NCBI GenBank assembly: GCA_030038355.1 | Contig: JASHPB010000023.1 | Location: forward strand, 1 to 64,000 | DNA from: Candidatus Binataceae bacterium | GTDB lineage: Bacteria; Desulfobacterota; Binatia; Binatales; Binataceae | DNA: 64,000 bases | Direction of reading: 5' to 3' | In this document: in pieces, positions 1-64,000 of the stretch | How positions within the stretch are numbered: position 1 is the stretch's first letter | Layout: the number at the start of each line of letters is the position of its first letter | Position numbers and translations under genes: made by a program | The notes under the pieces: model-generated | The model's input: the letters and a program-made list of their open reading frames with translations, nothing else | Told to the model about the DNA's origin: nothing | Database searches by the model: none

Positions 1-193
1 TCATCCAGCGCTCCATCTGCAGATCGAGGAGCAGAAGGTCGCAGGGATTCGCGGCCAGCGTCGCGTCGAGCTGATCGGCGCGTTCGACCTCGGAAACCAC
101 CTCGATATCGGATTGCAGCAGCAGGAGCGATCTAAGCCCTTGGCGGAAAAGCGCGTGATCGTCAGCGATACTCAGACGAATGGGCATCGGCAT
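1..193 (-). CDS. Response regulator (NarL/LuxR type), N-terminal receiver part, truncated by window edge
   Basis: Reverse complement reads MPIRLSIADDHALFRQGLRSLLLLQSDIEVVSEVERADQLDATLAANPCDLLLLDLQMERWM; typical receiver start with DD and phospho-acceptor D; adjoins histidine kinase stop. Confidence 0.88.
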   Translation of the reverse strand, partial: MPMPIRLSIADDHALFRQGLRSLLLLQSDIEVVSEVERADQLDATLAANPCDLLLLDLQMERWM

Positions 194-1318
194 CTAGGAA
201 TTGGGCATCGTAATTTCGAGGCGCGCGGCGCCATTTTGTGCGAGCACAATTTCGCCGCCGAGTTCGGCAACGCGCGACGCGATTACCCATGGTGGATCAT
301 CGCTATCCGTGAAACCGATGCCATCGTCCTCAATGATAATATGGATTGCACCCTGCACCGTTTGCAATTCGATACTCACGAGACTAGCCATCGCATGGCG
401 GCGTACGTTGCGCAGACCCTCGAGGACGATCTGCAGGAGATGCTCACCCGTCGACACGCGTCCGGTGAAATTCGCATTCAGGTCAAGCCGAGGATCGGAA
501 CTGTCCTTCAAGGTTTCACGCGATACATCGCCCTCGACTCCGGCCAGCGAGCGGATATACACGCGTACCTCGTCATACTCGCGTGCTACGCCGCGCTGCA
601 ATTCGGTCAGCTCGCGAAGCGCCTGCTCGGGACGTTCTCTCGCGAGCAGCTCGCGGCAGGTCTCGAGACGGAGGTTCACACCGGCGAGCGCCTGAACGTA
701 TCCATCGTGCAGAGAGCGCGCGATCGAATGACGCTCCGCGCGCGTCTCGAGCTCGCGGATTCGTAGTTCAAACAATGCGCGCTGCTGTCCGAAGAAGCCG
801 ATTAGATAGCCGGCGATTGCGAGATACACGGCGCGCATCACGTACTGACTGTTGAGCCGATCCGCAAATGCGATCACGAGCAAATAGAGCAGCACGCTCG
901 ATAGGGTTATAGCGATGGTTGCCTTCAATGACGCGCGTACTCCGACGGCGAGAATGGCAAATACGAAAAAAATGTAGGCGGGACTGGTCTGGCCCTCGGT
1001 CAGGAACGCGACCATCGTTGCGAAGAGAAGATCGAGCGCGATTGAAACCGCCTGCAGATTTCGGATCGCGAAACCGATCCGCAGCGCAAAGTAGAATGAG
1101 ACGCTGTACGTCAGATGACAAAGTAGCGTGACGAGCGCGACGGTGGTCAAATGAAAAAGCCCGCCCGTTGTTGTGGGGTCGACATATAGCGTGAGCATCG
1201 CGAGCAACGACAACACGATTCGTGCGCGTGCCACATCAACATCGAGGGCATGAAATTCGTTCGGCTTCATCTTCGATTGCGGCCTCGCGTACACAATTGC
1301 CACTGAGGGCACAATCAA
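194..1318 (-). CDS. Sensor histidine kinase (HisKA_3/NarX-type) with N-terminal membrane helices
   Basis: ORF 374 aa; ARSLHDGYVQALAGVNLRLE H-box, C-terminal HATPase-like IEDDGIGFTD; paired with response regulator. Confidence 0.88.
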   Translation of the reverse strand: MIVPSVAIVYARPQSKMKPNEFHALDVDVARARIVLSLLAMLTLYVDPTTTGGLFHLTTVALVTLLCHLTYSVSFYFALRIGFAIRNLQAVSIALDLLFATMVAFLTEGQTSPAYIFFVFAILAVGVRASLKATIAITLSSVLLYLLVIAFADRLNSQYVMRAVYLAIAGYLIGFFGQQRALFELRIRELETRAERHSIARSLHDGYVQALAGVNLRLETCRELLARERPEQALRELTELQRGVAREYDEVRVYIRSLAGVEGDVSRETLKDSSDPRLDLNANFTGRVSTGEHLLQIVLEGLRNVRRHAMASLVSIELQTVQGAIHIIIEDDGIGFTDSDDPPWVIASRVAELGGEIVLAQNGAARLEITMPNS

Positions 1319-1361
1319 TTCGACAAGCCGCGCGACGCTGACGCAAGGCCCGCATTGGCGA

Positions 1362-3125
1362 CTATGAGCCGCCCGGGATAACCAGCGTTGGCTTGGTCCG
1401 CGGGCGCGAGAAATCGAACATGTTCAGCAGATCGCCGATAGCTGGTCCGTTGGTTGGAAGATAGGGATTATCCGGAGCGGCGATCGGATTGGGCAACCGG
1501 TCGCGGCTTCGATCCGAAAGCGGATGAATATTCCAGTTCGCTTCGATGAATTTGAGTATCGAGGCATGATCGCAATAGGTGTGGTCGATCGCGCCCGGCC
1601 TCACATAAGGTGAAATCACGAGCAGAGGAATGCGCGTGCCGTCGCCGAAAAAGTCTAGAGTCTGAATATATCCGGTATCGTAATAGCCGCCGCCTTCGTC
1701 GAAGGTAATCATGATGGCCGAGTCGGCGAACAGTTTCGGCCTGCTGATAATATTATTTGCAATACTCAGTACAAAATACTCATATGCCGACATCGCGGAG
1801 TTGGATGGATGAGCCGAGTAGGGTTCGTAGGGCCTGATGAACGAGACGGCGGGCAGCTTGCCCTGCGCAGCGTCGGCATAGAATTTCGACATGCCGGTTA
1901 TGTTTTTGCGCAGTGCCGTAGTCATCACGTTTTTACTGAACTGCAATGGATTACAGATCGAGCACCACGCATCGTTGGCGCCGCCCGGCTGCAACCCGCC
2001 GATGTAGTATTTCCATGATACTCCGGCGCGAGTCAGTGCTTCCCCGATATTGGGTAACGTCTGCGGAGGCAGAGTATAAGGATGCGCGTTTACATCGACG
2101 AGTGAACCATCCGGGTTGTATGCAGGACCGTAGTTGTTGACCAGGTAATAATGATCTCGATCGCAGTTCGGCGCGCGATGCCGCGCACGCAGGTAGTCAC
2201 GTATCGGAGCGACTCCCGCGCTCGCCGGGTCTGAGCAATTCACGTAGGAACCGCTCCTGTAGCCATCGCGCTGGTACCAGTTGTTCGATCCTGGCCAGGG
2301 ATCGGGGTCTTCGATCAGGTCATCGGGCGGTTTCATCGCGTTGCCATTGCCGTCGCTATAAAATGCAACGTCTCCCGTACCAAGGTAGATAAAGCTGGCG
2401 CCGGTGCCGCCCATGATGCCCTGGTGGAAGTTGTCATTGAGCGCATAGTGGTCGGCGATAAATTTGAACACGGGTGCGTCGCCAGCGCTCATGTTATAGA
2501 AGCCCATCGAGATCCCACCCTGCGTGGTGCTCTGATCGGTAAAAGGCGAGGGCGGTGGTTTGCCGCCACTGCCCATTCCGATAGTCACCGCATCCCAGAT
2601 GAATAGATCGTTGCGGCCCTCGTCGTATTGCTGCCACATCTGAAAGAACCGATGAACCGGATCGCCGGTGAAGGAGAGCTGGTATGCAGTATACTTGGTG
2701 ATTTGGAATGGCCCATCGGGCAGATTTGCCGGGAAGCGAGTATCGGGAACATTGATAGGCCGGCCGAACGAAAAATTGGTATTCGGCTGCGGCAAAGCGG
2801 TGTACGGCGTAGTTCGGCGCGGCGTAATGGAGTATCTGTCCGTTTCCGACGCCTGCCATTGGCGCGCCTTGTCGAAGTGCTGACCAGGTGAACCGTCGAG
2901 ATTGACTATTCCTTCGGATAGTAAATTAACTACCTTTTGACCGCGATGAGGTTGATAGACACCGAACAGATTGTCGAAGCTGTGATTTTCGCCGACGATT
3001 ATGAACAAGTGCTTGATTGGAGTGACGGTGGGGTGAGGCGCGGTCGACCCGGCAATCGCTATTGCCGCAGTCAGGCAGACCGACAGTAGCGTTCCGAGAC
3101 CAACGCTTGATCGCCCATAGCTCAT
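1362..3125 (-). CDS. Secreted phosphoesterase family protein (phospholipase C / acid phosphatase-like)
   Basis: ORF to 3179, likely start MSYGRSS at 3125 followed by signal peptide; HLFIIVGENHSFDNLFGVY and ITFDEGGGYYD motifs. Confidence 0.85.
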   Translation of the reverse strand: MSYGRSSVGLGTLLSVCLTAAIAIAGSTAPHPTVTPIKHLFIIVGENHSFDNLFGVYQPHRGQKVVNLLSEGIVNLDGSPGQHFDKARQWQASETDRYSITPRRTTPYTALPQPNTNFSFGRPINVPDTRFPANLPDGPFQITKYTAYQLSFTGDPVHRFFQMWQQYDEGRNDLFIWDAVTIGMGSGGKPPPSPFTDQSTTQGGISMGFYNMSAGDAPVFKFIADHYALNDNFHQGIMGGTGASFIYLGTGDVAFYSDGNGNAMKPPDDLIEDPDPWPGSNNWYQRDGYRSGSYVNCSDPASAGVAPIRDYLRARHRAPNCDRDHYYLVNNYGPAYNPDGSLVDVNAHPYTLPPQTLPNIGEALTRAGVSWKYYIGGLQPGGANDAWCSICNPLQFSKNVMTTALRKNITGMSKFYADAAQGKLPAVSFIRPYEPYSAHPSNSAMSAYEYFVLSIANNIISRPKLFADSAIMITFDEGGGYYDTGYIQTLDFFGDGTRIPLLVISPYVRPGAIDHTYCDHASILKFIEANWNIHPLSDRSRDRLPNPIAAPDNPYLPTNGPAIGDLLNMFDFSRPRTKPTLVIPGGS

Positions 3126-3335
3126 AAGCAAAACTTTCACTCCTAAGATCGTTTGCGCATGCCGCCGGGGCGCGGCCACGGATCTACGAAAGTAGATCGC
3201 GACCGATTCCTCGGCAACGGAACTTTGTTGCGGTTCTGTTACCGCACGCGGTTGCGTGCCGGGGAGTAGAGGTTAAAATCGGCGGGCAGAAATTCGCTGT
3301 GCTCCGAGACCGGCGGCGGATGCAAGGAATAATCG

Positions 3336-3914
3336 ATGGGTCCAATTGGCAGCGGGATTTTTCTCACCAAGGGTGTCGGCAAGCATCGGGAGAAGCTCAC
3401 CTCGTTCGAGCTCGCGTTGCGCGACGCGCGAATTGCCGAGTTCAACCTGGTGCGAGTGAGCTCGATTTTTCCACCCAACTGCAGAGTCGTTTCGATCCAG
3501 GACGGGCTGAAGACGCTGACGCCCGGACAAATCGTTTACGCGGTGATGTACGACAACTCGACCAACGAGCCGCATCGCCTGGTAGCGGCGTCGGTCGGCC
3601 TCGCCATACCGGCGGATCCCAAGCAGTATGGCTACCTCTCGGAGCACAAGAGTTTCGGTGAGACCGACGAACGCGCCGGCGACTATGCCGAGGATCTTGC
3701 GGCGACGATGCTCGCGACGGCACTCGGCGTCGATTTCGATCCCAACGTCAGTTACGACGAGCGCAAGGACGTGTGGCGCCTCTCGGACAAGATCGTCAAG
3801 ACGCGCAACATCACGCAATCGGCCGTGGGCGATCGCGATGGGCTTTGGACGACGGTCGTGACCGCGGCGGTTTTCGTCAATCCGCCGGAAACCAAGAGCA
3901 GCGCGACCACCTGA
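3336..3914 (+). CDS. Pyruvoyl-dependent arginine decarboxylase
   Basis: 192 aa; [39 protein letters not shown] with Ser-Ser self-cleavage site. Confidence 0.88.
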
Positions 3915-3928
3915 CCGCGCGTGCGACG

Positions 3929-4942
3929 CTACGCCTCGTAAAAGACGTCGACGATAGCGGTCCGATATTGGCTGAGCCGCGCCGCGGATAGAAAGTACTG
4001 CGGCGGCGAGAGCGTAAGAGAATCAGCATAGCGCCACATATTGTCAACGCGTTCGCGCGCTTCGTCGAGCGTGCCGGCGATCGCGAAAGTCGTCACCATT
4101 TCATCTGGAATCGCGCGCAGCATCGCCGTGGTATCGCCGCGCGCAGCAGCTTCGGCTGCGGCGCGCGCCGCGGCGCCGAATCCATGATCGGTGTAGTACT
4201 TCTCGTATTGCGCAACGCTGGCGTAGAAGGCGACGGTGCCGCGCATGTCATCGATCGCCTGTTTGCGATCGCGCGCCATCGCAACGTAGTTCCAGAGGTT
4301 CACATGAAAACTGCTTCGCGCGCGGCCGCTCGAGGCCAATGAATCAGCGAGCGTGCGATCATATTCCTCGATCTTGCTGAGCGACCACACCGGATGTCCC
4401 ATCAAGCCGTCCGCGATTTGTCCCGCGACGACGACCGTGTTTCGAAAGAGCGCCGGCAGGTAGATCGGAATTGATGCGCGAACGGGCTTCCGCGCTCGGA
4501 ACGCGCGCAGATCGAGCTTGTGATACTCGCCATCGATTCGGCCGAGCTCGCCGCTGTGTCCCTTCCCCATGATTGCGCGCACTGCGTTAACGACTTCGCG
4601 CAGATGCGCGACTGGTTTGCCATAGACGATTCCATGGATGTTCTCGTTCCAGGTCCGCACGCCCGTGCCAAGTCCCAGAACCACGCGGCCGCCGCTGATT
4701 CGATCGAGGTCGAGCGCGCTCAGTGCCGTTTCCATCGGGCTGCGGGTAAACGCGAGTGCGATTCCCGAGCCGAGTTTGAGTCGCGTGGTCGCCATCGCCA
4801 TCGCGGCCAGTGTGGGAAACGGCGGCGAGTGCAGTTGGGGCACCCAGACTCCGTAGAGTCCGAGGTCCTCGAAGCGTTTCATCAATACAGCGATTTCGGC
4901 GGCGGGCATCGCCTGAACCATTTCCCAGTATTCGTGTTTCAT
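3929..4942 (-). CDS. LLM-class flavin/F420-dependent oxidoreductase
   Basis: 337 aa; LGSGIALAFTRSPMETALSALDLDRISGGRVVLGLGTG typical of luciferase-like family. Confidence 0.85.
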   Translation of the reverse strand: MKHEYWEMVQAMPAAEIAVLMKRFEDLGLYGVWVPQLHSPPFPTLAAMAMATTRLKLGSGIALAFTRSPMETALSALDLDRISGGRVVLGLGTGVRTWNENIHGIVYGKPVAHLREVVNAVRAIMGKGHSGELGRIDGEYHKLDLRAFRARKPVRASIPIYLPALFRNTVVVAGQIADGLMGHPVWSLSKIEEYDRTLADSLASSGRARSSFHVNLWNYVAMARDRKQAIDDMRGTVAFYASVAQYEKYYTDHGFGAAARAAAEAAARGDTTAMLRAIPDEMVTTFAIAGTLDEARERVDNMWRYADSLTLSPPQYFLSAARLSQYRTAIVDVFYEA

Positions 4943-4946
4943 GTCT

Positions 4947-5828
4947 TCAGGTCCTCGCGGCGAGCTTGAGCTCGCGATCGCTGCGCGATCCGATGCGTGG
5001 CGGAAGGATCATTCCTCGCGGTGACAGATAGCGCATCAGGATCACCGCACCCGGAACGAGATAGAAGAAGGAAGCCGGCACCCACATTATAACTCCGGCA
5101 ATTATCTGATCGTCGAGCGGCGAGATTCCCGCAACTCGCGGTGCGGCCGCATACATCGGATATAGCAGTCGGCCGAGAAAGGTGAGTATTGCCGCGAGTG
5201 CCGTGTTCTGCAAATCGGCGAATAGCAGGTAGGGAACCATCGTCCACCGCGGCCATCGCGCGATGCTGGGCCAGGGTTGAATGACGGGCCACCAAAACAT
5301 CAATGCGGTACAGAAAAAACAGGCATGCTCGAAGGCGTGCGCAAGCGGCGATCGGAGCGCGAGCTGAAAAGCCGCCGGCGTATGCCATCCCCAGGTCGCA
5401 ACCGCGAAGGCGAACCAGCATACGAGCGGCTCAGTCAGCCAGTTGAAAATTGCTCGTAGAGATTGCGACCTGGAAATCGGGCCGACCACAGACTTGGCAA
5501 CGATGACAGGCAGGCCGCGCACGAGCGGAATCAAAGGAGCGCCGGCGAGGAGCAACGCGGGGGCGACGATCATCAAGAGCAGGTGCTGAATCATATGCAC
5601 CTGGAGCAGCAGATCGTCGAGTTCCTCGAGCGGCGACGCGATGGCGATGAAAAGAGTTGTGATGCCGCCGAGAAAGAATCCGAGGCGTCGCATTGGGAAT
5701 CGCTCGGGCATCTGGCGATGCAACCGCACCAAGCCGCGCGCGTACACCGCAGCGATGATCAGGAGCGTCGCAATCCGCGGCCACGGCGGCGACCACGATT
5801 CAACCGCGGTACGAATCAGAGCATCCAC
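4947..5828 (-). CDS. ctaG: Cytochrome c oxidase assembly protein, CtaG (caa3_CtaG) family
   Basis: 293 aa multi-TM; HMIQHLLLMIVAPALLLAGAP and HACFFCTALMFWWPVIQPWP; located in cox/qcr operon. Confidence 0.85.
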   Translation of the reverse strand: MDALIRTAVESWSPPWPRIATLLIIAAVYARGLVRLHRQMPERFPMRRLGFFLGGITTLFIAIASPLEELDDLLLQVHMIQHLLLMIVAPALLLAGAPLIPLVRGLPVIVAKSVVGPISRSQSLRAIFNWLTEPLVCWFAFAVATWGWHTPAAFQLALRSPLAHAFEHACFFCTALMFWWPVIQPWPSIARWPRWTMVPYLLFADLQNTALAAILTFLGRLLYPMYAAAPRVAGISPLDDQIIAGVIMWVPASFFYLVPGAVILMRYLSPRGMILPPRIGSRSDRELKLAART

Positions 5829-5831
5829 GAA

Positions 5832-7328
5832 TCACTGCGCAGGCGAATGATGCGAGTCGACGTCGGAGATCGGCTGCTCAGGCTTCACCGAATTGCGTGC
5901 GCCGAGCTCGCTCCGCGGATGCATCGTGTTGAGGAACGCGACGATTGCGTTGACCTCGGCGGGGCTAAGATTCTTGCCGTAGGCCGGCATGTTGCCGCCG
6001 CCTTGAATGATCTGCCGCACGATCTGATCGGGCGTGAGTCGGGTCGCGACGTCGTCCAAAGCGGGACCGCGCATTCCGCCTTCGCCACCGAGCGCATGGC
6101 AGTTGCGGCATTGCTTGCTTTGAATCAGAATGGCGCCCTGCAACTCGAGCGGAGTGCGGCCCTTCACGTAATCGACGGGAGTCGGCGCTTCGCTCCAAGC
6201 TTCCATTTTCGGCGACCATGGCGAGAAGGTGCCAAGCCAGGTGAGCGTGCCAATAGTAGTGAATGCCAGAATGACTATTACGACTGAGATTGGGCGTCGT
6301 CGCCAACTCTTTTCGCCGGTGCCCGAGATAAAAGGGAGTGCGAACAAAAGTGCAATCACGATCGGCGGGCCGACCAGCATCAGGAAGGTCTCGCTCCATG
6401 GCGGCAGGAGCGCGAAGACCGCGAACAACCAGAGGAAGAAGAAGTCCGGGCGTGGGACCGTTTTAATGATCGTCGGATCGGGCTGGCCATTGGGGCCGAA
6501 GGGTCCCGAGATCGCTGCAACGACTAGCAGCGCAAGAATGATGATGCCGGCGAATACCATGTCCTTCTGCGCGGCAAATGGAAAAAACGGCTCACCATCG
6601 CCGGTGACAGTCCGCTCGTAATCTTGCAAATAGTGTTCACGAGTGACTATTCGACCGGGCATTGGATACTCATTGATTCCCAACTTGAGAACCAGGAACA
6701 GATGGAGTGCGACGAATCCAATGAGTATTCCGGGAATAACGAAAACGTGCAGCGCGAAGAATCTTGAGAGGGTTTCGGCGGCGATGATCGGTCCGCCAAG
6801 AATGAGATGTACCAGCTTGAAGCCAACGAATGGAAAGCGTCCAACGATCGACGCGCCGATGCCGAGTCCCCAATAGGCATCCTGATCAAATCTCAAGACC
6901 TGGCCGGTGAACGCCATGCCAAGCGTGCATAGCAGGAGGACGCATCCTGCCACCCAGGTGAGCTCACGCGGATACTTATAGGCGCCGAACAAATAGACCT
7001 GCGCCATGTGCACGAACATGAGGCCGACCATGAAGTCCGAGCCCCAGCCGTGAAGCGCACGCAGATACCATCCGAGCGGCTGAGTATAGTTCAGGTATAT
7101 GAGGCTCGACCAGGCGCCTTCGGCCGACGGAGTATAGACGGTGGCGAGGCAGATCCCGGTAACGATCTGCATAATAAAGATGACGAAGGTGGCGCTGCCG
7201 AAGACGTACCACCAGCTTGCTGAGCTGCGCGGCACGGGGTGGGCAGCGACTTCGGATAAGGTAGAACTGAGACCAAGCCGCAGCTCGAACCAGTCGCCGA
7301 TCGCTTTGGTCCAATCTCGTAGTGGCAT
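5832..7328 (-). CDS. Cytochrome b (bc-type) fused to C-terminal cytochrome c domain
   Basis: 498 aa; cytochrome b segments (ALHGWGSDFMVGLMFVHMAQVYLFG) plus C-terminal CRNCH heme motif and MPAYG. Confidence 0.92.
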   Translation of the reverse strand: MPLRDWTKAIGDWFELRLGLSSTLSEVAAHPVPRSSASWWYVFGSATFVIFIMQIVTGICLATVYTPSAEGAWSSLIYLNYTQPLGWYLRALHGWGSDFMVGLMFVHMAQVYLFGAYKYPRELTWVAGCVLLLCTLGMAFTGQVLRFDQDAYWGLGIGASIVGRFPFVGFKLVHLILGGPIIAAETLSRFFALHVFVIPGILIGFVALHLFLVLKLGINEYPMPGRIVTREHYLQDYERTVTGDGEPFFPFAAQKDMVFAGIIILALLVVAAISGPFGPNGQPDPTIIKTVPRPDFFFLWLFAVFALLPPWSETFLMLVGPPIVIALLFALPFISGTGEKSWRRRPISVVIVILAFTTIGTLTWLGTFSPWSPKMEAWSEAPTPVDYVKGRTPLELQGAILIQSKQCRNCHALGGEGGMRGPALDDVATRLTPDQIVRQIIQGGGNMPAYGKNLSPAEVNAIVAFLNTMHPRSELGARNSVKPEQPISDVDSHHSPAQ

Positions 7329-7352
7329 GGCGAGCGCGCCGTTGATGCGCCT

Positions 7353-7892
7353 CTAGGCCTGCGGTTGGCCGAGGGTCGGGAGCTCTCCCGCTCGCACCCA
7401 GAGCCGTCCTGCCTCAACCTTGTGTTGGTATCTATAGAGCGGCCGCGGCGGCGGTCCGGAAGCTTCCCTACCATCGGCATAGTAAACGCCGCCATGACAC
7501 GGGCACATGAAAAGCCCCGATTCGGCGAACCATCGCACGGGGCATCCGAGATGCGTGCAGTTGATCGCGAAGATGGTGAAATTGTCGCCGCTCTCCCGGC
7601 GCACCCAGCATGGAATCTTCGAAGTTTCGCCGTCCCAGGGTTTTCTGAAGGGATTTACATACTCGGCCAGTCTCGTCTCATTTTCGGGAAAATCACTGAG
7701 GTTGCCGATAGGTATCCATCTCAGCCATTCGATGCGGCGCGCCGGTGAAAGGACGTACCCGATAACTGGAATCGCAAACAATGCGATCGCGATGGCGTTG
7801 AGGAAGACCGCAAGGCGAAGCAGAAAAGTTCTTCGCGAGGTCGATTCTTCGGCGCCCGAGTCCTTGTTATTGACTATTTCGTCCATACTCAT
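7353..7892 (-). CDS. Rieske [2Fe-2S] subunit of bc complex
   Basis: 179 aa; CTHLGCPVRW ... CPCHGGVY; N-terminal TM. Confidence 0.93.
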   Translation of the reverse strand: MSMDEIVNNKDSGAEESTSRRTFLLRLAVFLNAIAIALFAIPVIGYVLSPARRIEWLRWIPIGNLSDFPENETRLAEYVNPFRKPWDGETSKIPCWVRRESGDNFTIFAINCTHLGCPVRWFAESGLFMCPCHGGVYYADGREASGPPPRPLYRYQHKVEAGRLWVRAGELPTLGQPQA

Positions 7893-7904
7893 TCCAATTG
7901 CTAG

Positions 7905-8624
7905 TCAATTACGCTGTGCATACGATGCGCCGCGCGGCATAGCCGGGCGCTTCGACGCGAGCCACGCGACGACATCGGATACTTGTTGCGCCGTCATCGG
8001 CTCGCCTGCCAAATAATCCTTCCAGTCCGGATGACCAAGGTCGGGGCGGCCCGCAATGACTATTGCACGCAAATCCTGGTCGCTCGTCAGAGCCAGGAAC
8101 GAACCGTTGACGATCGATCCAGGTGCGGCGCCCCCTTTGCCGTCGGCGCCGTGACATGACGCACAAAAGGTTGCGAAAACTTTAGTGCCCTGAGCCGGAT
8201 CACCTGGGCCATTGGTGGCGTAGGACGGCGCGCCTTCAGCGGCGCCGTCGCGAGCCCATTGCTTGCGCATGCCGCCGACGATAATTGCGATCTGTTCATC
8301 GGTCAGAGCGCCGCCAGCGCTAGCGGCGAACGGAGGCATCGCGGTGCCATCGACTCCGCGCGCGACGATGTTGGTCAACCTCTTGTCGTCGACGATGCCC
8401 AGGTAGACGGGGTTGTTGAGCGCGAACGCCGCGCCGAACTTTCCGTCAACGCCATGACAGCCGGCGCAGTTCTCATTATACAGTTCCGAATAGTTAGTTA
8501 CTGCTGACGGGCGAAGTGGGTAGTCGGCGCGTGCAGGGCGGCCCGGCAGCGAGTTGCATGCTGACAGCCCGAGCGCGAGCATCGACGAGCTCAACGCCAA
8601 TCCCCAGTGCCTTCTCGCGGACAT
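7905..8624 (-). CDS. Diheme cytochrome c lipoprotein
   Basis: 239 aa; two CxxCH motifs (CAGCH, CASCH); lipobox LGLSAC. Confidence 0.9.
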   Translation of the reverse strand: MSARRHWGLALSSSMLALGLSACNSLPGRPARADYPLRPSAVTNYSELYNENCAGCHGVDGKFGAAFALNNPVYLGIVDDKRLTNIVARGVDGTAMPPFAASAGGALTDEQIAIIVGGMRKQWARDGAAEGAPSYATNGPGDPAQGTKVFATFCASCHGADGKGGAAPGSIVNGSFLALTSDQDLRAIVIAGRPDLGHPDWKDYLAGEPMTAQQVSDVVAWLASKRPAMPRGASYAQRN

Positions 8625-9457
8625 CAGGCGTCGCCCTTCTGATCGTCATTGGCACGGTAACGCGCCTCGATACCTGTTCGAACGGCGAATGGCAGATGCT
8701 GAAGGGTGCGCACTTTCTCAGTGCGATCGACTACGTAGCCGGCGACGGCGCCAAAGGCTATCTGGCAAAGAATGAACCAGCGCCACTCGATTCTCAGATC
8801 AAGCACCGGGTTGATCACGTCGAGTGTCGCCCACAGGAGTCCCGTCCATAACAGCGGCGCCACGATCGCCGCGAAGAACGCGGGATAGCGCGGAAACATC
8901 GGCAGCATCACGCCGTACAGCAGGCCGACCAGCAATGACGCGGTTGCGTGGATCAGTAACGCTATCGCCAACGTCTCGGGATTGAACGCCGACAGCGTTG
9001 CCGTGGTGGCTTGCGCCAAGCTCGGCATCGCGGTCGCGGCCAGAATGTTAATCGTATACCACGGGCTGCCGTGAAAGATGATGCCCTGGACAACGGCCAG
9101 CACGGCCATCACCACGCCACCGGCGATGCCACCCTTGATGCCGGCAGTGTAAGGAAAAATCTCGAGCGGCAGAACGGCGCGGTTGAGCTGCTCGCCGACT
9201 TCGAGGTAGGCGACGGGGAGTTTCGCCTGAACCACGACGACTGACTCAGGCGTCACGGTTACCATTTCTTCGTGCTCAGTTGGAAGAACTTCGCTGAACC
9301 AACTGACGGCGCCCGCTATTGCAATGACGATCCCGACGATACTAACGGACACGCTGGTTACCACTCCGGCGAAGGCGAGCGTGATACCAAGCGCGAACAG
9401 CATCGGCGCGGCGCTGGGCGCCGGCAAGCGCACTTCGTTTTGACTGTTCTCTACCAT
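8624..9457 (-). CDS. Membrane protein of unknown function in respiratory operon
   Basis: 277 aa with several hydrophobic helices; start codon overlaps neighbour; no family recognised by eye. Confidence 0.75.
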   Translation of the reverse strand: MVENSQNEVRLPAPSAAPMLFALGITLAFAGVVTSVSVSIVGIVIAIAGAVSWFSEVLPTEHEEMVTVTPESVVVVQAKLPVAYLEVGEQLNRAVLPLEIFPYTAGIKGGIAGGVVMAVLAVVQGIIFHGSPWYTINILAATAMPSLAQATTATLSAFNPETLAIALLIHATASLLVGLLYGVMLPMFPRYPAFFAAIVAPLLWTGLLWATLDVINPVLDLRIEWRWFILCQIAFGAVAGYVVDRTEKVRTLQHLPFAVRTGIEARYRANDDQKGDA

Positions 9458-9470
9458 TGCAATGGGTCAA

Positions 9471-10073
9471 TCAACGGCCGATTACATATACAGTTGTAAA
9501 CACTACGACCCAGACCGCGTCGACGAAGTGCCAGTACCAGGAGAGTATTTCGGTACGTTCAGCATAACGGCGATCCATGTAGCCGAGCAGAGTGAGAATA
9601 CTCACAAACAGAATCAGGATCAGCCCGATCGTCACGTGCAATGCATGCAATCCCACGAGTGAGAAAAAAGTAGTACCAAACAAATTTGTACTAATAGTCA
9701 GTCCGTCGTGGTAGATTAGTTCCTGCCACTCGAGGCCGGTACCAATCATGAACTCGAGGCCGAGGGCAAGTGTCACAAGCCACCACAGCGTGAAGGTTCC
9801 AATCGAACCGACGCGCAAAGCACGCACGGCGAAAACGATCGTGATGCTGCTCGACAATAAACAGATGGTATTGATTATGGGCGGCGAGAGGACATCCTTG
9901 GGGTACGGGCCGTTCAGGCTTTTGCCGATATAGAAGAGATAGGCGACCACGAAGATCGCGAAGAACGACGACTCGGTGAGAATCAGCAAGAGGATCCCCA
10001 CTCTGCCTTTTTCGGGCAGGCTGCCTTTCCATTCGATCTGCGATTGGTTCGCGACGGCCGGCGCGGCAGCCAT
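9471..10073 (-). CDS. ctaE: Cytochrome c oxidase subunit III
   Basis: Likely start MAAAPAVANQSQIEW at 10073 inside longer ORF; GLHALHVTIGLIL and SWYWHFVDAVWVVVF motifs. Confidence 0.92.
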   Translation of the reverse strand: MAAAPAVANQSQIEWKGSLPEKGRVGILLLILTESSFFAIFVVAYLFYIGKSLNGPYPKDVLSPPIINTICLLSSSITIVFAVRALRVGSIGTFTLWWLVTLALGLEFMIGTGLEWQELIYHDGLTISTNLFGTTFFSLVGLHALHVTIGLILILFVSILTLLGYMDRRYAERTEILSWYWHFVDAVWVVVFTTVYVIGR

Positions 10074-10092
10074 TATTGTTTCCTCGTAGGAA

Positions 10093-11775
10093 TCATTCGT
10101 ACTTCGAGTCCGGATCGTCCGGGTGCTTGAGATCCCACAGTGGTCTGCGGCTTCGGACCACCGGTTGTTCAACAAAGTTGTACGCCGGGGGCGGCGATGT
10201 CGTCGCCCATTCCAGCGTCCATGCATCCCACGGATCGTTCCCCGCCTCTTCGCCCGAGCGCAGCGAGCGCACCACGTTGACAAACAGGCAGAGTACAGCA
10301 GCCGCTTGAACCAGTGCTCCAAACGTCTCAATAAGATTCAGCGTGTCGAGGCCGCGACCGGGTTGATAGGTATATATTCGCCGCGGCATGCCATGCAGAC
10401 CGGCAAAGTGCATCGTATCGAAGGTGAGGTGGAAGCCGATGAAAAACAGCCAGAAGTGCCACTTGCCAAGATGCTCATTCAGCATTTTTCCAGTGGCCTT
10501 GGGGAACCAATAGTAAACCGCCGCGAATATCATGAATATGATCGCGCCGACCAATACGTAATGGAAATGAGCAACGACGAAATAGGTATCCGTCAGTTGC
10601 CAATCGAACGGCGCGACGGCCAACATGATGCCGGTGAGACCCGCGATCAGGAATTGCAACAGAAACGCAACCGAGAACAGCATCGGCACCTTGAAGCGAA
10701 TCTTCCCGCCCCACATCGTGCCTATCCAGTTGAAGATCTTGATGCCCGTCGGCACTCCGACCAACATCGTCGAGGTCGCGAAGAATGCATTGCCGGCGGG
10801 CGTCATACCGACTGCGAACATGTGATGCGCCCACACGCTCATGCTGATGAAGCCGATCGCCACCGTCGCTGCCACCATCACTTCGTAGCCGAATATCACC
10901 TTGCGCGAGAAGACCGGAATGATTTCTGAAGCGAACCCAAAGGCAGGAATGACAAGGATGTAGACCTCAGGATGGCCGAAGATCCAGAAGAAATGCTGCC
11001 ACAGTACCGCCGAGCCGCCGGCTTGCGTATCAAAGAAGTGGGCGCCGACGAAGCGATCGAGCAGGAGCATCACCTGGGCCGCACTCAGCGGCGGGAGCAC
11101 GATCAAGATCATGAAAGAGACTACAAGCGACATCCACACCAGCACCGGCATCTTCCTGAGAGTCATGCCCTCGCATCGCATCGTGAAGGTCGTGGTGATG
11201 AGATTGAGTGCGGTCGCAGTCGAGCCGACGCTGGTCAGGAAAATACTCAGTATCCAATAGTCAGTGCTGTTGCCACGCGAGAAAGCGCGCTCGGTCAACG
11301 GCGCGTAGGCAAACCATCCGACATCGGGCGCGCTGCCCGCTCCGTATAGACCGTTGCCGCCGATGTAACTGAAGTAAAGTAGTAATGCTCCGAATAGCCA
11401 GAGCCAGAAACCGAATGCGTTGAGACGCGGGAAAGCCAGGTCGCGCGCGCCGATCATCAACGGCACCAGGTAGTTGAAGAATCCCGTCAGGATCGGCATC
11501 CCGACCAGGAACACCATCGTCGTGCCGTGCATCGTCATCAGGCGGTTGAACATGTCGGGCGGTACGATGCCGGCGTTGGGAATCGCGAGTTGCAGCCGAA
11601 TTGTCATCGCCTGCAAACCGGCGACGATGAAGAAGACCAAGCCGCCTGCGATGTACATCAGGCCGAGGCGCTTATGATCGACGGTGACGACCCACTGGTG
11701 GATTCTGTCGAGCAGAGGAAGGGATACCGCGCCTTCAGCGCCGAGCGGAATTCGTTGTTCGATACTGCCCGCCAT
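10093..11775 (-). CDS. ctaD: Cytochrome c oxidase subunit I
   Basis: 560 aa; WQHFFWIFGHPEVYILVIPAFG, VWAHHMFAVG, DTYFVVAHFHYVL. Confidence 0.97.
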   Translation of the reverse strand: MAGSIEQRIPLGAEGAVSLPLLDRIHQWVVTVDHKRLGLMYIAGGLVFFIVAGLQAMTIRLQLAIPNAGIVPPDMFNRLMTMHGTTMVFLVGMPILTGFFNYLVPLMIGARDLAFPRLNAFGFWLWLFGALLLYFSYIGGNGLYGAGSAPDVGWFAYAPLTERAFSRGNSTDYWILSIFLTSVGSTATALNLITTTFTMRCEGMTLRKMPVLVWMSLVVSFMILIVLPPLSAAQVMLLLDRFVGAHFFDTQAGGSAVLWQHFFWIFGHPEVYILVIPAFGFASEIIPVFSRKVIFGYEVMVAATVAIGFISMSVWAHHMFAVGMTPAGNAFFATSTMLVGVPTGIKIFNWIGTMWGGKIRFKVPMLFSVAFLLQFLIAGLTGIMLAVAPFDWQLTDTYFVVAHFHYVLVGAIIFMIFAAVYYWFPKATGKMLNEHLGKWHFWLFFIGFHLTFDTMHFAGLHGMPRRIYTYQPGRGLDTLNLIETFGALVQAAAVLCLFVNVVRSLRSGEEAGNDPWDAWTLEWATTSPPPAYNFVEQPVVRSRRPLWDLKHPDDPDSKYE

Positions 11776-11786
11776 TGTCTCTCCGT

Positions 11787-12830
11787 CTAATGAAGCGTGA
11801 CCAGGTATGCGACCAAGTCGTCGAGGTCCTTCTGGCTCAGGTTCATCGCGGGCATCAGGGCCCCGGGCTTGATGGTGCTTGGATCGTGCACCCAGGTTTT
11901 CAGATTGTCCGGAGTGTTCATCGCGGCGCCGGCGCCGATTGTCTCACGTGCCATCAAATGGGTGAGATCGGGACCGAAACGGCCCTCCGCGGCGGTACCT
12001 TGAACTACGTGACAGTTGACGCATGCGGTGGTTTCGAAAATCTGGCGGCCGTGATCGACCGATGCGTCTGCAACCGCCCGTTGCTTTTGCGCTGCGATCC
12101 ATCGATCGAAATCCGGCCGCGGCTCGACGACCACACGAAGCAACATTAGCGCGTGTTCAGTACCACAGTATTCGGCGCATTGTCCGAGATAGATGCCCGG
12201 CTGATGCGGATCGATCCACATGGTGTTCTTGCGATTGGGAATGACATCGGTTTTTCCGGCAAGGCGCGGCACCCAGAAGCTATGCGCGACATCAGCCGAC
12301 TCGAGATCGAGGAACGTTGGTGTCGGATGCGCGCGATCACTGAGTGGCACGTGCAATTCATTCGCCGTTACGACGCCGAGTTCCGGGTACCTGAACTCCC
12401 ACCACCACTGGTGACCGATCACGTGAACTAGAATCGAATCGGGCGGACGCGGCGCGGCCTGGACACTGTAGATTGTGCGCGCAGTCGTCAGGATAAGAAC
12501 GAACACGATCAGAATAGGAACCGTGGTCCATGCAAACTCAATCGGATTGCTGCCATAGACCTGCGCGGGTTCGCGGCCGTCGTCGCCGGGGGGTTCACGA
12601 AATCGGATGATGCTGTAAACGACCAGGCCAGCGACGATCACAAAGATCGCGGCGCAGACGGTGATCGTAAAGTACGCGACCGTGTCGATTTCGTTAGCCG
12701 GAGTTGAAACAGGAGTGAAGATGGTGGGAGGTGGGATCTTTGCGTTGCTTGCTCCCATCCCCCAATCGTTGGCGAACGCGATGATCGGCGATCCGACCAG
12801 GCCAATCAGAATTGGAAGCCAACGTTTCAT
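11787..12830 (-). CDS. ctaC: Cytochrome c oxidase subunit II fused to cytochrome c domain
   Basis: 347 aa; CuA motif CAEYCGTEHALM plus C-terminal CVNCH heme site. Confidence 0.95.
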   Translation of the reverse strand: MKRWLPILIGLVGSPIIAFANDWGMGASNAKIPPPTIFTPVSTPANEIDTVAYFTITVCAAIFVIVAGLVVYSIIRFREPPGDDGREPAQVYGSNPIEFAWTTVPILIVFVLILTTARTIYSVQAAPRPPDSILVHVIGHQWWWEFRYPELGVVTANELHVPLSDRAHPTPTFLDLESADVAHSFWVPRLAGKTDVIPNRKNTMWIDPHQPGIYLGQCAEYCGTEHALMLLRVVVEPRPDFDRWIAAQKQRAVADASVDHGRQIFETTACVNCHVVQGTAAEGRFGPDLTHLMARETIGAGAAMNTPDNLKTWVHDPSTIKPGALMPAMNLSQKDLDDLVAYLVTLH

Positions 12831-12851
12831 GCACCGTCCCGCGCGGTGAAT

Positions 12852-12911
12852 TACATAGTCAAGTCACGCTCGACTATGTAGTCAATAGGAGGTGAATAGT
12901 CATTTGACTAT
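12852..12911. promoter_or_regulatory. Cluster of TGACTAT/ATAGTCA motifs forming two inverted repeats upstream of ctaC
   Basis: TACATAGTC-N11-GACTATGTA (12852-12860/12872-12880) and ATAGTCA-TT-TGACTAT (12896-12902/12905-12911), both perfect. Confidence 0.6.
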
Positions 12912-13050
12912 CCGCGGAAAAGCACCGGAAGCGAGTAGTGCGGATCAACCGGTCCGCGCTCTGGCAACGGCCCGAATTATATAGGCAGGCTGCTACCGAG
13001 CGTCAAGGGTAACTGATGCCAGCGGCCTACGATTTGATTACGCGCTGATT

Positions 13051-13746
13051 TCAGCGTTGCGCGGTCGTGGCGGGATACGGCTGATAGAGGGCCGGTAGTT
13101 TATCTTTCAGATCGTTGACCTTCGGCCAATCGTTGAAGACGATGTACGGATTGTCGGGGTGCAGCTCAAAGTAGTTCTGATGATAGTTCTCCGCCGGGTA
13201 GAAGTGATTGAGTGGCACGACCTGCGTTACGATTGGCCTCGGAAAAACATTCTCCTTCGTCAGCTGAGCAATATAGTCGTTCGCGATCTTCTGCTGCGCG
13301 TCGTTCTCGTAGAAGATTACCGAGCGATAGTTGGTGCCAGTGTCCGGTCCCTGCCGATTCAGCTCCGTGGGATCGTGCGCAACGAAGAAGAACACCTTCA
13401 GCAGCTGAGCATACGAGACAACGGCCGGGTCGTACGTGACTTCGACCGATTCGGCATGGCCGGTCGTTCCGCTGCTGACGTCTTCATAGTTTGCAGTCGC
13501 GGCGCTGCCGCCAGCATAGCCCGAGACCACTCTCGTCACGCCCTTGACGCGTTTGAAGACCGCATCGACGCCCCAGAAACATCCTCCCGCGAAGACCGCC
13601 TGCTGCTCAGATGAGGTCGAGGCGTGGGCCTCGGCCGGACCTGTGAAATCGCGAATCGCGACGGGACGATTGCATCCGAAGAGCATTCCAACCAACAGAG
13701 CGAGAAGAAACGAGCATCGCGCGCCAATTTTCGAAGATGAAATCAC
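13051..13746 (-). CDS. msrA: Peptide-methionine (S)-S-oxide reductase, lipoprotein-type
   Basis: 231 aa; AGGCFWGVDAVFKRVKGV catalytic motif; lipobox LFGC at N-terminus. Confidence 0.93.
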   Translation of the reverse strand: MISSSKIGARCSFLLALLVGMLFGCNRPVAIRDFTGPAEAHASTSSEQQAVFAGGCFWGVDAVFKRVKGVTRVVSGYAGGSAATANYEDVSSGTTGHAESVEVTYDPAVVSYAQLLKVFFFVAHDPTELNRQGPDTGTNYRSVIFYENDAQQKIANDYIAQLTKENVFPRPIVTQVVPLNHFYPAENYHQNYFELHPDNPYIVFNDWPKVNDLKDKLPALYQPYPATTAQR

Positions 13747-13965
13747 GGTCTTTTCACCACCTATTATACTGAACCGCCTGCATGCACCCAGTGTTCCCGG
13801 AAGTGCACCTCGAGGGGATTAAATCGAAGCCACTCCTACACTTGCGGGTGAGGCCCCGAATCTGAAATAAGCAATCAGCAACACAATGATCGCCTACTGA
13901 CCGGCGGTGGCGCACCAGTCGGTCCTTCACTGCATCCCAGGCTGAAGCCGGGAAAGGAGTGAGCG

Positions 13966-15675
13966 ATGTACGACCTCATTATTCGCAACGGCACCATCAT
14001 CGACGGTAGCGGGATGCCGCGCTATCGCGGCGATGTCGCAATCGAAGGCGGCCGCATTGCGGCAATCGGAAAGATCGGCAACGGCGCTCGCGAGACGATC
14101 GATGCCGAAGGTCACGTGGTCTCACCCGGCCTCGTCGATGCGCACACGCACATGGATGCGCAGGTCTTCTGGGACGCGCTCGGCACCTGCTCATGCTGGC
14201 ACGGCGTCACCTCGGTCGTGATGGGCAACTGCGGTTTCTCGCTGGCACCATGCGGCGAGAAGGACAAGCTGCTGGTGATGCGCAACCTCGAGCGCGCCGA
14301 GGACATCTCGCCCGAGGCCATGGAGGCCGGCATCAAGTGGTCGTGGACCACGTTCGCCGAATACCTCGACGCGGTAGATCGCCTGCCCAAGGGAATCAAC
14401 TACGCCGCGTACATGGGACACTCGGCTCTTCGCACCTACGTGATGGGCGAGCGCGCCTTCGATGAAAAGGCGACCGCCGAAGATCTCGCGATGATGCGCG
14501 AGGAGCTGCGCAACGCGATTCGCGCTGGCGCGATCGGATTTACCACCTCGCGCACCAGCAACCATCAAACGCCGGATGGTCGTCCCGTCGCGAGCCGTAT
14601 CGCCAACTGGGACGAGGTACGAGGACTGGTCGGAGTGATGGGCGAGCTCGGCGCGGGCATATTCGAGATCGCTGGCGAAGATACTGGCGCTGAGGGTGAG
14701 CGCCTTAACGATTATCTCGCGCGCCTCAAGGCCCTCGCCGTCGACACGTCCGTACCGGTGACGTTCGGGATGTTCTCGTCGCGCCGCGCGCCGGACTACT
14801 GGCGGCGATACTTCAAGCTGGCCGATGAGACCGCCGAGGCCGGCGGCCGCATGTTTATCCAGGTTCACAGCCGCTCGCTCAACGTGCTGCTGTCGTTCGA
14901 GACGATGATGCCGTTCGATCGCATCCCGGCGTGGCGCGAAATCCGCAGACTGCCGCTCGCCGAGCAGGAAGCTGCGCTGCGCAATCCCGAAACGCGGCAG
15001 AAGCTGGTGGCCGCGGCGAACGAGCGCACCCCCGAGCAGGCGAAGGCAGTAGGCGCCGAGGCCCGCATGGGAGGGTTCAAGTGGATATTCCCGCTCGACA
15101 AGCCAACGCCGCCATATCGCTCGGTGGCCGATATCGCTGAGTCCGAGAACAAGGACCCAGTCGATGTCATCATCGATCTGGCGCTCGAAAAGAACCTGAA
15201 GCGCTTCTTCATGCAGACCCTGGTCAACGAGAATCAGGAACACGTGCTCGAGATGATGAAGAATAAGCGCGCGGTCGTGACCTTCTCTGACTCGGGCGCG
15301 CACGTCTCGCAGATCATGGACTCGTCGCTGCAGACGCACGTGCTCAGTTACTGGGTGCGCGAGAAGCAGGCGCTCACGCTCGAAGAGGCGATTCGGCTCC
15401 TCAGCTTCGTGCCCGCGTATCACTGGGGACTCAAGGGACGCGGATTGCTCCGCGAGGGCAACGTTGCCGACGTGATCATTTTCGATCCCGCCAAGATCGC
15501 GCCGAAGCTGCCCGAGCTGGCGCACGATCTGCCCGCGGGTGCGCGCCGCTTGAAGCAGAAGTCCGAGGGCTTGCTCGCGACGGTGGTCGGCGGCCAGATC
15601 GTGTTGCGCAACAACGAGCACACGGGCGCGCTCCCGGGTCAGTTGCTGCGCGGTCCGATGGCGGCGCGAGCCTGA
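13966..15675 (+). CDS. N-acyl-D-amino-acid deacylase / D-aminoacylase-family amidohydrolase
   Basis: 569 aa; YDLIIRNGTIIDGSGMPRYRGDVAIEGGRIAAIG, VDAHTHMDAQ. Confidence 0.88.
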   Translation: MYDLIIRNGTIIDGSGMPRYRGDVAIEGGRIAAIGKIGNGARETIDAEGHVVSPGLVDAHTHMDAQVFWDALGTCSCWHGVTSVVMGNCGFSLAPCGEKDKLLVMRNLERAEDISPEAMEAGIKWSWTTFAEYLDAVDRLPKGINYAAYMGHSALRTYVMGERAFDEKATAEDLAMMREELRNAIRAGAIGFTTSRTSNHQTPDGRPVASRIANWDEVRGLVGVMGELGAGIFEIAGEDTGAEGERLNDYLARLKALAVDTSVPVTFGMFSSRRAPDYWRRYFKLADETAEAGGRMFIQVHSRSLNVLLSFETMMPFDRIPAWREIRRLPLAEQEAALRNPETRQKLVAAANERTPEQAKAVGAEARMGGFKWIFPLDKPTPPYRSVADIAESENKDPVDVIIDLALEKNLKRFFMQTLVNENQEHVLEMMKNKRAVVTFSDSGAHVSQIMDSSLQTHVLSYWVREKQALTLEEAIRLLSFVPAYHWGLKGRGLLREGNVADVIIFDPAKIAPKLPELAHDLPAGARRLKQKSEGLLATVVGGQIVLRNNEHTGALPGQLLRGPMAARA

Positions 15676-15708
15676 ACGCGATCGCCGCGAATCCCGCATG
15701 CGGTCTGG

Positions 15709-16323
15709 GTGGGCGATTTCCTAATCGACGGATCAAAGACGGCTGCGCTCACGCTCGTGCTCGCGCACGGCGCGGGCGCAGCGATGGATTCGCCCTTCAT
15801 GAATGTGATTGCGAAGGGCGTTGCGGGCGAAGCCTTCCGCGTCGTCCGTTTCGAGTTTCCCTATATGCGGCGCCGGCGCGATATGGGCAAGGGCGGCGCG
15901 CCCGATTCGCCGTCAGTCCTGACGCAATCCTGGCGCGAGGTGATTGCCGAGTTTGGCCCTGAGCGGCTCGTGATCGGCGGCAAATCGATGGGCGGGCGAA
16001 TGGCGAGCATGGTCGCCGATGAAGCCAAGGTTCGCGGCCTCGTGTGCCTCGGCTATCCGTTTCATCCGCCAGGCAGGCCCGAAGGCACGCGCACGAAGCA
16101 TCTCGAGAATCTAAAGACGCCGGCGCTCATCCTGCAGGGCAGGCGCGACTCGTTCGGCACGCCCGATGACGTCAAGCGTTACAAGCTATCGCGCAAGATT
16201 CGCCTTGAGTGGATCGAGGACGGCGATCACTCGTTCAAGCCGCGCGCGAGAAGCGGCCGCACCGAGAGCGGCAATCTTGAAGCCGCCGTCGCGCATATCG
16301 TCAAGTTCATGAAGTCGCTTTGA
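15709..16323 (+). CDS. Alpha/beta hydrolase (KANL3/Tex30-type, dienelactone hydrolase-like)
   Basis: 204 aa; LAHGAGAAMDSPFM, GGKSMGGRMAS nucleophile elbow. Confidence 0.85.
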   Translation: MGDFLIDGSKTAALTLVLAHGAGAAMDSPFMNVIAKGVAGEAFRVVRFEFPYMRRRRDMGKGGAPDSPSVLTQSWREVIAEFGPERLVIGGKSMGGRMASMVADEAKVRGLVCLGYPFHPPGRPEGTRTKHLENLKTPALILQGRRDSFGTPDDVKRYKLSRKIRLEWIEDGDHSFKPRARSGRTESGNLEAAVAHIVKFMKSL

Positions 16324-16335
16324 GCGGGAACCTCG

Positions 16336-16806
16336 ATGAGCGAAATCGAAACTGTAGGCCTCGGAATCTACTTCGACGACCTGCCGGTCGGGCGCAAGTT
16401 CAAGACCGTCGGCCGCACTATTACCGAGGCCGACCTGGTCAACTTCATCTCATCCACCGGCATGCTCGAGGTGCTGTTCACCAACGTCGAGTTCCTCGCG
16501 CACGAGTCCGCAATCAAGGGGCGCGTCGTTCCGGGCGCGCTCGTTTATACCTTCGCCGAGGGATTACTGATCCAATCGGTCCTGCAGGGCGTTGGCCTCG
16601 CTTTCCTCAACATGAACCTCGACGTGAAAGGGCCGACGTTCGTCGGCGACACGATTCACGTCGAGTGCGAAGTGATTGAGAGCGAGCCGAGCATGTCGCG
16701 GCCCGATCGCGGGCTCGTGCGCACTCGCAACCAGATCGTCAAACAGGACGGCAGCGTCGCGCTCATCTACATGCCGCTGAGATTGGTGAAGCGGCGTCCG
16801 CGATGA
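16336..16806 (+). CDS. MaoC-like acyl dehydratase
   Basis: 156 aa; FDDLPVGRKFKTVGRTITEADLVNF hot-dog fold signature. Confidence 0.85.
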   Translation: MSEIETVGLGIYFDDLPVGRKFKTVGRTITEADLVNFISSTGMLEVLFTNVEFLAHESAIKGRVVPGALVYTFAEGLLIQSVLQGVGLAFLNMNLDVKGPTFVGDTIHVECEVIESEPSMSRPDRGLVRTRNQIVKQDGSVALIYMPLRLVKRRPR

Positions 16807-16816
16807 CGCAGTGTGC

Positions 16817-17581
16817 TCACTGCGCCATGAAGCCGCCGTCCACCGGCATCGGCAGGCCCGTCACGTAGGACGCGTGATCCGAGCACAGCCAGGCGACGCT
16901 CTCGCCGATTTCCTCCGGCTCGCCGAGACGCTTCAGGGGACCGCCGCGCGCGAAACGCTCTTCGGCGTTCGGCCGCTCGCCGAGGAGCCGCGCCATCATG
17001 GGAGTGCGAATGGGACCCGGACAGACCGCGTTGACGCGAATCCCGTGGCGGCCGTATTCGATCGCCGCTGCTCGCGTGAGGCCTGCGACGCCGTGCTTCG
17101 CTGCGACATACGCGGGCATCCCGCGCACGCCAGCGAGTCCGGCGCCCGACGAAGTGTTCACGATCGCGCCGCCCTTGCCCTGCTTCATGAGCTGATCGAT
17201 CTCGGCCTTCATGCAGAGCCATACGCCGGTCAGGTTGATGGCGATCACGCGATCCCAGTTCTCGCGCGTGCACTCGTGAGTGAGGCCGCCCTGGCCCTCG
17301 ATTCCCGCGTTGTTGAAAGCGCAATCGAGGCGGCCGTAGGCGGAGACTGCCTTGGCAATCACGGCGGCGACGTCGCTCTCCCTGGAGACATCGGTGCGGA
17401 TGAATATCGCCTCGCCGCCGCTGTCAGTGATCGAGGCCAGCGTCTGCTGGCCGCCATCTTCGACTATGTCGGCGAGCACGAGTTTGGCGCCCTCGCGCGC
17501 GAAGATTTTCGAGGTGGCGCGTCCGATTCCCGATCCGGCGCCGGTGATCAGCGCGACTTTGCCTTCGAGGATTCCTGCCAT
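16817..17581 (-). CDS. SDR family oxidoreductase
   Basis: Start MAGILEGKV at 17581; GAGSGIGRAT cofactor motif, YVAAKHG catalytic motif. Confidence 0.9.
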   Translation of the reverse strand: MAGILEGKVALITGAGSGIGRATSKIFAREGAKLVLADIVEDGGQQTLASITDSGGEAIFIRTDVSRESDVAAVIAKAVSAYGRLDCAFNNAGIEGQGGLTHECTRENWDRVIAINLTGVWLCMKAEIDQLMKQGKGGAIVNTSSGAGLAGVRGMPAYVAAKHGVAGLTRAAAIEYGRHGIRVNAVCPGPIRTPMMARLLGERPNAEERFARGGPLKRLGEPEEIGESVAWLCSDHASYVTGLPMPVDGGFMAQ

Positions 17582-17723
17582 GTGCGTGGCTCCTTCAACT
17601 GCGCGCTCAGATGAGCTGCGCATTCGGTTGACCTCGACGTATACAACTCCGCCTCGAGAATTGCCTAACGCAGACGCGAGACTGTAGCGGCTGTTTGGTC
17701 ACCAACAAGCCGCTTCGGAACGT

Positions 17724-17870
17724 CTGCCACTCTGAACGCAGTGCGTCCTCGAATGCAGTGAAGGATCTCGACTATCAATTCGCCGGAGTCTTCGTAGATG
17801 GCGAACCTCCGCCCAAAAGATCCGGGATCTTTCGACTTCGCTTCGAGAATTGGCTGCGCTCAGATGACAG
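17724..17870. repeat. Imperfect palindromic intergenic repeat
   Basis: Left arm CTGCCACTCTGAACGCAG and right arm CTGCGCTCAGATGACAG are near inverse complements; internal GTGAAGGATCTC / AAGATCCC-type arms; intergenic. Confidence 0.6.
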
Positions 17871-17898
17871 AGCGGTGAGCGAGTTTCTCTCTTCAATC

Positions 17899-18552
17899 TC
17901 AGCGACGCGGCAAGCGGCGGAAGGACCAGAAGCGGACGCCGGTTGAGTCTGCTTCTTCGCCGATCACGATAAGATCGAAACCCTGCTCCTTGTAGAACGC
18001 GACGTTGCGCTCGTTCTCGGTCTCTAGATAGCAGGCGACACGCGCGGCGTCGGCGCGCGCTAGCACCGGCCCGATTAGCGCGCCGCCGAGTCCACGTCGC
18101 TGCAGACGCGGCTCGACGCCGAGCAGGAACAGGTACCAACAGTCGTTATCCATGTCGCGCTGACGCGCCTGCCACTCGCAGCCGACCACGTCGCGATAAC
18201 GCTGATAAGCGGCGTCGCCGATAACAGCCGCGATCTCATGCATCCCCGAGGCGACGATCTTCTCGCGCGGCCACGTCGCGCCGGGGGGCATCCAAAGCGC
18301 GACGCCTTCGAAGTTCGCCGTCGTGTGCACTTCGCCCGCGAGCGTGCCGAAACGAATCATCCGCGCGTACACCTCCGGCAGGAGCCGCACGCGCTCGGCG
18401 GCGTCGGGAATCGAATAAGTCATCAGCGGGTCATCGTGGAACGCACGCGCAAGCAACGCCCCCGCGGCAGGAACCTGCGAATCAGTCAGCGGTTGGATTT
18501 TCACGCTCACGCGAGCATCCTCGCATACGATCCTGCCGCTGCAAAATCTCAC
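17899..18552 (-). CDS. GNAT family N-acetyltransferase
   Basis: 217 aa; LGVEPRLQRRGLGGALIGPVL acetyl-CoA binding motif. Confidence 0.88.
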   Translation of the reverse strand: MRFCSGRIVCEDARVSVKIQPLTDSQVPAAGALLARAFHDDPLMTYSIPDAAERVRLLPEVYARMIRFGTLAGEVHTTANFEGVALWMPPGATWPREKIVASGMHEIAAVIGDAAYQRYRDVVGCEWQARQRDMDNDCWYLFLLGVEPRLQRRGLGGALIGPVLARADAARVACYLETENERNVAFYKEQGFDLIVIGEEADSTGVRFWSFRRLPRR

Positions 18553-18654
18553 GCCAAGTCATTTTGCCGAGCTCAGCAGGCAGTTTGACGGTTTGTTCGA
18601 TGCTCGATAGATTCGCGGCGAAACGCCTCGATACGCTAATGTTGAGGTGATCCG

Positions 18655-19518
18655 ATGGCTCATTCATTCGACATCGCACCGCTCGACGCCACCTTCGGCG
18701 CGATCATTACGGGCATCAAGGTGGCAACAGTAGACAATGCGACTTTCCGCGAACTCTACGCCGCTTGGCTCGAATACGCGCTGCTGATTTTTCCCGATCA
18801 GCATCTGAGCCGTGACGAACAGATCGCCTTCGCCAAGCGATTCGGCAATCTCGAGTTCGAGTTCGCGCCGATCAGCAACGTCAGGGCCGACGGCACGCTC
18901 ATCAACGAGACCGACCATAGCGACGTCGTCAAGATCCTGCAGGGCAACATGGGATGGCATCACGACAGCACTTACATGCCCGTGCAGGCTAAGGGCGCTG
19001 TCTTCAGTGCGGTCACGGTGCCGGCCGCGGGAGGCGAGACCGGATGGGCCGACATGCGCGCGGCGTACGACGCGCTCAACGACGCGATGCGTGCGAAGCT
19101 TGAGCGGCTCGCCGCCCATCATTCGCTGCGCTACAGCCAGGCGAAGATCGGGCACATGCCCAAAGAAGGCAGCGATTATAGCGGCTACGGCTTCCACAAC
19201 GGTCCGGTGCCACTTCGGCCGCTCATCAAGGTTCATCCCGAGACCGGTCGCAAGTCGCTGGTGATTGGGCGCCACGCCTACGGCATCCCCGACATGGATG
19301 CGGCTGAGTCGGAAAGGTTGCTGCAGGAGCTGGTTGATTTCGCATGCCGTCCGCCGCGTGTCTACCATCACACCTGGACGCCCGGCGAGGCTGTTGTGTG
19401 GGACAACAGATGCCTGATGCATCGCGCGATGCCGTGGGATATGCGCGAGCCGCGCGTGATGTGGCATAGTCGCATCGCGGGCGACCCACTGAGCGAATCT
19501 GCGCTGCCGCCAGCCTGA
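18655..19518 (+). CDS. TauD/TfdA family 2-oxoglutarate-dependent dioxygenase
   Basis: 287 aa; WHHDSTY HxD motif, distal His in VVWDNRCLMHRAMPW. Confidence 0.92.
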   Translation: MAHSFDIAPLDATFGAIITGIKVATVDNATFRELYAAWLEYALLIFPDQHLSRDEQIAFAKRFGNLEFEFAPISNVRADGTLINETDHSDVVKILQGNMGWHHDSTYMPVQAKGAVFSAVTVPAAGGETGWADMRAAYDALNDAMRAKLERLAAHHSLRYSQAKIGHMPKEGSDYSGYGFHNGPVPLRPLIKVHPETGRKSLVIGRHAYGIPDMDAAESERLLQELVDFACRPPRVYHHTWTPGEAVVWDNRCLMHRAMPWDMREPRVMWHSRIAGDPLSESALPPA

Positions 19519-19557
19519 CAGCGGCTGCGTCAATCGAAACAAAGATCGAGGTCCAAT

Positions 19558-20307
19558 GTGGATCGACTGAAGGCAAAGGTTGCCCTGATCTCCGGCGGCG
19601 CGCGCGGGCAAGGCGCGGCCGAGGCAAAATTGTTCGCCGCAGAAGGCGCGAAGGTCGTCGTCGGCGACGTGCTCGACAGCGAATCGAGAGCAGTCGCCGC
19701 GCAGATCAACAGAGAGAGATCGAAGACCGCGCTTGCGGTTCACCTCGACGTGACGCGGGCCGCGGACTGGCGCGCCGCTGTGGAAGCCGCCGAGCGCGAG
19801 TTCGGCGGCCTGGATATCCTCGTCAACAACGCCGGCATCCTGAGCTTCAATCCGATCGAAGACACGACTGAAGAAGAATGGGACAGCGTGGTCGCGGTGA
19901 ATCAGAAAGGCGTGTGGCTCGGGATGAAGACGGCGGTCCCGGCGATGCGCAAGCGTGGCGGCGGCGCGATCGTCAACATCTCATCGATCTACGGCATGAT
20001 CGGGTCGGCTGGCGCGGCCGCGTATCACGGGACCAAGGGCGCGGTGCGCATACTGAGCAAGGTCGCCGCGGTGCACTACGCTGCCGATAACATCCGGGTG
20101 AATTCGGTTCATCCCGGAGTTATCAGGACGCCGATGACCGATATCATCCCGAAGGAGCAGCTCGATGAGATCACCGCGCTCGCGCCGATGAAGCGGGCCG
20201 GCACGCCCGAGGAAGTCGCCTACGTCGTGCTCTTCCTTGCGTCCAACGAGGCGTCGTTTGTAACTGGCGCTGAGTTTGTGGTTGACGGTGGCTACACCGC
20301 CGTCTAG
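19558..20307 (+). CDS. SDR family oxidoreductase
   Basis: 249 aa; SGGARGQGAAEAK, YHGTKGAV, DGGYTAV. Confidence 0.92.
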   Translation: MDRLKAKVALISGGARGQGAAEAKLFAAEGAKVVVGDVLDSESRAVAAQINRERSKTALAVHLDVTRAADWRAAVEAAEREFGGLDILVNNAGILSFNPIEDTTEEEWDSVVAVNQKGVWLGMKTAVPAMRKRGGGAIVNISSIYGMIGSAGAAAYHGTKGAVRILSKVAAVHYAADNIRVNSVHPGVIRTPMTDIIPKEQLDEITALAPMKRAGTPEEVAYVVLFLASNEASFVTGAEFVVDGGYTAV

Positions 20308-20945
20308 CCGCGCGATGGTTCCGGTTCTGGCGGTCGCGGCAGCCCGTTCAGCAGAACATCGTCGACGCGCTCAGCGGGTTGGTTGACTATGCGGCGCCAT
20401 TCTTCCGCCACATCTCCGTAGCGCGCTGCCATGACGATCGTTTGGACCCTAAGCTCGCTCAGCACGGTCTTTGCCAGGTCGGAACTGGAAGGTCTTCGTC
20501 CGTCATCCTGCAAAGCCGAGTAGGTGTAGCGTCCGAGGCCCGCCGGCGCGCCTGTGGTCCATCCGCTGGCCATCGCGAAGACTAACCCCGCCTGCGCCTG
20601 CCGGATAATGGTGCTTCCATTCATCCCAAAGGAAAAGACCTGCGTGGGACCCTGTTCGAGAGCGTTCTTATGGTTTGGTGACAAAAAGTACTGATATGTA
20701 TCGACCTGCTAGCTCAGGCGCGCGGTGAAAGGAATGTCAGGCAGAAGCACGGTGACTACCATCGCCGCAACAATACCCGCCAACCGCCCTCGTCGAGTCA
20801 TATCGAGTGAAATGGCTACTATTATTCCATGCACAAGATAGGGAAATACACTGAGCGTCGACGGGATTGCGTATCTCATCAGCGACAACTTAGCGATGAT
20901 CAACCACGGAAGTGGAGGCGGATGGTCCCGATAGTGACAAGCACT
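20304..20945 (-). pseudogene. C-terminal remnant of a large polytopic (glycosyltransferase-like) membrane protein with in-frame amber stop
   Basis: Same frame before and after TAG (20709-20711): ...MRYAIPSTLSVFPYLVHGIIVAISL...IPFTARLS*QVDTYQYFLSPNHKNALEQGPTQVFSFGMNGSTIIRQAQAGLVFAMASGW; no N-terminal part. Confidence 0.6.
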
Positions 20946-21416
20946 TCAGGCGTGCGTGCGCCGGGCCCTGCGCGATGCAATCGAGAGAAACGCCTCCCCG
21001 AGTTCATTTGCCAGTCGTTGGTTGGTCGCTCCGCGCAGATTGCGAAGCGACTCGGCAGCAAGATCATCGAGCGAGACGATCCCCCTGAGCCCGCCGCCGC
21101 CGTCGACCACCGGCAGACGCCGCACGCCCGTTTCACGCATCAACTGAATTGCGGTGCTGACGTCGTCATCGATTCGGCAGGTGACGACCTTCCGCGCCAT
21201 CGAGTTCTCGGCCGAAATCGACGCCAGCGTGCGCCCTTGAGTATAGGCGGCCATGCAGATGTCCCGATCGGTCAGTATGCCGACGATTTTGTTGGTCTGG
21301 TCGGTGACGGGGATACAACCGCAGGCACTTTCCCACATCAGTTGCGCGGCCCGGTTGAGATTGTCGCCCGGCTGGCAGGCTTTGACGTCCCTTTTCATCA
21401 CGCGTTCGACATTCAT
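20946..21416 (-). CDS. Tandem CBS-domain protein
   Basis: MNVERVMKRDVKACQPGDNLNRAAQLMWESACGCIPVTDQTNKIVGILTDRDICMAA; start at 21416 preceded by GAGGAGAT. Confidence 0.88.
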   Translation of the reverse strand: MNVERVMKRDVKACQPGDNLNRAAQLMWESACGCIPVTDQTNKIVGILTDRDICMAAYTQGRTLASISAENSMARKVVTCRIDDDVSTAIQLMRETGVRRLPVVDGGGGLRGIVSLDDLAAESLRNLRGATNQRLANELGEAFLSIASRRARRTHA

Positions 21417-21456
21417 TTCGATCTCCTCTCTGGCGTAGCGAGCTCGCGACCGTCGT

Positions 21457-22509
21457 TCAGTCAAACAGGATGAGCGGCTTGATTATGCCGTCAAGCTTCT
21501 TGTCCATCGTCGCGAAGGCCTTTTCGATTTCGCCGAAGGAAAACCGATGCGTGGTCATCCGCGTCGGATCGATTTTCTTTTTCTCGAGCAACCGCAGCAG
21601 ACGCTCCATCCTGAGCCGTCCGCCCGGGCATAGCCCGGTGCGGATCGTTTTCTCCGCCATCCCGACGCCCCACTCGGCGCGCGGGATATTTACGAACTCG
21701 CCTTTGCCGTGGTAGCCGGCGTTTGAGATCACGCCGCCCGGCCTTGTGACTTTGATCGCATTCTGGAATGGCTCGTTGCCACCGAGCGCCTCGATCGCCG
21801 CGTCGACGCCCTCGCCGCGCGTCGCCTTCATGATCTCATCAACCGGATCACGTCGCACGTGATCGATGATCAGATCGGCACCGTAGTATCGCGCGAGCTC
21901 CTGGCGCGCCGGCACGGAGTCGACGCCGATCACTAGTCCCGCGCCGCGCAGTTTCGCCCCCGCAACCGCCATCAGCCCGACCGGCCCGAGCGCGAACACC
22001 GCCACCGCGCCGCCGATCGGGATATCTGCGTTCTCTGCCGCCATGAACCCGGTCGACATCATGTCGCAGCAGTAAACGGCACTCTCGTCGCTAACCTCCG
22101 AGGGAATCAACGCCATGTTCGCGTCGGCGTCATTGACGTGGAAGTAATCGGCGAACACGCCGTCCTTGATGTTGGCGAATTTCCAGCCGCCGAGCGCACC
22201 GCCTGATTGCGAAGAATGGCCAGCCTGTGAGGCGAGGTCGCCCCAATCGGGAGTAATCGCGCCGACCACGACGCGATCGCCCGGCTTGAACCGGTTCACT
22301 TCGCTCCCGACCTCGTGCACGATTCCTACGGCTTCATGGCCGAGAGTGAGATTGTGGCGCGGACCGATCGCGCCGTGGATCGTATGCGAATCCGAGGTGC
22401 AGATGAGCGCGCGCGTGGTCTTGACCACGGCGTCGTTGGGGCCTGGCTCGGGAATCGGCTTGTCAACGATGCCGACATGGTCAAGTTCGCGCATTACGAA
22501 TGTTTTCAT
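21457..22509 (-). CDS. Zinc-dependent (secondary) alcohol dehydrogenase
   Basis: MKTFVMRELDHVGIVDKPIPEPGPNDAVVKTTRALICTSDSHTIHG...LGHEAVGIVHEVG; internal ATG at 22509 with GGAG SD; ORF open upstream. Confidence 0.9.
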   Translation of the reverse strand: MKTFVMRELDHVGIVDKPIPEPGPNDAVVKTTRALICTSDSHTIHGAIGPRHNLTLGHEAVGIVHEVGSEVNRFKPGDRVVVGAITPDWGDLASQAGHSSQSGGALGGWKFANIKDGVFADYFHVNDADANMALIPSEVSDESAVYCCDMMSTGFMAAENADIPIGGAVAVFALGPVGLMAVAGAKLRGAGLVIGVDSVPARQELARYYGADLIIDHVRRDPVDEIMKATRGEGVDAAIEALGGNEPFQNAIKVTRPGGVISNAGYHGKGEFVNIPRAEWGVGMAEKTIRTGLCPGGRLRMERLLRLLEKKKIDPTRMTTHRFSFGEIEKAFATMDKKLDGIIKPLILFD

Positions 22510-22986
22510 GGTGTTCTTCTCCGCCTTTGAACCTTGAGCGTCACCGCGCAAGGCGGCGCGATGCTCGAGGAAACGGGCGAGCACCAGGCTCAAGGACTCG
22601 CCTTCGATCGGCCTCGAGACATAGTAGTCGACGCCCATGACGCGTGCCCACCTTTCGTACGCGAGGCTGTGGTTTGTAGCCACATAGATCAGCGACGCGT
22701 GGGGGGCGCGGGCCCTCAAAGCGGTGAGCTTTGCCGCGCGATGGGCTTCGGGGACGACGTTGTCGTCGATCACGATCGTGCCGCTGCTTGAATAAGGCGG
22801 CAGCAGTGGATGATCTGCATCCGGGGCAATTTCCAGGCTATAGCGGCTGCCGGTCGCGCGTCGCGCGGAGGAGATTAGCAGGCCGTCATTCGAGATGACC
22901 AGAATGTCGGGAGCCGATGGCATCAAATCGCTTTGCACTGCTGCGAGTACTTCGGGTGGCTGCAAGGCGAGCTTAAAGCGTGCCAT
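22510..22986 (-). CDS. Receiver-like domain, reading frame continuous with downstream ADH (possible fusion)
   Basis: PDILVISNDGLLISSARRATG...GTIVIDDNVV...ASLIYVATNHSLAYERWARVMGVDYYVSRPIEGESLSLVLARFLEHR; no stop before ADH ATG. Confidence 0.55.
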
Positions 22987-23221
22987 CGCTTGCGCGGCGC
23001 GATTTCGTGGATCCAGTTCACCGCCCAAGAACCAATGCTGCATTCGGCGCCACGGAGAATGGTGCCGATCGCACCACCTGCGTTCATTCCAAGCTCGTCC
23101 GAGCAACCCCTACTTCCGGCAGCCCTTGACATTTCGACGCACCGATCATCCTTGAAGATCGAACGAAAAGCTGGCACGACGATCGCTTAGGCCGAGCACG
23201 ACAGAGTGAGGAGCCAAGGCG

Positions 23222-24037
23222 ATGTCAGTTCCATTCAAAAAGATTCTCTGCCCCATTGATTTCGATCAGAGTGCGCCCGCCGTGCTTACGATGGCCGGGA
23301 AGTTGGCGACTGCCAACGACGCCACCATCTACGTGCTACACGTCGTGCCGATGATCTTCGCCCCAGCCGGCATACCTAGCTACGTCGATATCTTCAAAGA
23401 CCAGGAAGAGTCGGCGCGCACCCGGCTCCGCGAGCTGGCCCACCAGCATCTCTCGGGCATCAAGTATGAACTCCTGATCCACCTCGGCATCCCGATCGGC
23501 ACGATTCTCAACGCGGAAAAGCGCATCGGGGCCGATGTCGTGCTGATGGCAACTCATGGACGCCGCGGCTTCGCCCATGTGTTCCTTGGCAGCGTCGCCG
23601 AGGCTGTTGTCCGCGAGTCAACCTGCCCCGTACTGACAGTCCATTCCGGCTCAACCGACAAGCACCGGGTGGGACATTGGATGACCCTGAACCCGACTAT
23701 CACGCATCGCTCGGAAAAGCTGGCCGTGCTTCAGAAGCGCATGAAGGAAGGAAAGTTTCGCTCGATCCCGGTGCTTGACGACGGACGCATCGTAGGCATC
23801 ATCACCGACCGCGACATCCGCGAAAAGGCGGGATCGCTCGACAATCTTCAAGCCGAGGCCATAATGACTCGCGAGGTGTTGACGGTGACGCCTCGCACCT
23901 CGGCGTGGGATGCGGCGCGCCTGCTTGCCGAGCGAAAAATCGGCGGCATGCCGGTGGTAGACGAGCGTGGCGCGCTGGTCGGCATCGTCACCACGACCGA
24001 CCTGTTGCGGGCGTTTACTGAACTGCAGGGTGAATGA
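23222..24037 (+). CDS. Universal stress protein fused to CBS-domain pair
   Basis: 271 aa; KKILCPIDFDQSAPAVL, MATHGRRGFAHVFLGSVAEAVVRESTCPVL then CBS repeats GIITDRDIREKAG/GIVTTTDLLRAF. Confidence 0.9.
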   Translation: MSVPFKKILCPIDFDQSAPAVLTMAGKLATANDATIYVLHVVPMIFAPAGIPSYVDIFKDQEESARTRLRELAHQHLSGIKYELLIHLGIPIGTILNAEKRIGADVVLMATHGRRGFAHVFLGSVAEAVVRESTCPVLTVHSGSTDKHRVGHWMTLNPTITHRSEKLAVLQKRMKEGKFRSIPVLDDGRIVGIITDRDIREKAGSLDNLQAEAIMTREVLTVTPRTSAWDAARLLAERKIGGMPVVDERGALVGIVTTTDLLRAFTELQGE

Positions 24038-24959
24038 GGCGTGCAAAGGAGCAATCGCGCCGACCGGACGTCCGGAAATCCACTGTTTCGAACGCGGAGT
24101 AAGGCTTGGCCGGCGCGTCGCGAGGCTGATGGGCGCGCGCCTGAAGCCGATAAGGCTGAAGCGTTTTCCTGACGGCGAGAGTCTGCTCACGATTCGCCCG
24201 CCGACCGCGAAGGATGTCGTCGTGATCGAGTCGCTCGACCATCCCGACGAGAAGCTGATTCAGCTCGTCTTCGCTGCCGATGCGCTGCGGCGCGCCGGCG
24301 CTGAAAGCCTGACGCTCGTCGCGCCGTATCTCGCATACATGCGGCAGGACCGTGTTTTCCATCCGGGCGAGCCGCTTTCGCAGCAAGTCGTCGGCGCGAT
24401 GCTGGCGCAAACGTTCGATCGTGTCGTTACGATCGAGCCGCATCTTCATCGGACAAAGTCGATCCAGGCGGTGGTACCTTCGCGATTGATGTCGAGGGCG
24501 CTCACGGCCACACCGGTGATTGCCCGATGGATACGGAAACTGGCAGACGACACCGTGATCGTGGGACCGGACGAAGAATCGCAACCCTGGATCGCCGAAC
24601 TTGGCCGGCTCACCGGTCTGCCTACCGCGGTCGGAACCAAACGACGCAGCGGCGATCGCAGCGTGCGCGTCGACCTGCCCGACCTTGGCCAACACTCATG
24701 CGCCGTGATCGTCGACGATGTCGCGAGCAGCGGCGCCACCATCGCGGCCACGGCGCGGGTGCTCAAACGAAAGGGGATGCGACACGTGGCTGCGCTCGTA
24801 GTTCACGCGATCTTTGCGCCCGGCGCGCTGACGCTGGTCAGGCGAGCAGGAGTAGGAACAATTGTCTCATGCGACACAGTCCAGCATCGGACGAATCGGG
24901 TCAGGGTTGCGCCAATCATCGCGGGCGCCCTCAACGAACATGAGCACGCACGATCATAA
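24030..24959 (+). CDS. Ribose-phosphate pyrophosphokinase-like protein
   Basis: RFPDGESLLTIRP, YLAYMRQDRVFHPGEPLSQQVV, IVDDVASSGATIAATARVL PRPP loop; GTG start overlapping upstream stop is inferred. Confidence 0.85.
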   Translation: MNEACKGAIAPTGRPEIHCFERGVRLGRRVARLMGARLKPIRLKRFPDGESLLTIRPPTAKDVVVIESLDHPDEKLIQLVFAADALRRAGAESLTLVAPYLAYMRQDRVFHPGEPLSQQVVGAMLAQTFDRVVTIEPHLHRTKSIQAVVPSRLMSRALTATPVIARWIRKLADDTVIVGPDEESQPWIAELGRLTGLPTAVGTKRRSGDRSVRVDLPDLGQHSCAVIVDDVASSGATIAATARVLKRKGMRHVAALVVHAIFAPGALTLVRRAGVGTIVSCDTVQHRTNRVRVAPIIAGALNEHEHARS

Positions 24960-26346
24960 ACCCGCGGTGCTCAACTTTCTGGGCGGAGCTGGCACCGTCA
25001 CGGGAAGCAAGTTCCTGATCGCCTCGGCAGGCCGCCGAATCCTGATCGACTGCGGGCTGTTCCAGGGACTCAAGGACCTTCGGCTGCGCAACTGGGATCG
25101 CTTTCCAACCGACCCTCGGGGCATCGACGCGGTCGTGCTCACGCACGCGCATCTCGATCACAGCGGCTACCTGCCATTGCTCCGCCGCTCAGGGTTTCGA
25201 GGGCCGATATTCGCGACGCAGAGCACGGTCGATCTCTGCTGCATCCTGCTGCCCGACAGCGGCCGCCTGCAAGAAGAGGAAGCGAGGTACGCGAACAAGG
25301 CGGGCTACTCGCGGCACTTTCCGGCCAAGCCGCTTTACACCGAGGAAGATGCGTTCGATTGCTTGAATGCCTTGCGGCCGATGCCGTTCGATACGGCGTT
25401 CGAAATCGCGCGCAGTTTCAGCGCGACGTTCCGCCCGGCCGGGCACATCCTGGGGTCCGCGACAGTGCGCATCGAGGTCGATGGCGCCGCCGGCACTACG
25501 GTATTTAGCGGCGATCTCGGCCGGCGAAATCACCCGCTTCTCAAGCCGCCGGCTAAAATCGGCGCCGCGAGCACGGTGCTAATCGAATCGACTTATGGCG
25601 ATCGTGCGCATGATGATGTGAAGTCGATCGAGCGCTTCGACGAGGCGATCCTGCGCACCACTGCGCGCGGCGGCGTTACCGTTATTCCGTCGTTCGCCGT
25701 CGATCGCACCGAGATCGTGCTGTTTCATTTGAGGCGACTCGCCAGTAGCGGACGCCTGCCGGATACACCAATTTTCGTTGACAGCCCGATGGCGCTGGCG
25801 GCGCTCAGGCTATACAAGACGGCGATCTCGAATTGCGATTCGGAAGTGCGGCCGGAGGTAGCCGGCCATCCCGAACTTATCGAGCCGCGCGGACTAATCG
25901 AAGTCAAAACCAGCGAGGAATCGATCGCGCTGAACGGCCGGCCGGGCCCGATGATCATCATCTCTGCATCCGGGATGGCGACGGGCGGCCGCGTTCTGCA
26001 TCACCTGGCGCATCGGCTGAACGACGAGCGCAATACCATCATGCTCGTTGGATATCAGGCGGCGGGCACGCGCGGGCGCACGCTGCTCGAGGGCGCGCCA
26101 AACGTTAAACTGCTGGGCCGCTACGTTCCGGTGCGCGCGGAGATCGTCGATGTCCCGGCCTTCTCCGTCCATGCCGATCGGCATGAGCTGATCGAATGGC
26201 TGAGAAGCGTTCCCGCGCCTCCCGAGATGACTTTCGTAGTTCACGGCGAAGTGGCGGCGGCCGAATCGTTGCGAAACGAGATCGCGAAACAACTTCGCTT
26301 CGGCGCAGCCGTGCCGCGCCAGCTCGAGCACGTCCGCATTGCCTAG
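24940..26346 (+). CDS. MBL-fold beta-CASP RNase-like metallo-hydrolase
   Basis: LTHAHLDHSGYLP, SASGMATGGRVLHHL, GYQAAGTRGRTLLEG, AFSVHADRHEL. Confidence 0.93.
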   Translation: MSTHDHKPAVLNFLGGAGTVTGSKFLIASAGRRILIDCGLFQGLKDLRLRNWDRFPTDPRGIDAVVLTHAHLDHSGYLPLLRRSGFRGPIFATQSTVDLCCILLPDSGRLQEEEARYANKAGYSRHFPAKPLYTEEDAFDCLNALRPMPFDTAFEIARSFSATFRPAGHILGSATVRIEVDGAAGTTVFSGDLGRRNHPLLKPPAKIGAASTVLIESTYGDRAHDDVKSIERFDEAILRTTARGGVTVIPSFAVDRTEIVLFHLRRLASSGRLPDTPIFVDSPMALAALRLYKTAISNCDSEVRPEVAGHPELIEPRGLIEVKTSEESIALNGRPGPMIIISASGMATGGRVLHHLAHRLNDERNTIMLVGYQAAGTRGRTLLEGAPNVKLLGRYVPVRAEIVDVPAFSVHADRHELIEWLRSVPAPPEMTFVVHGEVAAAESLRNEIAKQLRFGAAVPRQLEHVRIA

Positions 26347-26355
26347 CGTGGCGAC

Positions 26356-27858
26356 ATGTTCCGCATCAAGCACCTTCCGCTCGACACGCTCCGCGAGCAC
26401 GTGATCGTGATTCACGAACGGGCCGTGCGCGAGGGTAATTTCGGCTTCAATCCTCTTGACCGCGTGAGAGTCTTCGGCACGGCGCCTGACAAAAGGCAGG
26501 TCGAGATCAACGGGGTCTTGAATTTCTGCCGCGACAACCTGGTGAGCGCCGACGAGATCGGACTCTCCGAGCAGGCGTTCGCCGATCTCGGCCTCGCCGA
26601 AGGCAGCGAGGTGAACGCAACGCTGGCGCTGGCCCCGCGGAGCGTTGACCGAATACGCGACAAATTTTCCGGCGCGCGTCTCGACAGCGCCGCATTTCAC
26701 GCGATCCTGCGCGACGTCGTGGCGCATCGATATTCGCGGGTTGAGCTTGCAATGTTTGTTCTCGCTTGTGCGCTCAGATCACTCGACGGCGACGAGCTCG
26801 CGGACTATACGCAGGCGATGATCGATACCGGTACCTCGCTGAATTTCGGTCCCGGCCCGATCGCCGATAAGCATTGCGTCGGCGGCGTTCCGGGAAACCG
26901 GACCACGCTAGTTCTGGTGCCGATTCTGGCCGCCATGGGCCTGCGCGTGCCGAAGACATCGTCGCGCGCAATTACCAGTCCGGCGGGCACGGCGGACACG
27001 ATGGAGATGTTCGCTGAGGTCGCGCTCGGTCCGGAGCGGCTGCAGCAGGTGGTGAAGAGCGTGGGCGCGTGCATCGCGTGGGGCGGTGCGCTCAAGCTTG
27101 CACCGGCGGACGACATCCTGATCACAGTCGAGCGCCCGATGGAAATCGACACTGTGTCGCAGATGATCGCTTCCATCCTGGCCAAGAACAAAAGCGCTGG
27201 CGCGAGTCACGTTCTGATCGATATCCCCGTGGGACGCACGGCGAAGGTGCGCAGCGATGAGGAAGGTCAGCATCTTGCGCAACTGTTCAGGTCAGTTGCC
27301 GAACGAATCGCACTCAAGGTCGAGGTGCAATTGACTCGCGCCAACGGGCCAATCGGCTTCGGCGTGGGACCGCGCCTCGAGGCGCTTGACGTGCTTTCAG
27401 TCCTGCGATGCGAGGTGAACGCGCCCATGGATTTGCGCGAGAAGGCGCTTTTCCTCGGGTGGCGAGTTCTTGAGATGACGGCTGCAGTACAGCCTGGGGA
27501 AGGCTATCGAGCGGCGGAACGCGCGCTGGACTCGGGCAAGGCGATGGAGATGTTCGAGCGAATCGTCGCAGCGCAGGGACCGCGAATAATGCCGCAGCCG
27601 GCCGCATGCGTCGCGGTTATCGAAGCGAGGAATGATGGTCGGCTCGCCGAGATCGATTGCTGGGAGATCGCCCGCGCAGCCAAGCGTGCCGGCGCCCCGG
27701 CAAATCCAAGCGCGGGTGTGCGACTTAGATGCAAGGTCGGAGAGGTTGTCGCCAAGGGCCAGCCGCTATTTGAAATCCACGCCAGCACCGACGCACAACT
27801 CGGATTCGCGCGCGCTTACGTTGACGCGCATCCAGACATATTCAAGTTGGGATTTTAG
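26356..27858 (+). CDS. Thymidine phosphorylase / AMP phosphorylase family (archaeal-type)
   Basis: 500 aa; IADKHCVGGVPGNRTTLVLVPILAAMGLRVPKTSSRAITSPAGTADTMEM. Confidence 0.92.
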   Translation: MFRIKHLPLDTLREHVIVIHERAVREGNFGFNPLDRVRVFGTAPDKRQVEINGVLNFCRDNLVSADEIGLSEQAFADLGLAEGSEVNATLALAPRSVDRIRDKFSGARLDSAAFHAILRDVVAHRYSRVELAMFVLACALRSLDGDELADYTQAMIDTGTSLNFGPGPIADKHCVGGVPGNRTTLVLVPILAAMGLRVPKTSSRAITSPAGTADTMEMFAEVALGPERLQQVVKSVGACIAWGGALKLAPADDILITVERPMEIDTVSQMIASILAKNKSAGASHVLIDIPVGRTAKVRSDEEGQHLAQLFRSVAERIALKVEVQLTRANGPIGFGVGPRLEALDVLSVLRCEVNAPMDLREKALFLGWRVLEMTAAVQPGEGYRAAERALDSGKAMEMFERIVAAQGPRIMPQPAACVAVIEARNDGRLAEIDCWEIARAAKRAGAPANPSAGVRLRCKVGEVVAKGQPLFEIHASTDAQLGFARAYVDAHPDIFKLGF

Positions 27859-27903
27859 CCCGCGCTCGGGATCTGCTCCGGAGTTGTGGGACGCAAACCT
27901 CCG

Positions 27904-28962
27904 CTAGCCGCGGCGACCGGCCGCGAGCCGATCGAGGCTCTCCGCCTCACCGATCACCACCAGCAGGTCGCCGCCCGCAACTTTGGTCGATTGATCGGGG
28001 ATCATTGAAATGGCCTCGTCGCCGCGCTTGAGCGCGACGACCCTGAGCCGTGCGAACCGGTTTTCGACCGCACCGATTGTCATGCCAATCACCGGATTGT
28101 CGGGCGTGATCTTGATTTCCTCCAGGTCGACCTCTGACTCACTGCCTGGCGCCGACAACTCGAGGAAGTCGACTACCGACGGCCGCAGGATGCTCGCCGC
28201 GATTCGCACTCCGCCCCAGTGGTAGGCCGAGAGTACCTGGTCCGCCCCCGCCAGCCTGAGGCGTCGCAGTCCCTCCTCGGAATCGCCGCGGGCGTGGATC
28301 AGCGCCGTTGGGTTCTTCTCCCGGGCTGAGAGCGTGATATAAACGTTGTCGGCGTCCGAGGCGGTCGCGACTACTACCGCGCGCGCCGAACGCACGCCGG
28401 CATCCTCCATCGTCGATTCCTGCAACGCCGAGCCGATCACATAGAAGACGTCCGCCGCCGACAATTCCGCTTCCTTTGCGGGATCGGATTCGATGACGAC
28501 GACTGCAACTTGATTGCGTACCAGTTCATTAACCACCGCCCGACCAAACCGCCCGAAGCCGCACACGACCACGTGATCCTTCAAGTTGTGAATTTTTCGA
28601 TACATCGCGGTTCTCCCGAAAAACTCGCGCAAACTGCCCTCGAATACCAGTTCCGCCGCCGTGGCGAGCAGATAGCCGGCGCTGGACACGCCAACGATAA
28701 TCAGAGCGATGGTAAACAACCGGCCGGCTGGACTGAGCGGTTTCACCTCGCCGAAGCCAACCGTGGAGACTGTGCTGACCGACATGTAGAGCGCATCGAT
28801 AAGCGTCATCCGCTCGATCAGGATGTATCCGGCTGCGCCGAGGAAAATGATGACGGTGATGCCCGCCATCGCGTAGGCGAAGCGCCTCGCGGGCGTCGCT
28901 CGGCGCCGAATAAGGGGCCGGGCGAGTGGTTGCGCGCCGGACCTGTTCAGACGCGAGGGCAT
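27904..28962 (-). CDS. Potassium channel with TrkA-N / TrkA-C regulatory domains
   Basis: 352 aa; STVSTVGFGEVKPLSPAGR pore/filter, VVCGFGRFGRAVVNEL Rossmann. Confidence 0.92.
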   Translation of the reverse strand: MPSRLNRSGAQPLARPLIRRRATPARRFAYAMAGITVIIFLGAAGYILIERMTLIDALYMSVSTVSTVGFGEVKPLSPAGRLFTIALIIVGVSSAGYLLATAAELVFEGSLREFFGRTAMYRKIHNLKDHVVVCGFGRFGRAVVNELVRNQVAVVVIESDPAKEAELSAADVFYVIGSALQESTMEDAGVRSARAVVVATASDADNVYITLSAREKNPTALIHARGDSEEGLRRLRLAGADQVLSAYHWGGVRIAASILRPSVVDFLELSAPGSESEVDLEEIKITPDNPVIGMTIGAVENRFARLRVVALKRGDEAISMIPDQSTKVAGGDLLVVIGEAESLDRLAAGRRG

Positions 28963-29041
28963 TTGCTTGCGACCGCGGACTCGCGATTAGGAGTCGATCC
29001 GGTCCGTGGTCGTTATGGCGTAGGGCTCGCGATCACTTAAG

Positions 29042-29572
29042 TTAGCGCACCCTCTTCCGGGTGGCGGGGCGAGCGCACGTTACCCTGGCGAGAAGCGTGC
29101 CGTCATCGTCGGACCATGAGAACCGAGCGTTGCCGTGAAATGCTTTTTCGACCTCGCGCGCGATTCGATGCGCGAGCTTCTGTGAAGTGGTGAGAACATC
29201 GAGCGTTTTCTTGTTCCACTCACTGGAGACGATCTTGCGCTCGGGCTGCGTCGTCTGCGCCCGCCGCTCGACGTTGGCGATCCGTGCGGCAATCGCGTCG
29301 CGCTTGGTGTCATCGGGGGCTTCAATCAGGACACGGCCGTGATACTCGCCTGACGCCGCCTGCGCACATCCGGGGCAGATCACCCACGCGGCCTTGTCCA
29401 TCATCACGTGATCGAGGCGTCGGCCGCGGCGCCAGACTTTCGCTGAATAGACGGCAGCGCATCGATCGCAAACCGATGGATCGCGAAAGGTTTGCTTGCG
29501 TGCGACGGGCGGGCTCATGTCGGAGCGCGTTCCCCGCCGATCCAGACTTCGAATCAATCCCTTGGACATCAC
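29042..29572 (-). CDS. BCAM0308-like / NMD3-like zinc-ribbon protein
   Basis: 176 aa; CDRCAAVY and CPGCAQA Cys pairs; neighbourhood with DksA/USP. Confidence 0.6.
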   Translation of the reverse strand: MMSKGLIRSLDRRGTRSDMSPPVARKQTFRDPSVCDRCAAVYSAKVWRRGRRLDHVMMDKAAWVICPGCAQAASGEYHGRVLIEAPDDTKRDAIAARIANVERRAQTTQPERKIVSSEWNKKTLDVLTTSQKLAHRIAREVEKAFHGNARFSWSDDDGTLLARVTCARPATRKRVR

Positions 29573-29593
29573 TTTCTCCGTTAACGCCAGATG

Positions 29594-29776
29594 CTAGCGC
29601 ATAGGCCAGCGTGAGTATTCCGTGCGCGGCTCATAGTGGGCCATTTTCTTATAGATCGCCATCACGATGCGCCAGTAGCGCTCGCCTTCTGCGTCCGGAT
29701 ATTCATCGCGAGCCCTCTCCTTGGCGCGCTCCCAAAGGACTTCCTCTTCAGGTGTCCTGACGACATTGACCGGCAT
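29594..29776 (-). CDS. Small conserved-looking protein (60 aa)
   Basis: MPVNVVRTPEEEVLWERAKERARDEYPDAEGERYWRIVMAIYKKMAHYEP; strong SD AGGAGG upstream of 29776. Confidence 0.65.
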   Translation of the reverse strand: MPVNVVRTPEEEVLWERAKERARDEYPDAEGERYWRIVMAIYKKMAHYEPRTEYSRWPMR

Positions 29777-30045
29777 GTTCCTGGTCCTCCTGAATTTCTC
29801 AAAGACACTAGCTATGGTTATGCCAACGTAATCAGCGGATTGCGGGTTAATCTGGCTCCCTTTGGAGCAAGAAATGCTCGCCACTGGCGCGAATCGCAAC
29901 ATCGGGAAATTGGAATCATCGGCCAGACCTCCAATTGTCCTTGGCGCGCTCATTGCTCAGAAATCGTTCCCGCGGAAACGCAACAAATGATGCGCCATCA
30001 TTGGAAGACCCGGCGCGAGCAGAAAACGTCTACGAGGATTCGAAG

Positions 30046-30630
30046 ATGGCCCATGCACATAGCGATGAAACCCGCGCGGAACTCCGCGAGATGCTGCTGC
30101 AGCTTCAGCGCGAGGCACGGCAAAAGATCGAGGATTTCCGCCGCGACCGGGAACAGGAATCGAACCCGGAACCCGCCGATTCAATCGACGCGGCGCAGAC
30201 CACCGAAGGCGTTGAGACGCACGCCGCGCTGATTTCCGGCGCCGAAGAAAAACTGCGATACCTCGACGAAGCCCTGACGCAGTTGGAGGAAGGACGATAC
30301 GGTATCTGCCTCGGCTGCCGCTTGCCCATTCCGCTCGAACGCCTACGTGCCGTTCCGTTCGCTGCGTATTGCATTGACTGCCAGCAGACTCGCAATCGTC
30401 GCCGCGCCGATTGGGCCAAAGGCACGATGATCGAGCCTTACGACCAGCAATGGTCGATACCCGAGGAGATGGAAGAGGCGCCGAGCCGCGAATATCACAG
30501 CACGGCGGTCGAGGAGCAATTGGAGGTTCGAGTTGCAGGAGCCGAGACGGCAGGTCGGCCGAAAGCCATGCCGTCGAAGGCGCCGGCTAAATCACGTCCC
30601 AAGCGCCCTCATACGCGGCGCCCTCATTGA
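30046..30630 (+). CDS. TraR/DksA family zinc-finger transcriptional regulator
   Basis: CLGCRLPIPLERLRAVPFAAYCIDC C4 zinc finger; LDEALTQLEEGRYGICLGC. Confidence 0.9.
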   Translation: MAHAHSDETRAELREMLLQLQREARQKIEDFRRDREQESNPEPADSIDAAQTTEGVETHAALISGAEEKLRYLDEALTQLEEGRYGICLGCRLPIPLERLRAVPFAAYCIDCQQTRNRRRADWAKGTMIEPYDQQWSIPEEMEEAPSREYHSTAVEEQLEVRVAGAETAGRPKAMPSKAPAKSRPKRPHTRRPH

Positions 30631-30658
30631 CAAGTTATCCGGCGAGACGTTCGAATCG

Positions 30659-31117
30659 TTAGATCAGAACCGAGCTGGAGGCGCTAGGATGTCCGCTGTT
30701 GCATCGAATTGTGAGCACCGGAACGGGAGATTCGCGGACGACACGCTCGGCCACGCTGCCAAGTAGAAAATGAGTTATCCCGGTCCGGCCATGGGTCGAG
30801 ATCGCGATCAGGTCGCATTCGTAATCTTGTGCGGCCCGAATGATTTCCGCGGCCGGCTCTCCCGTGAGCACCGCGATTTCGGCGTTCGGGACTGAGGCCT
30901 CGGCCGCCAGCCTTTTCAAGTCTTCCCGCGCTTGATGCTCACTGCCCGACAAGGGTTCGATAAAGACCGGCTGGCCAGCCGCTTCGATAGGCATCGGAAC
31001 GACGTGAAAGAGCACGAGCGCCGCGTCGGTATCGACCAGCTTGCGGGCGAACTCGAGCAAGGGCTTAGAATTGCCTCCCAGGTCGATCGGGCAGAGAACT
31101 CGCTGGAATGGATTCAT
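30659..31117 (-). CDS. Universal stress protein
   Basis: 152 aa; FQRVLCPIDLGGNSKPLLEFA, ISTHGRTGITHFLLGSVAERVVRESPVPVL. Confidence 0.93.
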   Translation of the reverse strand: MNPFQRVLCPIDLGGNSKPLLEFARKLVDTDAALVLFHVVPMPIEAAGQPVFIEPLSGSEHQAREDLKRLAAEASVPNAEIAVLTGEPAAEIIRAAQDYECDLIAISTHGRTGITHFLLGSVAERVVRESPVPVLTIRCNSGHPSASSSVLI

Positions 31118-31242
31118 CGTCGTCCTCCCCGGACAGCATCAGTCATACTGCATGGCGAAGCTGGGTCAAGGAAGCAATTGGCTGGCGATCCACCTGCGAT
31201 TGCGATTGACTGTCGTTCACAGGCGGTTTTCGGCGAGGTCCC

Positions 31243-31638
31243 ATGATCGTACGAAAAATCATGACGGTTCGGCCCGAGACGGTGCGTCCTCAAGACTCGA
31301 TCGAAAGCGCGCGGCTTAGGATGGAACGCGGTGGTTTCCGCTCGCTTCCTGTTCTCGACAATGACGCGCGTCTGGTCGGGATCATCACCAGTCACGACGT
31401 TTTGCGCTACGTTCACGCGCTGCCGAACACCAGGGTTGACCACGCGATGACCCGCGATCCGATTACGATCGCGCCTGACGCCTCGGCCGAGGACTGCGCC
31501 ACTACCCTGCTCGCGCATAAATTCGGCGGGCTGCCTGTCGTCGAGGGAGACCGCGTGATCGGTATCGTGACCACCACCGACGTGCTGCGCGCATTTGTAC
31601 GCGTCGAACGTGCCACCAGGCGTATCCTCGATCCCTAA
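31243..31638 (+). CDS. CBS-domain pair protein
   Basis: 131 aa; IMTVRPETVRPQDSIESARLRMERGGFRSLPVLDNDARLVGIITSHDVL, GIVTTTDVLRAF. Confidence 0.9.
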   Translation: MIVRKIMTVRPETVRPQDSIESARLRMERGGFRSLPVLDNDARLVGIITSHDVLRYVHALPNTRVDHAMTRDPITIAPDASAEDCATTLLAHKFGGLPVVEGDRVIGIVTTTDVLRAFVRVERATRRILDP

Positions 31639-31669
31639 GACGAACCCGGTTGCGGCCGGACTGCCATCG

Positions 31670-32980
31670 CTACAGATAGCCAAGGTCGCGCGCCTGCGTG
31701 CGAAGCTCAGAATGAAACTTTGGATGCGAGATCGCGATTAGCGCCTCGGCCCGTTCCCCGACTGACTTTCCGAACAGATCCGCCACACCGAATTCAGTCG
31801 CGATATACTGCACATCGGCGCGGGGATCGGTCGTCGGACCGATGATCTTCGGCACGATACGCGAAATGGTCCCGCCGCGGGCCGTCGAATATGCCGCGAG
31901 GATCGATTTGCCGCCGTTGGAAAGCTGCGCACCGCGCACAAAATCGAGCTGACCGCCGGGCGCGCTGTACTGCATGCCGTTGATAGATTCCGAGTTTACC
32001 TCGCCATCGAGGCCTACTTCGAGGAACGCGCTGATCGAGATCACCAAGTCGTTTCGGCCGATCACTTCCGGGTCGTTGACGTAATCGACGGCGAACGCCT
32101 CCATCGAGGGATTGTCGTTGAGGAAGTTGTAGAACTCCGCGTCGCCGGCCGCGAGCGTGTACACGTTCTTGTAGCGGTTGATGTTCTTGTACTTGTTAGT
32201 GACCGCGCCACATTGAACAAGTTCCGCGAGCGCAGGCATCATGAGCTCGGTGTGAATTCCAAGGTCGCGATGGCTACGGAGTGCCGCACAAACCGCCGCC
32301 GGCACGCCGCCCAGTCCGATCTGCAGCGTCGCGCGATCCGGAACCAGCTCGGCAATGAACTTGCCGATCGTTACGTCGGTGAATGACAGAGGCCGCGGCG
32401 GAATTTCAAAGAGCGGGCTCTCATTTTCGACGATCGCGTTGACATCCGAAATGTGCAACGTCGAATCGCCGAAAGTCCGCGGCATCTTGGGATTCACTTC
32501 AACGATTAGCTTCTGCGCCGAGCGCGCCACCGGGATCGTATAGTCGCCATTGGTCCCGCAGCTGAAGAAACCCGCCTTATCCATGGGCGCGACCATCACG
32601 ATAAAGGCGTCCATGCCGATCGCCTTGAGGGTCCGCGGCATCGCGCTGAAATTGCCGGGCATATAGGAAACGACCCTGCGATGGTCCTTTAGGCCGCGTT
32701 CCATCAAGTTCCGTTCGATGGCGGTGGGGAAGAACGGGTACGGCTTGATGGCGTCCATGTACTCATACTTCAGAATCGTCAGCGCCGCTGCCGTCACCGA
32801 GTGCGAATAGAAGACTCGCAGCTCCTCGATCTCTCCGGCCTTGACCCGATTCTCGAGCGCCTGCAGCAGAGCGGGCGGCGTGCTTATCGCCATTCCCATT
32901 GAGAGGTTGCCACGCGAGGGAATGAGATGAACGGCCTCCGCGGCGGTGGTCAGCTTCGAGCGATAATCCGACTGGTACAT
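31670..32980 (-). CDS. Acetyl-CoA hydrolase/transferase family (4-hydroxybutyrate/acyl CoA-transferase-like)
   Basis: 436 aa; LQIGLGGVPAAVCAAL, GQLDFVRGAQLSNGGKSILA. Confidence 0.9.
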   Translation of the reverse strand: MYQSDYRSKLTTAAEAVHLIPSRGNLSMGMAISTPPALLQALENRVKAGEIEELRVFYSHSVTAAALTILKYEYMDAIKPYPFFPTAIERNLMERGLKDHRRVVSYMPGNFSAMPRTLKAIGMDAFIVMVAPMDKAGFFSCGTNGDYTIPVARSAQKLIVEVNPKMPRTFGDSTLHISDVNAIVENESPLFEIPPRPLSFTDVTIGKFIAELVPDRATLQIGLGGVPAAVCAALRSHRDLGIHTELMMPALAELVQCGAVTNKYKNINRYKNVYTLAAGDAEFYNFLNDNPSMEAFAVDYVNDPEVIGRNDLVISISAFLEVGLDGEVNSESINGMQYSAPGGQLDFVRGAQLSNGGKSILAAYSTARGGTISRIVPKIIGPTTDPRADVQYIATEFGVADLFGKSVGERAEALIAISHPKFHSELRTQARDLGYL

Positions 32981-33226
32981 GTGTCCGGCTCTCCGTTACC
33001 CCAGGGGTGCGCTTCCGTCCTGAGCATCGATTGTGCCCGCCGGCCCGACCCCGAAATTCGCCCCTTGGCAATGAAACTGTATCCGATCGCGACACTGGCC
33101 CTGACGCGCTCAGAGTCATATCCGGCGCAGACGGTCACGTAGGCGGCTCAAGCCGTCGGTTGACGGTTCGCGCGATCAAGCTCATAAGGCTGAATTTGAA
33201 GGCGAATCGTTCGCCGGGGTGATTCG

Positions 33227-33898
33227 ATGGCCCTGAAGGTTGTTGGTGCGGGGTTTGGCCGCACCGGAACACTGTCGCTAAAGTACGCGCTTGAAAAGCT
33301 CGGATTCGGACCCTGCTATCACATGATGGAAGTGTTTCCGCGCCCCGAGCATGTCAAGGCATGGCATCGGCTCGCGTTCACCGGCGAGATGGATTGGGAA
33401 TCGCTGTTTCACGATTTTCAAGCCACCGTTGATTGGCCCTCGGCGCGGTGGTGGCGCGAGATCGCCGAGCACTACCCCGACGCCAAGGTGATCCTGTCGC
33501 TCAGGAGTTCCGAGTCCTGGTACAAGAGCATGAGCGAGACGATCTACCAGCCGATGAAGAATCCGGTCCGCGACGGCGTGCCCGAGCTAGTAAGACTCCA
33601 GAACGAGATGGCGCGCAAAGCGATCCTGGCCGACACCTTCGATAATCGCTTCGAAGAAAGGGCGCACGCAATCGAAGTCTTCACTCAGCACAACCGCGAG
33701 GTTCGCAATACGATTGATCCTTCTCGCCTTCTGGTGTTCGAAGCACGCGACGGATGGGAGCCGCTCTGCCGTTTCCTCAATGTGCCGATTCCCGCCGATC
33801 CCTACCCGCACGTCAACGACACAGCGTCCACGCAGACCATGATCCAGCAGATGCGCGAGGTCAAGCGCGAGCGCAGCTCAGAGCCTGTGAAAAAGTGA
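33227..33898 (+). CDS. Sulfotransferase family protein
   Basis: 223 aa; KVVGAGFGRTGTLSLKYALEKLGFGPCYHMMEV. Confidence 0.88.
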   Translation: MALKVVGAGFGRTGTLSLKYALEKLGFGPCYHMMEVFPRPEHVKAWHRLAFTGEMDWESLFHDFQATVDWPSARWWREIAEHYPDAKVILSLRSSESWYKSMSETIYQPMKNPVRDGVPELVRLQNEMARKAILADTFDNRFEERAHAIEVFTQHNREVRNTIDPSRLLVFEARDGWEPLCRFLNVPIPADPYPHVNDTASTQTMIQQMREVKRERSSEPVKK

Positions 33899-33937
33899 TT
33901 ATACGACCCGCGATGGTCGTGAGGGTGCCCGCTGCTG

Positions 33938-34037
33938 CCCTTCCGGATGCGGGAAGGGGTTGGGGGTTAGGTTGAGTCTTTTTCTGAGGACCGACCAGAG
34001 AATCCAACTAACCCTCTTTCCCTTCTTCGGGAAGGGA
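33938..34037. repeat. Intergenic palindromic element bounded by two CCCTTC/GAAGGG hairpins
   Basis: CCCTTCC-GGATGCG-GGAAGGG (33938-33958), inverted GGGGGTTAGGTTG / CAACTAACCCTC arms, and TCCCTTC-TTCGG-GAAGGGA (34019-34037). Confidence 0.7.
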
Positions 34038-34109
34038 AGTTTGATGCATGATCGTCGCCGGTGATCCGAGAGATGAATGACTTCAAGGCCTCTCAGTCCG
34101 AGCTGATAT

Positions 34110-34871
34110 TCACCTGAGTTTACGGCCCACGGCGCGCTTCGCGCGGATGGTCGCGTGGCCGCCCTCGGCGGCCCATCGCATCTGCCGCGCTATCCCGTTG
34201 AGGACGGCGAGTTCGCGAGGACTGAGACCGCTCCGGCCGAAGATCGCGCGCAGCGTGAACATGATGTGGTCGGGATTACTTTCCGGCAGGAAGCCAATCG
34301 CGACTAGCGCATCGCTCATCCGCTCCAGCATCGCATCGACGTCGCCGGCCGGCGCGCGCTCAACTGCTTGACGCGACAGTGTGCCGGCATCGAGCGTCAT
34401 AGCAGCCTCGTAGGCGACGATCGCGACTGCCTGTGCGAGGTTCAGTGAGCGATACTCGGACGCGGTTGGAATCGTGATAAGCCGCTGACAGAGCTTCAGT
34501 TCCTCGTTGGTGAGGCCGTGATCCTCCGAGCCGAAAATGATCGCGACGCGCCCGGCGGCGGCGAGCGTCGTAAGCTCGGGTGCAAACATGCGTAACTCGT
34601 TCGCGGCGGCGCGATATGCGCCAGGGCGGCAAGTCGTGCCGACAGTCAGCGAACAGTCGGCGACCGCGGATTTGAGATTGGGCCACCTGGTCGCGGACGC
34701 CAGGACGTCCTGCGCGTGCACCGCCATCGCCGCCGCCTCGCCGCGCCGCTTGAGCTCGGGCGCCACCAGCCGCAGATCGGCAAAGCCCAGGTTCTTGAGC
34801 ACGCGCGCTGCCCCGCCGATATTTCCCGCCGACTGTGGGCGGCAAAGCACGAAGGCATAATTTCCTCGCAC
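34110..34871 (-). CDS. SpoU-family RNA 2'-O-methyltransferase (TrmJ-like)
   Basis: 253 aa; YAFVLCRPQSAGNIGGAARVLKNLGFADLRLVAPE, IIFGSEDHGLTNEEL, RSLNLAQAVAIVAYE. Confidence 0.93.
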   Translation of the reverse strand: MRGNYAFVLCRPQSAGNIGGAARVLKNLGFADLRLVAPELKRRGEAAAMAVHAQDVLASATRWPNLKSAVADCSLTVGTTCRPGAYRAAANELRMFAPELTTLAAAGRVAIIFGSEDHGLTNEELKLCQRLITIPTASEYRSLNLAQAVAIVAYEAAMTLDAGTLSRQAVERAPAGDVDAMLERMSDALVAIGFLPESNPDHIMFTLRAIFGRSGLSPRELAVLNGIARQMRWAAEGGHATIRAKRAVGRKLR

Positions 34872-34944
34872 AAGCGCGATCTTACACGGCTTCCGCGTCG
34901 CTACAATCGAAACAAAATCTTCGCTAGTTTAGGTGCTTCGGCCC

Positions 34945-35601
34945 ATGAAGTTCATCTCGATCGGCGATATTCACATGGCGACGCGCAACCTCGAGCGCAT
35001 GGGCGAGGCGCTTCGCGGCTGCGACTTGATGATCCTTGCGGGCGACCTGACCAATTTCGGCGGGATCGACGACACAGAGAAAGTGCTCACCGATGTGCGC
35101 CGCGTATGCGGCAACGTTCTCGCCGTCCCCGGAAATCTCGATCAGCCCGAGGTGATCCCCTTCCTCGAGCGCGAGGGCATCGCGCTGCACGGCAAAGGAC
35201 TGGTGGTCGAGGGCGTCGCGATCTTCGGATGCGGCGGTTCGAATATCTCGCCGTTTCACACGCCGATCGAGTTGACCGAGGAGGAAATTGACGCCGCACT
35301 CCGAGCAGGATACGAGCAAGTGCGCAATCTGCGTCCGCTCGTGATGATTTGCCATGCGCCTCCGTTCGAGACGAAATGCGACCGCCTGGTGAATGGCAAA
35401 GCTGTAGGCAGCACGGCGGCGCGGCGCTTCATCGAGCAAGTGAAGCCCGACATCTGTATCTCCGGCCACATTCACGAGTCCGCAGCTGAGGATGCGATCG
35501 GCCCGACAAGGATTTTCAACGCCGGTCCATTTAAGGGCGGAGGCTACGTTGTGGTGAAGAGCGATGGGCGGGCGCTCGACGCGAGGCTCGAATTTCTTTG
35601 A
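34945..35601 (+). CDS. Metallophosphoesterase
   Basis: MKFISIGDIHM, ILAGDLTNFGG, VPGNLDQPE, CHAPPF, SGHIH. Confidence 0.9.
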   Translation: MKFISIGDIHMATRNLERMGEALRGCDLMILAGDLTNFGGIDDTEKVLTDVRRVCGNVLAVPGNLDQPEVIPFLEREGIALHGKGLVVEGVAIFGCGGSNISPFHTPIELTEEEIDAALRAGYEQVRNLRPLVMICHAPPFETKCDRLVNGKAVGSTAARRFIEQVKPDICISGHIHESAAEDAIGPTRIFNAGPFKGGGYVVVKSDGRALDARLEFL

Positions 35602-35602
35602 C

Positions 35603-35740
35603 GTGCCGCGGCTTTCGCGCGCCGGGCAATCGGTCGGCGTTTATGCGGGCAAGATCGCAAACGGATGGCCGCTTATCATCCGTCACGCGGTCAGCCTGCT
35701 GAGGCGCTTTAGCCCGTCGCTCGGACGCGCGCCGAAATGA
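35603..35740 (+). CDS. Possible small basic protein (45 aa), GTG start
   Basis: Translates MPRLSRAGQSVGVYAGKIANGWPLIIRHAVSLLRRFSPSLGRAPK; starts just after previous stop. Confidence 0.3.
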   Translation: MPRLSRAGQSVGVYAGKIANGWPLIIRHAVSLLRRFSPSLGRAPK

Positions 35741-35802
35741 TTGAACGCGGCGACGGAACAGGATCCGCACGCCGCCATTTTTCGAAGGGAGATAGAGGGC
35801 GC

Positions 35803-36675
35803 ATGGCATTACCCGAAGGGGTCAGGATGAGGTTTGATCACGTCTCGATCGCGGTGCGTTCGATCGATCGTGCGCTCGAATTTTTCCGGCGTTACTTTCC
35901 GATTCAGATTCGAAGCCAGAAGACGCTCGACAACCAGGTCAGCGGTTCATTCTACTGGCAGGATTTTCACCTCGGCGGATTCGTCGTCGAGATGATCGAA
36001 GATCCGCCCGGCAAGCCGGGCTTCGTCACGAAGTTCGTCGAGCGACACGGCGAGGGCATGCATCATCTGTCGATCGAGGTGAACCATCTCGAGCCAGTCA
36101 CCGCGATGCTCAAGTCGGATGGTGTTCGGGTGGTGGACGAGATGGTCTCTGAGAGCGGCTCGGCGACGGCGTTCATCTCGCCGCGGTCGGCCTTCGGCAC
36201 GCTAATCCAGTTCTGGCAGGTGCCAAACTTCGACCAGCCGCATCCGAAGCCCGCGCCCGACGGGCTCGCGTATTTCGACCACGTCTCGATTGCGGTCAAG
36301 GACATCAAGGCGGCGTATGCGTTCTTTGACCGCTATCTCGGTGGCAAATCCGACCACGATCCGCACATCAGCAATTCCGAGGGCAACTTCGCGCTCGGTC
36401 ACATGGAGGTCGCGGGCTTCAAGCTCGAGTTCATCGCAAGCCCGCCGCATGCCGCGGAAAAGGACTTCGTCGGCAAGTTCATCGCGCGATATGGCGAGGG
36501 GATGCATCACATCTCGCTGGACATCAAGGACTTCGACGGCATGCGCGACCGGATGAAGGCGGACGGTGTGCGAATCGTCGACGAGAAGCGCAACTGGCGC
36601 GGCGAGCGGCAGTTCTTCATCTCGCCGCAGTCGGCGTTCGGCGTGCTGATCCAGATTTGGGACGGCCTCCGATAG
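35803..36675 (+). CDS. Tandem VOC-domain protein (glyoxalase/epimerase/4-HPPD-like)
   Basis: Two homologous halves: FDHVSIAVRSIDRALEFF...GEGMHHLSIEV and FDHVSIAVKDIKAAYAFF...GEGMHHISLDI. Confidence 0.88.
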   Translation: MALPEGVRMRFDHVSIAVRSIDRALEFFRRYFPIQIRSQKTLDNQVSGSFYWQDFHLGGFVVEMIEDPPGKPGFVTKFVERHGEGMHHLSIEVNHLEPVTAMLKSDGVRVVDEMVSESGSATAFISPRSAFGTLIQFWQVPNFDQPHPKPAPDGLAYFDHVSIAVKDIKAAYAFFDRYLGGKSDHDPHISNSEGNFALGHMEVAGFKLEFIASPPHAAEKDFVGKFIARYGEGMHHISLDIKDFDGMRDRMKADGVRIVDEKRNWRGERQFFISPQSAFGVLIQIWDGLR

Positions 36676-37409
36676 CTCCGATGCCGGGGCTCAGAGCGAT
36701 TTTCTTTGACGCAGCCGGCACGCTGTTCGAGTCGCGCGAGCCGATAGGTGAGGTCTACGCACGAATTGCTCGAAAGTTCGGCCTCGCTGCTTCCGTCGAG
36801 GCAGTCAATGCCGGCTTTCGCCATGCTTTCGGCTCGGCGCCGCCACTCGCCTTCGGCCGAGGCCATCCAGCTGAGGAACTCAGGAGGCTCGAGCGCGAGT
36901 GGTGGCGTGAGCGAGTCGCCGAGAGTTTCAAGGGACTAGGCACCTTCGACGACTTTGATGCCTATTTTGATGCGCTCTTTGCTCACTTCGCCGACCCTTC
37001 CAACTGGAGCGCCGATCCTGAAGCGGCGCCGACGCTGAATCGTCTAAAGCACAGTGGTTTTGAGCTCGGAGTGATCTCGAATTTCGATTATCGCGTCTAC
37101 CGAATCCTCGCCGGACTCGGACTGGCCACCTTTTTCAGTTCGATCACGATTTCATCGGAAGCCGGATACGCCAAGCCGCGCCACGAGATTTTCGCGGCCG
37201 CGCTCGCACGTCACAAGGTCGCCGGTGCAGAGGCTATTCATGTCGGCGATTCGGTGCATCTCGATTTCGAGGCTGCGGCCTCGGCCGGACTCGGCGCGGT
37301 GCTGTTCGATCCAACGTTGAAAGGTGTGCCGAAGATTTCGGGCCGCACCGCTCAGATATGCTCGCTTGCGTCGATGAACGATGTTGCGCAAGTATTTCGT
37401 TTTGCTTGA
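36657..37409 (+). CDS. HAD-superfamily hydrolase
   Basis: AIFFDAAGTLFESREPIGEVYARIA, VISNFDYR, HVGDSVHLDFEAAASAGL. Confidence 0.9.
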   Translation: MGRPPIAPMPGLRAIFFDAAGTLFESREPIGEVYARIARKFGLAASVEAVNAGFRHAFGSAPPLAFGRGHPAEELRRLEREWWRERVAESFKGLGTFDDFDAYFDALFAHFADPSNWSADPEAAPTLNRLKHSGFELGVISNFDYRVYRILAGLGLATFFSSITISSEAGYAKPRHEIFAAALARHKVAGAEAIHVGDSVHLDFEAAASAGLGAVLFDPTLKGVPKISGRTAQICSLASMNDVAQVFRFA

Positions 37410-37477
37410 CCTTATGGACGGGTTGTCTTTATGTAAGGCGACCCGTTTCCAGGGAACAGTACGTGGGGACTAAAAAA

Positions 37478-39871
37478 ATGAAGCCTAGGCTTTGTATGCC
37501 TCGCCTTTTGGTGATGATTTCAGCGGTCTGCGCGATCGCTCTGTGGTCCGGCGCCGCCGCAGCTCAAACCATGGGCGAACTGAACAGCGAGATCGGCAGT
37601 ATCGAAGGACAAATGGGTGAGGCTGAGTCCAACGCCGGCACCGCCGAATCGGTCGTCGAGCGCCTGGACAAGGCCGAGCAGGATTTCGCCAAGATCTCAT
37701 CAAGCGGCAAAGCGGATAAGAGCGCGCTAATCCCCATGTACAATCAGCTCGAGTCGATGCTGTCGCGCATCAGCCAGACCTACAAAAAGAAGAAGGATGA
37801 TTGCATCGCGCAGATCGACCAGGGCGGCCAGTGCGATTACGACGCGCCCGAGAAGATCGCGCTGCAGGCCGCCTATCCGCTCGCCTGGCTCCGATTCCAA
37901 GGAGCCACCTCGTTGTTCAATGACAACGCCGAACAGTCAAAGCGCATGCTCAACCAGGCGATCGACGGCTTCACTGAGAGCACGCTCGTCATCGTCGATC
38001 CGACGCTGATCCGCGAGAACCTGCTCGGCCGCGCGTTCTGCGAACGCGAGCTTGGCAAGTTCGATCACAGCGAGTACGACAAGGCGATCGCCGACTTCAA
38101 GCAAATCATGGAAGGCGGCGGCGCTGGCTCGGCGCAGTACAAGGCCGCGGAGCAGGGCCTCGCGACTACCTACATGGCGATGGGCAAGCCGCAGGAAGCG
38201 CAGAAGTACGCAGGCGTCAACGCAGGTTCGAGCGGCGGTGGTCAGATGCTCCAGCTCCAGGCGCTGTTCAGCGCCGAGGCTGCCACCCGCGATCCTGCTC
38301 AGAGGGCGAACTATCACAAGCAAATCGTCGATGCGCTCAAAACGCACGAGAACGACAAGCAGGGCTTCGCCATCGACGTGGCTGCGGCCTCCAAGTACTC
38401 GCACAACGTGGTCGAAGAGTTCGGCAACTCGAGCGACCCGTTCGAGAAGTGGCTGCTCGCCAACATCTTGCTTTCACGCCACGACGAGAACGGCGCGGCC
38501 AAGTATTTCGCCGAGGCGGCAGCCAGCGGTAAATACCCCAAGGGCTACAAGTTCGCGGCTGATATCTATTTGAAGGAGAAGCGCTACGACCAGGTCGAGG
38601 CGCTGTTGAACGGGATGTCTCGCGGCACTGGCGCGGACGCCAACTGGGCCGAGTACATGAAGTACAGCCTAGCGCGCCAACGCTGGGATCAGTCGGGCCA
38701 GAAGGATGCGAATCTCGAGAAGCAGTGGGTTGAAGCTGCTCAAGGTTATCTGCAGAAGTTCCCGGGTGGTGAGTACGCACCCGAAATGAGGTTCCGCCTT
38801 GGCGAAGAGCTGCAGAAGCAGGGTAACTTTGTCGAAGCCGCTCAGATGTACTCCCAGGTGAAGGGCCAGAACGACTACAGCTACACCGCAAAATTCAACG
38901 GCGCCGAGTGTAACTACCGCGCTCTCGCGGCCGCGGGCGCCAAGGATTACAAGGGCCCCAAGGTCGATATCGATACGCTCAAACACCAGACCATCACCGA
39001 CTTGCAGGAGACGATCAAGATGGCGCCGGAGGCCGAGCGGATGGCTTCGTCGCAATCGACCAAGAAGTTCGTTCACGAAACTCGCGGCCGCGCGATTCTG
39101 ATGCTGGTCGAGATCCTGGAGCAGGAACCAAAGGTCGACTATCCGCAGGTCGCGTCGCTACTCGAGGGCTACGAGTCCCAGTACCCGGCGATGAGCGATC
39201 ATTTCCACGACGTCGCCGAGTGGCGCATCACCGCGCTCGCGCAGACCGGCAAATTCGACGAGGTTGATCGCGACGTCCAGGCTCTGGTCGAGAAGAGCAA
39301 GGGCAGCCTCGCCAACCAGGATTTCCTGAAGGGCCTCGGCCTCGATTTCTGGAAGAGCGGACAACAAGCGCTTGCGGATGGCGATCAAAAGACCTACCTC
39401 GCTTATGCAAAGTTGACGGCGATTACCTACAGTTACTTTCCCGAGATGGTTGCGGCCGGAAAGATCCCGGCCAAGAACCTGACTGGTACGTTGTCGTATC
39501 TCGGACAGGCCTACCAGGCACTTGGCGACGAACCCAAGGCTGAAGAGATCTTCAACCAAGTTGTGAAGGCGGACCCAGCATCGCCCGACGCCAACGCCGG
39601 ACTCGCCCGCATCGCCCAGGCCAAGAAGAACTGGAAGGACGCGGTCACGCTGTGGACCAACGTCGAGAGCACGGCGGCTGAATCGGACAACCTCTGGTAC
39701 GAGGCCAAGTACGAACTCGCCGTCGTATACATCCAGGAGGGCAACGTCTCCGCCGCGTGCAACAAGCTGGCCGAAACGCGTGCGCAGCATGCGACCCTTG
39801 GCTCACCGGAGATGCTCAACAAGTGGAACGCGTTGCAGCACAAGGAATGCCTCGATCACAGGGGCCAGTGA
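37478..39871 (+). CDS. Large secreted TPR-repeat protein
   Basis: Start MKPRLCMPRLLVMISAVCAIALWSGAAAAQ (signal peptide); multiple TPR-like helices e.g. ALGDEPKAEEIFNQVVKADPASPDANAGLARIA. Confidence 0.83.
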   Translation: MKPRLCMPRLLVMISAVCAIALWSGAAAAQTMGELNSEIGSIEGQMGEAESNAGTAESVVERLDKAEQDFAKISSSGKADKSALIPMYNQLESMLSRISQTYKKKKDDCIAQIDQGGQCDYDAPEKIALQAAYPLAWLRFQGATSLFNDNAEQSKRMLNQAIDGFTESTLVIVDPTLIRENLLGRAFCERELGKFDHSEYDKAIADFKQIMEGGGAGSAQYKAAEQGLATTYMAMGKPQEAQKYAGVNAGSSGGGQMLQLQALFSAEAATRDPAQRANYHKQIVDALKTHENDKQGFAIDVAAASKYSHNVVEEFGNSSDPFEKWLLANILLSRHDENGAAKYFAEAAASGKYPKGYKFAADIYLKEKRYDQVEALLNGMSRGTGADANWAEYMKYSLARQRWDQSGQKDANLEKQWVEAAQGYLQKFPGGEYAPEMRFRLGEELQKQGNFVEAAQMYSQVKGQNDYSYTAKFNGAECNYRALAAAGAKDYKGPKVDIDTLKHQTITDLQETIKMAPEAERMASSQSTKKFVHETRGRAILMLVEILEQEPKVDYPQVASLLEGYESQYPAMSDHFHDVAEWRITALAQTGKFDEVDRDVQALVEKSKGSLANQDFLKGLGLDFWKSGQQALADGDQKTYLAYAKLTAITYSYFPEMVAAGKIPAKNLTGTLSYLGQAYQALGDEPKAEEIFNQVVKADPASPDANAGLARIAQAKKNWKDAVTLWTNVESTAAESDNLWYEAKYELAVVYIQEGNVSAACNKLAETRAQHATLGSPEMLNKWNALQHKECLDHRGQ

Positions 39872-39878
39872 GCCCGCG

Positions 39879-40283
39879 GTGCTGAAGAAGATTCATCACG
39901 TCGGCGTGGTCGTGCCCAACCTCGAGCAGGGGCTAAAGTTCTGGCGCGACACGCTCGGCCTTCACTGCACCAAGAGCGCGACGATTGAACAGCAGGGTGT
40001 GCGCGCCGCACTGCTCAAGGTTGGTGAGAGCGAGATCGAACTGCTCGAGCCGATCAATCCTGAGGGTGGCGTCGGCAAGTTCCTCGCACGCCGTGGCGGC
40101 GGATTGCACCACGTGTGCTTCGAGACTGACAACGTCGAACGCGAGTTGGAGGACGCGCGCGCCAAACAGATTCCGCTGATCGATCAGAAACCGCGCGTCG
40201 GCCTTGCCGGTATGATCTGCTTCCTGCATCCGAAGGCAACCCGCGGAGTGCTGGTTGAATACGCCCAGCCGATGGACGAGTAG
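39879..40283 (+). CDS. Methylmalonyl-CoA epimerase-like VOC protein
   Basis: VLKKIHHVGVVVPNLEQGLKFWRDTLGL ... GGGLHHVCFETDN ... LIDQKPRVGLAGMICFLHPKATRGVLVEYAQP. Confidence 0.9.
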   Translation: MLKKIHHVGVVVPNLEQGLKFWRDTLGLHCTKSATIEQQGVRAALLKVGESEIELLEPINPEGGVGKFLARRGGGLHHVCFETDNVERELEDARAKQIPLIDQKPRVGLAGMICFLHPKATRGVLVEYAQPMDE

Positions 40284-40289
40284 CCCCGG

Positions 40290-40535
40290 ATGCCTATCTA
40301 CGAGTATCGCTGCCTGGATTGTGAACGCACCTTCGAAACGCTCGTTGGTCTCAGTCACGACGACGCCGAATGCCCCTCGTGCCGCGGCAGTCACCTCACG
40401 CGCGAGATGTCAGTGTTTGCTTCGCGCACCAATGGCGCCGGCCCAGCGCTCGCGGCGAGTGCGATCGCGGCCAACGGCGGCTCGCGCATGACGGGTGGGG
40501 GTGGATGCTGCGGCGGCGGATGCGGCTGCCACTGA
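40290..40535 (+). CDS. FmdB-family zinc-ribbon protein
   Basis: MPIYEYRCLDCERTFETLVGLSHDDAECPSC. Confidence 0.92.
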   Translation: MPIYEYRCLDCERTFETLVGLSHDDAECPSCRGSHLTREMSVFASRTNGAGPALAASAIAANGGSRMTGGGGCCGGGCGCH

Positions 40536-40548
40536 GAATCGATATCCG

Positions 40549-41715
40549 CTAGCTCTCCTTGCGTTCGGCATATTCCGCCTTCGCCGCTTTCAGCAAATCC
40601 GGCTCGGCCAGAAGATCGTACGCCGTCATCGCCATCGCCTTAGCGACGCGGATCATCGCTTCGTAGCCACGTGGCGAGTCGGCGTGTTTAACGAACGCAT
40701 CTTCGTGGCACGAGCCCTCGCCGTGGGGCGAAATCTGAAAAATCGGATGCACCGCAGGCATCGCGTGGCTGATATCGCCCATGTCTGTGCTGCCGGTCGG
40801 AATATCGGGCCGTGCCACCGGTGATCGAGCGCCCAGCGCCTCGCTGTGCGCGGCGTAGCGGTCGGCGATACTCATGTTGTTGATCATGTTTTTGTAGCCG
40901 CCGGTGACATGCACCTCGGCCCTGGTCCCAGTCGCGAGTGCGGCGGCCTCAGCACAGCGCGTGATCCGTTCGCCGATCTCTTTCGCGTACTTGCTGGTTT
41001 TGCCGCGCGCCAGGATCTGACACTCGGTCAGTTCCGGCACGATATTCACTGCCTGCCCGCCGTTGGTGATGATCCCGTGCAGACGCGAACCGTCGCGTAG
41101 ATGAAGCCGCAGCGAATCGAGAGTCTGGAAAAGCTGTACCACCGCTGTGAGAGCGCTCGCGCCATCCCACGGTGCGAGCGAGGCGTGCGCGGCGCGCCCG
41201 TGGAAGGCGATCTTCATCTGGTGCGTGGCGAGCGCCGGCATGGTGCGGTACTCGGCGTCCATCGGATGCGCCATCATGGCGGCGTCGACGCCTTTCAGCG
41301 CCCCGCGATCGAGGAGCAGGATCTTGCCGCCGCCGCCTTCTTCGGCCGGCGTGCCCAGAAAGACGATACGCCCGGGAAGTTGCGAGCCGATGCGGCTTAG
41401 ACCCGCCACCGCTGTCAGCGCCGCGCCAGCGATAAGATTATGGCCGCACGAATGGCCGTTTGGCAGCGCATCGTACTCGGCCATGATCGCAACGATTGGA
41501 CCCTCGCCGCCGAATTCCGCGCGGAACGCGGTCGGCAGATTGCCCACTCCTCTTTCGACTTTGAGTCCTAGCTCCTCGGCGGCTTTGGAAAGCTCGGCGG
41601 CGGCGAATTTCTCCTCAAAGCGCGGCTCCGGATGCTCATGAATCGCGTGGCTGACCTTGACGGCCTTTTCTTTATAAGAATCGATCGCGCGCTTGATTTC
41701 GCCGTGAGCATCCAT
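40549..41715 (-). CDS. M20 family amidohydrolase/peptidase
   Basis: Start MDAHGEIKRAID; EYDALPNGHSCGHNLIA, GTPAEEGGGGK. Confidence 0.92.
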   Translation of the reverse strand: MDAHGEIKRAIDSYKEKAVKVSHAIHEHPEPRFEEKFAAAELSKAAEELGLKVERGVGNLPTAFRAEFGGEGPIVAIMAEYDALPNGHSCGHNLIAGAALTAVAGLSRIGSQLPGRIVFLGTPAEEGGGGKILLLDRGALKGVDAAMMAHPMDAEYRTMPALATHQMKIAFHGRAAHASLAPWDGASALTAVVQLFQTLDSLRLHLRDGSRLHGIITNGGQAVNIVPELTECQILARGKTSKYAKEIGERITRCAEAAALATGTRAEVHVTGGYKNMINNMSIADRYAAHSEALGARSPVARPDIPTGSTDMGDISHAMPAVHPIFQISPHGEGSCHEDAFVKHADSPRGYEAMIRVAKAMAMTAYDLLAEPDLLKAAKAEYAERKES

Positions 41716-41794
41716 CGTTTTCGCCTCCACGCACCGCAATAGCATCGCGGACCGCGAGCGTCCACGCTACGCGTATGCGCGCGATCAATTGTGC

Positions 41795-43928
41795 TCAGCT
41801 TTCCGGCACGGAGTGATGCGGCGGGACGACGAGGGCGACGGAGCAACGCGCCCCTCGCAACACCTCGCGCACCCGCGGACCGAAGTAGATCCGTTGTTCC
41901 GACGAGCGGAACAAGACACCCATCACCAGCAGATCGTAGTCGCCATTGTGCGCGGCTTTGAGAATCACGCTCTCGGGTTTGCGTCCGGTGCCTAGCAGCG
42001 TTTCGATCGACACGCCCAACTCGTCGCCGAGCTTGCAAACTTCCTCGACGAATTCCTCGCCGTCCTCCATGTCAGCGCGGCTCGGAAACGAGAGCAGCGC
42101 GCCTTCGTGCACATAAAGCGCAGTGACGCGCGATTTGAACACCTGCGCGTATTGCATCGCCACCGTCGCACCAAGGCGCGAGAACGACGCACCCGTGATC
42201 GGAGTCAGCAGGCGCATGAAGGGCGCCTTCGCACGGCCCCCGCGGACGATCACCACCGGAGCGCGTGCAACGTTAACCAACTGCCGCAGCATGTCGCCGC
42301 CGATCACTTCTTTGCCAGCGAGTTCCGAGGCGCCGACGAAGATCGCGTCGTAACCGCGCTGGGTCTCCTGCGCGACCGCGTCGATAATCGTCTCACCAGT
42401 GGCAGTGCGTTGATGAAGGTGGGCCGCGCCGCCAAATTTTGCCACTTCTTCGAGCTGCGCAAACTCCTTGTTGAAGTCGTCGTTGCGTCGGTTGGCGCCG
42501 GCCGCATAAGCGCGAAAGATCGTGATACTGGCGTCGTGATGATTCGCGAGCGCAGCCGCCATGTGCGTTGCAAGAGAAGAATGCGGCCCGCCACCGCTCA
42601 GCACCAGCAGCTTGGCGCCCTGGGCCTTTATTTCCAGCCGCTTCAGGAGGCGCTCGCGCTCGAGCCGCTCGGCGTCGCTCGGCCGCTCCTCGACCTCGGA
42701 CAGCGACCAGCTGAGCAGCCCCGGTGTGATCACTGAAGTCACGATCGCGACCAGGATAACGAGCGTGTACATCTGCGGCGTCAGCACACCAAGGCTGAGT
42801 CCGATGAGCGCGGCGACGAGTTCCATTCCGCCGCGCGCGTTCATCCCAACCGCAACGGCCAAAGCCTCGCGTCACCTGAGCCCGCCGAGCAGCCGCCCGC
42901 ACCGGCTCCGACGAACTTGGCGCCGCATGCGATCGCCAGCACGCTGGCCGGAAGCAAGGGGTTGCTGAGCGTTGAGACGTCGGCCTGGAGGCCGGAATAA
43001 GCGAAAAAGATCGGCGCCAGAAAACCAAGGGTCAGTGCCTCGAGGCCATCGCGATCCTGCTTTCGCACGCGCGCCGAGCCGTTGCCGAGCATCGCACCCG
43101 CGATGAAAGCGCCGAACACTGCGTGTACGCCGATCGCCTGCGTCACGATCGCGCAGCCGAGCGCGGTTATGATCATCGCGCTCAGCTTGCCGTGCTCGAC
43201 GTACGTGCGATCGTCGACCCAGCGCAGGATCCGCGCCATCAGGCGATAGCCCGCGAAGTAGCAGAAGGCGATAAACGCCGCGGCTGATCCGACCAGAATC
43301 ACGAAAGAGAGCGCATTCACCGCGCCGCGCCGGGCGAGACCGGCCACCAGCGACAACAGCAGCCATCCGCTGGTGTCATCGACGATCCCGGCTGCGAGAA
43401 TCAGTAATCCGAGATCGCGGTGCAGGAGTCCGAGGTCGATAAGAATCTTTGCGATCACCGGCACCCCAGAAATCGCAACTGCCACCGCCATGAAGAGTGC
43501 GAATATCAGACGCTGATTCGGCGCCGCGAGATAGTGTGCCGGCAACCAGAACCTGAGCCCTAAGCCGCACGCGAACGGAATTACCATCCCGAACCCGGAG
43601 ACCAGCACCGCGGTGCGGCCCATGCCGCCAAGGATGCTGAGGTCCGTCTCGAGCCCGATGTACAAGAGCAGCATGATTACGCCGAGCCATGCGAGCGCCT
43701 CTACGAGGTGAGCGACGGCCTGATCGTGCGGAAAGACGCGTGTATAAACTGCTGGCGCGAGACGACCGAACACGGAAGGTCCCAGAAGAACGCCTGCTAG
43801 TAGCTCGCCGATCACCGGCGCCTGCCCAAATCGCTTGGCGAGGTCGGCCAGGGGGCGCGCGTCGCCAACAGCAGGACGGCGATCTCGAGCAGAAAGCGGA
43901 GAATTTGAATTTCGGAAAGGGGTGTCAA
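41795..43928 (-). pseudogene. Cation:proton antiporter (Kef/NhaP-like) with C-terminal USP domains, interrupted by two frameshifts and a TGA
   Basis: Pieces in three frames: LTPLSEIQILRFLLEIAVLLLATRA (TTG start 43928) / ..LADLAKRFGQAPVIGELLAGVLLGPSVFG.. / LLGGLR*REALAVAVGMNARGGMELV..USP. Confidence 0.75.
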
Positions 43929-44088
43929 TCAGTCGCCGCCGCGCGATTCGGACGATGCACCGAAATCGTCGTCGCGATTCCTGAAATGCTAGCGACGCCG
44001 CAAAGTGGCAACCAACCGAGCGCCTCGGCGCGCATCGGTTGACTTCACGATGCGCTCTGCCGGCGAAAAAGAAACGGAGATACGCTGG

Positions 44089-44451
44089 CTATTCAGGCAT
44101 TGTTCTGAGCTTGGTGGGAAATCGATAACCGTCGGCGACGGACTCAGTCCCAATCTTGAACTCAGCCTTGAAGTGCCGGCCGTCCCGATGCATCACTGAT
44201 AAGACCAGCGGGCGATCGAGAAGCCGGCCCTGGCCCGACTCGAGGAATCGTTTGAGGCCCTCTTCGTGCGCCTCACGATTCTCCTCAGGGATGATCAGCG
44301 CGGAGAGTTTACGCCCCATCGCCTCGGAACGCGGCCATCCGAAAGCTGATTCCGCCGGCGGATGCCATTCGACGATGAAGCCGCCGCCGTTCATCACGAA
44401 CGCAACCGGCGATTGATCTATCACGTCGGATGATTTGCAAGCGTCACTCAT
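44089..44451 (-). CDS. PAS-domain protein
   Basis: 120 aa; IDQSPVAFVMNGGGFIVEWHPPAESAFGWPRSEAMGRKLSALIIPEENREAHEEGLKRFL. Confidence 0.85.
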   Translation of the reverse strand: MSDACKSSDVIDQSPVAFVMNGGGFIVEWHPPAESAFGWPRSEAMGRKLSALIIPEENREAHEEGLKRFLESGQGRLLDRPLVLSVMHRDGRHFKAEFKIGTESVADGYRFPTKLRTMPE

Positions 44452-44661
44452 CGAAACTCCTCGATGATCCTAGGCTTTGCTGCTCCGCGGCTCAAATCCA
44501 GATCCGCTTGAAACATCAATCCGCCGAATTCGTAGGATGAGATGTGCGGCTATGCTTGAGCTGCGTCTTTGCCGAGTTGTGCTTGCCCGAACGCTTGTCA
44601 AATAGGATCATGTCTTTAGAGCCTTTTCGGGCTCACGCGGGAATTGCTGTTGTTAACATCA

Positions 44662-45828
44662 ATGGAGCGAACCAGGCATTTTAAACCGGCAATTGCCGCC
44701 CTCGTCTGCGTCTTGGCGATCGTCTCGACGGCAGCAATCGCCGCGGCGCAGCAGGGCGACTCCAATGCGCCGTCGCTCGTGCTCCCGCAACGGCAGGGCT
44801 CAGGAGGCTCGACGCTCGAATTGCCCTCGATGCCGCAGCAGCAGAGCTCACCTCCGCCGAGTCTCCAGATTCCACCGCAGGTTCCTCAGGCCGGCGGGGA
44901 GTTGACGATTCCTTCGCGCGAGCTTCGCGAGCAGCCGGGCTACGAGCAGGTGCAAGTGACGGTGACCGATCCGAACGGCACTTACGTAACGAACCTTCAG
45001 AAGGGCGACTTCAAGCTTTACCTCGACGGGCAACAGCGGCCGATCGAGTTTTTCCGCCAGGACACCAATACTCCCGTCAGCGTTGGAATTCTGGTCGATA
45101 CTTCCGGCAGCATGGCGCCCAAACTGAACCAGGGGCGTGCCGCGATCGCGGAATTCTTGCGCGATCTCAACGATCGTGACGACGTCTTTCTGTTCGCATT
45201 TTCGGCGCATCCGTTTCTGCTGCAGCCGTTCACGATGAATCATGAACTCGTGATGCGCCGGCTCGAACTGCTGCATGCATACGGCCAGACCGCCCTCTTC
45301 GACGTGATCATGCAGGGCCTGATGATGGTGCAGCGCGGACGCTACGATAAGAAGGCGCTGCTGGTGATCACCGACGGAATGGACAACGCAAGCTCGGCAA
45401 CGCTTGCCGAAGTGGTCGGCGAAGCGCGCCGGATGGGCGTGCTGGTCTACTCGATCGGCATCGGCGATCCGAACGCGAGTGGCAGCGGATTCAGCTTCGC
45501 GATCGGTCCGTTCACGCTGCCCAGCATGGGCGATATCGAGCGAGTCGACGCGCAGACCCTGCACACACTTTCGACGGAGACTGGCGCGAAGACCTACGTC
45601 ATCAGGCAGGTCGGCGACGGCGAGCAACTGCGGAACGCCTGCGAATCGATCAGCCTCGAGCTGCGTGAGCAGTACACGATCGGGTTCGTCGCGCCGGATG
45701 CGTCCGCCGGCGGCTACCGCGGCGTTCGTGTCGATGTGCCGGGTAGTGCCGGCGCGAGCGTACGCGTGCGCAAAGGAATCGAGGTAGGCCCGCATTCGGA
45801 GTCGGCGTACAACGCCGGCGTGCCGTAA
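44662..45828 (+). CDS. VWFA-domain secreted protein
   Basis: Signal peptide then VSVGILVDTSGSMAPKLNQGRAAIAEFL, LLVITDGMDN. Confidence 0.9.
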   Translation: MERTRHFKPAIAALVCVLAIVSTAAIAAAQQGDSNAPSLVLPQRQGSGGSTLELPSMPQQQSSPPPSLQIPPQVPQAGGELTIPSRELREQPGYEQVQVTVTDPNGTYVTNLQKGDFKLYLDGQQRPIEFFRQDTNTPVSVGILVDTSGSMAPKLNQGRAAIAEFLRDLNDRDDVFLFAFSAHPFLLQPFTMNHELVMRRLELLHAYGQTALFDVIMQGLMMVQRGRYDKKALLVITDGMDNASSATLAEVVGEARRMGVLVYSIGIGDPNASGSGFSFAIGPFTLPSMGDIERVDAQTLHTLSTETGAKTYVIRQVGDGEQLRNACESISLELREQYTIGFVAPDASAGGYRGVRVDVPGSAGASVRVRKGIEVGPHSESAYNAGVP

Positions 45829-45843
45829 GAATCGCTCTTCGCG

Positions 45844-46986
45844 CTATTGCGCGTTCGCGTTGGATTGGAGCGGACGGACGATCTCACCGTCGCGCGCCGC
45901 CTGTCCAAGGTTGAGCGCCACCTTCTCGTCGCCGTTCAGACCCTTGACCACCTGGCAGTTGATCCCGTCATCGTAGCCGATCGCCACCTCGACCAGCTTG
46001 ATTCGATCGCCGTTGATCACCGGCACATAGATCTTGTTGTTTTCGAATACCAGCGCCTCGTCTGGGACGAGCGGCGCGGCCGAGTTCCCTTTCAGCGTGA
46101 TCCTCATGTGCGCGAACATCCCGGGCAGCAGCAACAGGTCCTGGTTTGGCAGATCGACCTCGACCAGCATCGTGCGCGTCTGTTGCATGAGTGCCTGGGG
46201 ATGACGCGTGACGCTGCCCGAGAACTGTTGCCGGGGTAACTGGGAGACTGTGATTTCTGCCGAGTCGCCGTCGTGGATGAATGCGGCGTCATCCTGCGGC
46301 ATCTGCACATAAACTCGGACCGGCTGCAGCGTCGCCATCGAAAAAATCGGCGGGCTCGCCGTTGCTGCCGCGGTCTGCAGCGCAACCAGCGCGCCGGGAT
46401 CGAGGTTGCGTGCGGTGATTACGCCGTCGTAGGGGGCTAGCACACGCTCGTATGCCTGCTGCGCCTTGAGCGAGAGCCAATAGGCGTGAGCTTCTTCCAT
46501 CGAGGCCTTGGTTTGATCGGCGGTTTGCTGTGGCACGACGGCCTGATGGACCAGTTGCTGGTAGCGGCGGTTGGTGATCGCGTTTATCTGATACGTGGCA
46601 TACGAGTCGTTCACTTGGTGATCGAGTTCCGGGGATACGATCGTGGCAAGAAGCTGATTCTTCTTGACGCGATCGCCCTTGTCGACCAGCATCTTGTCCA
46701 CATAGCCCGCGACCTTGGCGTAGATCGGACTCTCGAAGTAGCCGTGAACGTCGCCGGGGTAGGTGATGGTTCGAGTGAGCGGCTCGCGCGAGACGGGGAC
46801 GACGACCACGACCGGACCTTCGCGCGCTTGTTGCTCGAGAGCGTTGGTCTGATGCGAGACCCAGATATCACGCGCGAGCACGAGCCCGCCGAGCGCGCAC
46901 AGCACGACTACGACGGCGCCGATCCAGACCGCGAAGAACATCGGGCCGGATCGCACGGGTTTCGACACTGGATTCTCAGCCATCAC
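45844..46986 (-). CDS. RND efflux periplasmic adaptor (membrane fusion protein)
   Basis: 380 aa; GYVDKMLVDKGDRVKKNQLLATI, YDGVITARNLDPGALV. Confidence 0.93.
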   Translation of the reverse strand: MMAENPVSKPVRSGPMFFAVWIGAVVVVLCALGGLVLARDIWVSHQTNALEQQAREGPVVVVVPVSREPLTRTITYPGDVHGYFESPIYAKVAGYVDKMLVDKGDRVKKNQLLATIVSPELDHQVNDSYATYQINAITNRRYQQLVHQAVVPQQTADQTKASMEEAHAYWLSLKAQQAYERVLAPYDGVITARNLDPGALVALQTAAATASPPIFSMATLQPVRVYVQMPQDDAAFIHDGDSAEITVSQLPRQQFSGSVTRHPQALMQQTRTMLVEVDLPNQDLLLLPGMFAHMRITLKGNSAAPLVPDEALVFENNKIYVPVINGDRIKLVEVAIGYDDGINCQVVKGLNGDEKVALNLGQAARDGEIVRPLQSNANAQ

Positions 46987-47020
46987 TTACTCAGCCAATT
47001 CGCGCCTTACGCTCGCGCCG

Positions 47021-50000
47021 TCAATCCTTCTCCGCCACGGCGACGAGCGCCGCTATCGTCGCGTCGCGCTGGCGCTTGCCGAGTCGCTGATGCGAGAACA
47101 GCGAGTACACGGCAGGCACGACAACCAGCGTCATTAAAGTCGCCGCGATCAGCCCTCCGATCACCGCCCGTCCGAGCGGCGCGTTCTGCTCACCACCCGC
47201 TCCCAGAGCCAGCGACATCGGCAGCATGCCTAGAATCATGGCGAGCGCGGTCATGATCACCGGCCGCATGCGCGTGATTCCCGCCTGGATCGCGGCGCTC
47301 ACCGCATCGTGACCTTGCTCGCGGAGATCGTTGGCGAAAGTTATCAGCAGGTTGCCGTTGGCGACGCCGACGCCGACTGCCATGATCGCGCCCATCATCG
47401 ACTCGACGTTGAGCGTCGTACGCGTCGCCACCAGCATCCAGAGCACACCGGCGAGCGCGCCCGGCACCGCCATCATGATGATCAGCGGATCGAGCCACGA
47501 CTGGAAGTTGGTTGCCATCAGCAGGTAGACGAGCACGATCGCGAGCAGCAGTCCGCTGCCCATGCTGGCAAACGACGTGCGCATCGCATCGGCCTCGCCG
47601 CGTATTGTGATCGTCGTTCCCGGCGGAAGACTCTTCAGCGCGTCGACCTTACGCTGCACGGCGGCGGCAACCGCGCCGAGATCGCGGCCCTCGACGTCGC
47701 AGTTCACGTCGACCACGCGCTGGACTGTGTAATGATCGATGCTCTGCGGCTGAACCTCATGCGAGATCTCGGCAAGGTTGCTGAGAAATTGCGCCGAGCT
47801 GCCGTCGGTGCTGACACCAGGCGTGATTGGCGTGCGGCCTATTGCCTGCACCGAGTTCACCAGATGCTGCAGCGTCTGCACGGCGACGCTGTAACTCACG
47901 CCGTTGCGCACATCGAGCCACTGGTTGGGCGAAGTCACGACGCTCGATGCGAGCGAGGTCAGGATGCTGTTGGTGATGTTGTACTGGGTGATGCCCTGCT
48001 CGAGGGCCTTCTCGCGATCGACCCTCACGCGGAGGGTGGGGTAGTCGAGCACCTGCTGGACGCGGATATCCGCGGCGCCGGGAATCGTCGCGATCTCGTC
48101 CTGGAGCTGTTCGGCGATGCGAAAGTCGCTATCGAGATCACGGCCGACGATCTGCACGTCGATCGGCGCTGACAGGCCGAAGCTCAGGACCTGGCTGATG
48201 ATATCGGCGGCCTGCGTGTAGATGATCACGTCGGGAAAATCCCGATGCACCGCCGTGCGAATCTGGTCGATATACATGTCGCTCGAATGATGCTTCGGCG
48301 TGAGCTGGATCTGCAGGTCGGCATCCTGCGGTCCGATACTGTCGGTCTGGTAGAAGAGCAGCGCCCAGTAAACCGGTAATCCGATGTGGTCGGTCATCAC
48401 AGAGAGCTCGTCGCGCGGAATGATCTGGCGAATCGTGCGTTCGATGCCGTCGAGGATGCGCGAGCTCTGCTCGATGCGCGTGCCGACCGGTACGCGGACA
48501 TGGAGCCTGATCATGCCCGTATCGACATGCGGAAAGAAATCTTCGCCTGCGACGCCAACGAGTCCCATCGATGCGACGATGATCACAGCGATGCAGATCA
48601 GCACCAGCGCGCGATGCGCCATCACGCGCGCGAGCAGGTTGCCGTAGCGATCGCGCTGGCGCTCGAACCATTGTTCGAATCTATCGGTGACACGCCCCAA
48701 CCATCCACCGACCGCATGGCCCTCGGGCTCCTCGGCGAGCAGGTTGATCGCCATGCTCGGCACGAGAGTGCGCGACAGCAGGTACGACGTGAGCATCGCG
48801 TACACGACTGCGAGCGCAAGCGGCGTGAACAGGAACTTCGCGACGCCGGTCAGGGCGATGACTGGCGAGAACACGATGCAGATCGAAAGCGTGCCGACGA
48901 AAGCCGGTACCGCGATTTGCCGTGCGCCATCCAGGATCGCGACACCGAGCGATTTGCCGGTTGCGTGATTGCGATGGATGTTCTCGACTTCGACCGTGGC
49001 ATCGTCGACGAGCATGCCAATCGCGAGGGCGAGACCGCCGAGCGTCATGATGTTGATCGTTTGGCCGGTCAGCTTGAGCCCGACGATCGAAGTGAGAATC
49101 GCCAGTGGAATGGACGTGACCACGATCAGCGTGCTGCGGAGCGAGCCGAGAAACAGCAGCACCATCAGCGCGACGAGCACCGCCGCAATCACGCCCTCCT
49201 GCACGACATCCTTCAGTGATTCCCGCACGAACACTGATTGATCGAAGGCAAGTTTCGCGTTCAGGCCTTTGGGCGCGATCGCGAGCATCCGCGGGATCAC
49301 TTTGCGCGTCATGTCGACGACCGTCAGCGTCGATGCCGCGGGATGCTTGAGAATCAGCAGGTAGGTGGCGAGCTGGCCATTGACGCGCACCACGTCGGTC
49401 TGCACGGCGCTGCTGTCGCTCACGCGCGCGATGTCGCCCATGTAAACGGGCGCGCCGTTCACCACCTTGATCGGCAGCCGGTTGAGCTCGGCAATCGTGC
49501 GCGGGCTGCCGTTCATCACGACGTTGTAGTCGAGGTTGCCGATCTTGGCGTCGCCGCCGGGGATAATCACGTTTTGAGCCTGGGTCGCGTTAACCACGTC
49601 CTGCGGCGACACGCCCCGCGAGTACATCGCTGCCGGATCGATATTGATCATCACCTGGCGCTGCGCGCCGCCGAACGGCGCCGGCGTCGAGAGGCCAGGA
49701 ATCGTGAAAAGGAAGAGGCGCGCAAAGTTGTAGCCGAAGTCGTAGACGCGGCTCTGCGCGAGCGTTTCGCTCGACAGCACGAGGAACGCAACCGGCACGT
49801 TGGTCGCGTTGTAGTCGATGACGCTCGGCGGGTTGATGCCGGGCGGCAGGATATTCTTGATTGCCTCGGAGACGGAAGTGAGCTGCGCAATCGCGAGTCC
49901 CGTGTCGGCGCCGGGCTGGAAATAGAACTTGAGGAGCCCGATGCCGTTGAGCGAGAGCGACTCGATATGGTCGACGCCGTTAACCGTGGTCGATGACGCG

Positions 50001-50206
50001 CGCTCGCTGATACTGACGACGCGCTGCTCCATCTCCTCGGCTGACAGCCCAGGGTAATTCCACACCAGGTCGACGACCGGAATGTTGATGGCGGGGAAGA
50101 TGTCGAAGTTCATGCTGAACAGCGACACTATCCCGAGCAGCAGCATCAGCGCCGCCATCACAGCGACAGTAACTGGGCGGCGCAGCGCTAGTTGAACAAT
50201 CCACAT
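47021..50206 (-). CDS. RND efflux permease (AcrB/HAE1-like)
   Basis: 1061 aa; 12-TM RND signatures, GLALAIGMLVDDATVEVENIHRN. Confidence 0.95.
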   Translation of the reverse strand: MWIVQLALRRPVTVAVMAALMLLLGIVSLFSMNFDIFPAINIPVVDLVWNYPGLSAEEMEQRVVSISERASSTTVNGVDHIESLSLNGIGLLKFYFQPGADTGLAIAQLTSVSEAIKNILPPGINPPSVIDYNATNVPVAFLVLSSETLAQSRVYDFGYNFARLFLFTIPGLSTPAPFGGAQRQVMINIDPAAMYSRGVSPQDVVNATQAQNVIIPGGDAKIGNLDYNVVMNGSPRTIAELNRLPIKVVNGAPVYMGDIARVSDSSAVQTDVVRVNGQLATYLLILKHPAASTLTVVDMTRKVIPRMLAIAPKGLNAKLAFDQSVFVRESLKDVVQEGVIAAVLVALMVLLFLGSLRSTLIVVTSIPLAILTSIVGLKLTGQTINIMTLGGLALAIGMLVDDATVEVENIHRNHATGKSLGVAILDGARQIAVPAFVGTLSICIVFSPVIALTGVAKFLFTPLALAVVYAMLTSYLLSRTLVPSMAINLLAEEPEGHAVGGWLGRVTDRFEQWFERQRDRYGNLLARVMAHRALVLICIAVIIVASMGLVGVAGEDFFPHVDTGMIRLHVRVPVGTRIEQSSRILDGIERTIRQIIPRDELSVMTDHIGLPVYWALLFYQTDSIGPQDADLQIQLTPKHHSSDMYIDQIRTAVHRDFPDVIIYTQAADIISQVLSFGLSAPIDVQIVGRDLDSDFRIAEQLQDEIATIPGAADIRVQQVLDYPTLRVRVDREKALEQGITQYNITNSILTSLASSVVTSPNQWLDVRNGVSYSVAVQTLQHLVNSVQAIGRTPITPGVSTDGSSAQFLSNLAEISHEVQPQSIDHYTVQRVVDVNCDVEGRDLGAVAAAVQRKVDALKSLPPGTTITIRGEADAMRTSFASMGSGLLLAIVLVYLLMATNFQSWLDPLIIMMAVPGALAGVLWMLVATRTTLNVESMMGAIMAVGVGVANGNLLITFANDLREQGHDAVSAAIQAGITRMRPVIMTALAMILGMLPMSLALGAGGEQNAPLGRAVIGGLIAATLMTLVVVPAVYSLFSHQRLGKRQRDATIAALVAVAEKD

Positions 50207-50336
50207 TCCGGGCCCGCTCCCAACGCGCGGTCGAGACTGCTAACGGGTTTCGCTGGTTCAGATCGTAAAGCGATGCGTTAAGGAGTCAACCGAGTCGGTG
50301 CGCAAGTGTCAGCGCGATCGAGCCAACTCCTGCCGG

Positions 50337-51044
50337 TCAGCGCTTTTCAACTTTCTGGCCTTGGCTGGTAAACGGGGAAACGAAGGCGCGGCCCGGATCC
50401 GGCAGCAGGTTAAGAAACTTCATCTCGGCAAAGTCGCCCGCAATCTGCACGCCGGAGAAGGTCGCGTTGTCGACGCGAATGCGGCGAAAGTTCTCAAGTC
50501 CGAGGCCCATGTAATGGCAGAGCACGGTGCGGATGATGTCGCCATGGGAGACGAAGAGGATTCGCCGGCCCTGGTGGGCTGCAATCGCGCGTTGCACAGC
50601 CTCGACGCCTCGCGCCTGCACTTGATACATCGTCTCGCCGCCCGGGGTCGGGACCTCGAGCGGCTTGACGCGGTAGCGGGCGTAGTCGGGATCGTTGACC
50701 AGTTGGTCGTAAACCATCCCCTCCCAGCGGCCATAACGCACTTCGCAAAGTTCCCCGTCGATCGTAATCGGGATACCGCCGATGCCCGCTGCGATGATTT
50801 CGGCCGACTGCTTCGCGCGGTTGAGCGGACTCGAGACGATGATCTCGGGTGCAATCAGCCGCGCGAATGGAACCGCCTTCTCGACCTGCGCGCGGCCATC
50901 GGCGTCGAGGTCGATTTGATTCTGACCCATCACGCGGCCTTCCCGATTCCACGCGGTCTCGCCGTGCCGCATGAACAGCGCAATTCCTTTCATGCCGGTT
51001 CCCTGCTCGAGTTTCTGCGCGACGTAAAATGGTCCAAGCGCCAT
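50337..51044 (-). CDS. Histidine phosphatase family protein
   Basis: LFMRHGETAWNREGRVMG, VSSPLNRAKQSAEII, FVSHGDIIRTVL. Confidence 0.92.
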   Translation of the reverse strand: MALGPFYVAQKLEQGTGMKGIALFMRHGETAWNREGRVMGQNQIDLDADGRAQVEKAVPFARLIAPEIIVSSPLNRAKQSAEIIAAGIGGIPITIDGELCEVRYGRWEGMVYDQLVNDPDYARYRVKPLEVPTPGGETMYQVQARGVEAVQRAIAAHQGRRILFVSHGDIIRTVLCHYMGLGLENFRRIRVDNATFSGVQIAGDFAEMKFLNLLPDPGRAFVSPFTSQGQKVEKR

Positions 51045-51148
51045 GCCTTGAAATCCTCGCCGCCTGATGATTCCAGAAAGCGGGCGGCGGACGCTATCGC
51101 GAGCGTCCGCCGTGTTCTAGCAGGATTTGTTTCGGGTTGTGAGCGTTA

Positions 51149-52387
51149 TCACCGCGCAGCCGCGTTGGCGGAAGCGCCGTCGGCAGGAGCGCTTTCATGC
51201 ACCGAGGCGCCATTAGCTGGGGCGAGCCCGCAAAACGCTTCGTAATCGATAAGACCAGTCTGCGTTGGATGCTCGCTGCAGACCGGGCACTTCGGGTCTT
51301 TCCTGATCTTGAGCATCCGCACGTAGTCGCGATCGGAGAGGGTGTCGAAGTAGACCATCTTGCCGATCAGCGCATGGCCTGCGCCGAGCAGAATCTTGAT
51401 CGCCTCGAGCGCTTCGATCGACCCGATCACTCCCGGCAGCGCGCCCAGCACTCCCGCCTCGGCGCACGATGGCGCCATGTCGGGCGGCGCGGGCTCCGGA
51501 TAGAGGCATCGATAGCAAGGGCCGCCCCTGTCGGGCCAGTAAACAGTCGCCTGGCCCTCGAAGCGGAAGATTGCGCCGTCGACGAGCGGCTTCTTCGCGA
51601 ACACGCATGCGTCGTTGATCAGGTATCGCGTCGGGAAGTTGTCGCCGCAGTTCACGATCACGTCGTAGTCTTTAATTATGTCCATCACGTTATCGGATGT
51701 GAGGCGGACGTCGTGGCGGACGACCTTGATGCCGGGGTTGAGCGCGTTGATTTGTTTCTGTGCAGATTCGGTCTTGGGCGTGCCGACGCGATCGACGCTA
51801 TGGACGATTTGCCGCTGCAGATTCGAGAGATCGACTACGTCGAAATCGACGAGGCCGATCGTGCCCACTCCCGCCGCGGCGAGATATAGCGATGATGGCG
51901 AACCGAGCGCGCCGGTGCCGAGCAGCAGCACCTTGGAATCGAGCAGCTTCGCCTGGCCTTTCTCACCGACCTCGGGAATCACGAAGTGGCGCGAGTAGCG
52001 CGTGATCTCCTCGTTGCTGAACTGCCGATCTGCTACGAACGGCAGCCCGCGATCCTTCCAGGCGTTGAAGCCGCCCGTCAGGTTGTAGACGTTCTCGTAG
52101 CCAAGCTCGCGGAGCGTCCGCGCGGCCAGCAGCGAGCGCGTACCCGACGCGCATTGCAGGATGACCGGAGTCTTGTGGTCCGGGACCTTCTCTTCCACGC
52201 GCAGCTCGAGAAAGCCGCGGGAAATTCCGATTGCCTGCGGGATATGCCCCTGGCGCCATTCGTCGGGCTCGCGCACGTCGATCAGCACGGTGCCAGGCTG
52301 GTCGAGCATGCGGCGCGCCTCATCGATGTCGATCTGCTTGATGCTGGCGCGGGCTTCGTCGAGGATGTTTTTCGAGGTCTTTGCCAT
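51149..52387 (-). CDS. moeB: MoeB/ThiF-family adenylyltransferase with N-terminal rhodanese domain
   Basis: Start MAKTSKN; rhodanese VLIDVREPDEW..LQCASGTRS then RYSRHFVIPEVGEKGQAKLLDSKVLLLGTGALGSP, CxxC...CPVC. Confidence 0.92.
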   Translation of the reverse strand: MAKTSKNILDEARASIKQIDIDEARRMLDQPGTVLIDVREPDEWRQGHIPQAIGISRGFLELRVEEKVPDHKTPVILQCASGTRSLLAARTLRELGYENVYNLTGGFNAWKDRGLPFVADRQFSNEEITRYSRHFVIPEVGEKGQAKLLDSKVLLLGTGALGSPSSLYLAAAGVGTIGLVDFDVVDLSNLQRQIVHSVDRVGTPKTESAQKQINALNPGIKVVRHDVRLTSDNVMDIIKDYDVIVNCGDNFPTRYLINDACVFAKKPLVDGAIFRFEGQATVYWPDRGGPCYRCLYPEPAPPDMAPSCAEAGVLGALPGVIGSIEALEAIKILLGAGHALIGKMVYFDTLSDRDYVRMLKIRKDPKCPVCSEHPTQTGLIDYEAFCGLAPANGASVHESAPADGASANAAAR

Positions 52388-52481
52388 AAGATTTCGACCT
52401 TTGCGCCGCCTAAGCGGCGTTGGTTTGAAATTACAACTATAACCACGGGGCGCATACGGCGCATCGGTGCTGATGTGGCGG

Positions 52482-52961
52482 TTATCCGCCAATCATCCGC
52501 CGCGATTCGACGAGCGTGCGGAGGAAGTTAAGGACCTGCGCCGCGTGACCGCGCGGCGTTACGTCCTGGAAGGTGCGGCGCAGCACGAGATCGTGGTCGA
52601 AGACGAACGTGGATCGAGCGGCGCGCGATCCCTTGAGTGCTCCCATTGTCGCGGCGAGCCGCCCGCCTTCATCCGCAAGTAGAATGAACGGAAATGCATG
52701 CTTCGTCGCGAACGCGAGGTGGCTCGCGACAGAATCGGTGCTGACACCGGCGATGATCGTGTCGAGCGCCTCGAACTGCTCGAACTGATCGCGGAATTCC
52801 TTGCCCTCGACGGTGCAGCCAGGCGTGTCGTCCATCGGATAGAAGAACACGACGAGGTTGTGGCCGCGAAAATCGGCGAGCTTCCGGCGCACGCCGTTCT
52901 GATCCTCGAGCTCGAGGTTGAGCGCGTCCGAGTATTCGAGATTCGGCTCAGCCGGCGGCAC
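52482..52961 (-). CDS. Peroxiredoxin (Bcp/AhpC-TSA family)
   Basis: 159 aa; VVFFYPMDDTPGCTVEGKEFRDQFEQFEA. Confidence 0.92.
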   Translation of the reverse strand: MPPAEPNLEYSDALNLELEDQNGVRRKLADFRGHNLVVFFYPMDDTPGCTVEGKEFRDQFEQFEALDTIIAGVSTDSVASHLAFATKHAFPFILLADEGGRLAATMGALKGSRAARSTFVFDHDLVLRRTFQDVTPRGHAAQVLNFLRTLVESRRMIGG

Positions 52962-54258
52962 GAACTTCAGCCTCTTCGATCGCGCGGCGTCGGGTGAACT
53001 TAATTGCCGCGTTGTCGATATTGATCGAGCAGAGCGACCCGCACATCGAGCAGACGTTCGAGCCCGCGGCTTCGCTGGTCTCCTTGTAGCGGCGCGCCTT
53101 GTCGGGATCCAGCGCCATCGCGTACATCCCTTCCCAATTCAGCGCCTTACGGTAGCGTGACATCTGGTCGTTCCAGACCTTCGCCGCGCGCACGCCTTTG
53201 ACGAGGTCGCCCGAGTGCGCTGCGATTCGCGTCGCGATCACTCCCTCGCGCACGTCGTCCATATCGGGAAGCCGGAGATGCTCCGCCGGTGTGACGTAGC
53301 AGAGGAAATCGGTGCCGGCCGCGGCTGCAATCGCGCCGCCGATCGCTCCAGTGATGTGGTCGTAACCTGGGGCGACGTCGCAGGTTAGCGGTCCGAGAAC
53401 GTAAAACGGTGCGCCGCCGCACAGGCGCTTCTCGAGCTGCACGTTGGCTTCGATCTGGTCTAGCGGCACGTGCCCCGGACCTTCGATCATCACCTGCACG
53501 CCCGCGGCCCGCGCGCGCTCGGTCAGTTCGCCGAGCACGAGCAGCTCCGCAAGCTGGCCGCGATCGGTGGCATCGCCGGTCGCGCCGGGACGGAGGCCGT
53601 CGCCGAGTGAAATCGTCACGTCGTGTTCGCGCAGGATTGCGCAGACCCTGTCGTAATACTCGTAGAGCGGATTCTCGTTGCCGGTGCGCTCGATCCAGGC
53701 GGCCAGAATCGAGCCGCCGCGCGATACGATGCCCTCGATCCGCTGATGGCCGCGAAGGCGCGCGACCGTCTCGCGCGTGACACCGCAATGCAGCGTCATG
53801 TAGTCGACGCCTTGCCGCGCCTGCCGCTCGATCACCTCAAGGAAGTGCTCCGCATCCATGTCCATGATCGAGCGTTCGGAGCCGAGCTGGTAAATCGGCA
53901 CGGTGCCGAGAATCACGGGACAGCGCGAGAGAATCTCCTGCCGAATCTGATCGAGGTCAGTGCCGGTCGAGAGATCCATCACCGAGTCGGCGCCGAAGCG
54001 TACCGCCGTGTAGAGCTTGGCGACTTCCTCGTCGACCAGTTGATGGAAATTCGACGCGCCGATATTGGCGTTGACCTTGGTGCGGAGCTTCTTGCCGATT
54101 CCGATCGCGCGGAACTCGTGATGGATGTTGTGCGGGATTACGACCTCGCCGCTCGCGACCAACGCGCGGATTTGCTCTGGCGCGAGGCCCTCATCCTCGG
54201 CGACTTCGAGCATCTGCTGGGTGATGACGCCCTTGCGGGCCGCTTCGATTTGGCTCAT
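52948..54258 (-). CDS. thiC: Phosphomethylpyrimidine synthase
   Basis: Start MSQIEAARKGVITQQML; NANIGASN, EGPGHVPLDQIEANV, C-terminal CSMCGSLCSI Fe-S motif. Confidence 0.96.
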   Translation of the reverse strand: MSQIEAARKGVITQQMLEVAEDEGLAPEQIRALVASGEVVIPHNIHHEFRAIGIGKKLRTKVNANIGASNFHQLVDEEVAKLYTAVRFGADSVMDLSTGTDLDQIRQEILSRCPVILGTVPIYQLGSERSIMDMDAEHFLEVIERQARQGVDYMTLHCGVTRETVARLRGHQRIEGIVSRGGSILAAWIERTGNENPLYEYYDRVCAILREHDVTISLGDGLRPGATGDATDRGQLAELLVLGELTERARAAGVQVMIEGPGHVPLDQIEANVQLEKRLCGGAPFYVLGPLTCDVAPGYDHITGAIGGAIAAAAGTDFLCYVTPAEHLRLPDMDDVREGVIATRIAAHSGDLVKGVRAAKVWNDQMSRYRKALNWEGMYAMALDPDKARRYKETSEAAGSNVCSMCGSLCSINIDNAAIKFTRRRAIEEAEVRAAG

Positions 54259-54314
54259 GTGTGATTCCTCCGCCGGCGCATCGGTCGCGCCTTCTGGAAG
54301 TTCAACTATACAAC

Positions 54315-54560
54315 TTAATCTTCGCCGTAGGGTATGCCGTTGCGGGCGCATAGCGCGCGGAGCTCACGGATCATCCGCTCGGCGCGAGCCAGATGCGCCA
54401 CCGCGATGAAAATTGCGAGCGCGGCGAAGGTTAGCGCTCCGGTGGCCCAGTACATGTGGCTCAGCACGCTGCCGCCGTGAATCACGCCCACGCCCTTGGC
54501 ATAGGCAATGAACAACAGCACGAGCGAGACGAGGCAGAGCCCGATAGTCACCCGCGTCAT
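54315..54560 (-). CDS. Small two-TM membrane protein adjacent to nuoI
   Basis: MTRVTIGLCLVSLVLLFIAYAKGVGVIHGGSVLSHMYWATGALTFAALAIFIAVAHLARAERMIRELRALCARNGIPYGED. Confidence 0.6.
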   Translation of the reverse strand: MTRVTIGLCLVSLVLLFIAYAKGVGVIHGGSVLSHMYWATGALTFAALAIFIAVAHLARAERMIRELRALCARNGIPYGED

Positions 54561-54568
54561 CGATGAAT

Positions 54569-55270
54569 CTATTTTCCGCTGGCGGCGCGGCGGTCGATCA
54601 CGGGCAGCTCGTTCAGCTCGGGTTCTTTGAGCAGATGACTCGGACGATCGCGCTCGGTGTAGCTCTTGAGCTCGGGCCGCATCGGATTGTAAACGGCCGC
54701 ATCCTGCTCTTTGTACCAAGTCTGCATCTCGTCCATGTTGCCCTCGCGGCCTTTCTCGGCGAGTACGCGCGAGCGATGCATCAGCAGTTCCTTGGTCTCG
54801 ACGAAATCCTTGCGGTCGAAGCCCCAAATGCGCGGATGCACGTAGGTATCCATGCGAATCGCGTCGCAGGGGCAGGCCTCGACGCAGAGACCGCAATAGA
54901 TGCAGCGAAGCGTGTCGATCTCGTAGCGTACCGGATATTTCTCGACCTGCGGATCGGGCGCTTCGCCCGCTTCGATATAAATACACTGAGCCGGGCAGGC
55001 GGTGGCGCAGAGAAAGCACGCGGTGCAGCGGACAGAACTGTCTTCGCGAAGCGTCAGCCGGTGGCTGCCGCGGAAGTTGTCGGGATAATGCTTGCGCTCT
55101 TCGGGATACTGCGTGGTGGTGGTCGCCCTTTTATCCTTGGCAAGACCGAACAAATGCGCGGTGTGGAGCGCGAGGTTCCGCATCATGTGGTAGTTGGTGA
55201 TCGCGACGCCCTTTAGAATTTCCGGCAGGTAGAGCCGCTCCCAGAAGGTCATTTCTTCCCGTCGTTTCAT
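54569..55270 (-). CDS. nuoI: NADH-quinone oxidoreductase subunit I-like 2x[4Fe-4S] ferredoxin
   Basis: MKRREEMTFWERLYLPEILKG; CTACFLCATACPAQCIYIEAGEAPD and CIYCGLCVEACPCDAIRMD. Confidence 0.92.
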   Translation of the reverse strand: MKRREEMTFWERLYLPEILKGVAITNYHMMRNLALHTAHLFGLAKDKRATTTTQYPEERKHYPDNFRGSHRLTLREDSSVRCTACFLCATACPAQCIYIEAGEAPDPQVEKYPVRYEIDTLRCIYCGLCVEACPCDAIRMDTYVHPRIWGFDRKDFVETKELLMHRSRVLAEKGREGNMDEMQTWYKEQDAAVYNPMRPELKSYTERDRPSHLLKEPELNELPVIDRRAASGK

Positions 55271-55718
55271 TGGTAGACAATCGCAGGCGTCGGATAAATC
55301 AGACCACGTGGGCGTTTTGTGCGCTCCCAAAGCCACTATACGAACCGCCCCAAATGGCAGTCAAGGCGGGTCCGCCTGCATGGCTGCGCGTCGCTTGGCA
55401 AGAAGGATCGCGAGCGTTTTCCTTCTTTGGAATCCTCTGCCGAGACCTTTCACGAAACGAATCGAAATGACGGCCACGGCGGCCGATGCGGCTGGAGGCC
55501 ATCCTCCAAACAGGCGGTCGCAAGAATTTCAATCTATGCTACGCGGAGAGGACTCATTAGGCCGCTGATTTCCTCGCGATCGAACTTTTCGACCGGTTTC
55601 GATTTCGTCGAGCGGAGGCCGCGAGCAAGGAACCGCATGATTGTTTGAGCCAATCGGGGATATGTCTTGCGACGTATGCGGTCCGACCGTGTTGCCTCGT
55701 CGCTAACCTGCGCGGGAT

Positions 55719-55802
55719 TTAGAACATCGGACCGGGCGTGGCGCTCCCTCCTATTGTCAGTGCGAAGGCAATCGCAACGATCGTTGACAGGCGAAACTTC
55801 AT
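55719..55802 (-). other. 27-codon signal-peptide-like ORF (micro-ORF or gene remnant)
   Basis: TAG of upstream amidohydrolase immediately followed by ATG; MKFRLSTIVAIAFALTIGGSATPGPMF stop. Confidence 0.35.
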
Positions 55803-56930
55803 CTACTTCAGCCGCGTGTAAAGTCGCGTCGGATTCTCGTGCAGGATCTTGCGCTGCACCACGGGCGGGAACTCGGCGCGGCCCGCAGTGAGGCTCACCG
55901 TATGCGGAAAACGGCCGTCGAAGTGCGGATAGTCGGATGCGTAGAGGATATGCTCGGCGCCGACTACGCTCACGACATACGGCAGCGCAGCCTCGTCGGG
56001 ATCGCACGAGATGAAGAAATTCTCCGAGCGGATTACCGCGGATGGCTTCCGATGCAGGAAGGGCGTGTAGTCGGGCATCAGCTCGTAATGCTCGTCGAGC
56101 CGTTCCATCCAGAACGGTAGCCATCCGACGCCTGCTTCGAAAAAGGCCGCGCGCAGTTGCGGAAAGATTTCTAGCACGCCACCCCCTATGAACGCCGCGA
56201 CCCCGCGCATCATCTCGAACGGATTTGTCGCCGCGTGCTGAATAAAAAGATTATTGCCCATCTCGAACGTGCCGAGGCCGTAAGGCGGGCGCGCCGTGCC
56301 GCCGTGAAAGCATGCTGGCAGATCCTCGTCGACGAGTGCCTGCCAGATCGGATGGAACGCCGGATGGTCCAGCAGCTTGTCCTCGACGTGCGCCGACAGA
56401 TACGCGCCCACCACCCACGGCTCCTTCGCGACGCGCTGCAGCTCCTCGATGGCGCGCTCCGGAGCGCGCATCGGCAGGACCGCCACCGCCTTCAACCGAT
56501 GCGGATAAGCGGCGCAGTAGTCGGCGATCCATCGATGATAAGCGCGGATCATCGCAACTTCGAAATCGACGCTCTTGAGCGCGCAGAAGCTCGTCACCAC
56601 CGTCGCGAATAACACCGCCACGTCGATCCCCTCGCGATCCATATCGCCGATGCGCACGTGGGGATCGAAACCGCCCCGCGGATTCGGCATCTCGCCATGC
56701 GGCCGGCGTCCGGAGCGAACGAGAGGATTTCTAAGATCGACGATGCCGAGCGGGCGCCCGGTGTTCAGTTGATGAAAGAAGCCGAAGAAGTATTTCGAGG
56801 CGCGCGTGGCGGCGGCTTGCTTCAGCTCTTCGAGGTCGGTGCGGAACTTCGGATCGATGTACTGATCATAGAGCTCGTTGGGCTCCATGACGTGGCCGTC
56901 AGCGTCGATGACCTTGATGCCGTTGAACAC
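55803..56930 (-). CDS. Amidohydrolase family (amidohydrolase-2, TIM-barrel) protein
   Basis: 375 aa; MFNGIKVIDADGHVMEPNELYDQYIDP, YASDYPHFDGRFP. Confidence 0.92.
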   Translation of the reverse strand: MFNGIKVIDADGHVMEPNELYDQYIDPKFRTDLEELKQAAATRASKYFFGFFHQLNTGRPLGIVDLRNPLVRSGRRPHGEMPNPRGGFDPHVRIGDMDREGIDVAVLFATVVTSFCALKSVDFEVAMIRAYHRWIADYCAAYPHRLKAVAVLPMRAPERAIEELQRVAKEPWVVGAYLSAHVEDKLLDHPAFHPIWQALVDEDLPACFHGGTARPPYGLGTFEMGNNLFIQHAATNPFEMMRGVAAFIGGGVLEIFPQLRAAFFEAGVGWLPFWMERLDEHYELMPDYTPFLHRKPSAVIRSENFFISCDPDEAALPYVVSVVGAEHILYASDYPHFDGRFPHTVSLTAGRAEFPPVVQRKILHENPTRLYTRLK

Positions 56931-57057
56931 CCGAGCGCCTGCCGCACTGCGCGATCTACGCGCACGATTCTAGCTCTATCTCGCATTGAAAGCTCCTCAT
57001 TCAATCCGCGCGAGAAGAGGATTAAGAGCGCGGACGGCAGCGTCCGCGCCCCTTGCT

Positions 57058-57363
57058 CTAATGGATAGTGATCGGCGTCAGAGCACGATTCACTTCTTCC
57101 TGGCTGACCGGTTCGCCGACTTTTATCTTGCGGATCAGCGAATCGATTTCATAGCTGCGGTTGATAAACGGCGGATGATCCTTGTTCTCCTGCGCCGCGA
57201 CCCGCGCAGGTCCGGATGCGTCTTCGAGTGCGGTGAGAACTTCCTCTCGCTGGTAAGGCGTATGAAACGCCGGGCGCTCCAAACCTGCAGATCCCGCGAT
57301 CGCGGGCATCGCGAATGCTAACAGCAGAGCGGCGGCGGCGGAGATTGAAATGATGGACTTCAT
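57058..57363 (-). CDS. Small secreted protein of unknown function
   Basis: 101 aa; MKSIISISAAAALLLAFAMPAIAG signal peptide. Confidence 0.6.
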   Translation of the reverse strand: MKSIISISAAAALLLAFAMPAIAGSAGLERPAFHTPYQREEVLTALEDASGPARVAAQENKDHPPFINRSYEIDSLIRKIKVGEPVSQEEVNRALTPITIH

Positions 57364-57558
57364 ATCATTATGCCTCCTGGAGCAAACGAGCGGTCTTAAT
57401 TAGATCATCGACCCTGCGAACGGTGCTTTCAACTCGCCGCTTCGCAAGGTTCCGCTTCACTCATCTTTCAGATGCTCCCTCCGCGCGGAAGGTTTCCCCG
57501 GTCCTCGCTCTGGCCAGTGCTTTTTTCGCCACGACGCATCGACTATTGATCGCGAGCC

Positions 57559-58806
57559 ATGGATCGCGAGCCAGAAGCCGCGCGCACTCTGAAAACCGCC
57601 GAGCGCTCGATCACGCCCATCGAGGCCGCGCATACGCTGTTCGCGAGTTTCCTTGGCTGGACGCTCGACGCATTCGACTTCTTCGTGCTCGTGTTCGTGC
57701 TGCCGACGATCGCGAAGGAGTTTAACCGATCGGTCGCCGACTTGGCATTCACAATTACGGCGACACTCGCGATGCGACCAGTAGGCGCGCTCATATTTGG
57801 ATGGCTCGCAGATCGCTACGGTCGGCGCGTGCCGCTGATGATCGATGTCGTCTTCTACTCGCTCGTCGAGATGCTGAGCGGCCTTGCGCCGAGCTACGGA
57901 TGGTTCCTGTTCCTGCGCGCACTATACGGCATCGGCATGGGCGGTGAGTGGGGGGTCGGCGCGTCGCTCGCCATGGAAGCGGTGTCACCGCGGTTGCGCG
58001 GATTTTTCTCCGGGCTTCTGCAAGAGGGATATGCCGTCGGCTATCTGCTTGCGGCAGCGGCCTTCTATTTCGTCTATCCGCACTTCGGATGGCGCGCGCT
58101 CTTCCTACTCGGCGGCGTGCCCGCGCTGTTGACGCTCTATATCAGGACGAAGGTGCCGGAGTCGGAAACGTGGGAGCGAACGCGCCCCGATGTGCAGGCG
58201 ATCAAGAAGGCGATCCGCTCGAACCTGCGCCTCTTCCTTTACCTGGTCGTGTTGATGACGATGATGAACCTCGTTTCGCACGGCACGCAGGATCTGTATC
58301 CCACGTTTCTCAAGCTCCAGCGGGGGCTCGACGCGCGTGCGGTCGCGACGATGGCGATCATCTACAACTGCGGTGCGATTCTTGGCGGACTCGCATTTGG
58401 TTACTTATCGGACCAGATTGGGAGGCGGCACGCGATGGCGGCGGCGGTGATTCTTGCCGCGTTAATCGTCCCGCTCTGGATTTTCCCGCGTTCGCTCGCG
58501 CTACTGGCATTCGGGGCGTTCCTGATGCAGTTCATGGTCCAGGGCGCGTGGGGCGTAGTGCCGGCGCATCTGACGGAACTCTCGCCGCCGGAAGTCCGCG
58601 GGCTCTTCTCAGGCCTCGCCTATCAAATTGGCGTGCTGCTCGCGGCCAACGCCGCGTTCGTCGAGGCGCTGATGGCGGAGAAGATGGGCTATGCGACTGC
58701 GCTCGCGATCGTAGGCGCGTTGGTCACGATCGGCGCCGCAATCGTCGTCGCGCTCGGCGGCGAGCGGCGCGGCCGCGATCTTCATCTCGCCGACGCCGAA
58801 ACCTGA
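57559..58806 (+). CDS. MFS transporter
   Basis: 415 aa; WTLDAFDFFVLVFVLPTIAKEF, FGWLADRYGRRVPL, GIGMGGEWGVGASLAMEAV. Confidence 0.93.
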   Translation: MDREPEAARTLKTAERSITPIEAAHTLFASFLGWTLDAFDFFVLVFVLPTIAKEFNRSVADLAFTITATLAMRPVGALIFGWLADRYGRRVPLMIDVVFYSLVEMLSGLAPSYGWFLFLRALYGIGMGGEWGVGASLAMEAVSPRLRGFFSGLLQEGYAVGYLLAAAAFYFVYPHFGWRALFLLGGVPALLTLYIRTKVPESETWERTRPDVQAIKKAIRSNLRLFLYLVVLMTMMNLVSHGTQDLYPTFLKLQRGLDARAVATMAIIYNCGAILGGLAFGYLSDQIGRRHAMAAAVILAALIVPLWIFPRSLALLAFGAFLMQFMVQGAWGVVPAHLTELSPPEVRGLFSGLAYQIGVLLAANAAFVEALMAEKMGYATALAIVGALVTIGAAIVVALGGERRGRDLHLADAET

Positions 58807-60191
58807 TCGGCCTCGCGCGCGGCAATGAGCGTTGGCATCGCGCACCTCACCTGCGTCATCATCTCTTGGTCGGAAATCGACGTGGTGCGGCCCTCCGCAT
58901 ACTGCCCATCGACCCACTCGGCGACCTTCTGTACCTCGGCGGATTTCTTGTCGACCTGGCGATCGCGCGAAAGCCCGAGGGACGAGTTGATCCACCATGC
59001 GATTCCCGCTGTGCCCGAAGTCTTGTCGACGGCGACACGCGGCGGGCGACGCAGAATCTTCGCTGTATCGAAGACGTTGTAAATCTCCTCGTCCTTCAGG
59101 AGACCATCGGCGTGGATACCCGCGCGTGTCACGTTGAAGTCGCGGCCGACGAACGGGTAATTGGGCGGGATGCGGTAGTCGATTTCATTTTCGAAATACG
59201 ACGCGATCTCGCTGATGACGGAGAGATCCATGCCGTTGGTGTCGCCCTTAAGCGACACGTAATCCATCACCAAGCCCTCGAGAGGCGGGTTGCCGGTGCG
59301 CTCGCCGTAGCCGAGCAACGTGCCGTTCGCGTACATGCATCCGTAGAGCCAGGCCGCGGTCGCGTTGGCGAGCACTTTGTGAAAGTCATTGTGCCCGTGC
59401 CATTCGAGGCACTCCGGCGGCACACCGCATTCGCGCCGAAGACCCGCGATCAGCTTGGGAACGCTCCGCGGCAGCGCGATTGCTGGATACGGCACGCCGA
59501 AACCGAGCGTGTCGCAAAGGCGAATCTTGATGGGGATGCGGCTCGCCGCACTCAACTCCATCAGCCGCGAAACGAAGGGCACGACGAAGCCGTAGAAATC
59601 GGCGCGGGTGGCATCTTCGAGATGGCATCGGATGCGGATGCCGGCGTCGAGCGCCGCCTGCACGATTTCGAGATAATCCTCGAGCGCCTGGCGCCGTGTG
59701 CGCTTGAGCTTCAGGAAGATGTGATAGTCGGAGCATGAGGTCAGGATGCCGGTCTCTGCGAGGTGCATCTCCTTGACCAGTTTGAAATCGGCCTTCACCG
59801 CGCGTATCCATCCGGTGACTTCGGGAAATTCGTAACCAAGCTCCTGGCAGCGCCGGACCGCGTCGCGATCGACGTTGGAATAGAGGAAGAACTCGGACTG
59901 GCGGATGATGCCGCGCGGCCCGCCGAGCCGATGCAGCATCTCGTACATCGCGACGATCTGCGCGACGGTGTACGGCGGACGCGCCTGCTGGCCGTCGCGG
60001 AAGGTGGTGTCGGTGATGAAGAAGTCGGGCGCGGGGTCGAGCTGCTCGACGACGCCATCGAAGATGACTTTCGGCACTGCATGGTAGGGGAAAATATTGC
60101 GGAGCAGGTTTGGTTCGGCGACATCGACCAGCTCTGGCCTGGCCGGCGCGCAGTTCAGCGATGACCGCGGAGTCTGTTCCTTGCTCATCAT
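58782..60191 (-). CDS. HMGL-like / 2-isopropylmalate synthase-homocitrate synthase family protein
   Basis: Start MMSKEQTPR with SD; FITDTTFRDGQQARPPYTVAQIV, CDTLGFGVPYPAI, LEWHGHNDFHKVLANA. Confidence 0.9.
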   Translation of the reverse strand: MMSKEQTPRSSLNCAPARPELVDVAEPNLLRNIFPYHAVPKVIFDGVVEQLDPAPDFFITDTTFRDGQQARPPYTVAQIVAMYEMLHRLGGPRGIIRQSEFFLYSNVDRDAVRRCQELGYEFPEVTGWIRAVKADFKLVKEMHLAETGILTSCSDYHIFLKLKRTRRQALEDYLEIVQAALDAGIRIRCHLEDATRADFYGFVVPFVSRLMELSAASRIPIKIRLCDTLGFGVPYPAIALPRSVPKLIAGLRRECGVPPECLEWHGHNDFHKVLANATAAWLYGCMYANGTLLGYGERTGNPPLEGLVMDYVSLKGDTNGMDLSVISEIASYFENEIDYRIPPNYPFVGRDFNVTRAGIHADGLLKDEEIYNVFDTAKILRRPPRVAVDKTSGTAGIAWWINSSLGLSRDRQVDKKSAEVQKVAEWVDGQYAEGRTTSISDQEMMTQVRCAMPTLIAAREADQVSASAR

Positions 60192-60428
60192 GGCAACCTC
60201 GGAGTGGGATAAGGGCGCGATCTCCTTGGTAGCTCCTGAATCAACATATGTCAAGTCAGATCGAGCGATCTCAATGTTGATTACAGTCATGTTAAGATTT
60301 TGAAGCCGCAATCAGCCATCAATTTCGCTCGTGCGGCCTCGCTTCGGTTTTCGCGGGACTTTCACTTGCCCGCTGGATGCGCTAAACGAGCGGTTAGTTG
60401 GAGCGCCATCCAACGGAGGTGAAACCCC

Positions 60429-61541
60429 ATGAAATTTGGCATCTTCTACGAAATTTCCGTGCCCCGGCCGTGGGGACGTGAGACCGAAAAAACCGTTTAC
60501 GACAACTGCCTTGAGCAGGTCGCCTTGGCGGATTCACTCGGCTTCGACTCCGTGTGGGCCGTCGAGCATCACTTCCTCGAGGAATACTCGCACTGCCCGG
60601 CGCCCGAACTCTTCCTCACCGCTTGCGCGATGCGCACGAAGAAGATGCGCGTCGGCCACGGAATCGTGGTTTGCGTGCCCGAATTCAATCACCCGATCAA
60701 AATTGCGGAGCGCACCGCGGTGCTCGATATCCTCTCCGGCGGACGGCTCGAAGTCGGCACTGGGCGCTCGGCTACCTGGACCGAGCTCGGTGGCTTCCGC
60801 GCCAATCCCGACGAAACCAAGAAGACCTGGGACGAGTTCGTGCACTGCCTGCCGAAGATGTGGACGCAGGAGCGCTTCTCCTACCAGGGACGATCGTGGT
60901 CGATGCCGACCCGCACGATCGTGCCGAAGCCTTATCAGAAGCCGCATCCGCCGATGTGGGTCGCCGTCACCAGCCCGGGCACCGAAATCGACGCCGCAGA
61001 GCGCGGGATGGGCAGCCTCGGCCTCACGTTCGGCGGCTTCGCCGAGCAGGAAGAGAAGGTCAAGCGCTACCGCAAGATCATTCGGAACTGCGACCCGGTC
61101 GGCGAATTCATCAACGAATCGGTCTCTACAGTGAATTTCCTCTATTGCCACGAGGATGACGCCGAAGGCGTCAAGGTTGGCAAGCGCCTCACGGGAGTGT
61201 TCAACTATCTGGCCGCGCAGCTTCTCGCCGCGCGCGAAGCGTATCCGACCAAGTCGTACCCCTCGCTCGGATTGCTCCCTTCGCTTCGTCGCGACGCTGC
61301 AGGGCCCGGCGACGAATCCGGTGCGCCCGAGGGAATCGCGATGGGCAACCCGGCACGCATCACGCGCGAGCTTAAGAAGTGGGAGGCGGTCGGCGTGGAC
61401 CGCGTGAACTTCCTGCTGAATGCACTTGAGACCGTGCCGCAGGAGAAGGTGCTCGAGAGTCTGCGCCTCTTCGCGAAAGAAGTAATGCCGCATTTCCAGG
61501 GAAGCACCGACACTGCGGCTGTCGCCGCGGGAGGCCGTTGA
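60429..61541 (+). CDS. LLM-class flavin-dependent oxidoreductase
   Basis: 370 aa; MKFGIFYEISVPRPW, DSVWAVEHHFLEEYSHCP, LSGGRLEVGTGRSAT. Confidence 0.92.
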   Translation: MKFGIFYEISVPRPWGRETEKTVYDNCLEQVALADSLGFDSVWAVEHHFLEEYSHCPAPELFLTACAMRTKKMRVGHGIVVCVPEFNHPIKIAERTAVLDILSGGRLEVGTGRSATWTELGGFRANPDETKKTWDEFVHCLPKMWTQERFSYQGRSWSMPTRTIVPKPYQKPHPPMWVAVTSPGTEIDAAERGMGSLGLTFGGFAEQEEKVKRYRKIIRNCDPVGEFINESVSTVNFLYCHEDDAEGVKVGKRLTGVFNYLAAQLLAAREAYPTKSYPSLGLLPSLRRDAAGPGDESGAPEGIAMGNPARITRELKKWEAVGVDRVNFLLNALETVPQEKVLESLRLFAKEVMPHFQGSTDTAAVAAGGR

Positions 61542-62296
61542 TGCCGCCGCGCTTCGGAACCCTCAATACAAACGCGTGGAGCGAGTGGGTCTCGACCATC
61601 GATGGTTACAAGACCGAAGAGCTGACGCTGAAGGGCGCCAATATCCTGGAATTGCATATCGAAATCGACGACGACCCGGCAGATGCGCTGATTCCGAAGA
61701 CGATGCATCCTGCTATTCCGGCGTACGCGATCTTCAATGTTGTCTCGTACCCCGACAGCCCATGGGGCGCTTTCGCTGTTGCTGAACTGCGCGTCGCAGG
61801 CCGCACCGGTGTGCGTCCGCGCGGCTTCGTGCTCGCGAGCATCTGCAACAACGAGGACGCGGGTAAGGCGCTCGCGAGCCGCTGGGGATATCCGATTAAG
61901 CAGGGCGAGGTGAAACTCGAGCTGCGCCACGATCGGATCGTCGGCCGCGCGAGCCTTGAGGGCCGCCCCGTGCTCGAGTGCGAACTGCTCGATCGCGACG
62001 CGATCTCGGGCGGCGATATCCAGTACATCGCGAGCATGCATCTCGCCCGTAACAAGGGCGACGGCAAGCTGGTCGTCGTGCAGGTCGATCCCGAGTTCAC
62101 CTTCTCCAAGGGTGAGCGCGGCAAGTCGCGCGTCGCGCTGCTCGATACGGACGCCTTCCACTGCGGCTCGAGCCTCCGCCTCGCCAATCCGATCTCGGCG
62201 AGCTTCGCGGTGGCCGACGTGTCATTGCCGAAGATTCGTTACATCTGCAATCCGGACGTGCCGGCCATGCAGGGGACGACCAAGGTCGCCGCCTAG
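61538..62296 (+). CDS. Acetoacetate decarboxylase (ADC) family protein
   Basis: 252 aa; PDSPWGAFAVAELRVAGRTGVRPRGFVLASICNNEDAGKALASRWGYPIKQGEVKLELRHDRI. Confidence 0.83.
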   Translation: MMPPRFGTLNTNAWSEWVSTIDGYKTEELTLKGANILELHIEIDDDPADALIPKTMHPAIPAYAIFNVVSYPDSPWGAFAVAELRVAGRTGVRPRGFVLASICNNEDAGKALASRWGYPIKQGEVKLELRHDRIVGRASLEGRPVLECELLDRDAISGGDIQYIASMHLARNKGDGKLVVVQVDPEFTFSKGERGKSRVALLDTDAFHCGSSLRLANPISASFAVADVSLPKIRYICNPDVPAMQGTTKVAA

Positions 62297-62317
62297 GCAA
62301 AACGATTCGCACGAACG

Positions 62318-62346
62318 AAAGCCGCGTTCACTTCGGGCGCGGCTTT
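62318..62346 (+). terminator. Rho-independent terminator-like hairpin (or attenuator) between ADC-family and alpha/beta hydrolase genes
   Basis: AAAGCCGCG (62318-62326) / CGCGGCTTT (62338-62346), followed by T-rich TCTCTT. Confidence 0.6.
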
Positions 62347-62364
62347 TCTCTTGGGAGAGAACCC

Positions 62365-63270
62365 ATGGGTAATCCCTGGTGGTTCGAGAAATATCGCTTG
62401 TCGAGCGGACTCAACATGCGCGTCGCACGATGCGGTTCGAGCGCTGCGCCGCTGGTCGTGATGCTCCACGGCTTTCCGGAATGCTGGTACTCGTGGCGTC
62501 ATCAGCTCCGCGCGCTTTCCGATTCCTTTGATTGCGTGGCGCCCGAGATGCGCGGTTACGGCGAGACCGATGCGCCGCGCGGCAAAATCAACTATTCGCT
62601 CGACAAGCTGGTCGGCGACGTTGCGCAACTGATCACAGCACTCGGCCGCAAGCGCGCAGTAATAGTCGGCCACGATTGGGGCGGCGGCGTCGCGTGGGCG
62701 ACGGCGCTGATGCGTCCCGGAATCGTCGAGCGCCTGGTCGTGATGAATTGTCCGCATCTGCGGCGCCTCGGCGAGGAGCTCCGGCGCAATCCGCGCCAGA
62801 TGCTGCGGAGCTGGTACATGCTTTTCTTCCAGCTGCCCGCGCTCCCCGAGGCGCTGTTCCGCGCGTGCAACTTCGCGATCCTCGAGCGCAGCATTCGCCA
62901 CAAGGCGGTGGCGATGGACGCTTTCAGCGATGCGGACATGGAGTACTTTCGCGCTGCCTTTCGCAATCCATATTCGATAACGGCCGCGCTCAACTACTAT
63001 CGCGCCAATCTCCGCGCCGGACTCACGTCGCGTTCAGGCGAAAGCGATTGGATCGATAAGAAGATCGGAGCACCGACCCTCGTTATCTGGGGCGAGCAGG
63101 ATTTTGCGCTCGGCAAGGAACTGACCTACGGGATGGAAGCGCTCTTCACGGACGACTTTGCGATCAGGTACATCGCGGATGCCGGCCACTGGGTGCAGCA
63201 GGAGAAACCGGATCTCGTCAATCGATATCTCCGCGAATTCCTGCGGCCGCTCCTGGAGCGGTCGCGATGA
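62365..63270 (+). CDS. Alpha/beta hydrolase, epoxide hydrolase-like
   Basis: VMLHGFPECWYSWRHQLRAL, IVGHDWGGGVAWA. Confidence 0.93.
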   Translation: MGNPWWFEKYRLSSGLNMRVARCGSSAAPLVVMLHGFPECWYSWRHQLRALSDSFDCVAPEMRGYGETDAPRGKINYSLDKLVGDVAQLITALGRKRAVIVGHDWGGGVAWATALMRPGIVERLVVMNCPHLRRLGEELRRNPRQMLRSWYMLFFQLPALPEALFRACNFAILERSIRHKAVAMDAFSDADMEYFRAAFRNPYSITAALNYYRANLRAGLTSRSGESDWIDKKIGAPTLVIWGEQDFALGKELTYGMEALFTDDFAIRYIADAGHWVQQEKPDLVNRYLREFLRPLLERSR

Positions 63271-63467
63271 ATTCGGGGTGTCAGTAGATTACTCAAAAGT
63301 GTGACTTCAGCGACGCTTTCGGATCGAGCTTTACTCCACGAAACGGCGCGGTTACGCTCGAAAGAGCAATACGCACGGACGCCACCTTTCTCGTAGATCC
63401 CAGAGCCGTTTCAGGCAGCAGGGTCGCCGGTTTGGAGCATCCGGACGAAGGTTTGAAGGAGTGCTTG

Positions 63468-63821
63468 ATGCCCACCAAGTTGTACGTAGGCAATCTCGCC
63501 TATTCTGTTACTCAGCAGGAGCTCGCCGACCTGTTTGCACAGGCGGGCAAGGTCGAAACCGCGGTCGTGGTGACCGACAAGTTTTCCGGACAGTCGCGTG
63601 GGTTTGGCTTCGTCGAGATGGCCGATGCCAGCGAGGCGGCCAGCGCGATACAGAACCTCAATGACACCGACCTCAAAGGCCGCAAGATAAAGATTGATGA
63701 GGCGCGCAGCACCGGCGGTCCACGCGGCGGCGGGGGCGGAGGTGGTGATCGTCGTGGTGGGGGCGGCGGGGGAGGCTACGGTGGCGGCGATCGAGGACGC
63801 GGTGGCCGCGAGCGCTGGTAG
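63468..63821 (+). CDS. RRM-type RNA-binding protein with glycine/arginine-rich tail
   Basis: MPTKLYVGNLAYSVTQQELADLFAQAGKVETAVVVTDKFSGQSRGFGFVEM RNP1/RNP2; GGGGGGGDRRGGGGGGGYGGGDRGRGG tail. Confidence 0.96.
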   Translation: MPTKLYVGNLAYSVTQQELADLFAQAGKVETAVVVTDKFSGQSRGFGFVEMADASEAASAIQNLNDTDLKGRKIKIDEARSTGGPRGGGGGGGDRRGGGGGGGYGGGDRGRGGRERW

Positions 63822-64000
63822 GCGCTCGATTCGAGGAATCGTTGATGCTGGAGCGAGGGGCAGGAATCAATCCCTGCTGAGTTGGGGACCAAGCCGGTCT
63901 TTTGGCCCCCTGACTTACATGGCGGGATAGCTCTGCTATGCTGCTCAGCCGTGCAAAAATTTTCTCGTTCCTATCGATCGATCGTTTGGCGATTGGTAAT

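Follow-up and report, generated by a model that had tools for sequence, protein, structure and literature searches.

The archaeal pentose bisphosphate pathway, or nucleoside monophosphate (NMP) shunt, comprises an AMP phosphorylase (TK0352 in T. kodakarensis), ribose-1,5-bisphosphate (R15P) isomerase and RuBisCO. R15P is also converted to PRPP by PhnN, a ribose 1,5-bisphosphokinase of a guanylate-kinase-like family unlike the PRPP synthetases (PRS). In Bradyrhizobium diazoefficiens, bll3115-bll3117 encode a metallo-beta-lactamase (MBL), a PRS and a member of the thymidine phosphorylase family, and are induced in microoxia (transcripts up 15.4-, 7.7- and 5.1-fold and protein log2 fold changes of 2.9, 4.4 and 2.1, respectively), with no function assigned to them in the sections of that report used here (PMC6515984). 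The low-oxygen (lxa) locus of Burkholderia is much larger than the gene set described below (50 genes); universal stress proteins (USPs), the MDR-family alcohol dehydrogenase (ADH) BCAM0299, the 51-kDa metallo-beta-lactamase BCAM0300 and BCAM0308 are reported to be upregulated together, and the table of PMC6127331, compared here as a gene list, contains no phosphorylase or PRS.

Positions 20946-32980 of the window (the whole 64-kb stretch of DNA analyzed here) are a mosaic rather than a single programme (Table 1). A tight plus-strand operon, module 1 (USP-CBS, PRS-like, beta-CASP RNase and phosphorylase genes), stands beside a stress gene set, module 2 (K+ channel, BCAM0308-type protein, small protein, DksA, USP, CBS and CoA-transferase). 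The USP-CBS gene runs 8 bases into the PRS gene, the PRS end overlaps the beta-CASP start, and the phosphorylase starts 9 bases past the beta-CASP stop. Only these four genes form the operon; the other genes of the interval belong to several transcription units on both strands.

Table 1. Genes of the 20946-32980 interval, with window positions, strand and main matches or remarks
Feature	Coordinates	Strand	Matches and remarks
CBS-pair protein	20946..21416	-	PF00571 x2, E 1e-27
Zinc-dependent alcohol dehydrogenase (ADH), MDR family	21457..22509	-	PF08240/PF00107
Receiver-like domain	22510..23106	-	in frame with ADH; separate ORF in relatives
USP-CBS-CBS protein, opens core operon	23222..24037	+	PF00582 + PF00571 x2
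PRPP-synthetase-like protein (PRS), GTG start	24030..24959	+	NF005537; remodelled pyrophosphate loop
beta-CASP metallo-beta-lactamase (MBL) ribonuclease	24940..26346	+	PF10996 + PF07521
Archaeal-type NMP/thymidine phosphorylase homologue, N-terminal extension	26356..27858	+	NF003338
Two-TM K+ channel with TrkA-N/TrkA-C	27904..28962	-	PF07885, PF02254, PF02080
BCAM0308/NMD3-like zinc protein (lxa-locus family)	29042..29572	-	NF040826, PF04981
Small conserved protein	29594..29953	-	homologues in L033, L153, L158
DksA/TraR-type zinc-finger protein	29935..30630	+	PF01258; likely start ATG ~30046
Universal stress protein (USP)	30659..31117	-	PF00582, E 4e-30
CBS-pair protein	31243..31638	+	PF00571 x2, E 7e-32
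Acetyl-CoA hydrolase/CoA-transferase family protein	31670..32980	-	PF13336, PF02550

Every gene named in a preliminary description of this interval proved to be an open frame at or near its proposed position, with a matching family assignment. The receiver-like domain and the ADH, presented there as one gene, are both there, but the frame at 21457-23106 is probably two genes, because stand-alone homologues of the receiver-like part occur in five relatives (L033, L034, L041, L151 and L152) and a GGAG-like site lies upstream of the ADH ATG at 22507-22509. A Pfam search returned no match for the receiver-like domain or for the small protein, which is without a family. The first CBS-pair gene likely starts at the ATG at 21416 (the frame as listed opens at TTG 21464), and its product appears to be a satellite of the operon, with a CBS profile match near the phosphorylase in 8 of 20 class relatives. 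For the beta-CASP RNase, the nearest solved structure is TTHA0252 (2dkf, E 1.4e-87).

Module 2 resembles the lxa locus in gene content, and the USP, ADH and MBL gene set of lxa recurs in the interval. However, the BCAM0308-like protein scores below its family cut-off (NF040826, 79.2 bits vs 100), as does the DksA-type protein against NF033459 (66.6 bits, cut-off 105); the former also matches PF04981 at 25.9 bits. Module 2 is syntenic in the sister genome and usually lies away from module 1 in relatives. The K+ channel adjoins the zinc protein in L153 too, the CoA-transferase shows synteny in L153 and is also present in L150, L155 and L158, and the BCAM0308-type zinc protein is present in 26 of 36 relatives, with no match for it on plasmids. 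Proximity to the phosphorylase is rare for the K+ channel, ADH, DksA, CoA-transferase, small protein and BCAM0308-type protein: each shows it in 0-3 of the 20 relatives from the class and in 0-2 of the 75 distant loci. Hence, the earlier idea of one stress/dormancy programme across all genes is not supported, since most non-core genes seldom accompany the phosphorylase, and neither are K+ flux and ribosome control as parts of it. A search for FNR/Anr boxes gave three one-mismatch sites in 64 kb, against 1.4 expected, which does not exceed chance, and none in an island promoter; scans of the window for repeats, promoters and terminators showed nothing notable beyond shuffled sequence.

In contrast, the phosphorylase and PRS genes are broadly conserved as a pair, often accompanied by the beta-CASP RNase. 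At 91 of 107 loci, a PRS lies no more than 9 kb from the phosphorylase; among the 75 distant named loci, 58 have it on the same strand and <400 bases away. By our own count, at least 34 plasmids carry the two genes within 6 kb of each other. A PRS is missing beside the phosphorylase at some loci (e.g., L037, L042, L048, L183 and L195), and the loci scanned contained no phosphorylase-PRS or RNase fusions. The conservation of neighbourhood expected for the whole interval was therefore borne out for the RNase/phosphorylase/PRS core and not for the K+ channel, DksA, ADH or CoA-transferase. Stress genes might simply collect in mobile islands and share no pathway past the phosphorylase-PRS pair, as would fit the patchy distribution (12 of 394 genomes of the phylum), the many conjugative plasmids among the carriers, the less frequent conservation of the RNase and the separation of modules 1 and 2 in relatives. 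We consider accretion alone quite unlikely, given the overlap or abutment of four genes including USP-CBS and the recurrent enrichment of USP genes near the phosphorylase (at least 16 of ~225 within 10 kb across 23 genomes, vs ~1 expected by our arithmetic). The co-induction of the Bradyrhizobium trio, which has three adjacent gene types as in module 1, also argues against it and supports the proposed co-regulation of the core at low oxygen, as far as the induction data drawn from PMC6515984 extend. A plasmid trio in B. septentrionale has a PRS with the signature described below and an adjoining USP gene, and no annotated K+ channel, DksA or BCAM0308 gene within 9 kb.

The phosphorylase (500 aa) exceeds the cut-offs of NF003338 (584 bits vs 434) and TIGR02645 (519.5 vs 434.6), falls short of that of AMP_phos TIGR03327 (456.2 vs 535) and matches 4ga5 at E 1e-97. 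These profiles align from residue 2-3, whereas nucleoside phosphorylase chains align only from approximately residue 94-100; the N-terminal extension of ~84 residues that nucleoside phosphorylases lack is present. The motif PKTSSRAITSPAGTAD at 26950 conforms to PKTSSRA(I/V)TS.AGTAD, which stands in place of MSGRGLGHTGGT.D and is common to this protein and the T. kodakarensis AMP phosphorylase but not to pyrimidine-nucleoside phosphorylase. TK0352 belongs to the same superfamily and shares both the extension and the PKTSSRAITS motif. A Lys-to-Val change at the phosphate site of the T. kodakarensis enzyme was considered as a diagnostic and rejected, as a haloarchaeal AMP phosphorylase has Lys. 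We found no enzyme assay in the literature for this phosphorylase clade or for the PRS subfamily described next.

The PRS-like protein is a member of the PRS family (NF005537, 346.6 bits, cut-off 322; TIGR01251, 190 bits, cut-off 113; M. jannaschii PRS 1u9y, E 7e-36), with signature sites at 24438 (PHLHR), 24564 (GPDEES), 24639 (KRRSGD) and 24714 (DDVASSGAT). Its pyrophosphate loop reads GPDEES instead of PD-x-(G/A). At all 87 phosphorylase-linked loci, Glu replaces the canonical Gly/Ala of this loop, which the other PRS of the same lineage retain (19/19); HLHR is found in 87/87 and Trp in 85/87, and eight plasmid copies show the same signature. The linked PRS keep the K..R flexible loop, the DD..S(S/T)G.T ribose-5-phosphate (R5P) loop and RQD. 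These signatures set them apart as a subfamily of their own, newly recognized here, in which the pyrophosphate loop is remodelled. Eukaryotes have PRS-associated proteins without PRS activity, and chains 2c4k and 2ji4 are among the structure matches of the PRS-like protein, which could serve the phosphorylase as a partner or regulator with no catalysis of its own. This seems very unlikely: the catalytic-loop Lys/Arg, metal-site Asp/His and R5P loop are invariant across the 87 loci, and a pseudoenzyme should have lost some of them.

The same retained catalytic K/R and R5P-loop residues would also suit a conventional pair, namely a thymidine or pyrimidine-nucleoside phosphorylase and a true PRPP synthetase, with ordinary nucleoside salvage raised under stress, as the database names of NF003338 ("thymidine phosphorylase") and NF005537 ("ribose-phosphate diphosphokinase") imply. 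Nonetheless, such salvage is rather unlikely in light of the AMP-phosphorylase-type motif, the altered loop in all 87 linked PRS compared and the canonical PRS (~400 bits) already encoded by a separate gene in each of 23 genomes from the lineage of the window. It is also hard to square ribose-1-phosphate with three plasmids (Variovorax, Pacificitalea and Paraburkholderia) on which PhnN is fused to the same phosphorylase family, an arrangement in which the two enzymes would share R15P as intermediate. The PhnN domain scored 179.7 bits in Variovorax and 183.9 bits in Pacificitalea (cut-off 156), and the gene follows nadC in the two fusions that are annotated. The three fusions fall together in a single long-branched clade and therefore reflect one event.

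The preliminary description noted that the window lacks RuBisCO and R15P isomerase, and both are absent from the whole 93%-complete genome as well. Where the archaeal NMP shunt has these two enzymes, this genome has a PRS-like gene beside the phosphorylase instead. R15P isomerase exceeded the cut-off in 0 of 51 genomes; matches of 145-220 bits are below it and are probably methylthioribose-1-phosphate isomerase. RuBisCO was found in 1 of 23 genomes, and PhnN in 0 of 23 from the window's lineage, including that of the window itself, and in 4 of 28 others. PhnN was rejected as an R15P sink in this lineage, where matches of ~50 bits are probably guanylate kinases. Because PhnN is fused to the phosphorylase elsewhere, R15P isomerase is absent and RuBisCO and PhnN are mostly absent, the phosphorylase probably yields R15P, and the PRS-like protein is a candidate to take the place of PhnN in acting on it.

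Glu in the pyrophosphate loop is insufficient alone to tell which reaction runs. With an acidic residue where Gly/Ala would be, the loop could be less favourable to a diphosphate, in which case the PRS-like protein might instead be an R5P 1-kinase, moving a single phosphate in either direction (R5P + ATP <-> R15P + ADP). Under energy stress, this would give NMP + Pi + ADP -> base + R5P + ATP, with R5P passing to phosphoketolase and acetate kinase. An Agrobacterium operon (PRS-(phosphoketolase-like)-MBL-phosphorylase) and a Sphingobium pair with ackA, pta and phosphoketolase nearby are consistent with this. However, the Agrobacterium phosphoketolase-like protein reaches 135 bits against a family cut-off of 962, and phosphoketolase, ackA, pta and phaC gave one match each or none near the phosphorylase in the chromosomal loci scanned (phosphoketolase and ackA in one locus each). 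ADP would also have to take its phosphoryl group from an anomeric phosphate, an uphill reaction, and the PhnN fusions point toward PRPP, so that we regard a 1-kinase as unlikely.

Our preferred reading, held tentatively and at close to an even chance, is that module 1 may be an NMP -> R15P -> PRPP recycling operon and module 2 a separate lxa-like stress set. The beta-CASP RNase would degrade RNA to 5'-NMPs, which the phosphorylase would convert with phosphate to base and R15P. The PRS-like enzyme, without the canonical loop glycine, would then phosphorylate R15P to PRPP, the job of PhnN in the fusions, so that another base could receive the ribose-phosphate. The USP-CBS protein probably links the operon to the adenylate level, a role as energy-charge sensors being a family-level inference for CBS and USP proteins, and expression probably rises when oxygen or energy is low, as in the Bradyrhizobium trio. 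Of the coupling first proposed, that of RNA decay, NMP phosphorolysis and PRPP metabolism thus gains support from the co-conserved core, the co-induced homologous trio and the PhnN fusions pointing to R15P.

The conserved core may encode a new nucleotide-recycling step of bacteria. It is possible, though somewhat doubtful, that a PRS-fold R15P kinase and an NMP phosphorylase, often with an RNase, constitute a widespread undescribed R15P route without RuBisCO or PhnN, induced under oxygen or energy limitation. If so, hundreds of bacterial species would have an R15P-centred nucleotide shunt, so far known mainly from archaea. In many carriers, current annotation shows an extra thymidine phosphorylase and an extra PRPP synthetase, and these two common database names would be corrected. 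The role of the microoxia-induced genes would likewise be explained, and the question of the fate of R15P raised in the preliminary description would be answered.

All genes named in the preliminary description were located in the window, and the clustering it reported was correctly observed (see table). Based on gene order and spacing, only the four plus-strand genes form a tight operon: the end of USP-CBS (universal stress protein, USP) overlaps the start of the PRPP synthetase (PRS)-like gene by 8 bases, the latter in turn ends inside the RNase gene, whose ATG is at 24940, and 9 bases separate the RNase stop from the first base of the phosphorylase. The frame described as a single receiver-ADH gene is present, although two genes are probable, as the receiver part is a separate gene in relatives. 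This receiver-like domain, which recurs as a stand-alone gene in relatives' stress loci, had no significant match in Pfam. The small conserved protein belongs to no known family, and has homologues in three other loci (L033, L153, and L158), adjoining a BCAM0308-type gene in the latter two. The source genome (5.05 Mb, 349 contigs, 93% complete) contributed the window from a 79-kb contig.

Features of the island, in order
Feature	Position	Strand
Island	20946-32980	
ADH, CBS	left end	-
Receiver-like domain	22510-23106	
USP-CBS		+
PRS-like	24030-24959	+
Beta-CASP RNase	24940-26346	+
Phosphorylase	26356-27858	+
K+ channel		-
Zinc protein (BCAM0308/NMD3-like)		-
Small protein	29594-29953	-
DksA		+
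USP		-
CBS		+
CoA-transferase	right end	-

The phosphorylase scored above the NF003338 and TIGR02645 cut-offs and below that for AMP phosphorylase. It shares an N-terminal extension and the motif PKTSSRAITS.AGTAD with the Thermococcus kodakarensis AMP phosphorylase and an annotated haloarchaeal AMP phosphorylase, whereas a pyrimidine-nucleoside phosphorylase has MSGRGLGHTGGT.D at this position. It was present in 12/394 genomes of the phylum and 23/57 closer relatives (window's own genome included in both). Among the matches listed, it also occurred in over 580 sequence stretches from genomes sampled one per species. Public relatives with 57%–64% identical phosphorylases were uncultured genomes filed as Proteobacteria or Deltaproteobacteria.

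Neighborhood conservation upheld part of the single stress/dormancy and nucleotide-turnover program proposed previously. A PRS gene lay within 9 kb of the phosphorylase in 91 of 107 loci, window included, a count that includes a few of a different PRS type in opposite orientation (e.g., L040) and is lowered because some contigs are short. These comprised 69/75 distant named loci, 5/6 loci from another family in the phylum, 12/20 class relatives, 2/3 class relatives whose phosphorylase is distant, and 2/2 close named loci. Beta-CASP genes were nearby in 14/20 class relatives and 15/75 distant loci, but the K+ channel, zinc protein, DksA, small protein, ADH, and CoA-transferase in only 0–3/20 and 0–2/75, respectively. 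Among the loci examined, no further gene family was conserved beside the phosphorylase-PRS pair to a comparable degree. Plasmid records also carried the phosphorylase (115) and PRS-like protein (105), within 6 kb of each other on at least 34. The coherent unit is the RNase, NMP-phosphorylase-type enzyme, and PRS-like protein, for which USP-CBS is a candidate sensor. USP genes were enriched near the phosphorylase (at least 16 of ~225 within 10 kb versus ~1 expected across 23 genomes, those counted coming from seven genomes). An Agrobacterium tumefaciens CFBP6623 plasmid (L182:7150-13488) encodes an operon of PRS-like protein, phosphoketolase-like protein, beta-CASP, and phosphorylase, with a Crp/Fnr gene ~4 kb upstream; its phosphoketolase-like protein is annotated as xylulose 5-phosphate 3-epimerase and scored far below phosphoketolase cut-offs.

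The right half was not supported as part of the same program. A sister genome (L153) retains the whole run from K+ channel to CoA-transferase (zinc protein, small protein, DksA, USP, and CBS between), and BCAM0308-type genes, found in 26/36 relatives, are mainly distant from the phosphorylase, often adjoining USP, CBS, DksA, or CoA-transferase genes. Because the run is intact and the BCAM0308-type gene of relatives mostly lies apart from the phosphorylase, the right half is a separate module resembling lxa, the Burkholderia low-oxygen locus. In lxa, USPs, ADH BCAM0299, metallo-beta-lactamase (MBL) BCAM0300, and BCAM0308 are reported to increase together (PMC6127331); USPs, ADH, MBL, and a BCAM0308-type protein also occur in the island. 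Bradyrhizobium diazoefficiens bll3115 (MBL), bll3116 (PRS), and bll3117 (phosphorylase) are reported as raised at 0.5% oxygen (protein log2 fold changes of 2.9, 4.4, and 2.1; transcripts 15.4-, 7.7-, and 5.1-fold), and do not figure among its listed FixK2 targets (PMC6515984). These three genes were matched by gene type, while a homologous trio on a B. septentrionale plasmid carries the PRS loop signature described below. No prominent FNR-type box was found within the 64-kb window.

Regarding the fate of ribose-1,5-bisphosphate (R15P), R15P isomerase did not exceed the cut-off in any of 23 lineage or 28 named genomes, and RuBisCO occurred in 1/23 lineage genomes. PhnN, which phosphorylates R15P to PRPP (PMC9700705), was present in 0/23 and 4/28, respectively. 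PhnN-phosphorylase fusions are encoded on plasmids of Variovorax sp. SRS16, Pacificitalea manganoxidans, and Paraburkholderia sp. 22B1P, with the PhnN domain above the cut-off in the first two. All three form one long-branched clade in the tree, and therefore reflect one fusion event. The fusion argues that R15P can be a product of this phosphorylase family and that a phosphorylase neighbor can be an R15P-to-PRPP kinase. In the first two plasmids (L191:7400-10395, on Variovorax plasmid 4, and L196:7125-10091), nadC, whose product uses PRPP, precedes the fusion gene, and carboxylate-transporter genes are nearby. This pairing suggests a possible cycle from quinolinate via NaMN to nicotinate, with PRPP remade through R15P.

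At most loci, the window's included, the position of the PhnN partner is taken by the altered PRS-like protein. In an alignment of 87 phosphorylase-adjacent PRS loci against a Bacillus subtilis PRS sequence, all 87 have Glu where the PD-x-G-(G/A) loop carries Gly/Ala, and all 87 have HLHR; a Trp lies four positions past this Glu in 85/87, and the flexible loop contains Asp in 86/87. The flexible loop keeps its Lys and Arg, the R5P loop keeps its paired Asp and Thr, and RQD is also conserved. Comparison with 19 further PRS genes from this lineage gave the same result without the B. subtilis reference (Gly or Ala in 19/19), and two solved relatives read PDKGA and PDRGA. We take the altered loop to be the pyrophosphate loop of PRPP synthetases. 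Eight annotated plasmid copies also carry the signature, and a canonical PRS (~400 bits) is additionally present in 23/23 genomes of the window's lineage. A third PRS type (~280–300 bits) was observed near such stress modules in relatives' genomes (L173, L174, and L178), for example near a BCAM0308-type gene in G404 and near the phosphorylase in G388. In the literature searched, we found no account of this distinct group of PRS proteins linked to an R15P-type phosphorylase. This subfamily is the most interesting feature of the unit and a candidate for the role that PhnN has in the fusions.
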